This document shows positions 1 through 64,000 of a stretch of DNA of 64,000 nucleotides, piece after piece (position 1 is the stretch's first letter; each line of letters opens with the position of its first letter). This stretch comes from Pseudobdellovibrionaceae bacterium (GTDB lineage: Bacteria; Bdellovibrionota; Bdellovibrionia; Bdellovibrionales; Bdellovibrionaceae). The notes under the pieces are model-generated. The model was given only the letters and a program-made list of their open reading frames with translations. It was not told where the DNA came from and made no database searches. Position numbers and translations under genes: made by a program. The stretch lies in the NCBI GenBank assembly GCA_947449255.1, contig CANFQX010000011.1, forward strand, positions 1 through 64,000. The letters are read 5' to 3'.

Positions 1-2
1 GA

Positions 3-104
3 AAATCAAAATTAAATCCGTTCGAACTTAAGACCGGACTTGAGCAAAAACTTAAAGATTTTTTCGAAATACAACGAAGAGACACCATAAGAAAGGCAGC
101 ATGA
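3..104 (+). CDS. C-terminal end of an ORF truncated by the window edge
   Basis: Open frame 3 from the window edge (KSKLNPFELKTGLEQKLKDFFEIQRRDTIRKAA*). Confidence 0.4.
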   Translation, partial: KSKLNPFELKTGLEQKLKDFFEIQRRDTIRKAA

Positions 105-334
105 TGGATCATAAAAATACAGTGTCATCTACTTATGAGTTAATACGCTACCGACCTCAGTCCTTTAGTCTAGGTTTATGCCATTGATTTGACGACGAAG
201 GTCTCGCTTTGAGACAATTTCCAATGAGTATAGGGATAACAAGGTTAAGACTGGTCAAATACTGTCTCTATGAACCAACTTAAAATATTTTTTGCGCTCA
301 GTAGCGATTACACAAGACTTCATGGAGGAGGCCT

Positions 335-1459
335 ATGGGTACCGATACATTCCAAGAATTAAAATTGAGCCACCTTGAATTTGAGCCTGATTCAAAAAAA
401 ACTCACTCCCAGAACGTAAGTCAATTTCCGTTGCCCGACGAGTTGCCAAAAAGGCCTGACCTCAGTCATCTGCCGAAGGATATTTTAAAAACAACAACGG
501 TTGAAAATCTTATTTCGCAAAATGAAGATTTAATGTCACGATTGAAAGTTTCACTCCGTCGCCTCTCGATTTTGGAAAATGAAAATCAAAGGATAATGGA
601 GGAGTCAAGCCAATCACGAATGGCTCAATCATCAACCACTGATCAAATTCTTGTCCTCAAAGAAAAGGATAATCGTTGGAAGCAAAAAGTCGAAATTCTT
701 GAAAATCAAAAAGAAATTCAAACCGAACAAATTCAAGAGTTGGAACAAAAACTTCAGTTCATGTCCCTCGACCTCGTTCGACATGAAAAATATCACGAAA
801 GAATAAAAAATCAGGTTAAGCCCTACATCACACAGCTTAAGGCTTACGCAAATACTCAAGAATTAAAAATTCAGGAATTAGAGGAAAGTCTTTCACAAAA
901 AGAGGCTCACCTAAGAGATATTCGTAACCAGATCATTGAGGTTACAAAAAACTCTCAAATTCAAATAGATTCAACAGAAAAAAGATCCCAAGAAATCACT
1001 CAATATTACGAAAATCAAATCCAGGCTCTAGCCAAGGAACTTGAAATCTTCCGCGAACATAACCAAGATCTTGAACTCAAGTCGTTGAAACTTCACTCTG
1101 CTCTAGAGAAACAGGATGTCTTAGAAAATGAAGTGATCAATCTCACCAGAAGCAAAGAAGATCTCAAGGATCGCTTACTCAATGAAATCCATCATATCCA
1201 GGAGCGACAAACTGAGCTGACTAGGCAAAATCAAAAAATTGGTGTTGAGCATGCTGACCTTCAAATTCGAGTTTTAGCGGATTATGATAAAATTCAAAAA
1301 TTAGAACTTGAAAACAGGCAACAGCAAGAGCAACTCGAGGGACTTCGATTTATGTGGTCCTCTAAAAATGAGGAAAATGAAAAGCTGAAGTTGGCTGCCT
1401 CAGCTTTAGAAAGACTTAACGTGGAACTCAGTCAAAAACTAAATGAGATTCGAAAATAA
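335..1459 (+). CDS. Long coiled-coil protein of unknown function
   Basis: 374-aa ORF, heptad-like E/K/Q/L-rich sequence, GGAGG upstream of ATG. Confidence 0.75.
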   Translation: MGTDTFQELKLSHLEFEPDSKKTHSQNVSQFPLPDELPKRPDLSHLPKDILKTTTVENLISQNEDLMSRLKVSLRRLSILENENQRIMEESSQSRMAQSSTTDQILVLKEKDNRWKQKVEILENQKEIQTEQIQELEQKLQFMSLDLVRHEKYHERIKNQVKPYITQLKAYANTQELKIQELEESLSQKEAHLRDIRNQIIEVTKNSQIQIDSTEKRSQEITQYYENQIQALAKELEIFREHNQDLELKSLKLHSALEKQDVLENEVINLTRSKEDLKDRLLNEIHHIQERQTELTRQNQKIGVEHADLQIRVLADYDKIQKLELENRQQQEQLEGLRFMWSSKNEENEKLKLAASALERLNVELSQKLNEIRK

Positions 1460-1504
1460 TTTTTTTAAATTTTAAAATTCACTTCTGATTGGAACTAAAA
1501 ACAA

Positions 1505-1831
1505 TCAGAAGCTTTTCAAAGCGCCATCGATATCTTCATGAACTTCCAAACTTGAACACTCGGTAAACTGAAGCAATCGGCGAAAATCAGGACTCAGTCC
1601 CGAAATTTTTACATTCATTTTTTTGGAGACATTGAGCTCATTTAATATTCCAAAAAAGGATTGAATTCCTGATGAGCCCACGAATGAAAGACTCTTCATA
1701 CAGAAGACAATGTTTTTATTTTTAAATTTCTCAAGGCAAGCATTTTTAAAGAATTGAGCTTTTTCTATTTCAATTCTTCCACTCAAAGAAACCACGGAAA
1801 TATCACCATCTCTTAAGAGCTTCAATTCCAT
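1505..1831 (-). CDS. STAS-domain protein (anti-sigma factor antagonist-like)
   Basis: 108 aa; VVSLSGRIEIEKAQFFK and FVGSSGIQSFFGIL pattern typical of STAS. Confidence 0.8.
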   Translation of the reverse strand: MELKLLRDGDISVVSLSGRIEIEKAQFFKNACLEKFKNKNIVFCMKSLSFVGSSGIQSFFGILNELNVSKKMNVKISGLSPDFRRLLQFTECSSLEVHEDIDGALKSF

Positions 1832-1965
1832 TCAAAACCTCATCCTTAGTAAAATGACATGCCACTCCTTAACGGCAGAAAGTTGAATCTATTAAAGTCC
1901 AAAAAGTAGTTATATTTATTAAGTTCTAACTCGACAAACGGCCTGTATCTCCCTAGACTCAAAAC

Positions 1966-4374
1966 GTGTTTGAAAACTATATTAAATTTCTTTTTTTATT
2001 TTTAATTTTCCTCGCCAGTCCCAGGACTTTCGGCCAAGAAAAATCCCCTTCTGCTAAAGTTCAAGGGCTGCTTTTGAATGCTGATAATATCTTTAGAGAT
2101 ACTGACAAAGATCTTATTGAGCTGCAGGGATCCGTTCAAATCATCTATCAAACTCAACACATTAAATCTGACAAAGCCATTATATATTTGCGCACTAAAC
2201 GAGCTGAACTTTTTGGTCATGTTGAAATGATCGACCCAAAAAATACGATCAAAGCCGATCAAATATTTCTGGACTATGAAGCCAACACCGGAGTTATTTA
2301 TAATGGCTTTGTGCAATCGGGCCTGGTTAAATTTAGCGGCGACAGATTGGATAAAATCAATGAGTCCGAGTACATTGTTTCTTCAGCTGATTACACAGCC
2401 TGCACCAATTGCCCCTCCACGTGGAGCTTTTCTGGCAGTTCAATAAGGGCAGAACTGGGTGGTTATGCTTATATTAAGAATGCCATTCTGCGAGTCTCCG
2501 AAGTCCCTGTCTTTTGGCTCCCTTATTTAGTTGTACCACTGAAAAGCGATCGTCAATCTGGCTTTTTAACCCCCGGCTTTGAGCAGTCTGATACGGGTGG
2601 ATTCACTTTGATTCAGCCCTATTTTTGGGCGCTTTCAAGAAGTACTGATGTCACGATATCAGCCGTCAATTACGAACATCGAGGATTAAAAGGACTGATT
2701 GAATATAGGTATTTATTAAGCGAAGACAGCTTTGGAAATCTTAACACCGCCTTCCTTGAGGATAAAGCCTTTGGCGAATCCAGCAGGCTAAATAATTTCA
2801 GAGATTTTTTAGAAAAGGGAAAACCTATCGATAGATGGTTCGTCAGGTATGATCACTATTTCGCCATGAATGATGATATCGTAGCAAGGGCACAAGTCAA
2901 TTTGACTAGTGACATTCAGTATTCAAAAGATTTTCCACTTGAAACTTTAAATTATGGCGATTCCGCGATGGAAAATCGCGTCTCATTCACAAAAAATACA
3001 AAGGATAGCCACGCTAGCATTGATACATCTTATTACGTCAACATGCTTCAGGCAGATCCTACGGCCGGCAATGATGATGCCGTACACAGAGCTCCTGAAT
3101 TAAGATACTCAGCGATTCAGAAAAATATCGGAGAAAGTAATTTTATTTATTTTTGGGATCTAAATTACGTTAATTTTACCCGACCTGGAAATTCTTATGA
3201 CAATATGGCAACCACAAGTGATGGAAAAACTAAATACATCAAAAATTCCTGCAATAAGCCAAACTGGTCTGACTTTCCTGACTGTCAACCAACTCATGAT
3301 GGAGCCTATGATCCTAGTATTGATTTAATTCGAACTGGCCAACGTCTTGACTTTCGCCCATCACTTTATTTTCCAATCAAAGTTCAAGATGGATTAGATA
3401 TTATCCCCATTTTGAATTACAGAGAAACTCACTACAACTTCAATGTCGGCGACGAGCAGAGCTATGTTCGACGCTATCTGAGAACTTCATTAACTGGACG
3501 AATGATCTTAAGCGCCGCCTACGGCGACCTCAGCGATCTGAAATCAGTGAGATACAAGCATGAAATATTGCCCGAAATGACATACACAAATATCCCGTGG
3601 ATTAATCAGAAAAGTCACCCCTTCTTCGGAACAGGCCCTCTGAATGAAACCCCCTACTCTTCTCGCGATGGAATTAGTGATGGTGACCTAACAAGCCCAT
3701 ACAGCCTTCAATTTGACTACCAAGATAGAATTTATGATCGCAATCTTTTAAATTTTGTCTTAACCAATAAGTTGACCCAAAAACGGTGGATAGAAGATCG
3801 TACCGAGTATCAACAAATTGCTTCTCTCAAATTATTGCAGTCCTATGATGGAACTCAATTGGACCGAAACAATAATATCCGCGAGCCATGGTCTGACCTG
3901 ATGGCTATTCTAGATTTGCGTCTTAATAACTTACAAAGCTATTCAATCTTTGATTACTTCCCCTACCAGAGCGTGACCAATGTCTCCTCACGAGTTCGGC
4001 TATTAACCACAGAGGGGCAATTTGGACAGATTGGTCTAACCCAGCAATATAAAATCACGCCTGGACAATCTGTGGATGTTTCAAGCCGCACAGAGGACTT
4101 TACTTTTGCTGGTGGGATCATTTCAAGATATGTAAACCTCATGGGACAAATAGTTTATGATGCCAACTGGGAGGCCTCTAAGCAGGGGAAGCCCGTTAAA
4201 TCCTGGGCCTATATTGCACAGTTTAAACCTCCTGGAGATTGTTGGCTCATCCGCTTAGTTCAAGATCAAGTCACTGGCGGCGAGACGAACACACGACTAA
4301 ACTTTGAGTTTACTTTTGATGGCAAGCCTGCGCCACCGATCAGTCCAGAGACTCTCCAACAGTTTGGTTTTTAG
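1966..4374 (+). CDS. lptD: LPS-assembly protein LptD (OstA N-terminal domain plus beta-barrel)
   Basis: 802 aa with signal peptide, OstA-like repeats (DKAIIYLRTKRAELFGHVEMIDPKNTIKADQIFLDY), barrel with PVFWLPYLVVPLKSDRQSGFLTPGF. Confidence 0.85.
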   Translation: MFENYIKFLFLFLIFLASPRTFGQEKSPSAKVQGLLLNADNIFRDTDKDLIELQGSVQIIYQTQHIKSDKAIIYLRTKRAELFGHVEMIDPKNTIKADQIFLDYEANTGVIYNGFVQSGLVKFSGDRLDKINESEYIVSSADYTACTNCPSTWSFSGSSIRAELGGYAYIKNAILRVSEVPVFWLPYLVVPLKSDRQSGFLTPGFEQSDTGGFTLIQPYFWALSRSTDVTISAVNYEHRGLKGLIEYRYLLSEDSFGNLNTAFLEDKAFGESSRLNNFRDFLEKGKPIDRWFVRYDHYFAMNDDIVARAQVNLTSDIQYSKDFPLETLNYGDSAMENRVSFTKNTKDSHASIDTSYYVNMLQADPTAGNDDAVHRAPELRYSAIQKNIGESNFIYFWDLNYVNFTRPGNSYDNMATTSDGKTKYIKNSCNKPNWSDFPDCQPTHDGAYDPSIDLIRTGQRLDFRPSLYFPIKVQDGLDIIPILNYRETHYNFNVGDEQSYVRRYLRTSLTGRMILSAAYGDLSDLKSVRYKHEILPEMTYTNIPWINQKSHPFFGTGPLNETPYSSRDGISDGDLTSPYSLQFDYQDRIYDRNLLNFVLTNKLTQKRWIEDRTEYQQIASLKLLQSYDGTQLDRNNNIREPWSDLMAILDLRLNNLQSYSIFDYFPYQSVTNVSSRVRLLTTEGQFGQIGLTQQYKITPGQSVDVSSRTEDFTFAGGIISRYVNLMGQIVYDANWEASKQGKPVKSWAYIAQFKPPGDCWLIRLVQDQVTGGETNTRLNFEFTFDGKPAPPISPETLQQFGF

Positions 4375-4420
4375 TTCATAGAAAAAATTGAAATTTATAA
4401 CTCAAATTAAACAACCAAGC

Positions 4421-4903
4421 TCAGTTCGTGACATCTTCAAAAATGATGACCTCATCATCCAAGCCAACAAAGGCCCAATGAATTTCAACCAAAATATTGA
4501 ATCGATTTGATAAAAAAATAACAGCCTTTTCTAGGCGATTTTTTTGCCTTTTTGAAACACGAGTGAGATAGAAGCTTGAAAGATTCACTGACTTCACTTC
4601 CACCATCAATAGGTGTCCTTGTGGCGCTCTAAATAACAAATCAACTTCAGCAAAAGGAGTCTTCATTCTTTGCTTTAAGAGCAGAAAATTTCGTGATTGA
4701 TAGTAATCAATCACAATTTCTTCAGCCTTCAGTCCACGTTGATGAGACCAGCATGATTTTTTTGATGATGAATTAAATCCATCATCACGTGAGATGTTCT
4801 TTGACACCCGCAAATGTCCTTCGGTGCATTTCACAGGGCCCATTCTCTGCGATTGCTTTTTTGTGAATAAGGGTTGAATAGCCTTTATGTTTTTCGAAGG
4901 CAT
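4421..4903 (-). CDS. yraN: UPF0102 / YraN-family endonuclease-like protein; start uncertain
   Basis: [50 protein letters not shown] matches YraN pattern; ORF start overlaps rnhB 3' end, so true start is probably internal. Confidence 0.7.
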
Positions 4904-5441
4904 AAACTGGGAATTGCACTCCTAAATCTTTCATCAGCTGATCTCGTGTGACCTTTGCAACAATAGATGCTGCAGAAATTGGAGCCACTCGCAAATCACC
5001 TTTAATTATTGTCGTCTGCTGAAAGTTGAATAGCCCCGGAATCTTTTGATTTCCATCAACCAGGATATGCCCACTTTTGACTCCAAGATTTTCTATGGCT
5101 CTTTTCATGGCCAGCAATGACGCTTGAAGTATATTCAACTCATCTATTTCTTCAACACTTGCACTTCCAATTCCAACGCGATGAGAGGCTAAGATCTCTT
5201 TCGCCATTTCACCTCGACGACATTCGGAAAGCAGTTTTGAATCTGTGACTAGTTCACTCAAATTATCTGAATTAAAAATGACTGCTGCAGCAAAAACAGG
5301 CCCTGCAAGACATCCACGCCCAACTTCATCAACCCCAATTACTGGAGAAGGTGAAAATTGATGCCAATCAATTTTTGGAAGGTCTTTATCATTTCCTTTA
5401 GACTTTATTTTTGACATTTTTTTGATCTGTTTCTCCGCCAC
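4785..5441 (-). CDS. rnhB: Ribonuclease HII
   Basis: [19 protein letters not shown] and [10 protein letters not shown] motifs; next to rplS. Confidence 0.93.
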
Positions 5442-5471
5442 GAAAGAACTCCCGAAAAATTTTTGAGCAAA

Positions 5472-5503
5472 AAAAAGCCTGGTTGATTAAAACCAGGCTT
5501 TTT
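5472..5503 (-). terminator. Rho-independent terminator after rplS
   Basis: AAAAAGCCTGGTT-GATTAA-AACCAGGCTTTTT hairpin with T-run. Confidence 0.8.
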
Positions 5504-5533
5504 CATAATATTTATATCAATATTTATTTTGCA

Positions 5534-5938
5534 CTAAGCCTTCGTAGAAGAGCTTACTACTGCTGCCAACTCAGATTTAATCTTAGCAGCTTTACCAGAT
5601 AGTTTGCGCAAGAAATAAAGTTTAGAACGGCGCACTTGTCCAATATTCACTAGTTCCACTTTATCAAGTGAAGGGCTGCTGAACGGGAATGTTCTTTCAA
5701 CTCCAACACCAGCAGATACTTTACGAACTGTGAATGATTTTACAGCTCCAGAACCTTGGATTTTTGTTACGATTCCTTTGAAAAGCTGAACGCGTTCTTT
5801 TTCGCCCTCTTTAACTTTTACAAATACGTTGACTGTGTCGCCAGAATTAAAATTTTGTATATTTTTATTAGCTGGTTTAACGCTTACGCGACGAACAAGA
5901 TTAGTTTCTTTAACTTCAGTTTTAACAGATTTAGCCAT
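5534..5938 (-). CDS. rplS: 50S ribosomal protein L19
   Basis: [67 protein letters not shown]. Confidence 0.95.
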
Positions 5939-5988
5939 TGCTTAGTCCCTTATGCCAGTGAAATTTTCACAAAAAGTAAAACAAGGGT

Positions 5989-6585
5989 CTACCACGGACC
6001 CATTACGCGGTCAAGACAGATACTTACTGCCGATCTTACTGAAAGATGGCGATAATCCCGAGGAGGAGCACCCCTGATACTTTCTAAAACCCCTGAACAG
6101 GATTTCAAAAGGTCCTCTGTCATTCCATTACCTGTACCGAATAACATGAATACGGGTCTTTTTTCTACATACATCTCATGTCGCAGCTCGCTAAATGTGT
6201 ATTTTTTTACCCCTTCATTCGCGGCAGAGGTCGCAATGACCAAGGCCTCAGGCACATTCCAGTCCGAAAGGGCTGCGGCAAGGCTTTCAGCGGTATGAAC
6301 TGGATCTAATGCGGTCTTTCGCATTGGATTATAAACTGCCCCCTGGCCGGTCTTCCAATGATCCAAGACTCGATCAACGAACATCAGCTGCTCCTTCATG
6401 GGATGAATAATATAATATTTTTCTACCCCAAAAACTTGCGCGGCCCGCGCTATATCGTGAATATCAAAATTTGTGACATTAGTAGCCACAGTTTTGTTTT
6501 GTCGATCACGCACTGGGTAATGAACTAAGCCAATGGCAAGTCTTGGTACATATAGAGATGCTTCAGTCATTGAAATCTTCCTCAC
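5989..6585 (-). CDS. SPOUT-type SAM-dependent RNA methyltransferase (Methyltrn_RNA_4-like)
   Basis: Located between trmD and rpl[48 protein letters not shown] and [12 protein letters not shown]. Confidence 0.8.
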
Positions 6586-7399
6586 TCAACCCAGCAAGAC
6601 CTAAAATATTTTTATCTTCAAAGCTGAGATTCATCCAAAATTTTTTGAGTTCCTGAAGAGGAGCCTCTTGTTTTTTTCTTTTAACGGCCTGGTATTTTAT
6701 ATTTTCCTGGCTAATATATTCTAAAAATAGGTCACGCCGCTTGACCAAGGTCACCAGGGCAGAGACTTTGATCTTCCATTCCTCAATGCTCTTATGATTC
6801 CCGCTTAAAAGAATGTCAGGAACATTTTGTGACAAGTACTCTCTGGGGCGAGTAAATTGGGGTGCTTCTAGCAATCCTTCCGAAAAAGTATCTTTGTCAG
6901 CACTTTCATTATGCCCAAGAACTCCAGGAATGAATCGAGAAAGACTATCAATGACCACCAAGGCGCCAAGCTCACCACCAGATAGAATGTAGTCCCCTAT
7001 TGAAATTTCTTCATCGACATAGGAATTAATAATTCTCTGATCAATCCCACCATAGCGGCCGCAAATAATGACTAAATGCTCTTCCTTGGCTAGTTCCCTG
7101 GCTTTTTGATCAGTAAGCACTCGCCCCTGGGGGGACATATATATAACTTTGGAAATATTCGGCTGTGCAGAATGGAGAATATTTTTCAGACTTAAATCCA
7201 AAGTCTCAGGCAACATCAGCATCCCATCACCCCCACCAAATGGACGATCATCCACGGTGCGATGGCGGTCTACGGCAAACTCTCTCGGGTTATGAGTGTT
7301 AAGACTCAAAAGATCTTTTTTTAGAGCTTGTCCCAAAACACCAAAGCCTGCTGCACTCTCCACCAATTCTGGAAAAAGAGTGATAACATCAATTTGCAT
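6563..7399 (-). CDS. trmD: tRNA (guanine-N1)-methyltransferase
   Basis: [48 protein letters not shown]. Confidence 0.95.
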
Positions 7400-7401
7400 G
7401 A

Positions 7402-7935
7402 TTAAGCGTTCTCGATATCTAGCAGGCCTTCTGGTAAATCCATGACGATGGATTGGTGCTTAAAATCAATCTTTTTGATAAAAGCCTCTACAAATGGGAT
7501 TTCAATTTTTTTCCCATTGACGTCTACAACCAAAAGGTCCTGAGCTCCATTGCTTGAAAAATCAACAATTTCACCGATAACTTTTTGATCAACATCTTTA
7601 ACTTTAAAATTTCTAATTTCAGAAAGATAAATTGTTTCACCGGGTTTGGAAACCAAAAGGCTTTCTTCGATGAAAAACTCTAAATGCTCAACGTTTTCAG
7701 CCATTGTGCGGTCCAAAATTTCGGCAGCTTTTACGATAATACCTTTTTTAAAGGCTTTGACGCGCTCAACATTAAATTCAACTTTTTCTAAGTCTTCTTT
7801 AGATTGAAGCGAAAACTTTTTCATGCGCTTTGCCCAAGATATATCACCGGAAAAGATGACAACGTAAAGGTCTCCCTTAAGTCCATGAGCTTCTCTAACT
7901 TTACCTACCAATTTCATTTTAACTCCAGACGGCAA
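7402..7935 (-). CDS. rimM: Ribosome maturation factor RimM
   Basis: [24 protein letters not shown]-barrel [14 protein letters not shown]; synteny with trmD/rpsP. Confidence 0.92.
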
Positions 7936-8120
7936 TCAAAGATTCCGTCAACTAATGTTACTAATTCTCCAAATAGAAAGGGGTTGTTTGACAACAACCC
8001 CTTCCATGAGAATCTCTATAAAAAATTGAATATGATTTAAAACTTACAACAACATGATAATTTTTTTTAGAGTCTCAATGATTAAAAAATCAAAAGACTC
8101 ATAAAAATTAAATCCTGCGA

Positions 8121-8360
8121 CTATTCAACGATATCTAAATGATAACGCTTATTGAGCTTAGTGCCCGCCGCGCGAATTATAGTTCTCATAGCTGCAGCAG
8201 TCTTACCTTGCTTGCCAATCACTTTGCCAAGATCCTCTTTATCAACCTTGAGAGCAAGCATTGTAGTCTGTTGACCTGGAATTTCATCCACTTCAACATG
8301 ATCAGGCTTGTCCACAAGGGACTTAGCCATGAACTCAACAAGATCTTTCAAGCTGTCCAT
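8121..8360 (-). CDS. khpA: KH-domain RNA-binding protein
   Basis: 79 aa, GKVIGKQGKTAAAMRTIIRAAG KH motif, between rpsP and rimM. Confidence 0.92.
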   Translation of the reverse strand: MDSLKDLVEFMAKSLVDKPDHVEVDEIPGQQTTMLALKVDKEDLGKVIGKQGKTAAAMRTIIRAAGTKLNKRYHLDIVE

Positions 8361-8426
8361 AAATACCCCCGAGAAAGATGAATTGCTAGAGCACTTCTAA
8401 TGAAGGACTCTAGCAAACCAAATAAC

Positions 8427-8675
8427 TTACTTAGCTTGAGCCAACTTAATTACATGTTTTACGCGGTCAGTAGGTTGTGCACCTTTTTTGATCCACTCTT
8501 CAACTTTAACTAGATCGATCTCTACCTTTTTATCAGCACCTTTAGGAGCTGGAATGTAAGTTCCTAGAATATCCAGGAATTTACCGGTAACATAACGACG
8601 AGAATCCGCAACAGTAATGCGGTACTTAGGATCATGCTTTGCGCCCATTCGAGCCAAACGAATAACAACTGCCAT
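8427..8675 (-). CDS. rpsP: 30S ribosomal protein S16
   Basis: VIRLARMGAKHDPKYRITVADSR; IDLVKVEEWIKKGAQPTDRV. Confidence 0.96.
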   Translation of the reverse strand: MAVVIRLARMGAKHDPKYRITVADSRRYVTGKFLDILGTYIPAPKGADKKVEIDLVKVEEWIKKGAQPTDRVKHVIKLAQAK

Positions 8676-8741
8676 TTCTAAACCTCTTGTTCAAAACAGT
8701 AATTTCAAGTGTGTACTGTGTTCGTAATTAAATATCAAGCT

Positions 8742-10073
8742 TTAAAATGGGAACTTCATCCCACTTCGGCCCATTCCCATTTTCATGAGACCGCCCATCA
8801 TCTTTTTTGCATCTTCGAACTGCTTAATCAACTTATTAACATCTTGTACTTGAGTTCCGCTACCTTTAGAAATGCGTTGACGCCTTGAGGCATTTAAAAT
8901 CTTATGATTTTGACGCTCTTCTATGGTCATTGAATGAATTATGGCTTCAATTTTTTTCATTTCAGCATCCGGCGGAGCCATATTTTTAAGTTGTTTCGAA
9001 ATATCCCCCATTCCTGGTAAAAATTTCAAAATAGATTCAAAGCCACCCATTTTTTTAAGCTGCTGAATCTGCAACAAAAAATCCTCAAGGGTAAATTCAT
9101 TCTTCATGAGTTTTTTGGCTGACTCACGGGCGGATTTCTCATCGATCACTTCTTGAGCTTTTTCCACCAGAGACAAAACGTCTCCCATGTCCAAGATCCG
9201 CCCTGCGAGACGATCCGGATGAAAGACCTCAAGCGCTGTCACCTTTTCACCAACACCTAGGAATTTTATGGGTATTCCGGTGACTTCTCGGATCGAAAGA
9301 GCAGCACCGCCCCTAGCATCACCGTCCACTTTGGTCAAAACCAGTCCCGTCAAACCCAGGCGTTTATGAAAGCCCTCGGCCACACTGACTGATTGTTGCC
9401 CCAGCATAGCGTCTGCAACCAATAGAATTTCTTGTGGAGTCCAAATCTCTTTGATTCGACCCAACTCATCCATCAGTTCTTCATCAATTTGAAGGCGCCC
9501 AGCGGTATCCACGATAACAACTTCAACCATGTTGTCGCGGGCCCATTGCTTGGCCTTTTCTAAAATCTGCTCTGGCTTCATTCCAATTTCAGTTGGAAAA
9601 GTTGGAATATTATTTTGCTTTCCTAGCACCTGAAGCTGATCAATGGCGGCTGGACGATAAATGTCAGCCGGAATTAAACCCGGTTTTTTTCCCAATTTTT
9701 GTCTTATATAGAGCGCTAACTTGGCCGCGGAAGTCGTCTTACCCGCCCCCTGCAAGCCCACTAAAAATATAACGCTGGGATTTTCTCTAACATTTATATC
9801 AACAGCACCACCACCGAGCGTAGAAATGAGCTCGTCGTGCACTATTTTAACAAATTGCTGTCCAGGATTGATCGTCCCCAAAACATCTGCGCCTAAAGCC
9901 TTGGCCTTCACTTTATCGATGAAGTTTTTTACCACTTTGAAATTGACGTCAGCCTCAAGCAAACTCATGCGAATTTCTTTGATCACTTCCTCAACATTGG
10001 ATTCAGTGATTTTACTTTGTCCACGAACCTTTTTAAGGCTGGCCATTATTTTATCTGATAAGTTTTCAAACAT
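8742..10073 (-). CDS. ffh: Signal recognition particle GTPase Ffh
   Basis: VGLQGAGKTTSAAKLA, DTAGRLQIDEELM, TKVDGDARGGAALS; Met-rich M domain. Confidence 0.96.
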   Translation of the reverse strand: MFENLSDKIMASLKKVRGQSKITESNVEEVIKEIRMSLLEADVNFKVVKNFIDKVKAKALGADVLGTINPGQQFVKIVHDELISTLGGGAVDINVRENPSVIFLVGLQGAGKTTSAAKLALYIRQKLGKKPGLIPADIYRPAAIDQLQVLGKQNNIPTFPTEIGMKPEQILEKAKQWARDNMVEVVIVDTAGRLQIDEELMDELGRIKEIWTPQEILLVADAMLGQQSVSVAEGFHKRLGLTGLVLTKVDGDARGGAALSIREVTGIPIKFLGVGEKVTALEVFHPDRLAGRILDMGDVLSLVEKAQEVIDEKSARESAKKLMKNEFTLEDFLLQIQQLKKMGGFESILKFLPGMGDISKQLKNMAPPDAEMKKIEAIIHSMTIEERQNHKILNASRRQRISKGSGTQVQDVNKLIKQFEDAKKMMGGLMKMGMGRSGMKFPF

Positions 10074-10158
10074 TTAAAACTCCGGAAGAGATTCTTTTTA
10101 TATTTCTCTTCTATTTTTGTTATCTTTCTTTTTGAGCTGTCCTTGCAATCTGACTTTG

Positions 10159-11778
10159 CTATCTGGCGCGTGAAATACTTGTGTGGAATTCAACTTCTGT
10201 ATTTTCACGTTTTAGCCAGTTCAAATCCCACTCTTGATTGACCAACACGACGGGATTATCAATCAAATCACGGTAGATGTTTGCGCCACCTTTAAGCTCA
10301 GTGACGGGTTTGCCATCCTGAGTCCTTGGCCATCTTGCCACCGTGTAAGGCAAACGGTTGAGCTTCACTTCTAGATTGTATTCATCTTGCAAGCGATGAA
10401 GCAAAACTTCAAACTGCAACTCCCCGACTGCACCAATGATAGGATCTTGAAGTCCAACCAAGGGATCGACAAAGAGTTGAATTGCGCCCTCCTCAGATAG
10501 ATGCTTGAGAGCTTCTTGCATTTTTTGGCGTTTCAGCGCGTCACGCACTGACAGCCTGCCGAACAACTCAGGGGCAAACTTAGGAATGTCTTCAAATTGC
10601 ACTCGGCCATTTGACGATACGCAATCACCAATTGCAAAATTACCCGTATCGCCAACGCCCACAATGTCTCCAGCATAGGCTTCATCGATCGTCTCTTTAT
10701 CTGCCGCTATAAATTGTGAAGAATAGGAAAGGCGCAATTCCCGCGCGAGGCGAGAATGCTGCACTTTCATGCCGCGCTCAAACTTGCCCGAGCAAATTCG
10801 AATGAAAGCAATTCGATCACGATGTCGTTTATCCATGTTGGCCTGAATTTTAAATACAAAACCAGTAAACTGCGCATCAAGGGGATCAATTTCTTTCCCT
10901 TCAATTTTCTCATCTTTCGTTCGGCGAGGCTGTGGGCCCGGAGCATATTTGGTGAAAAACTTTAAAAAAGTATCCACGCCAAAATTTTGCTTTGCTGAAC
11001 CAAATGTGACGGGTGAAATTTGTCCCGATAAAAACTCGTCCACATCAAAGGGAGGCAGAGCGCTTTCGATTAAATCAAGCTCTTCCAGAACCTGATCTGC
11101 AGATTCTTTATCTAGATAATTGTAGAGGATCTGATCATCTTTTCCTTTGATGAAAGGAATAATTTGATAGTCTTCGACTTCTTCTCGGCGTTGATCATAG
11201 ATCCAAAGTTCTTTAGTTAGACGATTATAGATGCCTCTAAATCGCTGTCCAATCCCCAAGGGCCAAGTCACTGGATAGCACTGCATATTCAGTGTTTTTT
11301 CAATTTCATCGATTAAAGTGAGAGGATCTTTTCCCTCACGGTCCAATTTATTGACGAAGGTAAAAATTGGAATTTTGCGCAAGCGGCAAACTTCATAAAG
11401 TTTTTTTGTTCGCTCTTCCACGCCTTTGGCCACGTCAATCAACATTGCTGCGGAGTCAACGGCCATCAATACGCGGTAGGTGTCCTCAGAAAAATCTTTA
11501 TGTCCAGGTGTATCCAACAAATTTACACGCAAGCCATCAAAATCAAAAGTCATCACAGAAGATGTGATCGAAATTCCTTTTTGCCTCTCAAGCTCCATCC
11601 AGTCTGATGTCACTGCTTTTGAACCGGATTTCCCTTTCACTTCACCTGTTTCATGAATAACGCCACCATGATACAAAAGCTTTTCTGTCAGCGTGGTTTT
11701 ACCAGCATCGGGATGAGAAATGATCGCAAAGGTGCGACGTCGATTGATCTCTTTTTGAATTTGCGGAAGTGCGAGCAT
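10159..11778 (-). CDS. prfC: Peptide chain release factor 3
   Basis: ISHPDAGKTTLTEKLL, LLDTPGHKDFSEDTYRVL; 539 aa. Confidence 0.94.
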   Translation of the reverse strand: MLALPQIQKEINRRRTFAIISHPDAGKTTLTEKLLYHGGVIHETGEVKGKSGSKAVTSDWMELERQKGISITSSVMTFDFDGLRVNLLDTPGHKDFSEDTYRVLMAVDSAAMLIDVAKGVEERTKKLYEVCRLRKIPIFTFVNKLDREGKDPLTLIDEIEKTLNMQCYPVTWPLGIGQRFRGIYNRLTKELWIYDQRREEVEDYQIIPFIKGKDDQILYNYLDKESADQVLEELDLIESALPPFDVDEFLSGQISPVTFGSAKQNFGVDTFLKFFTKYAPGPQPRRTKDEKIEGKEIDPLDAQFTGFVFKIQANMDKRHRDRIAFIRICSGKFERGMKVQHSRLARELRLSYSSQFIAADKETIDEAYAGDIVGVGDTGNFAIGDCVSSNGRVQFEDIPKFAPELFGRLSVRDALKRQKMQEALKHLSEEGAIQLFVDPLVGLQDPIIGAVGELQFEVLLHRLQDEYNLEVKLNRLPYTVARWPRTQDGKPVTELKGGANIYRDLIDNPVVLVNQEWDLNWLKRENTEVEFHTSISRAR

Positions 11779-12065
11779 ACTTAAACCTTTATTTTAACTA
11801 TTAAAAACGTATTTAAGCCAAGGCTTTAGAGACCTGCAAGAGTTAACCCAAGCCGCATGATATTAACGCCTTAAGTCACTTTAACTCTTGCGAATTTCAA
11901 ACCTGAGCGCTATAAATCACCCAAACTTTCACCCCCCCTGGTTTGGAGCCAGGTAAGAATGTCGGCTTTAAGCTTCACTTGGATAACTGCAGAAGATATT
12001 CATTTTCCAGTTTTCGCTTGGGCTCCCATCGCCGTCATTTCAGGGATCACTGAGGTGCCACACAA

Positions 12066-13016
12066 ATGACAAATTCAGAACAATTCAAAGCGTCCAAAAA
12101 ATATTATGTTACAACATTTTATGATTTTTTAACACTCGAAGATCCAAATATTGTTAAAACAGATCTTGAGAATAAAGCCGCAGAGCTTAAAGTCAGAGGC
12201 CTCATCATCATTGGTACAGAGGGCTTTAACGCCACAATTTCTGCGGAATCTGAGGAATCCTTTCAATCCTGGAAGCAATTTATCCGTGATTATTTCAAGC
12301 TTCCTGGGCAATTTTTTAAGGATTCTGAATCAGAAAAATCACCTTTTCGCCGTTTTAAAGTTAAAATTCGCGAAGAGATTGTCACTACGGGACTGCCTGG
12401 AGTTGTTCCGCCTGAGGGTATCAATCACCATTTGTCACCCGAAGAATGGAATCGCGTGATGAAGGAAGAAGATGATTTCGTTCTGATTGATACTCGCAAT
12501 TGGTATGAGTTCCGCTTGGGAACCTTCAAAGGGGCACTGAATCCAAATATCGAAAAATTCACCGATTTTCCCCAGTACATCGAATCCCAAGGAATTTCTA
12601 AAGATAAAAAAATGCTCATTTTCTGCACGGGCGGAATTCGCTGCGAGAAGGGCATTCTTGAATTGCAAAATAAAGGTTATCACAATGTCTTTCAGCTCAA
12701 TGGTGGAATTATTAATTACATTAAAGAAAGCCCAAATGATCAGTATGAAGGCGAATGCTTCGTGTTTGACCATCGTGTGGCCTTGGATCAAGATCTTAAA
12801 CCCTCTAAAAAGTATGGCCTCTGCCCTCACTGCGGCCAGCCTTCTGAATTAAAAATTTCATGTGCACGCTGTGATGCTGAAGAACTGATCTGTGTTGATT
12901 GCGCTGAGCTTGAAGTTAAAAAAGAGACTTGCTCAAAAAACTGTGCTCACCACTGGACGGTTCGGCCTGGTAAAAAGGGTCCACGCCAAGTTTTGCCTTT
13001 TGAACTTGAGGACTAA
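12066..13016 (+). CDS. trhO: tRNA uridine(34) hydroxylase, rhodanese family (YceA/TrhO)
   Basis: GTEGFNATIS, VLIDTRNWYEFRLGTFKGALNP, catalytic CTGGIRCEKG; Cys-rich C-terminus. Confidence 0.9.
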   Translation: MTNSEQFKASKKYYVTTFYDFLTLEDPNIVKTDLENKAAELKVRGLIIIGTEGFNATISAESEESFQSWKQFIRDYFKLPGQFFKDSESEKSPFRRFKVKIREEIVTTGLPGVVPPEGINHHLSPEEWNRVMKEEDDFVLIDTRNWYEFRLGTFKGALNPNIEKFTDFPQYIESQGISKDKKMLIFCTGGIRCEKGILELQNKGYHNVFQLNGGIINYIKESPNDQYEGECFVFDHRVALDQDLKPSKKYGLCPHCGQPSELKISCARCDAEELICVDCAELEVKKETCSKNCAHHWTVRPGKKGPRQVLPFELED

Positions 13017-13160
13017 GTCTTTAAAGAGAGCACTTCTGAGGAGAGTTTGCAGAATTGATTCAATGCGCATTAATTCTGCAAATAAATTCAATTAAAAAAC
13101 TAAGTTGTTGACCCACCCTCATCACATCTATAGAACTAAGCCTTCAGAACGAACACTTGT

Positions 13161-13244
<84 letters not shown>

Positions 13245-13253
<9 letters not shown>

Positions 13254-13277
13254 GATACTTTGAGATCGGTTTTTTTA
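13245..13277 (+). terminator. Terminator of tRNA-fMet
   Basis: AAAAAAACCGAT-ACTTTGAG-ATCGGTTTTTTT. Confidence 0.85.
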
Positions 13278-13333
13278 TGTCTTACTTATAAATAATAAAT
13301 TGTTTTAATTTCCATACAATCCATAGACTCCGA

Positions 13334-13654
13334 TCACACAACCAGCTGCCCCTCTGACCAAAATCTTGCGGATTCGGTCAAACCTGAAAGCACAGAGTGA
13401 AAATGAGCTTGGGTCTGCAAGCGATCGGCTCCAAATATTTTCTCAAATTCATTTCTGATGAAGGGAACTTTAGAGGTCCCACCAGTCAAACAAACCAGGT
13501 CCACCTGGTCTGGTGTGATCTGTGCACTCTTCATGCAGGAGTTGAGTGCTGCAAATATTTTCTCGCGAGTTTCATCGGTAATGGAAAGGGCTCGTCTAGT
13601 TTTTCTCTATTTTTAAAGAAAGCAAACACCTGTTGATCTTCAATTAAAATAAAA
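13334..13654 (-). pseudogene. Decayed 3' fragment of the Hsp70-like gene, duplicate of ~14841-15244
   Basis: Near-identical to the 3' end of the downstream gene, with an 81-bp deletion between GTTTC microrepeats and a 1-bp frameshift. Confidence 0.9.
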
Positions 13655-13724
13655 CTTCTAAATTTAGAAATTTCCCTTTTTGGTTGTTAGTAATAGCGTG
13701 TTTACTTTTATAACTCATGATCAA

Positions 13725-14704
13725 TCAATTCTTCTTTTTGGTTTTAGCCTTAACAACCTTTTTCTTCGCAGACTCTAGATTGTGTTCAATCGCTGGAACT
13801 GCACTCTTTACGAGCTTATCAAAATGGGACTCAAATAGATGATCTTGCACAACTCTGTATTTCTCAAATTCACTCTCAGCAAAATTCTTTGCAAATTGGG
13901 CTGATATTTTCCCAGTATCCTTTAAAATTTCACGATCATCCATTTCAAGAAAGCGATCTATGCGCATTGCCCAATCGCTCATGGTCAAATGACTTCTGCG
14001 GCAGTCTGACCATGAATCGCATAATGCATTTTATTTTGAACTTTAGCGAAGAATGCTTTAGTGGTTTCTCCTTCAGAATCGTAATCCATGGCAGTTGTAT
14101 AGATATCCGTGATCTTCTGATAAAATCTCCGTTCACTCAGGCGAATTTCACGGATTTCTTCAAGAAGTTGTTCAAAATAATCTTCGCCCAAGAAAGCACC
14201 ATTCTCTAGGCGTTTTCTGTCGAGTACAAATCCTTTAATAGAAAATTCTTTTAAAATACGAGTGGCCCACTGGCGAAACTCAGTAGCTCTTTTAGAATTA
14301 ACTCGGTAACCTACTGAGATCACAGCATCTAGGTTATAGAACTGGGTGTTATAGCTTTTCCCGTCAGTGGCAGTTATTCGGTAATTCCGAATAACTGATT
14401 CTTCATGCAATTCCTTAGATTTGAAGATGTTTTTTAGGTGCTCGTTGACATTAGGAACCCCAACCTCAAAGAGTTGGGCCATCATTTTTTGAGTTAGCCA
14501 CAGACTCTCGTCATCGTAGCGAACTTCAATGCCTTGCTCCTTAGCCTGGGAAGTAAAAATTAGAAACTCAGCCGTACTATTGCGAATAATTAAATCTTTT
14601 TTGTTCTTTTTCTTCATACTTAGTTTCCAATCTTTACTGCAATAACTTGCACATTGAGCGGCTTTTTTAGAAATTCCATAATTTGCTAAATAAGAAATAT
14701 CCAC
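13725..14704 (-). pseudogene. rhuM: RhuM (virulence protein RhuM/Fic-DOC-associated) family gene, split by an internal deletion/frameshift
   Basis: N-part IEVRYDDESLWLTQKMMAQLFEV..NEHLKNIF..GYRVNSKRATEFRQWATRILKEF ends at GQTAAEVI*; C-part TMSDWAMRIDRFLEMDDREILKDTGKISAQFAKNFAESEFEKYR follows out of frame. Confidence 0.8.
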
Positions 14705-14734
14705 AAGATCAAGAATGTCGCGTAATAGATCATG

Positions 14735-14760
14735 CCCGCAACCATTTTTCTAAAAAAACC
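14735..14760 (+). repeat. Direct repeat copy 2 of the tRNA-fMet 3' end (att-like)
   Basis: 26-bp exact match to 13228-13253; the following terminator stem is mutated. Confidence 0.9.
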
Positions 14761-14840
14761 CGATTCTTTGAGATCATTTTTTAATGCCTTAGAGATAAAT
14801 AACAACCTGGTTTAAATCCTCAACGATCAAAATGCTCCGA

Positions 14841-16136
14841 TCACACAACCCGCTGCCCCTCTGACCAAAATCTTGCGGATTCGGTCAAACCTGAAAGCAC
14901 AGAGTGAAAATGAGCTTGGGTCTGCAAGCGATCGGCTCCAAATATTTTCTCAAATTCAGCTCTAATGAAGGGCACCTTAGAGGTCCCTCCGGTCAAACAA
15001 ACCAGGTCCACCTGGTCTGGTGTGATCTGTGCACTCTTCATGCAGGAGTTGAGTGCTGCAAATATTTTCTCGCGAGTTTCAGCAGCCCATTCGATAAACT
15101 GAGCGCTTGAAAAGCTTTCAGAAATCTCTAAACCTGGATAATCAAAAACAAACTGCGTTTCGTCGGCAAGGGAAAGGGCTCGTTTAGTTTTTTCTATGTT
15201 TTCAAAGAAAGGAAACACCTGTTGATCTTCAATTAAAATAAAAAGCCGCTCAATGGCCTGATTGTCCGCTTTTGTTAAAGTGCACTTTTTCACTTCGCGA
15301 ATAAATTCATAGGTTTCTTTTTCTTTAAGATGAACCATATGTGCTGGATGATTCAGTCGCTGCGCAATTCCAACAGGCATGGTCAGAACATTGCTCCCCA
15401 TGGGCAATCGATAACGTGATTTTGCTCCAAAGTGCTGATTCAAGCGATGACTCATAAAAATGCTGTCCAACGAATCACCGGCCAAAGGACATCCATCGAT
15501 GGCAAGCACGTCGTCTTTCGAAAAGCTTTCCGGACGCAACTTAATCACGGTGAAATCTGAGGTTCCTCCGCCAAAGTCGCCGATCAGTACAATCTTTTCA
15601 GAATTGAGCTGCCGACGATAATCAAAGGCTGCAGCCAAAGGTTCTGGCACAAATTGCACTTCTTTGAAACCTGCAAAGGCCGCTGCTTTTTGCATTCGAT
15701 GCAGAGCAAAGCCCTCGCTGGCCTCATCCATGGAATACCGCGCAGGGCGACCAATAACGGCGCGCTCTATGGAGGCATTTAAAATTTTTTCGGCTCTTTT
15801 CTTAAGCTCTAACAAAAAGACACCAATGAGTGTTTCCAGACTGAGGATGCGGTTGTCTAAAATTGTTCCCAGATAATTCTGGTTCGGCAAATGCGATTTG
15901 AAAGAGCGAAACAGTCTCCCCTCCATATCCTGTTCAATATATTTAGAAATGGCATCCACTCCGTAATAGCATTGATCCTGACTGGGAAAATACAAAAGTG
16001 TTCGCATCATGGTTGGATCTTCAGAGAGAGGATCTATATGAAGGGCTTCATGGCGTTTTCCCTGATGAAAAGCGCCCACGAGAGAATTGCTTGTGCCAAA
16101 ATCTATGGATAGAAAACTGTCTGTACTCATCTGCAA
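14841..16136 (-). CDS. Hsp70-family (YegD-like) chaperone protein
   Basis: FLSIDFGTSNSLVGA, VLIGDFGGGTSDFTV, LVCLTGGTSKVPFIR actin-fold ATPase motifs; 431 aa without the canonical DnaK C-terminus. Confidence 0.88.
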   Translation of the reverse strand: MQMSTDSFLSIDFGTSNSLVGAFHQGKRHEALHIDPLSEDPTMMRTLLYFPSQDQCYYGVDAISKYIEQDMEGRLFRSFKSHLPNQNYLGTILDNRILSLETLIGVFLLELKKRAEKILNASIERAVIGRPARYSMDEASEGFALHRMQKAAAFAGFKEVQFVPEPLAAAFDYRRQLNSEKIVLIGDFGGGTSDFTVIKLRPESFSKDDVLAIDGCPLAGDSLDSIFMSHRLNQHFGAKSRYRLPMGSNVLTMPVGIAQRLNHPAHMVHLKEKETYEFIREVKKCTLTKADNQAIERLFILIEDQQVFPFFENIEKTKRALSLADETQFVFDYPGLEISESFSSAQFIEWAAETREKIFAALNSCMKSAQITPDQVDLVCLTGGTSKVPFIRAEFEKIFGADRLQTQAHFHSVLSGLTESARFWSEGQRVV

Positions 16137-16223
16137 AGGGTATCAAAAACAAACATCTCATGTCCAATTTTTTGAAAATTTTTTTTCATGTGAATCGAAT
16201 TTTCTTAAAGTCCTCGATCCACT

Positions 16224-17150
16224 TTATATTTTTCTCAAGATATTTTGCATTTCAAATGTCAGAAGCTCGGAAGCCTCATCAGGGCGGTCATTGTCTGTGA
16301 CCACTCGCACTTCTAAAGTCACGCCCAATCGCCTTAGACTTAAGCCCTCAGTTTTAACTTTTTTGAAAAATCCATAAATGAGAGGCTCATTCCGATTCAA
16401 CAATTCACCGAAGACGGACCCTTTGATCTCTCCATCATCAATGGAGTTGGTTGTTGCCTCGGCCGCAGCAATAAAAAATCTGCGTCCTTCAAATCCCACA
16501 GCGTCCGTGATGGTGAGCTGAACTCCATCATACAATCCTAAATTAAATTCTCCAACTTCTCTTGGGGCTATTTGGGACGAGCCTGACATCCCCAAGATCA
16601 CATCAATAAATTCAGATTTGTCGTATTCAAAAAAACGATCTCGATCGCCTTCAGAATTTCCGCGATGAAAAAGAATGAGCCGGTCTCCCTCAATAAAGGC
16701 GCCTTCAATATTCAAGAAACCATGTCTTTTAAAGATTGGATCAAAAAAAGGAGATAAATTAAACTGCATGATGTTGGCTGATGAAACAGAACCATTTTCT
16801 TGAATCGGAATAAAGACAGCCAAATATCTTAGAAGTGAAGATCCAGAGGGAAAAGCGACCAATCCTTTTTGGGGCAAGCGTGGATCATCGATCCTAAACA
16901 AGGATTCAAAATCAGGCTTTTGCTTTTTTCGCAATTTTTCGTCGATCGGCAAAGAGCCCGGTAAGATTCTTTCTAGAAAAGAATCCTCCGGACCGCTTCC
17001 CAGAATTCCTAAATTTAAATCGTTGTCTGCCACTGTATAAATCTTATCTTCAGTGGTCACAAGCCCACTGGCTGCTGAAATAAACTTGGGTCCTTCTGGC
17101 GTCGAGAAGATTAACGGGCGCCTCTTGAGCGGGGTAAATTCAACCGTCAC
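16224..17150 (-). CDS. Conserved hypothetical protein, possible beta-propeller
   Basis: 308-aa ORF with repeated beta-strand-like segments; no secure family. Confidence 0.6.
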   Translation of the reverse strand: MTVEFTPLKRRPLIFSTPEGPKFISAASGLVTTEDKIYTVADNDLNLGILGSGPEDSFLERILPGSLPIDEKLRKKQKPDFESLFRIDDPRLPQKGLVAFPSGSSLLRYLAVFIPIQENGSVSSANIMQFNLSPFFDPIFKRHGFLNIEGAFIEGDRLILFHRGNSEGDRDRFFEYDKSEFIDVILGMSGSSQIAPREVGEFNLGLYDGVQLTITDAVGFEGRRFFIAAAEATTNSIDDGEIKGSVFGELLNRNEPLIYGFFKKVKTEGLSLRRLGVTLEVRVVTDNDRPDEASELLTFEMQNILRKI

Positions 17151-17200
17151 ACTGAGTCCTTTTATTCGATTTCTTTCCAGGGAATATCTTTAATTCCAAC

Positions 17201-17878
17201 TTATTTCTTTTTCAATTCGAACATGATTTCATTTCGACGTAAAAAGGGCAGCGTCCATGGTGGATTGTAGCCCGCAAACTGCGGCCCTGAATTGATCTCA
17301 TACCCACTTTGGGTTGCGAGCCATTTTTTCAATTCCTCAGCCTTTTGATCATTGATGCTTTCACTCCAAAAGCCAGAGTACTGAAAGGCGCCAATATATC
17401 TTTCAGGTATTTCTACAAAGACTATATTTTTATTCTTAGGAATGGGCAGGTCCTGCAGTTTATATTTTGATGGCATCATAAACGACATGACCCAGCCCTG
17501 CTCGCTCTTGGTTTGAGTCACTGGCGCCGTCATTGCGATCTTCTCACTTTCGGCAACTCGGCCTTGCACCACGGGCCCAGTCATCGCTATATTTTGTTTT
17601 TTTTCATTGCCCCCAAAAATGTAGCCAGCAAGGATCCGAAAGGCCTTGCTTTGAGCTTCTGAAAAATCTCCCTGCACCACTGTCTGAGCCAGAATATAGG
17701 GCGAATAAAGTCGGATCTGCTTGTTGTCAGCGGATTGCACAACTTCGTATTTGGGAGTTTCCTCTGATCGAACTCCAAAAACTGAACAAGCGCCCTGAAG
17801 TAATGCTATAGCCATAAAAACTCCTTGGATTAATGTGGATCGAATATTCAACGGAACCTCCCGAATATAAAAATGCAC
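17201..17878 (-). CDS. SOUL-family heme-binding protein, secreted
   Basis: EETPKYEVVQSADNKQIRLYSPYILAQTVVQGDFSEA..FRILAGYIFGGNEKKQNIAMTGPVVQ..IAMTAPV. Confidence 0.88.
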   Translation of the reverse strand: MHFYIREVPLNIRSTLIQGVFMAIALLQGACSVFGVRSEETPKYEVVQSADNKQIRLYSPYILAQTVVQGDFSEAQSKAFRILAGYIFGGNEKKQNIAMTGPVVQGRVAESEKIAMTAPVTQTKSEQGWVMSFMMPSKYKLQDLPIPKNKNIVFVEIPERYIGAFQYSGFWSESINDQKAEELKKWLATQSGYEINSGPQFAGYNPPWTLPFLRRNEIMFELKKK

Positions 17879-18126
17879 CTACTAAAGACCACCCCTAAAG
17901 ACTATTGTATTTGATCCATGGAATCTCGTCATAATAAATAGATTTTTTAGAACTCCCTCGAATTCTTATAATTTGGACTGAAGGGCATTAAAGCAAGGGT
18001 CGATAATGCTTTTGCTTTAATGCGAACAGTCAAAATATTTCTATTTATTTGATATTTTAATTGGCACGTTTATTTAGCCTTGCACTTTTCCTCCGACCAA
18101 ATTATAAAGTATCCTTCTTTCTAGTG

Positions 18127-18202
18127 GTGGCCGTAGCTCAGTTGGTAGAGCATCGGATTGTGATTCCGAATGTCGCGGGTTCAAGCCCCGTCGGTCACCC
18201 CA
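18127..18202 (+). tRNA. tRNA-His (GTG)
   Basis: Cloverleaf with anticodon GTG, G at -1 position and C73, encoded CCA. Confidence 0.94.
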
Positions 18203-18226
18203 ATTTTACTTATTGCCTGAGAACCC

Positions 18227-18538
18227 CTAAAACTCCTGAAGCCCCAAAATCTCTTTACACGCCTCCATCTGACGATCAATTTCAGCAAGTGCTTTTTCTA
18301 ATTTTAACATATCCCGTGAATCAAGATCCACATCCAGAGAAGCCTGAACCATGGCGTGTTTCTTTAACCACTGTCCCTGGCGAGAAGCATAGTCTTCAGG
18401 AATTCCGGAACGGAGGGCTGCCAATCTTGCATCGCGATCTTTATGAAACTCAACGATAAATTTTAAGGTCTCAAGAGTTAATATTTTTTTGTGCGCTTTA
18501 AGCCTCGAAGAAAAACCCATCTGTCTAATTCTCATCAC
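18227..18538 (-). CDS. Hypothetical protein
   Basis: 103-aa ORF, helical charged composition. Confidence 0.55.
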   Translation of the reverse strand: MMRIRQMGFSSRLKAHKKILTLETLKFIVEFHKDRDARLAALRSGIPEDYASRQGQWLKKHAMVQASLDVDLDSRDMLKLEKALAEIDRQMEACKEILGLQEF

Positions 18539-18705
18539 TCCCCTCGTCTTAAATTCCTACCCGGAAAGACCTTGAAATTCACTCTTATCTTCACTCATAA
18601 ATTAACTAGCCAATCCCTCAAAGAATTCATGGATAGTTTGCATGTCCACTGAAGTTCAGTCATCATAATTGAAGCCTTAGAATCGCTAACGAAAGAAACT
18701 CTCAC

Positions 18706-19755
18706 ATGCGAGCAGCCAGGTCTTTCTTTATTCTATTATTTGCAGCAAGCTTATTAGGAGGCTGCTCCAGCATGACAAAAAAAAAGACAACCTATCCCCT
18801 CTCAGAACATTACGATGGCAAGCGCTTCTTCAATCCCTGGGGAGCTAATAATACAAAAAGCTTATGGGATGTCCTGGCTTGGAAGCTGACCAGCAAGGCT
18901 GCCACTTGGCCAGAGCAAGAACACAAAAAAATTGATGCTGAAGCCCTCATCGCCGCTGGAAAATCAGATCAGGTTCATGTGACCTATATTGGTCATGCGA
19001 CGACTTACATTCAAAACAATAAGCTGAGCATTCTGACGGATCCTCATTTCAGCCATCGAGCGAGCCCCTTGAGTTTTGCTGGCCCCTCAAGAATTAGAAA
19101 GCCTGCTTTTGAAATCTTGCAATTGCCAGCCGTCGATATCGTCTTGATCAGTCATAACCACTATGACCACCTTGACCTTCCCACACTGAAGGAACTTGAA
19201 AAGCGTTTTCATCCCCATTTTATTGTTCCCCTGGGCAACGCCGAACTCTTAAAAAGCGAAGGCCTGCAGAAAATAACTGAACTGGATTGGTGGGAAAAAT
19301 TTGAAAATATTCAATTGGTGCCAGCCCAACATTGGTCGGCGCGTGGCGTCTTAGACCGCAATAAAGCCCTCTGGGGCGGATATGTCATTACTATGTCAGA
19401 TCAAAAAATATATTTTGCCGGTGACACCGGATACGGTCCTCACTTTAAAATGATTGGCGAAAAAAGCGGGCCCATTAAATTGGCCATCCTGCCAATAGGT
19501 GCCTATGAACCTCGTTGGTTTATGAAAGATCAGCATCTCAATCCTGATGACGCCATTCAAGCCCACCTGGATCTTAAATCCGAAGGGGGCTTTGCCATTC
19601 ACTTTGAAACCTTTCAACTGACAGATGAAGGCTTTGATGAACCTCGAAATCAGCTGAATGAATTGCTAAAAAAATACAATGTTCCCCCGGCTGCCTTTTT
19701 AACCCCTCAGTTCGGCGAAACATTCACGATCAAGGAGTCCACATGCAACCCATAG
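18706..19755 (+). CDS. MBL-fold metal hydrolase lipoprotein (NAPE-PLD-like)
   Basis: Lipobox LLGGCSS; VTYIGHATTYIQ, SHNHYDHLDLPTL, YFAGDTGYG. Confidence 0.88.
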   Translation: MRAARSFFILLFAASLLGGCSSMTKKKTTYPLSEHYDGKRFFNPWGANNTKSLWDVLAWKLTSKAATWPEQEHKKIDAEALIAAGKSDQVHVTYIGHATTYIQNNKLSILTDPHFSHRASPLSFAGPSRIRKPAFEILQLPAVDIVLISHNHYDHLDLPTLKELEKRFHPHFIVPLGNAELLKSEGLQKITELDWWEKFENIQLVPAQHWSARGVLDRNKALWGGYVITMSDQKIYFAGDTGYGPHFKMIGEKSGPIKLAILPIGAYEPRWFMKDQHLNPDDAIQAHLDLKSEGGFAIHFETFQLTDEGFDEPRNQLNELLKKYNVPPAAFLTPQFGETFTIKESTCNP

Positions 19756-20372
19756 ATATTTACTGTATGGCCAATCAAGATCGAAGTGATCGAGTTCGCT
19801 GGCTGCTTGAAGAGCTTGAAGTCCCCTTCAAGGATCATTATCTGAAAAAGAAATCAGGAGACATGGACTCCCCTGAATATCGCAAACTCAACCCTACGGG
19901 CAGAGTCCCTACAATCAAAGACGGCGAAACGGTCGTCTTTGAATCGGGGGCCATTTGCCTTTACCTGGCGGATAAGTTTCAAAATAAAAACTTGGCACCA
20001 AAACTGGACTCGCCAGAGAGGGCCGCGTACTTGCAGTGGATGGTTTGGTCTGTCGCAAGCCTTGAGTGTGTTGTGGCCAGGATGTACACCCATGTCCGCA
20101 CAGAAGAAGAGAAAAAAGAGACCCATCGATTCACTCAGGAGCAATGCGAAGCTTTTAAACTAGCACTGCTGCCGATTCTTGAAAAACAAGACTATATTTT
20201 AAAAAGTGGTTTCTCGGCTGCGGATATTATGCTTGCTGCCGTTATTCCTGGTGCTTGGGATTTTTTAGTTGAACCAAATCCAGCGATCAAAAATTATATG
20301 GAAAGATTGATGAAACGTCCGGCAGCAATCAAAACAAAAGTTTTTGAAATGCCCGATATGAGTGGCTTCTAA
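19743..20372 (+). CDS. Glutathione S-transferase family protein
   Basis: RVRWLLEELEVPFKDHYL, NPTGRVPTIKDGETVVFESGAICLYLADKF; overlaps upstream gene by 13 bp. Confidence 0.88.
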   Translation: MQPIDIYCMANQDRSDRVRWLLEELEVPFKDHYLKKKSGDMDSPEYRKLNPTGRVPTIKDGETVVFESGAICLYLADKFQNKNLAPKLDSPERAAYLQWMVWSVASLECVVARMYTHVRTEEEKKETHRFTQEQCEAFKLALLPILEKQDYILKSGFSAADIMLAAVIPGAWDFLVEPNPAIKNYMERLMKRPAAIKTKVFEMPDMSGF

Positions 20373-20374
20373 AG

Positions 20375-21073
20375 TTACTCATCCTCAAACAAGGACAGTT
20401 GCCCGGTATAATTTTTTAGAGGTTGTTGCTTTGTAAACCCAAAAGGCACAGCCTCTTTATTTTTAAGCAAGAAATCAACCCAATCTTCACCACTTTTGTT
20501 TTTCTGCAACCATTGCCTTTGAACTTCAGGCTTAAGAAACAAGGGGCAACGATCGTGACCCGCGGCAAGGATATCTTCTGGGGGCTCTGTTGTTATAATA
20601 GCGAAGGACTCGATATTTTGCCCTGAAGCAGAATCCTTCCAGACATCCCAAATTCCTGCAGCCGTCAAAACATGGTGATCTTTGGCTTCAATTTTAATGT
20701 TGTGTCCCGCAAAGTCCCCTGTATAGACGGATTCATAAAAATTGAGAATGGGAACTAAGCAGTGCTTGCTTTTAAATGGCCCTTGCCAAGAAGGCTTATT
20801 TAAAACCTCCTCTAGGCGAGCGTTGTAGGTTGCAAATTTAGGTTTTTTTACCTTAGACCAATTTGGAATCAGAGAATAGTTCATCAATTTTAATTGCAGT
20901 GGAATCTCAGTCGATTCAGCTGATTTAACAGACTCCGCTCCAGCAACAATCACCGGCGCTATTTTATGGGGAAAGATAATCTCATTAGGCAACACGTGAA
21001 TTTGTGGAAAAGACACCTTGTATGTCTTCTCCAACAAATTGTACTCTGCGGCTGAACCGTATTTTGCACACAT
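20375..21073 (-). CDS. SRAP (SOS response-associated peptidase / YedK-HMCES) protein
   Basis: Met-Cys N-terminus, YNARLEEVLNKPSWQGPFKSKHCLVPILNFYE, AAGIWDVWKD, FAIITTEPPEDI..HDRCPLFL. Confidence 0.88.
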   Translation of the reverse strand: MCAKYGSAAEYNLLEKTYKVSFPQIHVLPNEIIFPHKIAPVIVAGAESVKSAESTEIPLQLKLMNYSLIPNWSKVKKPKFATYNARLEEVLNKPSWQGPFKSKHCLVPILNFYESVYTGDFAGHNIKIEAKDHHVLTAAGIWDVWKDSASGQNIESFAIITTEPPEDILAAGHDRCPLFLKPEVQRQWLQKNKSGEDWVDFLLKNKEAVPFGFTKQQPLKNYTGQLSLFEDE

Positions 21074-21082
21074 CGTTTTTTT

Positions 21083-22153
21083 TTAAAGTGAATAATCCAG
21101 GTAACCTTTTTCCCCAGGCGTATAAAAGGTGTCTGAATCCGCTGGAGTGAACGCTTGACCCTCTTTCATTTTTTCTACTAAATTTGGATTTGAAATGAAG
21201 GGACGACCGAAAGCCACGAGGTCTCCTTTATTTTCCATCAAATCGATATTTGCTTTTTCTGCGTCATAGCCACCAGACAAAATATAAAGTCCTTTAAAGG
21301 ATTCTCGGATCTTTGCTTTCAATGCTGCACTCACAGGAGGAGCCCCCATCGAGCTGTGATCAACCACATGAATATAAACCAGGCCCTGCTCATTCAATTT
21401 TTTTATCAAACTTAAATACAATTCATCCATTTGTGGATCTTGAATCATGCCATTAAAAACACCATAGGGTGAAATTCGCATTCCCACTTTATCAGCCCCT
21501 ACAGCGGAAACACAGGCCTTGGCAACCTCTACTGAAAAGCGAATTCGATTTTCAACACTGCCGCCCCAATTGTCTTGCCGTTGATTTGAAGCTTTATTTA
21601 AAAACTGATCCATCAAATAGCCATTGGCAGAGTGCAATTCAACGCCATCAAATCCAGCCTGAAGAGCCCACAGACTGGCCTGGGCATATTCTTGAATGGC
21701 ATGCAAAATGTCCGATTCCTTCATCTCGACTGGAACAGGATGTGGCTGCATCCCCTGAGTGTCGGTCCACATTTCACCGGGAGCTGCTAATGCTGATGGG
21801 GCCAATAATTTTCCTGACGAAGGTAAATTCAAGGGATGCCCTACTCGTCCAGTGTGCATCAATTGAACAAAAATTTTGCCGCCATTTTTATGAACAGCTT
21901 CTGTAATTTTTTTCCACGCCTCAACTTGTTCTGCATTAAATAAGCCCGGAATGCGAGCGTAGCCAAGACCATTGGCCGAAGGAGAAGCACCCTCTGTGAT
22001 AATCAAACCTGCTGAGGAACGCATTCCATAATACTTAGCCATCAAGTCATTGGGCAGATTTTGCGGCGCCCGACTGCGCGTCATCGGCGCCATGACAATG
22101 CGATTGTTTAAGTTTAATTTGCCGACAACAATTGGACTAAAAAGCTTATTCAT
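21083..22153 (-). CDS. Old Yellow Enzyme family alkene reductase (NemA-like)
   Basis: NRIVMAPMTRSRAPQNLPNDLMAKYYGMRSSAGLIITEG; GFDGVELHSANGYLMDQFLNKASNQRQDNWGGS. Confidence 0.93.
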   Translation of the reverse strand: MNKLFSPIVVGKLNLNNRIVMAPMTRSRAPQNLPNDLMAKYYGMRSSAGLIITEGASPSANGLGYARIPGLFNAEQVEAWKKITEAVHKNGGKIFVQLMHTGRVGHPLNLPSSGKLLAPSALAAPGEMWTDTQGMQPHPVPVEMKESDILHAIQEYAQASLWALQAGFDGVELHSANGYLMDQFLNKASNQRQDNWGGSVENRIRFSVEVAKACVSAVGADKVGMRISPYGVFNGMIQDPQMDELYLSLIKKLNEQGLVYIHVVDHSSMGAPPVSAALKAKIRESFKGLYILSGGYDAEKANIDLMENKGDLVAFGRPFISNPNLVEKMKEGQAFTPADSDTFYTPGEKGYLDYSL

Positions 22154-22381
22154 TTATGCATCCTTGATTTAAGTGCTTCATCAAGAATAAATTGTTGATA
22201 GACCCCTTGATGAAGTCAAGTTTTCGTAACAAAACATAGACCAAGGCATCTCTAATAATAAACTTTTTCGGGATTCATTACATTATTTTTAGAATTTTAA
22301 TTGAAGTTGAAATAGATACTAACTAGATGGCTCAATTCAAAAAACAGCTTTGTATTCTCTTAAAAATAATCAATGGAAAAA

Positions 22382-22777
22382 TTAAAATGAGAATCGACAA
22401 GAGAGTTGATGTCCAATGGAAGATTTAGGTTCTAGCACTTCAAGAGAAAACGAAGTGCTGTCATCAGTATTAAAATTAAATTTATATTTTTTAGAGTTTG
22501 CCATTTTACTTTTTAATAAAAAAACACCATTCCAAGGCAAGATCGATGCGATTTTGTTTCCATGTTGATCACGAATCAGCAGAACTGGTGACATATCTCT
22601 GGTTAAAGCTATGGAAGCCACAGCCCTATTTAAAACACCATCCTTTGCTTGCAAGCTGTTGTACACACTCCAATCACTCAGGAAGGCCTCGCACAAGAGC
22701 TTATCAAAAGACCAGGCCGCCGAACTAGAGAGCGAAAATAGCAGTATTAAAATGAGACCAGCGAGTCTTTTTGTCAT
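22382..22777 (-). CDS. Secreted hypothetical protein (start at MTKRLAG)
   Basis: Internal Met gives a signal peptide MTKRLAGLILILLFSLSSSAAWS; longer ORF would overlap the divergent gene. Confidence 0.6.
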   Translation of the reverse strand: MTKRLAGLILILLFSLSSSAAWSFDKLLCEAFLSDWSVYNSLQAKDGVLNRAVASIALTRDMSPVLLIRDQHGNKIASILPWNGVFLLKSKMANSKKYKFNFNTDDSTSFSLEVLEPKSSIGHQLSCRFSF

Positions 22778-22863
22778 TTGAAACCTATCGGCTTTTTTTG
22801 CCTGAAAAGAAATGAGCTCTTTGTCTAGTTTATAACTCTGCAGCAGAACCGATAAGTCCTTCA

Positions 22864-24597
22864 ATGGTTTACATTGGAACTCTTTTTTTAATAGCACTTT
22901 TAAACACAAATTTCTCAAGGGCCGAGATTCAGGAATCCTCCATTTTGAATTCAACTGATAGTTCAATTCAAAAATTATTAAATAGTCTTCCCAACGGATA
23001 CACCAAAAGAGGCTTGCAGGAATATATCACAATCCTAGGCCCAGAAAAATACAACGGGGATTACGTTGGGGCTTCAAATGTCGGGATGGCCAACTTTTTT
23101 TCAAGAAATTTTTCTGATAAAACCAATTCATGTGTCAGAGATTCAGCCCAATCTTTTTATAAGGATGTGGCGAACAGATTAAGACAACACACCAAAAATG
23201 ATCTCGAATGCAAACCCTTGCCCAGTGTAATAACCTCTGAAAAGGGAATCACAAAAATCTCTCCAGATTATGGGTGTGGTAGTGAGCGCTCAGGAATTTT
23301 AAATATCGCAGGAAAAGATCAGTTCAGTGATCTTGAGCCCGGCTGGCTCTGGAAGCTAGCTCTAAAGCACACCAAGGGAGATGCCAATTCAGCAATGTTT
23401 TTAGTTGGCATGTGTGGCCACGATGATCTCTTGCATGGACATTATATTTATGAAGACAAATCTCAATTGGCTCAAGACGAGTTGCGGCAGGAATGTTTGA
23501 AAATTAAGGCCAAAAAATTTAAAATCGACGACGAAATAAAAAAGTTGTCTGCAAACTATGACCTTAACGAATCAAAAATATTTCAACTGTCTTTTCAAGC
23601 GCAGGCCTATGGCGCACAAATCTCAGCCGCTGAGTCAAAAAAAACTATTCAACGGGGGATGGCTTGTCCACCGAGCAACTCAGGCTTTTATGCGCCCCAA
23701 TCTTTGGGAAGTGAAGCTGACATTGATTCTAAAATAAAAATGGATATTCGAAATATTCAAGGTGCTGATGGAGCCAAAAAAATACCCTCAAAGTATTATC
23801 ATGTCTACGGTTCTGCGTTCATGGCTTGTCAATTGATTCAGAACGGATTTTCACAAAGACAAACAGCTCTCATTCAGAAACAAGCTGCTCGCGTCTATCG
23901 TGGAATTCGTATGTGCGAAACAATTCAAATACAAACATTGCGACAAGAAGCTTTTAAAACAATTTCTCAAGAACTCCTGTCAAAATATAAAATTAAAGAT
24001 ACATCAGGACTGGCTGTCTTTTTGACAAAAGAAATCAAAACAGAAAAATTAAATTGCGAAGAGGCCTTCCCAAAAGAGTGTGAATTTTTAAATGAATTAA
24101 ATCTGCCACCCCAGATAGTTAAATCATCGGAATTTTCTCTTGCAGAGGAACAGATTCGAAGCAAGGTCGATCATTTCACAGCGGCAGGAGATGCTGCTGA
24201 GCTCTATAAAAAATGGTACTTGGGTGGCGGAAGTCTTGGCGGTCAAAAAATTCCTTGCACCGACATCAGGGTCCTTGGCCCTTCAGATTTGATGAATCCG
24301 CAAGATTCATTTTTTGGCAGAGTTGCAAAGCCTGTTGGGTGGTCTGAGGAAACTTACAACAGAGCTTCCAAAAAATTAGCCACCTGGGATGTCGATTTCA
24401 AGTGGACGATTGCACAGCATGAAGCCGGAGCTCAATTTGCAGCAAAGACCTGCAAAAAAAGAGGATTGAATGAGAAGCCGCTTCATGGAATCTGCCCGGA
24501 GGGACCTCCTGATGCCAAATCTGTCTATGGAGGGGATGATTCCAAGTTTTCTCCATGGCAAAGCCCCCCGAGCGAGCAACAAAAAGGTGTTAGATAA
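22864..24597 (+). CDS. Secreted hypothetical protein
   Basis: 577-aa ORF with N-terminal signal peptide, Cys-containing, no recognised domain. Confidence 0.7.
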   Translation: MVYIGTLFLIALLNTNFSRAEIQESSILNSTDSSIQKLLNSLPNGYTKRGLQEYITILGPEKYNGDYVGASNVGMANFFSRNFSDKTNSCVRDSAQSFYKDVANRLRQHTKNDLECKPLPSVITSEKGITKISPDYGCGSERSGILNIAGKDQFSDLEPGWLWKLALKHTKGDANSAMFLVGMCGHDDLLHGHYIYEDKSQLAQDELRQECLKIKAKKFKIDDEIKKLSANYDLNESKIFQLSFQAQAYGAQISAAESKKTIQRGMACPPSNSGFYAPQSLGSEADIDSKIKMDIRNIQGADGAKKIPSKYYHVYGSAFMACQLIQNGFSQRQTALIQKQAARVYRGIRMCETIQIQTLRQEAFKTISQELLSKYKIKDTSGLAVFLTKEIKTEKLNCEEAFPKECEFLNELNLPPQIVKSSEFSLAEEQIRSKVDHFTAAGDAAELYKKWYLGGGSLGGQKIPCTDIRVLGPSDLMNPQDSFFGRVAKPVGWSEETYNRASKKLATWDVDFKWTIAQHEAGAQFAAKTCKKRGLNEKPLHGICPEGPPDAKSVYGGDDSKFSPWQSPPSEQQKGVR

Positions 24598-24781
24598 AAC
24601 GGCGGACTCAACAAAACAACAAAGCCAAGCTCTTTAGCGAGCATGACTGGCTGTGCTGAATAATATTTTATTTTCTGCGAGCTTTCTGGCTTTTTCTTTT
24701 AAACCGCAGCGCAACAAGGTTTGCGCCGAGCCTTAATAGTCTGTAACAGAACTGCTCATCCTGACCAGAGAGGCTTTTCTT

Positions 24782-25387
24782 ATGCAAGTTCTATTGATTG
24801 TTGCTCTTCTTATTGCGAGCTTGCAGAGTGCCGCTCTTGCCAAACCTTCCCAGAATGATCTCGCCGAGCTCAATCCTTTCAGTGTCGATGTTGAAGAAAC
24901 ATTAGAGCTCTATGACCAAGAGTACTTGGACGAGACTGGAAAATCTCCATTTCTTGAAAATTTTCTGTTCCCTATGGGCAAAGGTTGTTTCCGCCAGACA
25001 TGCAAAGTTTGGATCCAAGTGGTTAAATCAGATCAGCTTGCCTATCTTTATCTCAATGGTCAGCGCGCTGAGACCTGGAAGGTTTCGACTGGAAAAGTCG
25101 GCTCATCAACGCCCAATTTTGACAAACACCCCAACGGTCGAATTTACGAAAAATACACTTCAAAAAAACACCCCAACGGAAATTACAATGGCTTGGGCAA
25201 TATGCCTTATGCTGTTTTTATTGATGGGGGCTTTGCCATACACGGCACACCTGCCTCTAATTGGCCAAATCTAGGTAAAAGGGCTTCTCATGGATGCATT
25301 CGCGTGCACCCCTACAACGGAAAAACCTTCAATCAACTTGTTCGCCAGTACGGTATTTATGAAACTTGGGTGACGGTTCAGGATTAA
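24782..25387 (+). CDS. L,D-transpeptidase (YkuD domain)
   Basis: Signal peptide; FAIHGTPASNWPNLGKRASHGCIRVHP catalytic motif. Confidence 0.92.
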   Translation: MQVLLIVALLIASLQSAALAKPSQNDLAELNPFSVDVEETLELYDQEYLDETGKSPFLENFLFPMGKGCFRQTCKVWIQVVKSDQLAYLYLNGQRAETWKVSTGKVGSSTPNFDKHPNGRIYEKYTSKKHPNGNYNGLGNMPYAVFIDGGFAIHGTPASNWPNLGKRASHGCIRVHPYNGKTFNQLVRQYGIYETWVTVQD

Positions 25388-25485
25388 TGGGATTAATGGG
25401 CTTCATATTCATTTAGCTATTCCCCTTCCCTGTCCAAGATCAGGGACGTGAATAGATTAGCGGATTTAACAACCCGCTTTTATGA

Positions 25486-26403
25486 TTATCGATTGAAAAA
25501 ATAGCGCAGCAGCACATTAGCTGAAATAATTGAGAGTGAGTGACTCATACCTACAGCGGTCTGTTGATAGGTCATATCTGCGGCTATTCCGACTTTAGAA
25601 AATGACTTTGAAGCTTGAAGGCTAAGTTTCCACTCAACTCCTACAGGATATTTCTCTTTATATCCAATGGCTGAGGACTGTAGGGGAGCATTTGTATCAA
25701 CAGCAACAACTTCTAAGGAACTCATTGTTACGCCCAATGATCCGACAACATTGATATAGCGAAACAAATCTCGACGAGCATGCAGTCCCATTGAAAGTAG
25801 AGTGAGCTCACTGCTTCTATTTTCATAATATCCTGTGCTGGGATAAGTGAAGGATTCATCTAAACTGGTCATGGTCCGAGCAAAATAAGGTCCCCATTTT
25901 AAATTTTTATTTTCTGATTTTTCATATCCAAGCTCGATGTTTTTCGTTGCCTTTGAATTCGCTTGAACTCCTTGCCCCGATCCTGACTGCAAGTATATCA
26001 ATGAATGCTTACGCTTGAATCCAAAAAAATCTGATCCCTCGTCATTGAGCAAATCAAACGACTCATCCATTTTTTCATCTCCTTTCTGATTTTCTTTCGA
26101 ATCAGCGGGAGCGGGATTTGTTGCTGGAGTTGGCGTTTGAGTTTCTGTTGGTGTTGGAATTAGAGTTGCTGCTGCAGGTCCTGCTGCAGGTCCTGCTGGA
26201 GTTGTTGCTGGAGTTGAGTCCTGAACGATTGAAGCCGCGGGAGGGCTAACGATAGTTGGAGAGCTAATGGCTGATTCAGAGGCCTTTTCCAAAGCTAAAT
26301 TTGAATTTGAACTAAAACCTAGCTCGGCAAATACTGCCTGAGTCCAGAAAAGTAAGCTCCATAATAGAAAAAGTCGAAATGTAGGCTGAACTATGTTTAC
26401 CAT
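25486..26403 (-). CDS. Putative outer-membrane/surface protein with Pro/Ala/Thr-rich linker
   Basis: Signal peptide, low-complexity PAGPAAGPAAATLIPTPTETQTPTPATNPAP linker, beta-rich C-terminal half. Confidence 0.65.
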   Translation of the reverse strand: MVNIVQPTFRLFLLWSLLFWTQAVFAELGFSSNSNLALEKASESAISSPTIVSPPAASIVQDSTPATTPAGPAAGPAAATLIPTPTETQTPTPATNPAPADSKENQKGDEKMDESFDLLNDEGSDFFGFKRKHSLIYLQSGSGQGVQANSKATKNIELGYEKSENKNLKWGPYFARTMTSLDESFTYPSTGYYENRSSELTLLSMGLHARRDLFRYINVVGSLGVTMSSLEVVAVDTNAPLQSSAIGYKEKYPVGVEWKLSLQASKSFSKVGIAADMTYQQTAVGMSHSLSIISANVLLRYFFNR

Positions 26404-26420
26404 ATTGCTGATGATAAATA

Positions 26421-27044
26421 ATGGTGAGCAAAATGCGTAGATATTTTATGCATTTTTTGATTTTATTTTTAATGATTGGACCAAGATCACTTGCACAAAG
26501 CAAGGGCGGGCATTTATTTACAGAGCTCAGTGCCGGCTATATCAACCGGCCTTTTGTAGGTGTATTGGGAACAAGCTTTTCTGAAATTAACCATGGCGCC
26601 CTAGATATTTCTTTTAAATATATACAAAATAATAAGGTTTACAACATAGGCTGTCTTTACACTCCACAAATTAATTTGAGCGAGGCACATTGGAGCGATG
26701 GAACGAAGGGTGCCTACACATTAGAATTTCTATCCCCCTATATTGGCTATGGGACTGAGTGGAATAAATATGTCTTTGAATTTCAAACCGGTTTTGAAAG
26801 TTTAAGGTGGAGCGGAACGCCTGATATGGGCTATTCTGATAGCGTGAGTACAATTTATGCAATTAAAATTAGTAAAATTATTGAGATGCATAAAAAACCA
26901 AAGCTCTCGTTTCCCTTTTCGATTCGATTTTGGGCTAGACCTGAAAGGGACCTGCAATTCAATTTAAAATCTTCGGAAAATTCAAAAATTAACTCTGGAA
27001 ATGGTCTTGATATATTGGCGGGCGTGGCTTATGAAGTTTTCTAA
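26421..27044 (+). CDS. Putative outer-membrane beta-barrel protein
   Basis: Signal peptide, alternating aromatic beta-strand pattern. Confidence 0.6.
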   Translation: MVSKMRRYFMHFLILFLMIGPRSLAQSKGGHLFTELSAGYINRPFVGVLGTSFSEINHGALDISFKYIQNNKVYNIGCLYTPQINLSEAHWSDGTKGAYTLEFLSPYIGYGTEWNKYVFEFQTGFESLRWSGTPDMGYSDSVSTIYAIKISKIIEMHKKPKLSFPFSIRFWARPERDLQFNLKSSENSKINSGNGLDILAGVAYEVF

Positions 27045-28035
27045 AATATTTTTCGTTCTTATTGTATTAGATTTCCTATTGCCAGCATGTGAATACACTT
27101 TAAATCGAGACCTCTCAAATCTTGCAACCCTAGACGTCAACAACTTGATCATTGAAACGCCAGGAACGGCTGATGTACTTGCCGGTGAGTTCCAGCTCAA
27201 GCAAAATTCAACTCTGCAATTAGGCTGTCAAGTGGGGACCAACGCCCAGCCAACAACGGGAGCCGGCGACTCCGGTGTTTCTTTGAATTCAACTAATTAT
27301 TTTTTGGGTTTCACTTTTTCTTTTTCCTACCCGATAAAACCTTCAGCCGTACTGCTGCGATTAAGTAGCTCTGGAGCACCAACAGCAACTGCAGTGGTTA
27401 AAATTACCGATGCTTCGGCAACTCCTTCACCAATGGGAACTATCAAATCAACATCATCAATTTTATCTATGTCTTCAGTCTCGCCTTCTTACGCAGATCA
27501 ATCTTTTACATTTTCATCGCCTCCGACATTAGCTGCAAATACGGCTTATGGCTTGGTGCTTGAGCCGGTTGCAAATTCTGGCAGTATCGATGCCTCAAAT
27601 AACATTTCTTGGAGTCGCGGCGACACGGCAAGCGACTGCAGTTCATTTCATGTAAATCAACTTTCTTCAAATGGCGGAAATAGTTGGAGTTCACTCCCAA
27701 CGAGGCCCTATTTTTATTTTCAAGTTCCTGGATATGCGAACACAGGTTCAGGATATTGGATTGTTGATGGGCAGGTTTCAACGGAATGGGATTTATCAAG
27801 CTTCAATGTCAGTGAGAATCCATCGGGAGATAAATCAGGAACAATTGTTTATTCAATTGGCGCGGGCAGCAATCCATCATCCCCAACTTATTCAAGCAAT
27901 GACTTAACATTGACTCAGGTTAAGGCGTTACCCAATGTGACCGGGCGCTACTTGTATGTCCAAGTCAAATTGACTTCCACTAATAATAATATTGTAAATG
28001 CAGGCACGGCTTCAGGTTCAATTTCTATTCTATAA
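27031..28035 (+). CDS. Secreted lipoprotein, hypothetical
   Basis: Start at MKFSK; lipobox LLPAC; Ser/Thr-rich beta-type sequence. Confidence 0.65.
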   Translation: MKFSKIFFVLIVLDFLLPACEYTLNRDLSNLATLDVNNLIIETPGTADVLAGEFQLKQNSTLQLGCQVGTNAQPTTGAGDSGVSLNSTNYFLGFTFSFSYPIKPSAVLLRLSSSGAPTATAVVKITDASATPSPMGTIKSTSSILSMSSVSPSYADQSFTFSSPPTLAANTAYGLVLEPVANSGSIDASNNISWSRGDTASDCSSFHVNQLSSNGGNSWSSLPTRPYFYFQVPGYANTGSGYWIVDGQVSTEWDLSSFNVSENPSGDKSGTIVYSIGAGSNPSSPTYSSNDLTLTQVKALPNVTGRYLYVQVKLTSTNNNIVNAGTASGSISIL

Positions 28036-31000
28036 CTCGGGCCACAATCCAAGACTTAAAGTTCCTGTTCTATTTTCATTTGTGGAAAATGGAATTGTTA
28101 AGATTTTTCGAGCAACATCCAGATCCATTTCCCTCGCATAGATTGGTGCTGTGCTGACTTGTGTTTGCTGAAAGTAGATTGAACACGGAGCACTGAAATT
28201 AGATAAATCACACGAATGAATTGTAATTTGTTTGGCTGCGCCCGAGGGTGATTGATAGTAATCAAACGAGACAGACTGAATCCAAGCCACTCGAGAAGCC
28301 CCTCGCTGAATGATTTTCAAACTTGGATTTAGCCCTAATCCATCTATTCCAGTGGCTTGCGACACTGTCTTATTGATGCAAGAAAGACTTAAATCCAAGG
28401 ACAATGTGCACTTAGAAAGCCTCAACCCTTGCGACATCTCGCTGCCTTGTTGGCTTGCAATGAAGATTCCCGCAGAATCAATAACGACATAGGGGTGAGC
28501 CCCTGGATACATTTTCACTCCGCCACTATCCATGATATAACTGTCATCAATATTTGAGTAAGCTCCACAAGTGATTTGATTTACGGGACCTAAAGAGCAA
28601 CCTATCCCATTCAACCCAGGCAACGCATTGGCTGGACTGTGGGCTGCCATCACTATATGAGAGCCGTCAAAAGCTATATCAGTGTATTCTGCCTGGACTC
28701 CCCCACTTAAATTCTCTTGGTGAACAACACAATTAGAAAGTGCAGAATTAGGCAGAGCGACGTCATTGAAGTCACAAGCTGTTATTGAGAATCCATTGGG
28801 ATTTTGAGAGCTGAAGATGGCCTTACTTCCTAGAATTTGCATTGCAGTGAATGCACCATCATCATGCGACGAATTGTTAATTCCCGATATTGTCTTTAAA
28901 TCAATCACCGAGCAGCTAACTAAGAAATCAAGAGTGTTCGCTGTGGTAATCCCCGCTTTATCACAAATAAGTACGGTGGAAATCCCTTTATTGTGTACCT
29001 GATCACCAAGTTGATTTGAGGTCGCAATTAAAAATTTATGTGCCGTTGTTTGCGGATTAAGTTTGTAGCCTGCAAAGGCACCAGTCCAATAAGGTTCAGA
29101 TCCTATGGATAAGTCATTCCCCCCACAAGATGACATCTCGATATTTCCAGATACCGAATTTTTATTGCATATTTCTAGGTGGAGGGTTGAAGATGTGGAC
29201 GTCCTTTTTTTACTTGTAATAAAAAAATGACTTTCATCAGAACTTATCTCATGTTCCTGATAGAAAATTCCTCCGGTCGGAGATCCATTGCCTTGATAAT
29301 CAATATAAGAGGCTCCAATAAGATCAAGAGCTGAACTGAGTGTTTGTTGATTTGAAGAAATACTTAAGGAGTTTCTGAGTGCGACGACAGTTCCATTGGG
29401 ATTAAAACCAAATTTAAAACTGCAATGCTCAGCACTCGCCAAAGTTGTGGTGCAAGTGTTATCAACAAGTGTAAAACGATTTATTAATCCTGAAAAAATA
29501 AAATTCAAGTTTGTCGCAGTGATATCACCAATATTTGTCAGGGTAATGAGGTCCGTTGAGGCACTCGTATCGGCAGAAATAAGTCCAAAATTATAGCTTG
29601 TGGGTAAGTAATCATCGACCAAGTCAACGCCTTTGAACGAGTTTCCCAAGACCCTGGTCGATTTAATTGTGTAGGCAACTCCAAGATCTTTACCACTGGC
29701 CGTGAATTGATATACAGATTCGACTTCTCTAACAGCCGTTGGAACATAATTGACCACCACGGTGCATGACTCCAATGCCTTGAGATTTTGTCCGGAGCAA
29801 TTGTCACTTGTAATAATCATATGAGAAGGCCCAGAAACAGAAGTCAGACTCATTGACATATTATTTAAAGAAAAGGACAGCGGATGATTATTTTTGATTG
29901 TAAATACGACTGAACGAGATGAGGGACTTAGATTTACGATATTGTTGCTATCATCAATAGGTCCCGTAATATTTGTTTCAGCGAGATCCGCACCAGTGAA
30001 AGATGATTGCAATCGAGAATCCTTGATTGAGATAAGGGGATGATCCCATGTTGCTCCGGATAAGATAACAGAGTGAGGTGCTATGGAACTTCCTTGACCT
30101 TCTGAAATAGTAAATATTGTGCTGTGAGCTGCTGCAGATGAATAGGCAGTGGCTTTGATTTCCATTGTACAAGTGCTACCTACACCTAGTGTTGCCCCAC
30201 AAGTACTTGCCGATCCTATACTCCAGGGCGACGCAAGTGATGAATAAGTAAGTTCAGCCCTACGATTGCCATTGTTCACTATTGTGAATGTCTTGATTTG
30301 ACTATCTGAAGTTGCCAGTCGAATGGGATCATAACTCAAACTTTCAACACTGAGTTCAAGATTCATAAAACTGCCAATTCCAGAGAGTGGCGATGAGAAG
30401 GTTGCCGTCTCCGAACTGCTCTTCACAAGAATAGAAATATTTCCGGTCATCCACCCCAGAGCTGAAGGATCAAATTGAACTGAATAGCTACAAGAAGAAC
30501 CCAAACTCAAAGTACCGCCGCATGTGCTACTTAAAATTGTAAAATCATTGGATCCCGAAATGATGGCGTCCTCAACTGTTAGACTTCCAGAGCTTGTATT
30601 AGAAAGTTCAAAGGTTTTTATCAAAGGTCCTCTCGTCACATCCCAATTGCCAAAGTTAGAACCTGCGAGTTTTGCCAAGGGTTGAATAATATTGGAGGTC
30701 AATCTTGTCGTGGCTTGTCCGCCAATGGCACAAGTCAAGTTGAGGTCTTCGGAAAGACTTTGCGCAGAAGCGGGAGATATTAACTTTATTAAAACTGAAC
30801 ATTGTGCTAGGGGTGATAAACTAGTGCCACAATCATTCGCCTCAATTGTAAATTGAGTGAGACTTGAAATTGAACAACCAGATGCGGTATCAACGGTTGA
30901 CGGATTTGAAAAAAGAATAGTGCTTTTTGCAAAAACAGTTTCATTAGTGACAACATTACCGAAATCCAAAATAGTGGAACTGGCTGAAATCATTTTTGAG

Positions 31001-33204
31001 GTGGCTGCAAAACTTATAGATGTCGAGAATAAAGGTGACGTTGTGCCAACGACATTACTGACAGCCAAAATAGATCCACTAGCGGCCCCTGCTTGCTCTG
31101 CACCAGGAGTGGCCAATGGGTTGTATCTGAGGGTGATTTTGCAGGTGCTTCCTGGCGCTAATGGTGCAGCACAGGTTGTTGAGTATTCACTCCACGGTGA
31201 ATGAATTCCGGTTGATGTTAGCTGTAGATGAGCTGAATCAATTTCATTCACATTGAGAAAATCGAAATCGTAATTTTGGTCAATTCCGACCAGACGATCC
31301 GCCCACAATAAATTGTTCGAAGAGGCTGCAATAACCAGCAATGATTCAACGACCTCCGCCTTAAGGGGAATACTGATCGCGCCACCAACTCCACAAGTTA
31401 GTTTTAAGTTCGATCGCTGAAATCCAACAGTGCTGCCCGCACTGAAGCGTGGTTTTAATGTGCAGGATCCACCAGCAGGCAAATCGGTAAGACCTAAGCA
31501 TGAAGAGTCCGCATCAATCGTAAAGCCCGTATTCGATAATTCATTTGCGGAGATGGTACAATTTTCAGCTGAGGTAGCGGCCAAATTAGTGATGACAATA
31601 GCTGCGCTTGGCCAGTCTTTATTTTGCATCACTTGTCCAAAATCAACTTTTGATTGAGAACCCACTAAATTAAGAAATGAACCTGACAGTGAAATAATCG
31701 GACTGAGTTGAGCGTTGGAACCGCCAAAACTGATTGAATTTTCAACAGAATTTTTAGTGTTCGAGCTAAAATCCGCCGGCGCACTCATCACAATGGAGAG
31801 CGAGCAAGACTGCATAGGTGCTAGAGAAGCACCACAAGAACTTTCGCCAATGTTCCATGAACCTGCGGATCCAATCTGGTTTTGCAGTGATTTTATTACA
31901 TTTGATATTGTTTCAGATGTCGAATTATTTGCAAAAGTTATGGTCTTACTTACTGAAATACCGGGCGCGATATTCTGAAAAAATATATCGCTCACATCAC
32001 TAGTAATTATCCCCTCGGTCGTTGCCGCACTCACAGGAATGCTCAGTTTCCCGCCGCGAGTATCACAATCAATAATAAGTGAAGATTTAATGGCTCTTTG
32101 GTAACTCTGAGGGCTGAATTTAACATTGATTATCATACCCTCTGCAAAAACAAGATCAGAGGAAACATCAAGGGCTGAATCCGATGGACTCAATGAAATA
32201 TTACAGGAGCTTGGCCTAGTTGATTGAGAATCGTCTCCGACACTAAGACTCAGTCTCTTAATCACTGGATTTTCTGATACTTTTAAAATTCCAAAATCAA
32301 TTTGCTTTAAATCAGTGGACAGGACTTTGACTTCACCTTGAAATGTAAAAGCTCGTGAAATCCCTTTTGAACTGAGAATTTCAAATAAGCACTGCCTGTC
32401 ACCTATTTTTTTGGGCTTAAATCCAACTTTAATATTACAGAAATTTGCACTTTGAGCCTGCAAAATATCTCCAACATGGCAAGCAGAATCTGTGGGAGTG
32501 AGCATAACACAGGGGCTTTCAGCGCTCATTCCAAAGGCTGCTATGGTCAGGCCATCACCTGTCGTCGACGAGGTGTTTTCTATTTTTATATCGGCGGTCT
32601 CCATCGCCACTGCTGAGCCAGAACTGGAGAATATTAAGGCTGATGGCAGATTAAGATCCGCCCCTGAAATATAGAAGTCTGCAATGAGTACAGCTGGGTC
32701 AAAAGAACTTGTGAAATTAAAATCTCCACCAGTCATAGTCTTAAAAAAGAAATGGAGATTTACCTTCTCGGGAGGGATTTTATTTGGCGTATATTTCACA
32801 GCGATCGAACATTTTTCATTGTAAAACAACCACCGACCAGTGCACGAGTTATAATACGAGCTAGGGACAACCACAAACGCACTGTCATTTGGAGTCATCG
32901 AAAAGGTAAAATCTTTCAGGGGATTTAATTTCGTATTTGAAACCACAAATTCAATCGTTGAGTTTTCACCATACCGAATCTTTTTAATAGAAACAGAGCC
33001 TGCATCTCCACCTGAATTATCGACATTGATCTTACTGCGACTACCATCACTGCCAATCAAATCTATGAGCGTGCTAGGGCTACTACAATTGGAGTTTTTC
33101 TCAAGACAAGCCTCCGTGGCAAAATTCTTCCCCTGAGGCGTGCACGCCACGATTGATAAAAATAAAAACGGTAATAAGACAAAAAATCTAATAGAAATCA
33201 CCAA
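28030..33204 (-). CDS. Giant surface lipoprotein with repeated choice-of-anchor D / HYDIN-like modules
   Basis: 1724 aa; lipobox LSIVAC; repeated CxxxLxxxxxC modules such as CAAPLAPGSTCKITLRYNP, CGGTLSLGSSCSYSVQFDP, CTTTLASAEHCSFKFGFNP. Confidence 0.8.
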   Translation of the reverse strand: MVISIRFFVLLPFLFLSIVACTPQGKNFATEACLEKNSNCSSPSTLIDLIGSDGSRSKINVDNSGGDAGSVSIKKIRYGENSTIEFVVSNTKLNPLKDFTFSMTPNDSAFVVVPSSYYNSCTGRWLFYNEKCSIAVKYTPNKIPPEKVNLHFFFKTMTGGDFNFTSSFDPAVLIADFYISGADLNLPSALIFSSSGSAVAMETADIKIENTSSTTGDGLTIAAFGMSAESPCVMLTPTDSACHVGDILQAQSANFCNIKVGFKPKKIGDRQCLFEILSSKGISRAFTFQGEVKVLSTDLKQIDFGILKVSENPVIKRLSLSVGDDSQSTRPSSCNISLSPSDSALDVSSDLVFAEGMIINVKFSPQSYQRAIKSSLIIDCDTRGGKLSIPVSAATTEGIITSDVSDIFFQNIAPGISVSKTITFANNSTSETISNVIKSLQNQIGSAGSWNIGESSCGASLAPMQSCSLSIVMSAPADFSSNTKNSVENSISFGGSNAQLSPIISLSGSFLNLVGSQSKVDFGQVMQNKDWPSAAIVITNLAATSAENCTISANELSNTGFTIDADSSCLGLTDLPAGGSCTLKPRFSAGSTVGFQRSNLKLTCGVGGAISIPLKAEVVESLLVIAASSNNLLWADRLVGIDQNYDFDFLNVNEIDSAHLQLTSTGIHSPWSEYSTTCAAPLAPGSTCKITLRYNPLATPGAEQAGAASGSILAVSNVVGTTSPLFSTSISFAATSKMISASSTILDFGNVVTNETVFAKSTILFSNPSTVDTASGCSISSLTQFTIEANDCGTSLSPLAQCSVLIKLISPASAQSLSEDLNLTCAIGGQATTRLTSNIIQPLAKLAGSNFGNWDVTRGPLIKTFELSNTSSGSLTVEDAIISGSNDFTILSSTCGGTLSLGSSCSYSVQFDPSALGWMTGNISILVKSSSETATFSSPLSGIGSFMNLELSVESLSYDPIRLATSDSQIKTFTIVNNGNRRAELTYSSLASPWSIGSASTCGATLGVGSTCTMEIKATAYSSAAAHSTIFTISEGQGSSIAPHSVILSGATWDHPLISIKDSRLQSSFTGADLAETNITGPIDDSNNIVNLSPSSRSVVFTIKNNHPLSFSLNNMSMSLTSVSGPSHMIITSDNCSGQNLKALESCTVVVNYVPTAVREVESVYQFTASGKDLGVAYTIKSTRVLGNSFKGVDLVDDYLPTSYNFGLISADTSASTDLITLTNIGDITATNLNFIFSGLINRFTLVDNTCTTTLASAEHCSFKFGFNPNGTVVALRNSLSISSNQQTLSSALDLIGASYIDYQGNGSPTGGIFYQEHEISSDESHFFITSKKRTSTSSTLHLEICNKNSVSGNIEMSSCGGNDLSIGSEPYWTGAFAGYKLNPQTTAHKFLIATSNQLGDQVHNKGISTVLICDKAGITTANTLDFLVSCSVIDLKTISGINNSSHDDGAFTAMQILGSKAIFSSQNPNGFSITACDFNDVALPNSALSNCVVHQENLSGGVQAEYTDIAFDGSHIVMAAHSPANALPGLNGIGCSLGPVNQITCGAYSNIDDSYIMDSGGVKMYPGAHPYVVIDSAGIFIASQQGSEMSQGLRLSKCTLSLDLSLSCINKTVSQATGIDGLGLNPSLKIIQRGASRVAWIQSVSFDYYQSPSGAAKQITIHSCDLSNFSAPCSIYFQQTQVSTAPIYAREMDLDVARKILTIPFSTNENRTGTLSLGLWPEL

Positions 33205-33447
33205 TGCCTTTGCTTTGTGTCCACATTCATCCTATCGGCTTGATTTTTTGTTTATTTGAAGGTTTATGATTTAAATTTTTCTTTGATTTAATCTGAGACA
33301 AGGGTTGTCTTAAAAAGAACCAGAATAAGCTTGGATTTTCAAATTAACACGGTGGATTGCCAATTGTAACAAAAGAGGGGCATGGTACCCCAAAGTCAGT
33401 CAGACATTGAATGCAATAGTCTTTAAGACAACATATTGCCATTGTTT

Positions 33448-33858
33448 TTAGCCGCACTCTTTCCAATCACTCAAACTTGAATCTTTTATTTCGGAAATGG
33501 AGATTTTAATAGCAGAGAGCACTTCCTTTGTATTGATCTGATTTTTAAAGGGACTTTGTTTTTTGTCTTTTTGGTTGTACTTAAAAGCAATTGCTTTTTT
33601 GGGAGAGTATCTAACCCAATTGGCAAGTCTGTGATGAGAATTGTAGCTGATAGTAAAATATTTATGCTTGAGCACTATTTCAGGCTGTTGGCTCGTCCGT
33701 TGAACTGGCTCAATTTCAGCTAAAGAATTTTTGCTGCCATCAATTTTGGATAAACTTTTTTTATCTTGCTGTGCCAGATCTTTTTGAGTTGTGGCACAGG
33801 CAGCGAGATACAAAAATAAAATCAAGAAATATTTCATTCCTTGATTATTGGATAACAA
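33448..33858 (-). CDS. Small lipoprotein, hypothetical
   Basis: MKYFLILFLYLAACATT lipobox (internal Met start). Confidence 0.55.
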   Translation of the reverse strand: MLSNNQGMKYFLILFLYLAACATTQKDLAQQDKKSLSKIDGSKNSLAEIEPVQRTSQQPEIVLKHKYFTISYNSHHRLANWVRYSPKKAIAFKYNQKDKKQSPFKNQINTKEVLSAIKISISEIKDSSLSDWKECG

Positions 33859-33918
33859 TCTAATGAAGTCGAACTTTTAAATTGTCTATTTTTATTAAGG
33901 ATCTATTTTTATATGCTG

Positions 33919-34311
33919 CTAAAGGCACGATAAATCGGAGTCTTCAATTATTGCGACGGCATTTAATGGATCAGAGGAAAGACCTTCAACGATCACTCCA
34001 TAAAAGTTACCACCATCGCATTCATCTTTGGTGGTAAAAAAAGCCGTATATAAGACTTTGGTTTTTTTATGAATCATGCTTTTTTGTTCGATTGCATTTC
34101 TGCATTCATACTTGTCAAAGATTCCCATTTCTTCTGGAAATGCAGAAAATAAATCCTTGGGGTAAGTCGCTTGCACGGATTCTGTGGTCTGAAATACCCT
34201 AGCATCATCAAATACAGACATGTCATGATTTTGAAATACACAGGCAAAAGTTGGGCAATTTAATAAAAACACGAAAGCACTTAAGATATTTCTCAGAAAT
34301 GGGACTGGCAT
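33919..34311 (-). CDS. Secreted hypothetical protein
   Basis: 130 aa with signal peptide and several Cys. Confidence 0.5.
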   Translation of the reverse strand: MPVPFLRNILSAFVFLLNCPTFACVFQNHDMSVFDDARVFQTTESVQATYPKDLFSAFPEEMGIFDKYECRNAIEQKSMIHKKTKVLYTAFFTTKDECDGGNFYGVIVEGLSSDPLNAVAIIEDSDLSCL

Positions 34312-34574
34312 AGGATCTCCTTATTTTCCTATCTTTCAAATCTGGATCCGACTTCACCTTCAGCAAAATATGTTCGGCAGGCGAAGGATGGATTTTTACT
34401 TCGATGACCGGATGTCCTTTAGGCTTATCCTCTGTTTAAATACGAAACTTTACATTGCGTCGCGTTTTTTGAAATCCAAAAAAATTTTCAAAGGCTTTTT
34501 TGGTGACTTTTTGTCTGAGCACGAAGATTGCTTACCTCGGTTGGGATAATACTTTTATTTAAATTAGGGACAAA

Positions 34575-35684
34575 ATGAGACCACTGAAAAACAAAAAATC
34601 ATTTATTGGACTTCTCTTACTGATTTGCGGAACGATTTCTGGGCAAGCTCCGAGCGCTGAAGAAAAAAATAGCGAGTCAGAGTTTATTATTTCACGGCAG
34701 GCGAACAGTGCAGGCCAAATAAATTTCAATCTTAAAAAGGATGTTTTCCGCCAGGAGCCCTATCAGGCCAGTTTTGAAGTGCAGGTGCCTTATCAAGACA
34801 TAGAAAATTACAACGAGGAAGTCCCCTACCAAGTCAGCCTTCCCTACACCGACATTGAATACTACACAGAGTCCGAATACCGTTGCGGCTATGGTTCAGG
34901 GTACCGCTTAGCTCATTTTGAAGGGCATGAGCATGGAGGTCATCATGGAGGCGGCTACTCACCAGGCTACCCTCAACCCTATCCCTACCCGTATCCGTTG
35001 CCACAGTGTGGATGGATTCTTGTTAATAAACTTCGCTATGTCACTCGGTATCGCACCGAAACCAGATACCGCTCTGAGGCAAGAACTCGCACGGTCACTC
35101 GCTATAAAAGTGAAACTCGATGTTGCGAAACTAGGTATAAAGATGTTTTTGATCACAGCTATGGCTTTTCTGTCAGTTTAAAGCTCCCCCAAGTTGAGCT
35201 GTTTCCCAATGAATTTGAAAAAATTGGAATTTCCCTTGGCGGAACTGAATCAGCCCCCACCTTTACCTTGAATACAACAGGCAGTATTTATCCCTACGTC
35301 ATTGCAAAACAGGAAGTCAGCGGAGCCAGTGTTTATCTTGAACTCACAGCGGAGCCAAAGTTTGACAACAAAAACGCTGGATATCTTTCCATCGCCACAG
35401 TTGAAATACGCACAATTCAGGGGCGTAGTCATTTAAGACTATTAGACTCCGTTTTTGGCCCTCATGCCCTCAGCGTTTATTCCTACAGAATCACAGATCC
35501 ACAGCATGCTTTTCTTGGTGAAGGAACTGCGCAATCTAACGGAACAAATGAAGTCTGGATCCCTCTGGATAAAGATTTAAAAGGCAAAGGCCCCGCCGTC
35601 ATAGAGTTGAAAGTTGTCAGAACTGGAAGCTTCATAAAAAATGGTGGCCTGAGTTTTAGCCTTTTCAAAGGGTTCGTCCTATAG
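34575..35684 (+). CDS. Secreted repeat protein with VPYQ and TRYRTE-type repeats
   Basis: EVQVPYQDIENYNEEVPYQVSLPYTDIEYY and YVTRYRTETRYRSEARTRTVTRYKSETRCCETRY; His/Gly and Pro/Tyr-rich insert. Confidence 0.65.
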   Translation: MRPLKNKKSFIGLLLLICGTISGQAPSAEEKNSESEFIISRQANSAGQINFNLKKDVFRQEPYQASFEVQVPYQDIENYNEEVPYQVSLPYTDIEYYTESEYRCGYGSGYRLAHFEGHEHGGHHGGGYSPGYPQPYPYPYPLPQCGWILVNKLRYVTRYRTETRYRSEARTRTVTRYKSETRCCETRYKDVFDHSYGFSVSLKLPQVELFPNEFEKIGISLGGTESAPTFTLNTTGSIYPYVIAKQEVSGASVYLELTAEPKFDNKNAGYLSIATVEIRTIQGRSHLRLLDSVFGPHALSVYSYRITDPQHAFLGEGTAQSNGTNEVWIPLDKDLKGKGPAVIELKVVRTGSFIKNGGLSFSLFKGFVL

Positions 35685-35712
35685 TCCACCCAATTTATTT
35701 TTAGGAATTCAT

Positions 35713-36816
35713 TTAGCCTAAAGCTTTTGGATAGTCAGTATAGCCCTTGGCATCCCCACCATACATCGTCGCGCCGTCTGGTGACGCTAAGGGTGCCTTA
35801 TTTTTAAATCGCTCAGGAAGATCTGGATTAGCAATGAATAAGGTACCAAACGAAACGGCATCGGCGCGACCACTTGAAATAGCAGCTTCGGCGGCTTCTT
35901 GATTATAGCCCATATTCAAAATTAACAATCCGCTAAAAAGCTTACGAACCTCGGGCGCTAAAGGCTTCACATCCTTGGGCAGTTGGGCCGGTTCCATGAA
36001 ATGCAAAATACCGAGTTTTCTTTTTTCTAACTGGTTCACTAAATAAAGGTAGGTCTCTTCAGGCTGGGAGTCGCTCATCCCATTGTATGGGTTTCTTGGT
36101 GAAAGTCGGACAGAAACAAGTTCAGCACCAAAAACACTCATTGCGGCATCAGTAATTTCAAGGATAAATCGTGCACGATTTTCAATAGAGCCGCCATATT
36201 GATCCGGTCTGTGGTTTGAACCATCTTCTAAAAACTGTGCGGGCAAATACCCGTTAGCTCCATGAATTTCAACGCCATCAAATCCCGCTTCTTTTGCCGC
36301 GAGGGCTGCATTTTTAAAGTCTTCAACCGTTGCTCTAATTTCATCGATCGTCAGGGCCCTCGGAATAACAACGTCCTTCGGGCCATTTAAGGTATATGAT
36401 TGCCCTTTAAATAAAATTTCCGATGGTGCAACCGGTAAATTGCCGTTATGAAATTCAGGGTGAGAAACCCGGCCCACATGCCAAAGCTGGCAAAAGATGA
36501 GTCCACCTTTCTGATGAACCGCTGAAGTGATTTTTTTCCAGCCCTTAATTTGCTCCTGAGCGTGAATCCCTGGAGTAAAAACATATCCTACGCCCTGAGA
36601 ACTGACTTGTGAGCCCTCCGAAAAAATAAGCCCTGCAGAAGCTCGTTGCGCATAATACTCGACCATAAGATCGGTGGGAACCTGTTGTGGCGCTCGAGAA
36701 CGCGTCATAGGTGCCATAAAGACTCTATTTTTAAATTCCAGTGGACCGTGCTTTAGCTGAGACAAAAGTTTTGAGCTATTCATTGAAGTTCCTCCGCATA
36801 AAATGCAATTCATCAT
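35713..36816 (-). CDS. Old Yellow Enzyme family alkene reductase (second paralogue)
   Basis: NRVFMAPMTRSRAPQQVPTDLMVEYYAQRASAGLIFSEGSQV; GFDGVEIHGANGYLPAQFLEDGSNHRPDQYGGS. Confidence 0.93.
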   Translation of the reverse strand: MMNCILCGGTSMNSSKLLSQLKHGPLEFKNRVFMAPMTRSRAPQQVPTDLMVEYYAQRASAGLIFSEGSQVSSQGVGYVFTPGIHAQEQIKGWKKITSAVHQKGGLIFCQLWHVGRVSHPEFHNGNLPVAPSEILFKGQSYTLNGPKDVVIPRALTIDEIRATVEDFKNAALAAKEAGFDGVEIHGANGYLPAQFLEDGSNHRPDQYGGSIENRARFILEITDAAMSVFGAELVSVRLSPRNPYNGMSDSQPEETYLYLVNQLEKRKLGILHFMEPAQLPKDVKPLAPEVRKLFSGLLILNMGYNQEAAEAAISSGRADAVSFGTLFIANPDLPERFKNKAPLASPDGATMYGGDAKGYTDYPKALG

Positions 36817-36891
36817 TTAATCATGAGTATCCCACTTTTCATTGTTTCTTTAAAGTGACACGAATGGGATTCTATGTTCTATTTAAACAAC

Positions 36892-37734
36892 ATGAAAAAT
36901 CTAGCCGCATTACACATCTTTTTAGCAGTTGGTAAACTTAGAAATTTTTCAAGAGCTGCGGAGCAGCTGGGGCTCACCAAATCAACCGTTTCACGCCAAA
37001 TTCAGTCCCTAGAACGCGACCTTGGTGTTGCTCTCATAAAGAGAGATCCTCGGCACTTTTCATTGACTGATGAAGGTTCGATATTTCTCAAACGGGCAGA
37101 ATCCATCATGGGTCAAACAATGGAAGCTTTCGAGGAAGTTTCTAATATTAACGCTGATATCAGAGGCACCATTCGCATTTCAACCACGGTAGACCTTTCT
37201 TTGTTCTATTTAGCGAAACCAGTGGCCGAGTTTTCTCTCCGTCATCCTGGAGTTGAGTTCTTGATCGATTTAAGCCCTGGTGTGGTCGACCTGAAAGCGG
37301 ATGGATTTGACATTGCTGTTCGTGCCGGACATTTGAAAGATTCTAGCTTATATGCACGAAAGCTCAATGAACACCAACCAGAATTTTATGCCACACCCGC
37401 GTACTTAAAAAAAATGGGACGCCCAAAAAATGTCTCAGATTTGTACAATCATGCGCTCGTTGCAAACCGAAAAGTAAATTTCGATGGAAAAAATTTTTCT
37501 CCTTCGATTGTGGCAAACAATATGTCATTAATAAAACATCTCACCCTGATGGGTGCGGGCATAGGCCTGCTCAGTGAAGCGATGGTCAAGTCAGAGAAAA
37601 GAGAGGGTTCTTTGGTGCAAGTCCTACCTCATGTGATGCTGCCCAAAGTACCAATCCATTTGATATTCCCCCACAAGAAAATACCAAAAAGAATTTCAGC
37701 TTTTGCCAAGGAAATTCTTGAGAGTAGAAATTAA
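36892..37734 (+). CDS. LysR-family transcriptional regulator
   Basis: AALHIFLAVGKLRNFSRAAEQLGLTKSTVSRQIQSLERDLGVALIKRDPR HTH; divergent from OYE gene. Confidence 0.92.
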   Translation: MKNLAALHIFLAVGKLRNFSRAAEQLGLTKSTVSRQIQSLERDLGVALIKRDPRHFSLTDEGSIFLKRAESIMGQTMEAFEEVSNINADIRGTIRISTTVDLSLFYLAKPVAEFSLRHPGVEFLIDLSPGVVDLKADGFDIAVRAGHLKDSSLYARKLNEHQPEFYATPAYLKKMGRPKNVSDLYNHALVANRKVNFDGKNFSPSIVANNMSLIKHLTLMGAGIGLLSEAMVKSEKREGSLVQVLPHVMLPKVPIHLIFPHKKIPKRISAFAKEILESRN

Positions 37735-37775
37735 GCTCAAGAGAGCGATCCTGAGCAAAAGCGATACGAAGGCAT

Positions 37776-37800
37776 AAAAAAAGCCCGAAAGGGCTGTTTT
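37776..37800 (-). terminator. Terminator downstream of tRNA-Leu
   Basis: AGCCC-GAAA-GGGCT with T-run on the minus strand. Confidence 0.75.
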
Positions 37801-37832
37801 ATCAGATCTAATGTGTTTGATTTGAAAATATA

Positions 37833-37915
37833 TGGTGCGCGGGGAGGGACTTGAACCCTCACGCTTGCGCATACGCCCCTCAAACGTACGTGTCTACCAA
37901 TTCCACCACCCGCGC
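37833..37915 (-). tRNA. tRNA-Leu (GAG)
   Basis: RC GCGCGGGTGGTGGAATTGGTAGACACGTACGTTTGAGGGGCGTA..GGTTCAAGTCCCTCCCCGCGCACCA; long variable arm. Confidence 0.93.
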
Positions 37916-38086
37916 GAACACCAAACTTAAAACTTTGTAAACTGAGGGAATATTCAATTAATAAATCATTTCTACAATGCAGAGTCAATAATTTGCGCCG
38001 CGGCAGCCAACCTAGACCAGCCCCGCCGCAACCTTTGGCCTCAACTTAAAAAATTTATTTTTTTATTAACCCCCGAAAGACACCCC

Positions 38087-38147
38087 TTCGTCATATCGAC
38101 AAGAGCATGGATGCTCTAGACGAAAGGAAAACAGGCCATGGATGGCC
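38087..38147 (+). promoter_or_regulatory. Structured RNA leader with two TGGA-tetraloop hairpins (candidate CsrA/RsmA-binding sites)
   Basis: TTCGTC..AGAGCA-TGGA-TGCTCT..GACGAA and GGCCA-TGGA-TGGCC. Confidence 0.5.
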
Positions 38148-38187
38148 GCTCCCCTCCCTGAGAAACTTTTAACCTAGGAGAATTGAT

Positions 38188-38295
38188 ATGACGGACCTTT
38201 CCAGTGTCGGCGTTTTCTGTGTGCTCTACTCTAGCATCGTCATTTCATCTGTCTGGCTGACAATAGGACGCGAAAATTTCAAATTAAAGCTCTAA
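38188..38295 (+). CDS. 35-aa putative membrane peptide
   Basis: AGGAG RBS 7 nt upstream of ATG; MTDLSSVGVFCVLYSSIVISSVWLTIGRENFKLKL*; one hydrophobic segment; followed by terminator. Confidence 0.45.
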   Translation: MTDLSSVGVFCVLYSSIVISSVWLTIGRENFKLKL

Positions 38296-38381
38296 GAGCC
38301 TCAACCTGGTTGTTGGGTCATTAAAAAGGATTCTTTTGATTTTTGGATTCTTGAAGGGTTTGGTGGTTCACCTTTCAAGAA

Positions 38382-38417
38382 TCGGGGGGAGGTTTAAAAC
38401 TTCCCCCCTTTTTTTAT
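38382..38417 (+). terminator. Strong Rho-independent terminator
   Basis: GGGGGGAGGTTTAAAACTTCCCCCCTTTTTTT; preceded by a second hairpin GATTCTTGAA../..TTCAAGAATC. Confidence 0.85.
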
Positions 38418-38456
38418 TTTTTATTTTTTTATTTAAAGAGCTGGGATTTTAATCCC

Positions 38457-40679
38457 TTAATTCAAGGCTAAAATTTTCTTTTGATCCCCAACGATCCACA
38501 GAATATCTTCAGCCTGTAGGACTTCATTGGATTCTGGATTTAAAATACGTTTTCCCTCGCGCTCGATGCCGACAACAAGCCCTTGAGTTCGCTCACGCAA
38601 ACCGCACTCTCGAATACTTTTCCCTATGAAAATAGAATCTCTATTGAGTAGAATTTGCTCCAAACTGTAATCTGCGAAGTTCTGCAGTTTCAATTCATTG
38701 ACCAGATCTGCATTCTCGATAAAGGTTCGAAATTTGGCCAACTGGTCGTCAGTACCAATAATATTAATTTTATCGAGGGGCATTAAACATTCCGAGCCCT
38801 CTGGGGCTCCAATGCGCTTTCGTCCCCTTTCAATCAGCGCAATAGTCACACCAAATTTTTCGCGAATCCCCAACTCAAGCAAAGGTCTTCCCACATAGGA
38901 AGCTTCAGCTGGAACTATAAATTCAGTCATGTGTCCATCCCAGGGAGCTAAGGCATGATAATGTTTTTTCGCCTGCACTTTCGAAACTTCAGTATTTAAA
39001 TTTGCCAAAAAATGACTTTCAATCCACAGATAAATTTTTTGCAGTTTCTCACCAGAGATATAGGCCAATCCCATCACAGCGCTCAAAATAATAACAACAC
39101 CCCACCACGCCGACACAAATTGCCCGACCATGGCTATCATTAAGCACATCACAATAAAGACTCTTGAAATCAAAAAAATGGAGTTGTGCCCCTCCTTCGT
39201 TGGCTCTGCCAAGAGCACTTCAAAGTTTTGCGTCCGACCAAAGGCCAAGGCCCATAAAAAGGGCGAGCTCAAGATAAAAGTAATGGATAGAGCCAGCACC
39301 TTTGAAAAAGTCTCCTCGTATTGCCGCTCTAGCAAAAAAGGTAAAAACACTCGCACCATGAATAAAAAAACAGCGATGATGACAACTGAGTTTAGAAACA
39401 TTTTTAGAATATAGGATCGAATGCTTTCTCGCCATTCGCGACTGGAAGCCACTGAAAATGAGATCATGCTGTATTCATCTAAAGTTTGAATCACAGAAGG
39501 AGGCAGAATTTCCTCTAAAGCTCGATAAAGAAAACCAGTCGATTTCATCATATAGGGGGTCGTAAATGAAGTCACCACACTGACGGCAACGGCAATGGGA
39601 TACAATTGAGGACTGACGACTTTCAGACCGACCCCAACTGTTGCAATAATAAAGGAAAATTCGCCGATTTGAGCCAGACTCATCCCCGTCTGCATCGCTG
39701 TTCGCAAAGTCTGCCCTGACAAAACCGCACCCACCGTGACAGCAAAAGTCTTACCGACGATCACTATTGTGGAAAGAAGCAATATCAACTGCCAATATTG
39801 AATCAAAATTTTCGGATCAATCAACATGCCCACTGAAATAAAAAACACTGCTGAAAATATATTTTTTAGAGGAGTAATTAAATGATGTATCCTTTCTCCT
39901 TCGATAGTTTCAGCAAGCACCGAACCTGTAATAAATGCGCCTAAGGCCGAGGAAAATCCAACTTTATTGGCCAAGGCCACCATGAGCAGGCACAGTCCAA
40001 CAGCCAAGATCAGAATTGTTTCTTCATTTAATATTTTCTGTGAGCGCTTCAAGAAACCTGGCAAAAGAAAAATTCCTGTGACAAACCACAAGGAAAGAAA
40101 AAAAACCAATTTAATACTTGAGTACAGCATCTCCAATCCTGCAAATTTCCTAGTCAGAGCGACTGTCGTCAACAAAACTAAAAGCAACACTGCCACTAGA
40201 TCTTCAATAACCAAAATCCCTAAAAGGATTCCAACAAAACGCTTGTTTTTAAACCCCAACTCCTCAAGAGTACGAACAACAATAGAAGTTGAAGAAATCC
40301 CTAAGATGCCCCCAAGGAATAAACTGTCCATAAAGTTCCATTGCAAGAGATGCCCCGTCGTGAATCCTATTAAAATCATGACAAAAACCTCAAATAAAGC
40401 ACTAAAACTAGCAGATCCTCCGACTCGCATTAATTTCTTAAAACTAAACTCTAAACCTAGTGCAAATAAGAGAAAAATAACACCGATATCGGCCCACAAC
40501 TGAACACCCTCTGCCCCAGAAGTTGTCGAGAATGAGGCCACGCTAGGACCTACCAAAAATCCCGCCACTAAATAACCCAAGACGAGCGGCTGATTCAATT
40601 TTTTAAATAACAGTATAACAATGGAAGCTGCGCCAAGAATGAGGGCTAAATCTGAAATTGCGGCTGGAAGTTGTTGCAT
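38457..40679 (-). CDS. CPA2-family monovalent cation:proton antiporter with C-terminal TrkA-C domains (KefB/YbaL-like)
   Basis: LGYLVAGFLVGP, FLLFALGLEFSFKKL, multi-TM; C-terminal regulatory domains. Confidence 0.88.
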   Translation of the reverse strand: MQQLPAAISDLALILGAASIVILLFKKLNQPLVLGYLVAGFLVGPSVASFSTTSGAEGVQLWADIGVIFLLFALGLEFSFKKLMRVGGSASFSALFEVFVMILIGFTTGHLLQWNFMDSLFLGGILGISSTSIVVRTLEELGFKNKRFVGILLGILVIEDLVAVLLLVLLTTVALTRKFAGLEMLYSSIKLVFFLSLWFVTGIFLLPGFLKRSQKILNEETILILAVGLCLLMVALANKVGFSSALGAFITGSVLAETIEGERIHHLITPLKNIFSAVFFISVGMLIDPKILIQYWQLILLLSTIVIVGKTFAVTVGAVLSGQTLRTAMQTGMSLAQIGEFSFIIATVGVGLKVVSPQLYPIAVAVSVVTSFTTPYMMKSTGFLYRALEEILPPSVIQTLDEYSMISFSVASSREWRESIRSYILKMFLNSVVIIAVFLFMVRVFLPFLLERQYEETFSKVLALSITFILSSPFLWALAFGRTQNFEVLLAEPTKEGHNSIFLISRVFIVMCLMIAMVGQFVSAWWGVVIILSAVMGLAYISGEKLQKIYLWIESHFLANLNTEVSKVQAKKHYHALAPWDGHMTEFIVPAEASYVGRPLLELGIREKFGVTIALIERGRKRIGAPEGSECLMPLDKINIIGTDDQLAKFRTFIENADLVNELKLQNFADYSLEQILLNRDSIFIGKSIRECGLRERTQGLVVGIEREGKRILNPESNEVLQAEDILWIVGDQKKILALN

Positions 40680-40717
40680 ATTAAAATTATGTAAATAAGT
40701 AGCGCGATGAGCAAACT

Positions 40718-40750
40718 AAAAAGCAGTTCTTTTCAAGAGAACTGCTTTTT
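40718..40750 (-). terminator. Terminator after S8 protease gene
   Basis: AAAAAGCAGTTCT-TTTCAAG-AGAACTGCTTTTT. Confidence 0.8.
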
Positions 40751-40785
40751 AGCGATTTATTAAATTACTACTAGGAAAATAAATC

Positions 40786-42486
40786 TTATTTTTGCAGTAG
40801 AGAAGCGTCCACTGCCGCTTCAGCATTCACTATTCCGGCACCGTATTGATTTTTATCATTAGGTCCAAGGACGGTTGCTGTTTTTTGCAAAATAATTTTA
40901 ACTTGGTCTGGCGTTAGATTGCGATTTGCCGCTTTCATGAGAGCCACTACACCTGACACATGAGGTGTCGCCATTGAAGTCCCCTGAAAGGCCATATAAT
41001 CGGTAATGAGAGTATGAACAGTTGCATTGACCACTTGGCCTGCATTGAGCTTTTCAAGAAGACCCTTGCCCACTTCCTGCTCGATCATAAAGATGGCAAC
41101 AGGGCTCACCTTGCCATCTGCTGACAAAGCTCCACTGATTAATCCAGGAGCATTATTATAGACAATAAGTCCCACTGCTCCAGCAGCTAAGGCGTTCTTT
41201 ATTTTATCTGCAAAATAAATTTCACCACGCGAAGCCAATACAAATTTTCCTTTAACATCTTTACCAACATAATCTTCAGGTTTACCGAAGCCCACTGAAA
41301 CCAAAACATTCGTCTCAGCATTCATGACCTCACGAGCACCAGAAAAAGAAGAGGAATTCACTTTAACATTATCAATCATGACTTCCGCACCACGACCAGT
41401 ACCTCGCGGCACTGTTGAAATCACATCAACACCAGGAGCTACAATAGAAAGTTCGGGTCCGAACTGTGAAAATTCTGCTTTTTTAAGATTGCTATCGACT
41501 GCACCAACCGCCACAGCTGTTGCAAGTGCCGCTGGGTAGGAAACTTTTTCTGTTCCATCATTGCCTGAGGCCGCAACAATGCTAACACCCATTGTATCAG
41601 CTTTTTTAACTGCATCTTGCTCAGAAGCTGTCATAAAGCCTCCGCCTAGGGACATCGAAATTACATCGACTTTTTCAGAGATTCCCCAGTTGACACCTTT
41701 GATGATGGCTGAAGTTGAGCATCCCAAAGGAGAACACACTCTTCCCATCAATAATTTTGCTTGAGGCGCTACTCCAGTAAATCCACTGTTATCCAAAACG
41801 CCAGCAATAGTTCCCGCAACATGACTTCCATGACCGATAAGATCAGAATAATCTTCTCCTTTACTTCGGCCAGTGAAATCGCGCCCTTGTTCAAAATTCG
41901 CCTTCAAAGAGACGTGCTCTTTATCAATGCCCGTATCTAGGATAAGGACACGAGCGCCTGAACCCTGATTAGATTTACCCCAGGCCTGAGGAGCTCTAAC
42001 GGCCATAATTCCCCACGGTGTTTTTGCACCTGGAAGAGTGGTGTCAAACATTGAGAAATTTCTATTGGTTCCATTTAAGTTTTTTAGAGAATTTTTAAAT
42101 TGCTTCTCGATGAATTTAGGCAACGGATGAAGAACATCTTTTTCAACTAACTGCACAGCTGGATTGTTTTTTAAATTTTCAATTTCACCGTCATTTTTTG
42201 CATTCACGATAAATGTATTTAAATTTTCAAGACTGTCTTCAATGTGGTTCAAGGAAGATTCTTCCAATTGCATGCTCTTCCACATGATTGTATTTTGACT
42301 AAGATAAGCCTGATGCGCTATTTGAAAACTTTTCGCATCTTTCATGACAACAATAACTTTTTGATCTGCTTGAGCCATTGAACTCAATGCAACGGAACCA
42401 AGTACTGAGAACAAGAATAACTTCAAAGAATTTTTCACTGCGACACCCCCAAAATCCATGGCAGTTTTTACAATCTCAATCTTCAA
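40786..42486 (-). CDS. Secreted S8 (subtilisin-like) serine protease with PA domain insertion
   Basis: VLILDTGID, GHGSHVAGTIAG, GTSMATPHVSGVVALMKAA; inhibitor I9-like propeptide. Confidence 0.93.
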   Translation of the reverse strand: MKIEIVKTAMDFGGVAVKNSLKLFLFSVLGSVALSSMAQADQKVIVVMKDAKSFQIAHQAYLSQNTIMWKSMQLEESSLNHIEDSLENLNTFIVNAKNDGEIENLKNNPAVQLVEKDVLHPLPKFIEKQFKNSLKNLNGTNRNFSMFDTTLPGAKTPWGIMAVRAPQAWGKSNQGSGARVLILDTGIDKEHVSLKANFEQGRDFTGRSKGEDYSDLIGHGSHVAGTIAGVLDNSGFTGVAPQAKLLMGRVCSPLGCSTSAIIKGVNWGISEKVDVISMSLGGGFMTASEQDAVKKADTMGVSIVAASGNDGTEKVSYPAALATAVAVGAVDSNLKKAEFSQFGPELSIVAPGVDVISTVPRGTGRGAEVMIDNVKVNSSSFSGAREVMNAETNVLVSVGFGKPEDYVGKDVKGKFVLASRGEIYFADKIKNALAAGAVGLIVYNNAPGLISGALSADGKVSPVAIFMIEQEVGKGLLEKLNAGQVVNATVHTLITDYMAFQGTSMATPHVSGVVALMKAANRNLTPDQVKIILQKTATVLGPNDKNQYGAGIVNAEAAVDASLLQK

Positions 42487-42584
42487 GACTGCTTACTATA
42501 AAGTTCATTTAAGAGAGAGTGGTCTGGCAAGATAATTATTTAAAAAAATCAAACTTTTGGAGGCCCGCGACGAAGAAACAGAAT

Positions 42585-42625
42585 AAAAAAAAATGAAAAT
42601 CTTAAGAAAGATTTTCATTTTTTTT
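42585..42625 (-). terminator. Terminator between the two S8 proteases
   Basis: AAAAAAAAATGAAAATCTT..AAGATTTTCATTTTTTTT. Confidence 0.75.
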
Positions 42626-42727
42626 CTGAAGCTATTTTTTTGTATAAGCACATAATAATCTTAAAGTATGAGCCCTCTTTAAAAAATTATATCAAAAATA
42701 AATCTTTAGATATCAACACATAATTTG

Positions 42728-44413
42728 TTAACGGGCATCAATGGCTGCTTTTACAGCAGCTTCGGCATCAACAAGACCTGCACCATATTCATTATTTAAA
42801 TTGGGTCCAAGCTTGATGGCTGTTTTTATTAAAATGTCTCTGACTTGTTTGGGTTTCAGGCTTTTGTTTGCAGCTTTAATTAGCGCAACGACTCCAGCTA
42901 AATGCGGAGTCGCCATCGAAGTCCCCTGATAAGAAGCAAAATCAACGGCCAAAGTTTTTAAATTGGCCTTCACTTCAATCCCAGAATTCAATGACTGTAC
43001 AAGCTTTTGACCCATCTCGCGTTCAATCATAAAGACTGCAATCGGCAATGTGGACCCATCAGCAGTCAAAGCGCCTTGCGCTAATCCAGGTGCATTGTTA
43101 TAGACAACAACTCCAGTTGCTCCTGCAGTTATAGCGTTCTTAACTTTTTCTGAAAAAGAGTTTTCTCCTCGAGACACCAAAGCAAACTTGCCTTTGAGAT
43201 CTTTTTTTGAAAAATCTTCAGTTTTACCAAAACCAACATCAATCAGAACATTTGTCTCACCATTTAAAACTTCTCGAGCACCTTGAAAAGTGGCTGAATT
43301 TACGGTTTCAACTGAATCACCAACCATTATGTTGACGAGGGCTTCTCTGCCAGTTCCAAGCGGAACTGTCGAAATCACATTTACACCAGGAGCAACAATT
43401 GTAAGCTCATCTCCGTATTGAGAAAAGGCAGCTCTTTTAGAATTCTCATCAACAGCACCAACAGCAATCACATCCTGAAGTGCTGCTGGATAAGAGACCT
43501 TATTTGATCCATCATTGCCGGAAGCAGCTACAACAGTGACCCCAGCTCGGATGGCCTTAGCCACAGCATCTTTTTCTGCTGGCGTTGAAACGGATCCACC
43601 CAACGACATTGAAATGACGTCGACTTTATTCGAGATGCCCCAATTTATACCTTCAGCGACGGCCACATTTGAACAGCCTCGTCCAGAACAGACTCGCCCC
43701 ATTAGTAATTTCGCCTGAGGTGCAACTCCGGTAAACCCACCCTCAGTCATTGCCGCTGCAATAGTTCCTGAGACATGAGTTCCGTGTCCAATGGTGTCGG
43801 AAAAATCACTGCCATCGCCACCGCCCTCTTCAGTGAAGTCTCTGCCTTGCTCGAAATTTACTTTGAGTGATGGCTGCCGCAAATCAATTCCAGTATCTAA
43901 AACCAAGACGCGAGCCCCTTCGCCATGATTGGAGGCGCCCCAAGCCTGAGGAGCCTTTACTGCAGCAATTCCCCATGGTGTTTTAAGTCCAAGACCTTGA
44001 TTCTCGCTTGCAGACATAACTGATAAGTTTATATGGCTTGGTGCAGGAGTTGACAACCAACCGGAAACTGGCCGAGGAGCTTGGTGAAATATTTCTTTTT
44101 CAACATAGGCTATGGAAGGATCTTGGCCAAGCTTTGCTATTTCAGCGTCATCTTTCGCTGTAACGATGAGAGCATTCAGGTTTTCAAGAGTTGATTCTAT
44201 TTTTCCATCAATTTGCGGAATCCCAGATTTTGATTTTAAACCCAGACTTCTAAAAGCAAAGGCGCCTTTTGAACGGTAAGCTTGATGGGCCGCTCTGAAT
44301 GATTGCTGATCTTTCATGATCACGATGACGCGCTCACCCGAAAAGGCTGATAGCGAAAGTAAGAAGATCAGATTCAGTGAAAATATATTGCGAATAATAG
44401 TATTAATTTTCAT
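42728..44413 (-). CDS. Secreted S8 serine protease with PA domain, tandem paralogue
   Basis: VLVLDTGID, GHGTHVSGTIAAAM, GTSMATPHLAGVVALIKAA; collinear with 40786-42486. Confidence 0.93.
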   Translation of the reverse strand: MKINTIIRNIFSLNLIFLLSLSAFSGERVIVIMKDQQSFRAAHQAYRSKGAFAFRSLGLKSKSGIPQIDGKIESTLENLNALIVTAKDDAEIAKLGQDPSIAYVEKEIFHQAPRPVSGWLSTPAPSHINLSVMSASENQGLGLKTPWGIAAVKAPQAWGASNHGEGARVLVLDTGIDLRQPSLKVNFEQGRDFTEEGGGDGSDFSDTIGHGTHVSGTIAAAMTEGGFTGVAPQAKLLMGRVCSGRGCSNVAVAEGINWGISNKVDVISMSLGGSVSTPAEKDAVAKAIRAGVTVVAASGNDGSNKVSYPAALQDVIAVGAVDENSKRAAFSQYGDELTIVAPGVNVISTVPLGTGREALVNIMVGDSVETVNSATFQGAREVLNGETNVLIDVGFGKTEDFSKKDLKGKFALVSRGENSFSEKVKNAITAGATGVVVYNNAPGLAQGALTADGSTLPIAVFMIEREMGQKLVQSLNSGIEVKANLKTLAVDFASYQGTSMATPHLAGVVALIKAANKSLKPKQVRDILIKTAIKLGPNLNNEYGAGLVDAEAAVKAAIDAR

Positions 44414-44708
44414 TGGCCCCCCCTAAATTTCATGAGCAAAAAACTCATGACGCCCTGATGCGGAGCCAGTTCATTTCACCTTGGAAAAATTATCAAGTAC
44501 TCTTTTGGAACCACCTTGAATCTTTTTTAATCTCAGAAAAAATGAAAAGTTCTGTCAAAGGGCCCTGGTTCCAATTTGGAACCTCAGCTCAAAAATACGG
44601 CTCAATGGGCTCATTCCATAATAATCCATTATATGAGCTATCACCGCCTACCTCAGTCACTGCCTAAAAAAAAATCATATTTTTTAATGCTTTGAGTCTA
44701 ATTAAAAT

Positions 44709-44748
44709 GCAAAAAAAAGACTGCCACTTCGTGATGACAGTCTTTTTT
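44709..44748 (-). terminator. Terminator downstream of 44789-45319
   Basis: AAAAAAAGACTG..CAGTCTTTTTTC inverted repeat. Confidence 0.7.
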
Positions 44749-44788
44749 CTTTCCGTTGGATATGCCTATGAAGAAATCTTTACTTTAA

Positions 44789-45319
44789 CTACATCGGAGT
44801 CAAAGTCATTGATTCTACACCCGCTTGAAATCCAATTCCATATTGCAATTTAATAGATACGTTCAATGCAATTTCTGGTGGATGAACGCGCACCGCAGTG
44901 AAAGCACCCCCTCCAAGACCGAAAGCGCCTTGACCTTGAGTCACAAGGTAGTGACCAAATAAAACATCAGGCGGGCAGTTAAAGAGGCTGATATGCGATG
45001 ATACGCCGGCAAACTTAAAGTAGCCGATTCCAACAACTGGACCTATAAAATAAGACCCTATAGTTATCATTACATCCTTAGTGAAATGATTTCCTTCAAG
45101 ATCAATACAACTTAGCTTTCCGGTAGCTACTGTGTTGAATCGACCCAATATAATCTTAACACCGCCAGCAGCGCCGGTGAAGGCAATGCCACAATTCCAA
45201 GTTAACTTGCCGGCAAAATCTAACTGATCTGCAGTGTTTTCCGCATTAATATTCCTGACTTCTGCATGGGCAAACATTGCCGTAAAACTCATTGCGAGAG
45301 CGATTAAAATACTTCTCAT
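44789..45319 (-). CDS. Secreted hypothetical protein
   Basis: 176 aa with signal peptide MRSILIALAMSFTAMFAHA. Confidence 0.6.
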   Translation of the reverse strand: MRSILIALAMSFTAMFAHAEVRNINAENTADQLDFAGKLTWNCGIAFTGAAGGVKIILGRFNTVATGKLSCIDLEGNHFTKDVMITIGSYFIGPVVGIGYFKFAGVSSHISLFNCPPDVLFGHYLVTQGQGAFGLGGGAFTAVRVHPPEIALNVSIKLQYGIGFQAGVESMTLTPM

Positions 45320-45692
45320 GGCGTACTCCTAACATGGGTTCAAACAAAAAAAGTTTTTTGTTTGTTGTGAGTACAGTTGTACTTCAATGCCGGAATTGGA
45401 GGTAGCCTCGACGATGAAATACATAATTCGCCATCAAAGCAACTTTTGGAAATATGTTTGGCTGGTTTTTAATTTTTTTAACTTGTCGAGAGACAAAGTT
45501 ATCGAAGATATTTTGAAAAACAGAACCGACAAAAATAAAGCGAGACCTGCTGTTGGTTTTGACTCTTCACCAGATGAAAGCAGTTTCTGATAAGAAAATA
45601 GGTCCCATTTCAAGAATTTAATTAAATGCCTTAAATGAGTAAATCGATGTTGAGTTGAATCCTTGGGAACTTATTTTTTTTGCGGGAAAAAT

Positions 45693-45761
45693 TTGGAGGT
45701 GACGAGCGGATTTGAACCGCTGTAGCAGCTTTTGCAGAGCTGAGCCTAGCCACTCGGCCAC
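45693..45761 (-). repeat. 69-bp 3' fragment of tRNA-Cys (att-like), lacking the 5' acceptor strand
   Basis: Perfect match to 50836-50904. Confidence 0.95.
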
Positions 45762-46270
45762 TATTTTTTTGTGATTTTGAAATGCACTGTGTAAATAGGT
45801 ATTGAATGGAAATAGGAATTGGACCTATTTCGCTTGAGGGTACGAGTTTGGTGTTTTGAACAGAGTGTTGGCTGGCTTGGATCGAAATTAGTGTGCCAGT
45901 CCCCTAAAAGTCTCTAATAGTGGGCCGTCAATATAAAGGAGCTTTAATGTGCAACAATCCTATGAATAGCTTCAACATATCCTCATAGCTTCTTTCTTTT
46001 TTGAATCATTAAACCATCCAGAACACCGGAATAAAATCGAAGTGGATCACGGGGGCTTCCTCCTTGAGGAGGACGGGAGGAGGGGGAGTATTTTCCAGAA
46101 GCGAATTGCCAAACCAGGAGTGCAGGTACATTTGGAGCTAGAATATGATTGTATTAAAATCAGTAAATTTTATTGAAACTGATAACTAAAATAATTACCG
46201 TCTTTATGAATTGATGAAAAAAATAGGCAAAAAAACAATAGTCTTGATGCCTTTAAGTACTTTTGAAAAA

Positions 46271-46936
46271 TTAAATGCTGGCTTTAAATCCCACAATCAA
46301 TCCGTTGAATTCAAGTTTATCTAGATTGACTTTTAGGCCAGATACCACACCATCTGCAGATCCCTTTATTAACCTATATTCTAGCATTAAGAATTTTTTT
46401 TGTTGAATTTCATAATTGAATCCAATTTGGTAACCAAGTCCGCCTTTCGCCGTAAGATTTGAATTATTCAACTTCAAAAATGAATAACCAATCCCTCCAT
46501 AAACAGCGGCGTTTGGAGTTAACGCCATTCCATAATTTCCATATAGGTTAATTACGCCAAATGTAGGCTTCTTCGTATAAGACCCAGCATCGGAAACTGA
46601 ATCAATCGTTGCTTCATATCCAGATACAGTTCGTTCAAACTCGTAAGTAAATCCAAAAGTAAACGACGATTGCTCATTCAGAGGAATAAAATCTTCAACA
46701 AGAACACCAAATTGTCCCGTAGATTTTTCTTTATTTGATGCGGAGTAAATATCTACTGTACCCTCGCCAGTGACTGCATCTGCTGTTGAATAAAACCCGC
46801 CAAACCGAATTGCTTGCAAAGGGCCCTTTTCCAAGGCTAATACTGGCACCACTGCAGGGACCGGCGCCAAAGGAAGCTCGTCTGCATTCGCAATACAAGT
46901 TAAGAAAATCAAAAACGCCGCAACTGATATTTTCAT
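46271..46936 (-). CDS. Outer-membrane beta-barrel protein
   Basis: Signal peptide; FGVINLYGNYGMALTPNAAVYGGIGYSFLKL..GGLGYQIGFNYEIQQKKFLMLEYRLIKG typical of OmpA-barrel-like proteins. Confidence 0.7.
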   Translation of the reverse strand: MKISVAAFLIFLTCIANADELPLAPVPAVVPVLALEKGPLQAIRFGGFYSTADAVTGEGTVDIYSASNKEKSTGQFGVLVEDFIPLNEQSSFTFGFTYEFERTVSGYEATIDSVSDAGSYTKKPTFGVINLYGNYGMALTPNAAVYGGIGYSFLKLNNSNLTAKGGLGYQIGFNYEIQQKKFLMLEYRLIKGSADGVVSGLKVNLDKLEFNGLIVGFKASI

Positions 46937-47335
46937 GTCTTTTCCTTTTTTCTAATAGTAAACATAAAAAATTGTCTAAACACATGAGATATTACACCCA
47001 AAAACTTGACAAGACTTGAGTTACACAAACTGTCATTTAGTCCAGGAATAAATCCAACATCCTCTTAAAAAATGGACCTCGTCCTAAATCCATCCCAAAA
47101 ATATGCACCCATTTTCATAAGATATTAAGTGATAGCGTGACCTTTTATGAACATCCACAAACAGTCGAATGATCAACCTAACAATGGCAATTTTGTGCAT
47201 GAGTAACATTACGACAATCCTTGAACAATTTTCCTTATCTTATCTGAAAGTCTTGTCTGAATTTGCCATTAATTGACTTATAAGTAACCTTTGTTTATTC
47301 ATTAGCTTCCAATATTAAAAAAGGGGGGCCTTTCT

Positions 47336-47473
47336 ATGGAAAAACTTAAAACTGTAAAAACTAAACTAATAAACTATGCAATGATGATCCCGATTCTTTC
47401 ATTACTAGTTGCATCTTTTATCATTACCCACTCTCAAGATGTATTAGCGAACGGAACAACAACGGGGAAGTAA
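47336..47473 (+). CDS. 45-aa secreted peptide precursor (candidate signal peptide/pheromone)
   Basis: Not in supplied ORF track; MEKLKTVKTKLINYAMMIPILSLLVASFIITHSQDVLANGTTTGK*; G-rich RBS upstream; stop overlaps next ATG (TAATG). Confidence 0.6.
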   Translation: MEKLKTVKTKLINYAMMIPILSLLVASFIITHSQDVLANGTTTGK

Positions 47474-48201
47474 TGCAATTGATCACTGGATTTCATGGAG
47501 ATACATATTATGAATCTTTTGTTGGGAAGAACCCAAGCAAAGAGGCTGTCGTATTTTTACATGGATACCCTGCTGATCAAGGAAACAAGAATAGAGATTT
47601 AGCAGAGGCGGTCTCTACCCAACTTGGCAAGGATGCCTTCTTATTGCACTATCCTGGGCTCGGGTTAAGCAAAGGCAAATTCACTTTTAGTGAAACACTA
47701 AGAACAACAAGGGAATTCCTATCCTGGGTCAAAGCTAAAAATTATCAATCTCTCCACATCGTTGGTCACTCATGGGGTGGCTTTCTAGCGTTGAATCTTC
47801 TGAATGAAATTGGTCACACAGGCAAAATTGTGCTTTTATCCCCTTTTGTAAATCTACCGGAAGGAAGCGACTTAAGTACCCTTGTCAATTTAGTTTATTC
47901 TGACACAAAACAATACCTAGGACACTCAACCATCATTGAGGTAGTGAGTGAACTAACAAAAATGCGCATAGGTAATTCAATCGATGATTTTATTGTTCGA
48001 ATTGATAAAGCACCAAATCAAGTTACAATTATCCAAGCGCTTAACGATCCGGAAACACCAGAGAAATATTCAAGATATCTAATTTCAAAAGCTACAAAAA
48101 AAATCAGTTACACAGAGCTCGACACCGATCATTCATTTACACAAAACCGAACCACAGCGTTGGCTTTAATAATCAATACTTTGCGTGTCCCAAATGATTA
48201 A
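47473..48201 (+). CDS. Alpha/beta hydrolase
   Basis: VVFLHGYPADQGNKNRD, nucleophile elbow GHSWGG, C-terminal DTDHSF. Confidence 0.88.
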   Translation: MQLITGFHGDTYYESFVGKNPSKEAVVFLHGYPADQGNKNRDLAEAVSTQLGKDAFLLHYPGLGLSKGKFTFSETLRTTREFLSWVKAKNYQSLHIVGHSWGGFLALNLLNEIGHTGKIVLLSPFVNLPEGSDLSTLVNLVYSDTKQYLGHSTIIEVVSELTKMRIGNSIDDFIVRIDKAPNQVTIIQALNDPETPEKYSRYLISKATKKISYTELDTDHSFTQNRTTALALIINTLRVPND

Positions 48202-48814
48202 CCTTTATCGTCGCTATTCATTGATAAAAAAAGCCAATTTAGATAATTCAATTATCAATATCTCCAGCGCTACAAAGGTTTATTCAACAAATACATCATC
48301 TATCTCAATAGTGAATGGTGTCTTTCAATTCGGATATTCATTTGGAACTGATTACCCATCTGAGCAGGGCGCCTTAATAAAATTAGGCCAAAATTCAAAA
48401 ATAATTGTGAGGGGTAAAGTTTTAATAGGCCCAGGGAGTTCTATTGTCGTTCATGATAATGGAACTCTAGTTTTCGAAGGTGAAAATGCCATTGCTCACA
48501 ACAATAAAATCTATTGCCATACCAATATAACGTTTGGGTCTGGGACGTGCACCTCGTGGAACTGCTCTTTTATGGATTTTGATGGTCATCATTTCAATCG
48601 TTTAGATGGACAAAACAAGGACTACCAAAAACCCTTAATTATCGGACGGAAAGTTGGCATTCAACAAAATGTAATCATCCCAAAAGGTGTTTCTGTAGGC
48701 GATCACTCAATCATTTCGGCGGGGACAATCTTACGACAAGATATTCCAGAAAACTGCCTAGTGCATTCCAACTCCGAAATAAGGATTAAACATGGATACC
48801 AATCTGGCCTATAA
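48194..48814 (+). CDS. Left-handed beta-helix (hexapeptide repeat) acyltransferase
   Basis: IIGRKVGIQQNVIIPKGVSVGDHSIISAGTILRQDIPENCLVHSN; ATG overlaps hydrolase stop. Confidence 0.82.
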   Translation: MINLYRRYSLIKKANLDNSIINISSATKVYSTNTSSISIVNGVFQFGYSFGTDYPSEQGALIKLGQNSKIIVRGKVLIGPGSSIVVHDNGTLVFEGENAIAHNNKIYCHTNITFGSGTCTSWNCSFMDFDGHHFNRLDGQNKDYQKPLIIGRKVGIQQNVIIPKGVSVGDHSIISAGTILRQDIPENCLVHSNSEIRIKHGYQSGL

Positions 48815-50120
48815 AACGAATCCTCGAGATCAAATTCCAGGGCTGTTGATGATCGCGTTAGGCTGGATCCTTTTCCTAACAAGTGCACTTAATTACCGCG
48901 CCGTCTCGTGGTTCAACTACCTATTTTACGGCAGACTTCTTGCCTTCATTAGCGCTGTCGGGTTGGTTTTTATAATTGCACTCAACAAAAACTCCAAATT
49001 TAAAGACACATGGTTCTATACTATGTGTCTGGGTCTGCAAGCATTGCATGGTATTCTTGAGGGACAATCACAGACTGACTTTTACTCGTATACTGGTTTG
49101 TTTTACATCATTGCAGCTTTATCTACTCGATGCTCTTTGCGTGATTGGCTATTGAAGCTCTTTCCTTTACAGATTTTATTTCTTATTGCGCCGCTTTTTT
49201 TTAAATCTCCTCAATTCTTTACCTCAATTGCCAAATTTGTCGATTCATTCAGTCTCCCCGTTTCAGGATTTATCGTAGGAACAATAATCGTCTGGATTAA
49301 TATCCAGAGATTTCAGACATTAATTGACAACCTACGCTTAAAACATGAACTAGCTGAAAGCAGACACGCGCTTCTGCAAAAAGAAAAAGAAAAAGTGCAG
49401 GAAATTGCTTTCGAATTAGAAATCGCAAAAAATGAACTCATCAAACATGCCGAAAATAAAGCCATGGTTGAAGTCGCAGCACAAGTGGCGCATGACATCA
49501 GAAGTCCTCTATCTGCACTTATGATGGTTATAGGAATGCTCAAAGACTTACCGAAAGAAAAAAAAGAACTTCTACTAAATGCAACAAAAAGAATAGACGG
49601 AATTGCTAATGACCTTTTAAATAAAAGTAAAACGCCGTCAGAAAAAACTAAAAGCAATGATGATTTTGCAAAGCCTTATGTTGTCATAAAAGAAATTATA
49701 GATGAAAAGAAAATCCTATTTTCTGATAAAATTGGGTTAAATTTATATTCTGAAATTCAAAAGATTGAAGATTTAAAAGTTGGCATGACAGCCCACGACC
49801 TCTCCAGAATCCTGTCTAATCTAATTAACAATGCGATCGAAGCATTTGAAAACTTTCAGGGCACTGTAACTGTTGCTGCAAAAAAAGGTCCCAATGCGAT
49901 CAACATTGATATTACAGACAATGGAAAAGGTATTCCCCAAGAAATATTAGAAAAAATTGGTGTACGCGGTTTTTCCAGCGGCAAAGAGGGAACTCAGTCA
50001 GGTAGCGGACTAGGGGTCTGGTCAGCAAAAAAAATTATTGAAGCAGCTGGTGGGGAATTCACAATATCCTCAAAACAAGGTGAAGGAACTCAAATTCACA
50101 TTACACTTCCAACTCTATAG
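48792..50120 (+). CDS. Sensor histidine kinase with multi-TM N-terminus
   Basis: Several hydrophobic segments, VAHDIRSPLSALM H-box, NLINNAIEAFE N-box, ITDNGKGIPQEI, GSGLGVWSAKKII. Confidence 0.9.
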   Translation: MDTNLAYKTNPRDQIPGLLMIALGWILFLTSALNYRAVSWFNYLFYGRLLAFISAVGLVFIIALNKNSKFKDTWFYTMCLGLQALHGILEGQSQTDFYSYTGLFYIIAALSTRCSLRDWLLKLFPLQILFLIAPLFFKSPQFFTSIAKFVDSFSLPVSGFIVGTIIVWINIQRFQTLIDNLRLKHELAESRHALLQKEKEKVQEIAFELEIAKNELIKHAENKAMVEVAAQVAHDIRSPLSALMMVIGMLKDLPKEKKELLLNATKRIDGIANDLLNKSKTPSEKTKSNDDFAKPYVVIKEIIDEKKILFSDKIGLNLYSEIQKIEDLKVGMTAHDLSRILSNLINNAIEAFENFQGTVTVAAKKGPNAINIDITDNGKGIPQEILEKIGVRGFSSGKEGTQSGSGLGVWSAKKIIEAAGGEFTISSKQGEGTQIHITLPTL

Positions 50121-50415
50121 CCTAAAAATCGCGCGCAGTTTTTCATGATTTCCAATTGGAGAATAGGCACTTTCAATACAATATTTGACTACGGCTAAAC
50201 AATCTATAAATCCTGAATTGGATCTGGCGAAAGAGGGCTTGATCTCTGGAATATAGAAGGATTCTTATGTTTCATTATGAATTTTAAAGTTAAATAAATG
50301 CACACCAGTAATAGCCACTTGATAAATTGCAAGTAGACAATTTTTTGCCATAATCACGAAATAAACCCAAGCCTTCTGCCATCTCTTGTTGATCACGAAA
50401 ACATGGACATGAAAA

Positions 50416-50820
50416 TTAGATCTTCTTCGGACTGATGAACCGCTGAAAATAATCAAAATAGGCACCCGGATCGCCAATACAATCTTTGGCCAAACGCTCA
50501 GCCTCCGAAAGGATAAAATATAGAATTTCCGATTGAATAGTCTCAGAATTTGTTGTTTCTTCATCACGGCAAATAATAAAACAATGCTGAACAAGGGGAA
50601 TGCGATAACTAACCAAAACGCATGAGTGTTCCAAATAGCCAGAGGGTCTTAATACTCTCCTATCTAACATCAGAGTCGACGATTTTTTAAAAATACTAGC
50701 TAATGAACGCTTGGACTGAAAGAAAAGTTCCTGTCTCAACTTTTGTAGCCACCCTCGATCAAAATCAGTAGCCACTCGACTGTTTTTTAACTCTCTAATT
50801 TTAGGATTTTTATTAATCAT
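50416..50820 (-). CDS. Hypothetical protein adjacent to tRNA-Cys
   Basis: 134-aa ORF at island edge. Confidence 0.5.
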   Translation of the reverse strand: MINKNPKIRELKNSRVATDFDRGWLQKLRQELFFQSKRSLASIFKKSSTLMLDRRVLRPSGYLEHSCVLVSYRIPLVQHCFIICRDEETTNSETIQSEILYFILSEAERLAKDCIGDPGAYFDYFQRFISPKKI

Positions 50821-50836
50821 ATTAGATACTTAGAAT

Positions 50837-50910
50837 TGGAGGTGACGAGCGGATTTGAACCGCTGTAGCAGCTTTTGCAGAGCTGAGCCTAGCCACTCGG
50901 CCACATCACC
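50837..50910 (-). tRNA. tRNA-Cys (GCA)
   Basis: RC GGTGATGTGGCCGAGTGGCTAGGCTCAGCTCTGCAAAAGCTGCTACAGCGGTTCAAATCCGCTCGTCACCTCCA; U73. Confidence 0.95.
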
Positions 50911-50989
50911 CCATGGAAAAATGAACCTTTAAACTACGATTTGACGGTGATGAAGTCAATAGTCAAAAATCCAATTTTTTTACTAATGC

Positions 50990-52462
50990 TTAACATCCTA
51001 ATCTTTTCAAGGATTCAAAGGGATGATAGGTCAGCTTTAATGCGCTCTCAATGTGCTCTGGTTTTATTTTTTCGCACTCTTGCAAGTCAGCTAAACTTCT
51101 TGCAACTCGAAGCGTTGCAAGCTCTCGCCTTCTTGAGGAGAATTCTTTTGGAAAAAGCTCCTGCATATAAAAACTGGATAAATCAGCGGCCAATTCCTCA
51201 AATCGCCAAAAGCCTGCTGCCTTTTTAAAGCGCAGATCTTTTTCTGACAAAGCCCTGCGAAATTTTCTGATCTCTTCGATCCGAGTTAAAATATCAGTGC
51301 CCTTCATTTTTGCACCCGCCTCTTTTTTTTGAGTAAAAAAAACGACCTGAAAGCGATCCACCAAGGGGCCGGACAACCTTTCGGAATAGGATTGGCATTT
51401 TCTCAAAGATCGACCACACATGATGCGAGCACCGGGCACCCACTCCCCGCAGGGACAAAGATTGGTTGTCGCGACAACCAGGGATTCGGCGGGAAACTCT
51501 TCAATATAGCGGCCTCGACGAATTCGGATGCAGGCTTCCTCCATGGGCTCCCGCAGGGCTTCCTGAGCTCGGGGATGAAATTCTAAAAGCTCATCAAGGA
51601 CAAGAATGCCTTTGTGAGCACGGGTGATTTCGCCTTTATAAGGAGGCACTCCCCCACCAATCAACCCCAAGGGTGAAGTTGAATGATGAGGCAGCACAAT
51701 CGGACGCCAAAGGTGCTTGAATTCTTGGGCGCCCTTATTATTTCGAACGATCGTATGCATTTCGTCCTGCGAGGGGGCCGTCAGTAAGGCTGGCAATGTT
51801 CTCGCAATCGTGCTTTTACCTGACCCTGCAGGTCCCGCCAGCAATAAAGAATGCTCCCCCAGCGCAATCAAACTGAGAAGGTCCGCCTGATTGCGCGGAA
51901 AATCTAAATTTAACCCAATATCTGGTCGTTCAACCCGATATTCCCTTGGCTGAGGAGAAATGAAACTCGGTTCATAAATATCTTTTAATTCATTCAATAC
52001 TTTTCGACCAAACACAGCAGAGGTTCCCAGATTTTGTCCTGTCCACACGGATCCAAAACCGCTTGGATCATAATCTTGAGTCAAATCTTCTGGTTCAAAC
52101 ACCTCTCCCGAAAGGCCCAGTTCCCCATAGATAAAAATATCTTCTGTTTCTTTCCTTGGCTGAACTTGGCCTGATTCCCACAAAATTCCCATGGCAACCG
52201 CCAGTTCCAATCCTCGCGAACTTTTTTTTAAATGATTAGGACGCAAATTGACCAAAACTTGCTGCGCTTTGGGAAACTCAAAACCCTGCGCACGAATAGC
52301 GCTTTTAATTTTATGAATACTTTCCTTAATACCTTGATCAGGAAGTCCCAAAAATTGAATTTGTGGCAGGCCTGCCGTGAAATTGATTTCGACTTCAACA
52401 GGGACGAGTTGATCATGATCGCGAATAAGTGATTGAATTTTCATGAAGGGACATCGAAGCAA
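50990..52462 (-). CDS. YifB/ComM-family Mg chelatase-like AAA+ ATPase
   Basis: VEVEINFTAGLPQIQFLGLPDQGIKES, LLLAGPAGSGKSTIARTLPALL, GILVLDELLEFHPRAQEALREPMEE, NLCPCG. Confidence 0.93.
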   Translation of the reverse strand: MLRCPFMKIQSLIRDHDQLVPVEVEINFTAGLPQIQFLGLPDQGIKESIHKIKSAIRAQGFEFPKAQQVLVNLRPNHLKKSSRGLELAVAMGILWESGQVQPRKETEDIFIYGELGLSGEVFEPEDLTQDYDPSGFGSVWTGQNLGTSAVFGRKVLNELKDIYEPSFISPQPREYRVERPDIGLNLDFPRNQADLLSLIALGEHSLLLAGPAGSGKSTIARTLPALLTAPSQDEMHTIVRNNKGAQEFKHLWRPIVLPHHSTSPLGLIGGGVPPYKGEITRAHKGILVLDELLEFHPRAQEALREPMEEACIRIRRGRYIEEFPAESLVVATTNLCPCGEWVPGARIMCGRSLRKCQSYSERLSGPLVDRFQVVFFTQKKEAGAKMKGTDILTRIEEIRKFRRALSEKDLRFKKAAGFWRFEELAADLSSFYMQELFPKEFSSRRRELATLRVARSLADLQECEKIKPEHIESALKLTYHPFESLKRLGC

Positions 52463-52569
52463 ATCCCAATCCCATTCAGCAAAGCCATCACTCCGAGCTC
52501 ACGTCTTGGCCGCTTCGATTGTCGGACATGCTGCTGAATTTTATTAAACCTCTACGAAGCTCGAACGAC

Positions 52570-53457
52570 TTAAACGTCTAACTTCTCAGGATTTGAAATC
52601 TGAGACAAGGGGTGATGCTCTTCAATTGTTCGAGTCATTGTGTTGGTCGTGACCGAAGTGTAGATTTGTGTGGTTTGAATACATGAATGCCCCAACAGTA
52701 TCTGAATTGAGCGCAGATCTGCCCCCCCCTCAAGAAGTGCCGTTGCGCAGCCGTGGCGAAAATGATGAGGACTCACTGGATCTTCGAATCCTGCCAAATT
52801 AGACCAGAGAGCAAGCCATCTCCAAACATCTACGCGCGAAGGTCTATGGCCACGATCATTCAACAAAATGGAGGTGGATGCACCCACCAATAGATTAGAC
52901 CTGTGATGAGTTAAATAACTCGTCAACTCTTCAGCAAGCAACTCAGTGAGCGGAACCAAGCGCTCTTTGTTTCCCTTGCCAAGAACTTTAACCCAGCGAT
53001 CTGTGGCATTAAAGTCAGAAACATTCAAAGTGATCAACTCAGAGACCCGACATCCTAGCCCATATAAAAAAAGCAGAGTTAACTGATTTCGTGCGGACTT
53101 TGCAGAATCTTGAACATGAGCTGCATCAAAAAGCTGCTGAAACCTTTGCGCTGACAAGGCCTTCGGAAGTTTCACTTTAACCTTTGGAAGCTTCAGGTCA
53201 CGAAGCTCTGGACACTTTGTTCCACGTGTTTCACAAAATTTGAAATATGTTCTTAATGAGGAAATCACTCGTGCTTGCGAGCGAGTCGAAAGTTTATGCA
53301 AATGCATAAACTCATAGAAATCTGACATCAATTTATTGTTTTTTCTAAAATCAAGGTAAAGTTCAAGATCACGCCGGTACGCCATCACCGTATTTTGAGA
53401 ACGTCCACGAATATTTTGAAGCTCATCAAAGAAGTCGATCCAAAGAGGTAATTCCAT
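52570..53457 (-). CDS. Tyrosine recombinase, XerC/XerD-like
   Basis: LFLYGLGCRVSELITL, SPHHFRHGCATALLEGGADLRSIQILLGHSCIQTTQIYTSV. Confidence 0.9.
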   Translation of the reverse strand: MELPLWIDFFDELQNIRGRSQNTVMAYRRDLELYLDFRKNNKLMSDFYEFMHLHKLSTRSQARVISSLRTYFKFCETRGTKCPELRDLKLPKVKVKLPKALSAQRFQQLFDAAHVQDSAKSARNQLTLLFLYGLGCRVSELITLNVSDFNATDRWVKVLGKGNKERLVPLTELLAEELTSYLTHHRSNLLVGASTSILLNDRGHRPSRVDVWRWLALWSNLAGFEDPVSPHHFRHGCATALLEGGADLRSIQILLGHSCIQTTQIYTSVTTNTMTRTIEEHHPLSQISNPEKLDV

Positions 53458-53533
53458 TCCCTTATTAAAGCGACAGTTTTCATCGAGAGCAAGGACTAAT
53501 CATAAAAACAAAAAGGCCTCTTCTTCCTGTTCT

Positions 53534-53573
53534 ATTTTAATTGAATGAATCAGATTTTAATTGAATGAATCAG
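53534..53573. repeat. Perfect 20-bp tandem duplication spanning the stop codon of 53557-54228
   Basis: attttaattgaatgaatcag x2. Confidence 0.95.
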
Positions 53574-54228
53574 AGAAACTTGTCGAACAAGGAATCCCAT
53601 TCACACTTGTAATATAAATGCGCCCAAAAAGGCGAGTCATCTGAGTCGCTGCATTCTTATACAAAATTCCTTGCAGAATTCGCATCCGAATAGCTCCATT
53701 CATGCTTACCAGTTCTGGAATCTGTAAAAGTCCAGCTTGAGCCATGGTCCCAACATTGACTGTCTGAACGGTGTACAAACCAGGCTGAACAACACAGGAG
53801 CCCATCATTGGATCAATCAACTGACTGGTGATGCTCAGTTGCCCTTGAATGGCCACTGGCCCTGAATATAAATTATAAGGTGAACTGTATCCTGGTGTGA
53901 AACCAGCGCCATTCACTATGATTTGCATTTTATTAAAATTCATCGTCCCTGACATATTCACTGAATCAAAAATACCAATCGGCAGTGGATTCACCATGGT
54001 CGACGAGCACGTAGGGCAATTCATAAGGTTGACACCACCAGGACCAACCATTCCTCCGGGCGGTATTCCTCCAGGCCCAGGCCCAATTCCGCCGCCGCCA
54101 CCACTGCCTCCTCCGCAAGCGGCAAAGGCAACTGCAATTCCGATGGAGGCCATGGTACGAACAAAAAGACTTACCATGTTTTTTCTTTTTTGTTGTTTGT
54201 TGATGTTGCTCATTTTCTTCTCCTTCAC
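53557..54228 (-). CDS. Gly/Pro-rich lipoprotein, hypothetical
   Basis: Lipobox VAFAACGGGSGGGGG; GPGPGGIPPGGMVGPGG. Confidence 0.65.
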   Translation of the reverse strand: MKEKKMSNINKQQKRKNMVSLFVRTMASIGIAVAFAACGGGSGGGGGIGPGPGGIPPGGMVGPGGVNLMNCPTCSSTMVNPLPIGIFDSVNMSGTMNFNKMQIIVNGAGFTPGYSSPYNLYSGPVAIQGQLSITSQLIDPMMGSCVVQPGLYTVQTVNVGTMAQAGLLQIPELVSMNGAIRMRILQGILYKNAATQMTRLFGRIYITSVNGIPCSTSFSDSFN

Positions 54229-54307
54229 TTTATGATCTTAAACTTTTGCTTTCAGTTTCATCATTTTCTATGTTTTCAAATATATGTTTAAATGCATTTT
54301 ACAAACA

Positions 54308-55096
54308 CTATTGAAAAGTTTGACTCTTACCCAATCCTGAAAAAGTTCCCAACTTTCTAAAGCCTCCATCAACTGACGCTACATAAGCACTATTCGTCAT
54401 TGCTGTAGTTCGGCAAGAAAAAGGCCCAGAATAAATAAACCAACATTTGCGATAAGGTGATTGTTGAGCATAGGATTGTGCAAAGTTCTTATAGTATACA
54501 GTCCCAGATAATCCACCGCTGGCGCCGCCTTGAGCGTCCCCTTGGCTGACAGGACTATCTATTACAACAACAATCGCACCGTAAGCATCTTGAAAAACTC
54601 CAGAGAAAACCGTTTTTGAGCCAACAGTGTACCATCTGTTAAAAATAGCCTCATAAACGCCATTGTCTTTAAGACCTGATATCGATGGATTTAAGCCCGC
54701 ACCTGATAAAAACACACCTGCGTGCTTATATCCCGTATCATTGTATGACAATTGCACTGATCCGGAATAGAGGCCCGTTGACGCCACATTAACCAAATCC
54801 ATTGTTATTTTAAAGTCTGTGGGATTATTCAACGGATGAGTCGCTACATAGGAATTAAACTCTGCTAAAGAGACCGGAACAAAAGTAGCTGAATTCGTAA
54901 ACACCACAGAACCATTAGCTGTCGTAGTAGGCGTTGTTGGTGTCGTTGGTGATACTCCATTATTCTGAACTCCAGACAAACCGTTGATTGGATCTAGAGG
55001 TGAACTGTTACTACTAATGCTGCTGTTGCTGCAACCAACACCGAAAAGAGCTATCCCTATAAGAAGAGCACCCAGTTTTTCATTGATTTGTCTCAT
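54308..55096 (-). CDS. Lipoprotein, hypothetical
   Basis: Lipobox LFGVGCSNS; Ser/Thr-rich linker. Confidence 0.65.
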   Translation of the reverse strand: MRQINEKLGALLIGIALFGVGCSNSSISSNSSPLDPINGLSGVQNNGVSPTTPTTPTTTANGSVVFTNSATFVPVSLAEFNSYVATHPLNNPTDFKITMDLVNVASTGLYSGSVQLSYNDTGYKHAGVFLSGAGLNPSISGLKDNGVYEAIFNRWYTVGSKTVFSGVFQDAYGAIVVVIDSPVSQGDAQGGASGGLSGTVYYKNFAQSYAQQSPYRKCWFIYSGPFSCRTTAMTNSAYVASVDGGFRKLGTFSGLGKSQTFQ

Positions 55097-55712
55097 ATCA
55101 GCCTCGCTTTGTAAGGGGTGATCCGAAAATGGCCACCTCTCACCTAGTTACCTAGCGACCTTCGTGCCAATGATCTCATGCAGAACTAACCAATTGATAG
55201 TTATATGGATTTAATGATTTTCTCAGAACAATACAATGCCGAATAAACCGTCAATTCAGCCCATTCAGGGCAAAAATAGTCACTTTTTGTTGATTTCTTT
55301 TCGTTTAACGAGCTGAATTTGAAAGGATCTCACTGACTGATTGTTCTTTCCAGACCTGAGGATCTTTCGTCTCTTATGTGGGCTTGGATTGGTAAAAATA
55401 GGGGCTGAGCCTCTTTGCCTAAGGATTGCTTCTTGGCTTTCTTTAGATATCAATGATTCTTTATTATTTAACTGGGCAATAGCTGCCTCAATCGGAGAAG
55501 CCTCGATAAATATCTTGGATCCTAAAATAACTTCAAGGCCTGCATTGGGATTTTTTTGAATCATTGAACAAAGTATTTCGATTTTCTTTTCTGAATTGTA
55601 GCAATCGAATTTTTTATAACTGACCAACAGAGTTTGAAATAATAAGTCTGCCGAGATTTTAAAGAGACCTTGCCCACGGTCAATCCTGCCATTGTTGATT
55701 TTTGAAACCCAA

Positions 55713-55750
55713 TAAAAAAAGGGGATTCGCACAGAATCCCCTTTTTTTAA
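55713..55750 (-). terminator. Rho-independent terminator downstream of the HiPIP gene
   Basis: AAAAAAAGGGGATTC-GCACA-GAATCCCCTTTTTTT. Confidence 0.8.
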
Positions 55751-55823
55751 ATTTATTTTTCTTCTGGTGAAACCACTCGCAAAGCAAGCGCCTCTAATAT
55801 TAAAAAATCAATAGCCCAAAAAA

Positions 55824-56201
55824 CTATGCTTTTTTATTCCATGAAGCACAGAAGCCATTTGCATTCACAAGTTTTCCGGCAAAAATTGTGCAGGTTCCAA
55901 CTTCAGTGGCTCCATGCATTTCTTTTTTTGCGTAAAAGCCACAAGTTGCGCACTTATTGCCTTTTGATGCTGGCGATTTTTGAAAATCTTCAACATATTT
56001 TACAGCTTTTGCTATTGGGTCGTTGACGTCGACCATTGAACCCGCCACAGCAGAAGCACCTGGCCCCGCTGAACGTCTTTTTTCTTGAGCATTGGCTTGA
56101 TTTGAAAATACTCCACCTAAAACGGCTGGCGCAACAGCAGCCAAGCCCATGAACTTACCCATAGCAGCAAAAAAACCACGACGATTCATTTTATTTTCCA
56201 T
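55824..56201 (-). CDS. High-potential iron-sulfur protein (HiPIP) with Tat-type signal
   Basis: NRRGFFAAMGKFMGLAAVAPAVLGG; NKCATCGFY..GTCTIFAGKLVNANGFCASW. Confidence 0.88.
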   Translation of the reverse strand: MENKMNRRGFFAAMGKFMGLAAVAPAVLGGVFSNQANAQEKRRSAGPGASAVAGSMVDVNDPIAKAVKYVEDFQKSPASKGNKCATCGFYAKKEMHGATEVGTCTIFAGKLVNANGFCASWNKKA

Positions 56202-56509
56202 TGAATTAGACCTCCAAATGATTTGATTTTTGATAATCTTATCCTACCCGTTTTCAATTAGTTTTCAATTTCAAAAAATGAAATCTCTACAAATGATCGA
56301 AAATATTTTACAGCGAAAAACTTAGAAAACAGCCTGAGATCCAACATAAGCGACTCAAAAGTCCTTTTATTGATGGCACAATACTTGTAACGCGCGGGGA
56401 GGACTGAACAGGCATTCGGGTCTTTAACCTAGAACTCATTCCTTCTTTGGTCCAAGACCACAAAAACCTACTGAACCCTTTGTCCTGATCCGTTTTAAGG
56501 AGAAAAAAA

Positions 56510-57283
56510 ATGAAATTCCTCTTTCTCTTAACGACCCCCCTACTTTTGCTTTCTTCTCCTCAAAAGGCACTGGCTTCATTTTATGATACAAAGGTGGAAG
56601 GCGCTCTCCTATATGACTTATTTATCAAGGAAGGAGTTCCTGCTGAGGCCCTTCAACAGACCTTCGAATTCTTAGATCTGAACGAAGGCAAAACGATTCA
56701 GGTCCGTGAAGATCGCAAAATGATCACAAAAACCATCAATAAAAAAAATTATGCCGTCATTGTAGATTTCTCAAAGCCCTCTTCGGAGCGGCGCCTGTAC
56801 TTGATGAACTTAAAAACAGGTCAAGTGACCAAATATTATGTTGCACACGGAGTGACAACAGGCCTTGAGGATGCATCAAATTTTTCAAATATCCCTGACT
56901 CTCGCCAGTCGTCCCTGGGGTTTTATTTAACTGGAGCCGAATATGAGGGGTCTCACGGTGAATCACTTCATCTTTATGGCTTACAAAAGACCAACGACCG
57001 AGCTTTTGAGCGAGACATAGTCATGCACGGCGCTCCGTATGTTTCTATGGATTTTCTCTCAAAATACAATCGAATGGGCCGAAGCTGGGGATGTTTGGCT
57101 GTTTCGGAGGCGATCATCCAAAAACTGATCCCTATTCTGAAAGAGGGATCAGTGATCTATGCTTATCACAAGAAATTAATGCCGATGACAAAGACAAGCC
57201 CGACGATTCAAAGTGTGAGCGGTAATCAAGAAAGCACTCCCGCTCATAGTCAAAACGTCGTGCCCGAGGAGATTCAAATGTAA
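56510..57283 (+). CDS. L,D-transpeptidase catalytic-domain (YkuD_2-type) protein
   Basis: IVMHGAPYVSMDFLSKYNRMGRSWGCLAVSEAI; signal peptide. Confidence 0.85.
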   Translation: MKFLFLLTTPLLLLSSPQKALASFYDTKVEGALLYDLFIKEGVPAEALQQTFEFLDLNEGKTIQVREDRKMITKTINKKNYAVIVDFSKPSSERRLYLMNLKTGQVTKYYVAHGVTTGLEDASNFSNIPDSRQSSLGFYLTGAEYEGSHGESLHLYGLQKTNDRAFERDIVMHGAPYVSMDFLSKYNRMGRSWGCLAVSEAIIQKLIPILKEGSVIYAYHKKLMPMTKTSPTIQSVSGNQESTPAHSQNVVPEEIQM

Positions 57284-57640
57284 AAGTGGACTCCCCAATC
57301 CAGTCCCAACCAGAGCTAAACCGACATAGCCCAGCGCTAAAATATATTTCTTTTTATGGTGCTGAAATCCTGAATAGAACGCAAAAATCCCTACGGGGAC
57401 TACAAAAAGGGCCATAAGTAAATGAACCCAGGGCTGTTCAAACACCTCACCCATGAAAGGTGCTGCAAAAGCTAAAAAAGGCGTCACCAGACAATGGACA
57501 GCACAAATCCCTGACAGTGTCATACCAAGTTTATCCCAACGATCTGTCTGCTCAACAAACTGATCATGTTCGGAATGATCAACCTCACAGCAGGCTTTTA
57601 TTTCGTCCACGAGTACCATCCTTTGACGAGTCTTAGTCAT
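57176..57640 (-). CDS. MerC-family membrane protein
   Basis: WDKLGMTLSGICAVHCLVTPFLAFAAPF; four hydrophobic segments. Confidence 0.78.
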   Translation of the reverse strand: MTKTRQRMVLVDEIKACCEVDHSEHDQFVEQTDRWDKLGMTLSGICAVHCLVTPFLAFAAPFMGEVFEQPWVHLLMALFVVPVGIFAFYSGFQHHKKKYILALGYVGLALVGTGLGSPLLHLNLLGHDVLTMSGSAFLITAHTLNRRACLCHRH

Positions 57641-57729
57641 CTCCGCACCTGATCTTCACAATGGCTCAATGGACCATCAAATGCGGAAAAGGAGCCATTG
57701 AGTTCAGGGTAAAAAAAATTACCCGAGAT

Positions 57730-60700
57730 CTAAGGTTTATAACCACTGACTTTTATTAAAAATTTATTCACTCTGATACGGAAATCATCCACAAATCCAA
57801 ATGCGGCTGGCACAACAACCAAAGTCAATAATGTTGAACTGACTAAGCCTCCAATGATGGCAACACCCATAGATGTTCGCATGGCAGAGGCTTCATTTAA
57901 ACCAATTGCAATGGGAATCATACCAGAAATCAAAGCCAGAGATGTCATTAAAATCGGGCGCAGACGGGTTCTGCAGGCCTTAACCAAGGCCGTATTGCGA
58001 TCCATCCCCTCACGCAACAACTGAGTCGTATAATCCACCAGCAGAATTGAATTCTTAGCCACCACTCCCAAAAGTAAGACTACACCAATGAGGGAAAATA
58101 AATCGATGGTCTTTCCAAACATGAGCAAACCAAAAAAAGCGCCCGTTAATGCCAATGGCAATGCCAAAAGGATCGTAAAAGGAGTGATGTAGCTTTCGTA
58201 TAAACTTGCCAGAACAAGATAGATGAATGTGACCCCCAACCCAATGGCCATCATCATATTTGCCATTAAATCTTTAAAATCATCAGCTTGCCCTTGGAAC
58301 TTAAAATCAATTCCTGATGGCAAAGGAATTTCTTTCTTAATAACCTTTTCAATCTCCGCAGAAATTGAGCCCAAAGCCCCGCCCTTAGCCAAATTTGCGG
58401 ACAATTGGATGAAACGATTTTTATTTTGACGATTGATTTGCGAATAGCCTTTAGTTTCTTCACCACGCGCAATTCGGGCTAAAGGAATCATATTGTTATT
58501 GCTGTTGGGAACTGAAGTTGTACTGAACTGACTTCGCAGATCTCTGAAAGCTTCAGCAAAGCGCACGCGAATTTTATAATCAATGCCATTTTCACGATAA
58601 ATTGCATTTTCATTTCCCTCTGTGCGGTTGCGAAGTTCAGCACCAGCAGTCACTGTCGAGACTCCCAAGGCTTCTGTCTTTTGACGATCAAAGATCACAT
58701 GGAATTCTGGCTTTCCAGACCTAAAATTCGTATCGACATCGACTAAGCCCGGAATTTTCTTAAGGCGTGCTACAACTTTGTCGACATAACTGCTCAGTTC
58801 ATCCAAATTTTGACCAGTAAAATTTAAGTTCAAAGGCTTCTGTCCTGAACCGGATATATCAATATCTCCGACGGCTACAATCGCCTTGCTTTGGAAAGCA
58901 TCTAGTTTTTTGCGGGTATCTTCTTTATAGTCCGAAGTTGACACTTTACGATTTTTTCGTTCAACCAAACGTATAAATAAGCTGGCTTTGTTGGCTTCAT
59001 TATTTTTTGTACCTACCGTTGTCACAACGATATCTATGGCGGGATCCTTTTCAAAAACCTTTTCAACTTCTGCGGTGAAGTCACTCGTTGCAGCCAATGA
59101 ACTTCCTACTGGAGTTTCAATACTGACTAAGAATTCTCCAGCATCATTGGCTGGCAAAAAGGTTTTAGGAATAAAGCTGGCCGAGAAAATTGAAATGACA
59201 AAAATCAACCCTGCTGAAGCTAAAATCAGCTTAGGATGGAGCAAAGTGAATTTTAATAATTTTTCATAGCTATCTTCTAGCCGCGTTTGAAATCGATCAA
59301 AGGCTCCTAAAGTTCTTCCTATGAGACCTTTGCCTTTAACGTGCTCTGTTGCTGTCGCTAAATAAGCGGACATCATCGGAGCCACGGTGAAAGCATCAAA
59401 GAGAGAAATCAACATCGTAAAAACAACAGTTAAGCCAAATTGCTTAAAGAACTGCCCCACAATTCCCTGAAGGAATGAAATTGGCCCAAACACAGCAATA
59501 ACAACAAGAGTCGTTGCCACAACAGCCATAGCGACTTCCTTCGTCCCATCTAAGGCTGCGTCTTTAGGTTTTTTACCCATCTCAAGATGTCTAAAAATAT
59601 TTTCTCGCACAACAATGGCATCATCAATTAACAGTCCCACAGCCAATGAAAGTGCCAACAGGGTCATCAAGTTGATAGTAAACCCCATGGCATACATAAT
59701 TATAAATCCACCCAACAAGGAATTTGGTAAGGCCATTCCAGTGATCAAAGTTGAACGGGCAGATCCTAAAAAGAAAAAGACCACAAAAATACAAAGAATC
59801 ACACCGATGATGATCGATTCCTTCACATCCTGCACGTTCAAACGAATAGGTCGAGAGGTGTCGCGCACCATTTTAACTTCGGCTTGAATGTTTTTCTCTT
59901 TCAAGAAGGCATTGGCTTTATCAATATTTTTCTTAACTAGATCTGCAACCTCAACCGTGTTGCTGCCGCGTTGTTTGAAGACTTGAATCAAGAGAGCTTT
60001 TTTTCCATGAATTCGCCCCAAGCTTTGCTCGTCTTCAAGACTGCGGACAACGGAGCCAATTTCACTCACACCAACTGGGCGGTCAGATCCCATAAAGTTG
60101 ACATTCACCTCAGCCAATTGCTTTAAGGATTCAAACTCACCGCGAGTTCTCAGCGCAGTTTCTGCCTGGGATCCCGTGATTTTGCCAATCGGAATATCTC
60201 TGGAGGTGTCCATGATTCTGCGAGAGACTTGCAACATCGAAATTTTTCGATCCTGCAATTTATTTTTATCAATCAACACATGTATTTCTTGTTTTCGTCC
60301 ACCATAAATTTCAACTTGGCCGACGCCTTTGAGGCGATCAAAAAGAGGCTTTACAGTTTCATTCGCCAAATCATAACTTGCCCCATCCGAAAGCTCTGTT
60401 GTCAAAGCCAGGGTAATCACTGGCTGATCGGCTGGATCAAATCTTCGCAAAATGGGTTCATACATATCAGAAGGTAAGTCCCGTCTGATATTTCCGATGC
60501 GGTTACGAACCTCTTGCTCCATATCCTTAATATCTGTACCCAAATTGAACTCAAGGATGATGACTGCAACACCGTCTAGGTTGTTCGAAGTCAGATTTTT
60601 CAAACCGGCTAGACTGCCAAGTTCATCCTCGATGGGCTTTGAAACTTGCTTTTCCAAATCCAAAGGTGAAGCCCCAGGGTAAACCACTTGAATGGAAAGA

Positions 60701-60831
60701 ATTGGAAAAGTCACATCTGGAAATAGATCCACGGGCATCTTAATCAAGGCAAAAAAGCCCAGAATCAGCATCAGCATGACGACACAAAGAATAGTAATCG
60801 GACGGCGTATAGATAAACTAGGTAAATTCAT
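57730..60831 (-). CDS. RND-family efflux permease (AcrB/HAE-like)
   Basis: 1033 aa; IRRPITILCVVMLMLILGFFALIKMPVDLFPDVTFP; LLALSLAVGLLIDDAIVVREN; FSLIGVVLLLGVVAKNSILLVDY. Confidence 0.95.
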   Translation of the reverse strand: MNLPSLSIRRPITILCVVMLMLILGFFALIKMPVDLFPDVTFPILSIQVVYPGASPLDLEKQVSKPIEDELGSLAGLKNLTSNNLDGVAVIILEFNLGTDIKDMEQEVRNRIGNIRRDLPSDMYEPILRRFDPADQPVITLALTTELSDGASYDLANETVKPLFDRLKGVGQVEIYGGRKQEIHVLIDKNKLQDRKISMLQVSRRIMDTSRDIPIGKITGSQAETALRTRGEFESLKQLAEVNVNFMGSDRPVGVSEIGSVVRSLEDEQSLGRIHGKKALLIQVFKQRGSNTVEVADLVKKNIDKANAFLKEKNIQAEVKMVRDTSRPIRLNVQDVKESIIIGVILCIFVVFFFLGSARSTLITGMALPNSLLGGFIIMYAMGFTINLMTLLALSLAVGLLIDDAIVVRENIFRHLEMGKKPKDAALDGTKEVAMAVVATTLVVIAVFGPISFLQGIVGQFFKQFGLTVVFTMLISLFDAFTVAPMMSAYLATATEHVKGKGLIGRTLGAFDRFQTRLEDSYEKLLKFTLLHPKLILASAGLIFVISIFSASFIPKTFLPANDAGEFLVSIETPVGSSLAATSDFTAEVEKVFEKDPAIDIVVTTVGTKNNEANKASLFIRLVERKNRKVSTSDYKEDTRKKLDAFQSKAIVAVGDIDISGSGQKPLNLNFTGQNLDELSSYVDKVVARLKKIPGLVDVDTNFRSGKPEFHVIFDRQKTEALGVSTVTAGAELRNRTEGNENAIYRENGIDYKIRVRFAEAFRDLRSQFSTTSVPNSNNNMIPLARIARGEETKGYSQINRQNKNRFIQLSANLAKGGALGSISAEIEKVIKKEIPLPSGIDFKFQGQADDFKDLMANMMMAIGLGVTFIYLVLASLYESYITPFTILLALPLALTGAFFGLLMFGKTIDLFSLIGVVLLLGVVAKNSILLVDYTTQLLREGMDRNTALVKACRTRLRPILMTSLALISGMIPIAIGLNEASAMRTSMGVAIIGGLVSSTLLTLVVVPAAFGFVDDFRIRVNKFLIKVSGYKP

Positions 60832-60840
60832 TTTTTTTCC

Positions 60841-62277
60841 TTATTCAACAACGACAAACAAACGACCCTGAGCTTCCATTTTTCTTTGCAGAGTTTTTAA
60901 TCTCACTAAATTGAGCTTCGCAGTTCCAGCGTCCTCTTCAGCATTCACAACACTGTTGGTGACAGTTCGACCTTTGTTAAAAAGATCGGTTTCCGCTTTA
61001 GCTCGTTCCTCTTGAATTTTCATGATTTGATCGGCCATGGCAATTTGTTGTGTCAATTCAGTGTTGCGACGATTCAATTCTGACCAGGAGCTCTCACTTT
61101 CTAACATTTTTCTGTCACTGATCAAGGTTGCGGCCACAGCATCTTTTTTAACAGAGCTGCGAGCTGCAAGCTTGACCTCGTCATCAAACATATAAGTCCA
61201 GTTGAGAGCAATTTTTGATGTCGGACGATCGACTGAAGTCGAGTTGCCGAAGGCTGCCGGCATTGTCTGATCAAGGGCATGGGTCTGAAAGGCCCCGGAA
61301 AGCACTAAATCAGGCTTGTAAGCATCTTCGACTTGATCTGCAGCAAGCTTTCTTGCTTGAACATCAATTTTAGAAACATAAGCCTCTAGCAGCATGACCT
61401 TGGAGCCTTCAATCTGAGGCAAACCTTTATTCGGCCTAAGGACTTGAATCATGGATTTTAGAGCTCTTGAATTGGAAACATTGCCACTCATCTCTGGCAG
61501 ACTTGCACCCTTTTCTAGTTCAAGAAAATCGCGCAAGGATTGCTTGGCCGCAGCCAATTCATCTTCTGAGGAAATCAAAAGCAGTTGCCGAGCCGCAACC
61601 AAAGCCTGCGTCTGCAACAGATCCGCTTTTTCGCTAATTCCATCACTGACCCGTCGCCGTGTCCAAGCTTCAATTCGTTTTGCTCTTTCTAGAGAATCAC
61701 GACTGATCTTGATACTTTCAATGGTGAGCAGATAATTCCAATAAGCCTGCTCAGCATTGATAAGAAGCTGCTTCGATTGCAATTCATAGCGAATCTTTTC
61801 TGCTGAACTTGCAAAGCCTTGTTGTTCCCGACGCAATTGAATGCCGGCTCCAAAAAGATCACGCCATAAGGACTGACTGATCGAGGCACCAAGCGAACCT
61901 GTGCCAAATTTTCTGAGGGCCACAAGCCCGACGACACCTGGATTTTCGTACTCTGCAGCATCAGCGGATAGCCCCAGAGTGGTCCCCGTAGAAAACTTTT
62001 TAGAGAACCCAAGATTGAAATCAGTCACTTTACTTTCAGTCGCCTGCAGCATGGCAAACTGGCCTAATGGGTTCTTGTCTTCAACATAAGAAGCACCCGC
62101 GGTGAGCACAGGGACTAGACCAATGTCGCCCGAAACGTTTCTTAAGTCCGCAGCTTCTTTTTGTCTTTCAAAAGCCTGCACCATTTTATTTTTACTTTGA
62201 ACAAGGGTCAAATATTCCTGTAAATCCATCGCAAATGAAATAGCGGGAGCAAACACGAACAGAACTAAAAATCTCAT
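60841..62277 (-). CDS. TolC-family outer-membrane efflux protein
   Basis: 478 aa, signal peptide, LLINAEQAYWNYLLTIESIKISRDSLERAKR repeats. Confidence 0.9.
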   Translation of the reverse strand: MRFLVLFVFAPAISFAMDLQEYLTLVQSKNKMVQAFERQKEAADLRNVSGDIGLVPVLTAGASYVEDKNPLGQFAMLQATESKVTDFNLGFSKKFSTGTTLGLSADAAEYENPGVVGLVALRKFGTGSLGASISQSLWRDLFGAGIQLRREQQGFASSAEKIRYELQSKQLLINAEQAYWNYLLTIESIKISRDSLERAKRIEAWTRRRVSDGISEKADLLQTQALVAARQLLLISSEDELAAAKQSLRDFLELEKGASLPEMSGNVSNSRALKSMIQVLRPNKGLPQIEGSKVMLLEAYVSKIDVQARKLAADQVEDAYKPDLVLSGAFQTHALDQTMPAAFGNSTSVDRPTSKIALNWTYMFDDEVKLAARSSVKKDAVAATLISDRKMLESESSWSELNRRNTELTQQIAMADQIMKIQEERAKAETDLFNKGRTVTNSVVNAEEDAGTAKLNLVRLKTLQRKMEAQGRLFVVVE

Positions 62278-62865
62278 ACAGATATAATTCCTTATGGAAA
62301 ATTAGGGAAAATTAAGAATAATTCCTCATGAAAATCAATGGTCATTGGTCCTGCAAACACCTTAACTAATGTGATCAAATCATAATCGAACTCCGAATAA
62401 CATTCAAAGCAAGATTTAATTCAATCTTATGTTTTTATTCTCAAAAAATACAGAGGCCGCAAAAAAATCACTGATAAGAATTGATAGGTCGCTTTTCTTT
62501 ATCCCGCTTGCATGCGGCTCACACCAGTAAATCACCTCGGCCAATAAACTTCGCAACGAAAACTGCTTAATTTTTAATCAAACGCTCAGGCATAAACAAC
62601 AATTTCTCTGCATTTAAACGAGGCACGTTATTTTTTTATTGCCTATTTTCAATGCATAATTCTGATCATTTCACCTAATCACTCAACTTGATGCACAGCA
62701 ATTACGGCGTTTCGCAAACTCACTAAAATTGTTTGATTGAATATCCCTAGGAAGTTGGGATAAGTTTCCAAAAATTCTATTTTTTGATATTTATTTTACC
62801 CATAGAATTAAAAAGTATAAAAATTATTTAGCTGCGACTCCATTTATTTAACTTAAGTAAACAAT

Positions 62866-63948
62866 GTGAATCCAGCAAGAAGTGCCAGTTTTAGAAGAAG
62901 AAAGGAGATTAAAAACTTTAGAATGAAAACACCAGAAAAAGTTATGACTAGAAGTCAAAATACATTCCAAAATACTTTCCAGATGCTTTTTCAAAAACCA
63001 ACTCCTGGTATTCTTTTTATCTTTATTGCTTTTTTTAATCTCCATAATCCGCCAAAATCCTTCGCACAAAGTATTCCATCTCAACCGATACTGAATCAGG
63101 ACTCTGAATCAACGCCACAAGTCTCACGGCCCACAAAAAGAAAAAATCATCTCATAGAGTATTCAGAATTCTATACGATCAACGAAGACGATATTGAACA
63201 GGCCAGTTCTTCAAACGCAAGAGCATCAGCTGAGCCAGGAACAATCTCTATCGGAGCTGATCAATCCCCTACGCAATGGCTCCAACCAGTTAAACTGATT
63301 GTGGTGAACCTATTGAAATGGGCCTTTCACAACCAGCCTTTTGGCACTCCGATCGAAAAATATGACAGAAAATTCCATTTTGGCCATTGGATCAATGATC
63401 CTAATGACGAAACCTGCATGAACACTCGCGCGCGGGTGTTAGTGCGTGATAGCGAGTCTGAAGTCACCTTCAAGAATCATCGTCACTGTGTGGTCGAAGG
63501 TGGACAGTGGCACGATCCCTATGCCAATCGGGAGCTGGTAGAAGCTAACAAAATTCAAATTGACCATATGGTCCCTTTGAAAAATGCCTATATTTCAGGG
63601 GCCTCTGAGTGGGACTATCAAACACGATGCTTGTATGCCAATTATATGAATTTTCAGCCGCATTTAGTTTCAGCCCTCGCCCATGAAAACATGTCCAAGG
63701 GTGACCGAGGACCAGAGCGGTACATGCCACCCAATGAAGATTATCAGTGTGAATATGTTCGCAATTGGTTGGCGATTAAAACCATTTGGAAATTGAAAAT
63801 GAATCGCGATGAAATTGAAGCTATTCATAACACTGTAACAAACCATCACTGCCAACCGAATTCCTTTAAAATGAGCCTTAACGGCTTGGCACAGCAACGA
63901 GCCTTCATTCAGGCCAATCTTACGTTTTGCAGTATCCGCGGACGATAA
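62866..63948 (+). CDS. Secreted HNH/DUF1524-family endonuclease; start uncertain
   Basis: NKIQIDHMVPLKNAYISGASEW..CLYANYMNFQPHLVSALAHENMSKGDRGPERYMPP. Confidence 0.85.
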   Translation: MNPARSASFRRRKEIKNFRMKTPEKVMTRSQNTFQNTFQMLFQKPTPGILFIFIAFFNLHNPPKSFAQSIPSQPILNQDSESTPQVSRPTKRKNHLIEYSEFYTINEDDIEQASSSNARASAEPGTISIGADQSPTQWLQPVKLIVVNLLKWAFHNQPFGTPIEKYDRKFHFGHWINDPNDETCMNTRARVLVRDSESEVTFKNHRHCVVEGGQWHDPYANRELVEANKIQIDHMVPLKNAYISGASEWDYQTRCLYANYMNFQPHLVSALAHENMSKGDRGPERYMPPNEDYQCEYVRNWLAIKTIWKLKMNRDEIEAIHNTVTNHHCQPNSFKMSLNGLAQQRAFIQANLTFCSIRGR

Positions 63949-64000
63949 TGCTGCAAATTTTACTTGAAGATGACTATTTCATAGTGGCGGCTAAGCCAGC
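63948..64000 (+). CDS. N-terminus of probable RluA-family pseudouridine synthase (truncated)
   Basis: MLQILLEDDYFIVAAKPA.. resembles the RluA EDD..V..KPA start; TAATG overlap with previous stop. Confidence 0.55.
   Translation, partial: MLQILLEDDYFIVAAKP

Follow-up and report, generated by a model that had tools for sequence, protein, structure and literature searches.

What does a 45-aa open reading frame encode that directly precedes the genes of a hydrolase, an acyltransferase and a sensor histidine kinase in a Bdellovibrio-group bacterium, and does it belong to a signalling system? The locus lies in a 64,000-nucleotide stretch of DNA (the window), which is part of a 3.2-Mb assembly (G000), and 23 other genomes of the same genus were compared with it. 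Its four genes (peptide, hydrolase, acyltransferase and kinase) run in the same direction, overlap by 1, 8 and 23 nt and are found with the following features.

47323 to 47328, plus strand: Shine-Dalgarno-like GGGGGG ahead of the peptide ORF (sequence; an SD-like purine-rich motif lies upstream of the ATG in 7/7 homologous peptide ORFs)
47336 to 47473, plus strand: 45-aa peptide, probably membrane-inserted or exported, MEKLKTVKTKLINYAMMIPILSLLVASFIITHSQDVLANGTTTGK, of a new small-peptide family (homologous loci, profiles)
47473 to 48201, plus strand: alpha/beta serine hydrolase, 242 aa (Pfam, alignment, solved-structure profile, AF2, Foldseek)
48194 to 48814, plus strand: left-handed beta-helix (LbH, hexapeptide) O-acetyltransferase, 206 aa, or 209 aa from GTG 48185 (profile, alignment)
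48792 to 50120, plus strand: sensor histidine kinase, 442 aa (Pfam HisKA and HATPase_c)
48792 to 49435, plus strand: sensor domain of the kinase, six predicted membrane helices and then a long signalling helix (AF2)
49467 to 50111, plus strand: kinase core, HisKA at residues 226-280 and HATPase at residues 335-440 (Pfam; identity comparisons)
50837 to 50910, minus strand: tRNA-Cys bordering the cassette-bearing variable region (ComM/tRNA-Cys conserved in G019 and G004)

Coordinates, reading frames and the 45-aa sequence confirm the four overlapping genes described in the initial annotation, and its assignment of the three larger products to a hydrolase, a hexapeptide acyltransferase and a kinase is upheld by Pfam and profile searches. 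The peptide ORF, with aaaaaaGGGGGGcctttct upstream of its ATG, shares one nucleotide with the hydrolase start (TAATG, 47471 to 47475). The acyltransferase likely begins at ATG 48194, within the last 8 nt of the hydrolase gene, an alternative start at GTG 48185 being also possible, and its end at 48814 overlaps the kinase ATG at 48792 by 23 nt. Judging from these overlaps, the four genes may be translationally coupled. A promoter and terminator scan of the locus stayed at or below chance, and of the cassette proteins PADLOC anti-phage defence models matched, weakly, only the generic ATPase part of the kinase.

Homologous cassettes with the order peptide, hydrolase, acetyltransferase and kinase occur across further genera and families within the phylum. 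The whole kinase, used as bait, drew mainly unrelated paralogues via its core, and the sensor domain was therefore used instead; its profile matched 8 of 369 phylum genomes, with two further weak matches. Together, the hydrolase, O-acetyltransferase and six-TM kinase are found in at least six other Bdellovibrionota-type genomes. The cassette is rare (about 2% of the phylum genomes). Within the family of the window, hydrolase and acyltransferase stand side by side in one other genome, G087, which belongs to another genus and carries small ORF, hydrolase, acyltransferase and kinase with similarly short spacings. The full cassette is also present in G268, G328, G355 and G174. G152 begins inside the acyltransferase at a contig end, G255 holds an orphan kinase, and an acyltransferase scan of GTDB genomes added a cassette from an "uncultured proteobacterium" (L066). 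In G355 the acyltransferase frame is interrupted mid-way (L052:1571-2202), either through a genuine mutation or because of faulty assembly. The comparisons below draw on seven loci, mostly from metagenome assemblies. Among the 23 other genomes of the genus we found no convincing orthologue of the hydrolase or the acyltransferase, the sole hydrolase match (G020) being weak (9e-9). A first scan of genome contigs with a two-row profile found no relatives, viral contigs contained no relatives, and the plasmids searched held no close relative of the acyltransferase. Stand-alone hydrolase homologues in genera g6 and g3, of which two listed loci (G086 and G028) show neither peptide nor kinase next to the hydrolase, were set aside, as were acyltransferase matches from Bacteroidales and Planctomycetota, whose listed neighbours differ from the cassette and include polysaccharide-type genes.

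A similar small ORF at orthologous loci and a conserved reading frame, on which the initial annotation had made its proposal depend, are both found. In all seven loci with a complete upstream side, an ORF of 43-55 aa directly precedes the hydrolase and residue-level similarity is kept. Common to the family are a basic N-terminus, a P-x-x-S block where the hydrophobic stretch begins and variable C-terminal tails; the Ser of this block is present in 7/7 peptides, the Pro in 6/7, and a Lys or Arg stands six residues before the Pro in 6/7. None of 5000 shuffles reached the score of the ungapped 22-residue block anchored on P-x-x-S by eye, also when hydropathy classes were kept. An abutting ATG ORF of 40-60 aa with a basic n-region, a hydrophobic core and an SD-like motif precedes 6 of the 238 ORFs of at least 200 aa in the scanned loci, all six being cassette hydrolases, while none of the other ~232 has one with the SD; these criteria were set after the peptides were known, which inflates the contrast. 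When the window peptide is left out of the profile, the search still recovers it among 7203 small ORFs (E=1.1e-5). Leave-one-out profiles likewise recover the peptides of G268, G355 and G328 (E 1.1e-5 to 0.02 for these four) and miss those of G087, G174 and L066, which are assigned by position and the ungapped block. In the 369 phylum genomes, the full peptide profile finds the six cassette genomes at E <= 3.4e-10 and its next best match at 2e-3; since it was trained on the peptides of these same six genomes, what carries information is the lack of matches in the others. The peptide gene is linked to the sensor in 7/7 complete loci, and the profile is specific to cassette genomes. None of the seven peptides matches Pfam below E=0.1. 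Taken together, sequence comparison indicates that the 45-aa ORF is a real conserved gene rather than a chance frame.

A real frame might still be a mere leader, translated or untranslated (a leader peptide or an attenuator), that aids translation of the hydrolase and whose product has no function. Its constant position directly ahead of the hydrolase, often overlapping the start of that gene, is in line with such a role, yet residues are conserved across families, a run of regulatory codons is absent, and in L066 at least 46 nt lie between the peptide ORF and the first in-frame hydrolase start. We regard this explanation as highly improbable.

The last 11 residues of the peptides are far less alike than the 22-residue block, which amounts to the leader/core pattern of precursor peptides. 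The initial annotation had proposed that signal peptidase releases the heptapeptide NGTTTGK. An Ala with a permitted residue at -3 stands near the C-terminus of every peptide; its distance differs among peptides, the tails vary in length and sequence and several c-regions are long, so that the position of the signal-peptidase-like site is not conserved and release of NGTTTGK is not supported as a family trait. What is conserved in the peptide is its membrane block, and such a block would be just as fitting in a membrane protein that regulates the kinase. MgrB is a 47-aa membrane protein that inhibits PhoQ, and proteins of the MgrB/SafA kind are about 47 aa long with a single hydrophobic segment and act in principle on a membrane kinase (PMC8404706). 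Size and topology of the cassette peptides are similar. The peptide could hence be an intracellular single-pass regulator that binds the six-TM domain, with the enzymes acetylating and de-esterifying an envelope polymer and the kinase reading the state of the envelope instead of other cells. A conserved N-terminal membrane block with an invariant Ser and a near-invariant Pro fits this proposal. In contrast to MgrB and SafA, the cassette peptides lack a Pfam family match, stand in an operon with enzymes and kinase and have variable tails, and these tails, together with the patchy distribution, are more in keeping with a signal than with a housekeeping role in the envelope.

The two enzymes bear on this question as well. 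The hydrolase carries a GHSWGG nucleophile motif and the conserved Asp and His of the triad, is esterase/S33-like and has no signal peptide. Pfam confirms the alpha/beta hydrolase, as it does HisKA and HATPase_c in the kinase, and the AF2 model (pLDDT 88) matches feruloyl esterases, a dehalogenase and monoglyceride lipases in Foldseek. An apparently exported form of the G328 hydrolase was set aside, because an internal ATG with its own GGAGA would give a cytoplasmic form. The hexapeptide repeat of the acetyltransferase stays below threshold in Pfam; a profile search finds O-acetyltransferases of the LacA/Maa type, namely galactoside and maltose O-acetyltransferases. With hexapeptide repeats and a catalytic-type His in a conserved SWNxxxxDxDGH, the protein has the features of the LbH LacA/Maa family. 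Conserved catalytic residues suggest no more than that both proteins are probably active enzymes. Polysaccharide acetyltransferases occur among the LbH acetyltransferase matches, as an envelope role would have it, but at no locus does the cassette contain polymer-synthesis genes, and we consider an MgrB-like peptide combined with envelope-modifying enzymes rather unlikely.

Membership of esterase and sugar or small-molecule O-acetyltransferase families also invites a different idea, in which both enzymes make or trim a small, probably lipophilic signal that the six-TM kinase senses, comparable to CAI-1 and LAI-1 with CqsS and LqsS, while the peptide is an accessory, an anchor or a chaperone of the enzymes or the sensor. 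The architecture of the kinase lends itself to this. CqsS and LqsS have six-TM sensor domains with short loops and without ligand-binding extracellular loops, and their known ligands are lipophilic (PMC4821796). In the AF2 model the window sensor domain likewise appears as six membrane helices (residues 11-35, 41-64, 71-89, 98-110, 116-137 and 146-~170) with short connections and a long helix (pLDDT 78, pTM 0.57), and it is predicted to be joined directly to HisKA/HATPase. The CqsA/CqsS and LqsA/LqsS systems of Vibrio and Legionella also place a signal-making gene near a kinase of this sensor type (PMC4821796). However, the first gene of the cassette encodes a peptide, the ORF lists of the cassette loci contain no synthase-type gene like CqsA or LqsA, and neither enzyme resembles a known autoinducer synthase. 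The cassette sensor domain itself has no match in sequence or detectable fold in searches of Pfam, NCBIfam, PDB and Foldseek, which sets it apart from CqsS and LqsS. Neither a Pfam or NCBIfam family nor a PDB sequence matched it, and Foldseek returned nothing significant, the six-TM cyclase Rv1625c reaching a non-significant TM of 0.35. A small-molecule signal would, moreover, leave the constant first-gene peptide with its conserved membrane block and variable tail unexplained, and among the 369 phylum genomes this peptide occurs only with the cassette.

Several cassette homologues resemble hybrid kinases such as CqsS and LqsS in having a receiver-like C-terminus. By eye, the DD, D, S and K positions of such a domain are present in the G087, G268, G328, G355 and G152 kinases; that of G087 goes unrecognised by Pfam, and the window kinase has no C-terminal receiver domain. 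In L066 a gene for an NtrC-type sigma-54 response regulator (L066:3445-4938) ends ~60 nt upstream of the peptide gene, and its product is a candidate cognate regulator. In two Bacteriovoracaceae genomes the cassette kinase is followed by a receiver-like domain, separate or fused, that ends in HPPF (L053:7251-7586 and L054:537-2594).

How the parts of the cassette diverge separates the sensor domain from the kinase core. Pairwise identities with permutation tests relate sensor-domain divergence to that of the acetyltransferase (r 0.72, p 0.013), the hydrolase (r 0.55, p 0.007) and, weakly, the peptide (r 0.40, p 0.045), whereas core divergence correlates with none of these three; these are ten tests on six or seven loci with uncorrected p values. 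The window sensor domain (48% identity), hydrolase (37%) and acetyltransferase (51%) are each closest to those of G268. The window core is 34% identical to that of G268, 34-40% to those of cassette kinases and 42-48% to kinases of its own genome, and the L066 core is quite different from all others (21-27%). Because the sensor domain tracks the enzymes and weakly the peptide, while the core does not, peptide, enzymes and sensor domain behave as an inherited unit, and the sensor domain would have travelled with them and been joined to local kinase cores. If the kinase senses a product of the cassette, the sensor domain and not the core should follow the cassette, as observed. That it tracks the enzymes more strongly than the peptide favours a small-molecule signal; in view of all these points we nevertheless judge such a signal unlikely.

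The nearest cassette belongs to another family of the order and not to G087 of the same family, which suggests horizontal transfer. The genomic site agrees with this: one side is shared with G019 (XerC, ComM and tRNA-Cys) and with G004 (ComM and tRNA-Cys), while beyond the tRNA-Cys the window, G019 and G004 all differ. In the genus genomes examined, the tRNA-Cys next to ComM (window:50837-50910) may be an insertion hot spot. Near the cassette, two tandem ORFs for subtilase-like secreted proteases (566 and 561 aa) lie on the minus strand (window:40786-44413).

The initial annotation had likened the locus to the Agr and Com systems of Gram-positive bacteria. Like these, it encodes a polytopic histidine kinase together with a short, exported-type peptide whose leader is conserved and whose C-terminus varies. 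Membership does not hold, since the cassette has no AgrB/AgrD or ComAB-like partner: processing or export proteins of the AgrB, ComQ or ComAB type are absent from it, no AgrB-like gene appears in the ORF lists of the seven loci, and the window peptide has no cysteine. In place of such proteins the cassette encodes a hydrolase and an LbH acetyltransferase. The window kinase has a HisKA/HATPase_c core (HATPase_c at 1.9e-23 with a HisKA match; HATPase_c_5 weaker) and not one of the HPK10 type. A six-TM sensor is predicted in the cassette kinase as in the HPK10 kinase of Agr, but the two are unrelated by profile.

From the earlier proposal we retain peptide signalling by a conserved four-gene cassette, without NGTTTGK release and without a place among Agr or Com. 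We give a probability of about one in two to an autoinducer-type system encoded in cis, whose peptide, either inserted into the membrane or exported, is sensed in the membrane by the six-TM kinase. The 45-aa product would be made first and would either insert N-in into the inner membrane or be exported via its basic and hydrophobic segment. Its variable C-terminal part, processed or not, would be the signal or signal precursor, and the cytoplasmic serine hydrolase and the LbH O-acetyltransferase may mature or tune it, as ester writer and eraser or by processing. Recognition of the product by the sensor domain, in or at the membrane, would control autophosphorylation of the core, from which phosphate may pass to a response regulator encoded elsewhere in the genome. 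The module would be self-contained and probably horizontally mobile. A six-TM domain with minimal loops speaks for a signal sensed in the membrane and against a soluble heptapeptide; of the proposed kinase that senses a processed peptide, the tie between sensor domain and cassette thus survives and the heptapeptide ligand becomes doubtful. This reading builds on gene order, the peptide family, its co-occurrence with the cassette, the parallel divergence of sensor domain and enzymes and the independent core; from these we infer a peptide that serves as the ligand, is a target of the enzymes and acts between cells. Against it speak the cytoplasmic-type hydrolase and acetyltransferase, which resemble small-molecule or sugar enzymes more than peptide enzymes, and the lack of a dedicated exporter or protease gene in the cassette.

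Searches of open-access full texts turned up no peptide signalling system in Bdellovibrio or its relatives, and the cassette, which seems to be a signalling system complete in itself, would be of a kind new to this group. Tentatively, and at rather less than even odds, it can be seen as a pheromone system of Gram-negative Bdellovibrionota and their relatives that uses a genetically encoded, enzymatically modified peptide. Both the precursor-peptide family and the six-TM receptor family would then be new, and the receptor would read the peptide in the membrane and be joined to different kinase cores as the module passes from one genome to another. Being conserved, unannotated and linked to a sensor domain, the peptide family is a signalling candidate that can be tested directly. 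The receptor module appears to move between kinase cores, and sensor-domain chimeras are a tool for finding the ligand.

Kinases with a related core adjoin YcaO proteins, SBP5-type binding or SBP-like proteins and signal-sequence small proteins in the window genome (contig 21), G030 and G035. By the coordinates of both match sets, the family has at least eight loci with adjacent kinase and YcaO genes. Three such loci (L059:3842-9000 on G000 contig 21, L056 and L062) encode a signal-sequence small protein, an SBP5-type or SBP-like protein, a YcaO-domain protein and a histidine kinase. Like the cassette, they combine a related kinase core with a peptide-type modifying enzyme and a signal-sequence small protein. 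They differ in that YcaO and SBP5 replace hydrolase and acetyltransferase, the sensor part is not the six-TM domain, and the small proteins, which are longer, show no sequence relationship to the cassette peptides. This looks like a second, YcaO-based signalling arrangement and supports, short of proof, the idea that kinases of this group are more widely coupled to signals of the peptide type. HPPF-like endings are also present in the YcaO-linked kinases.
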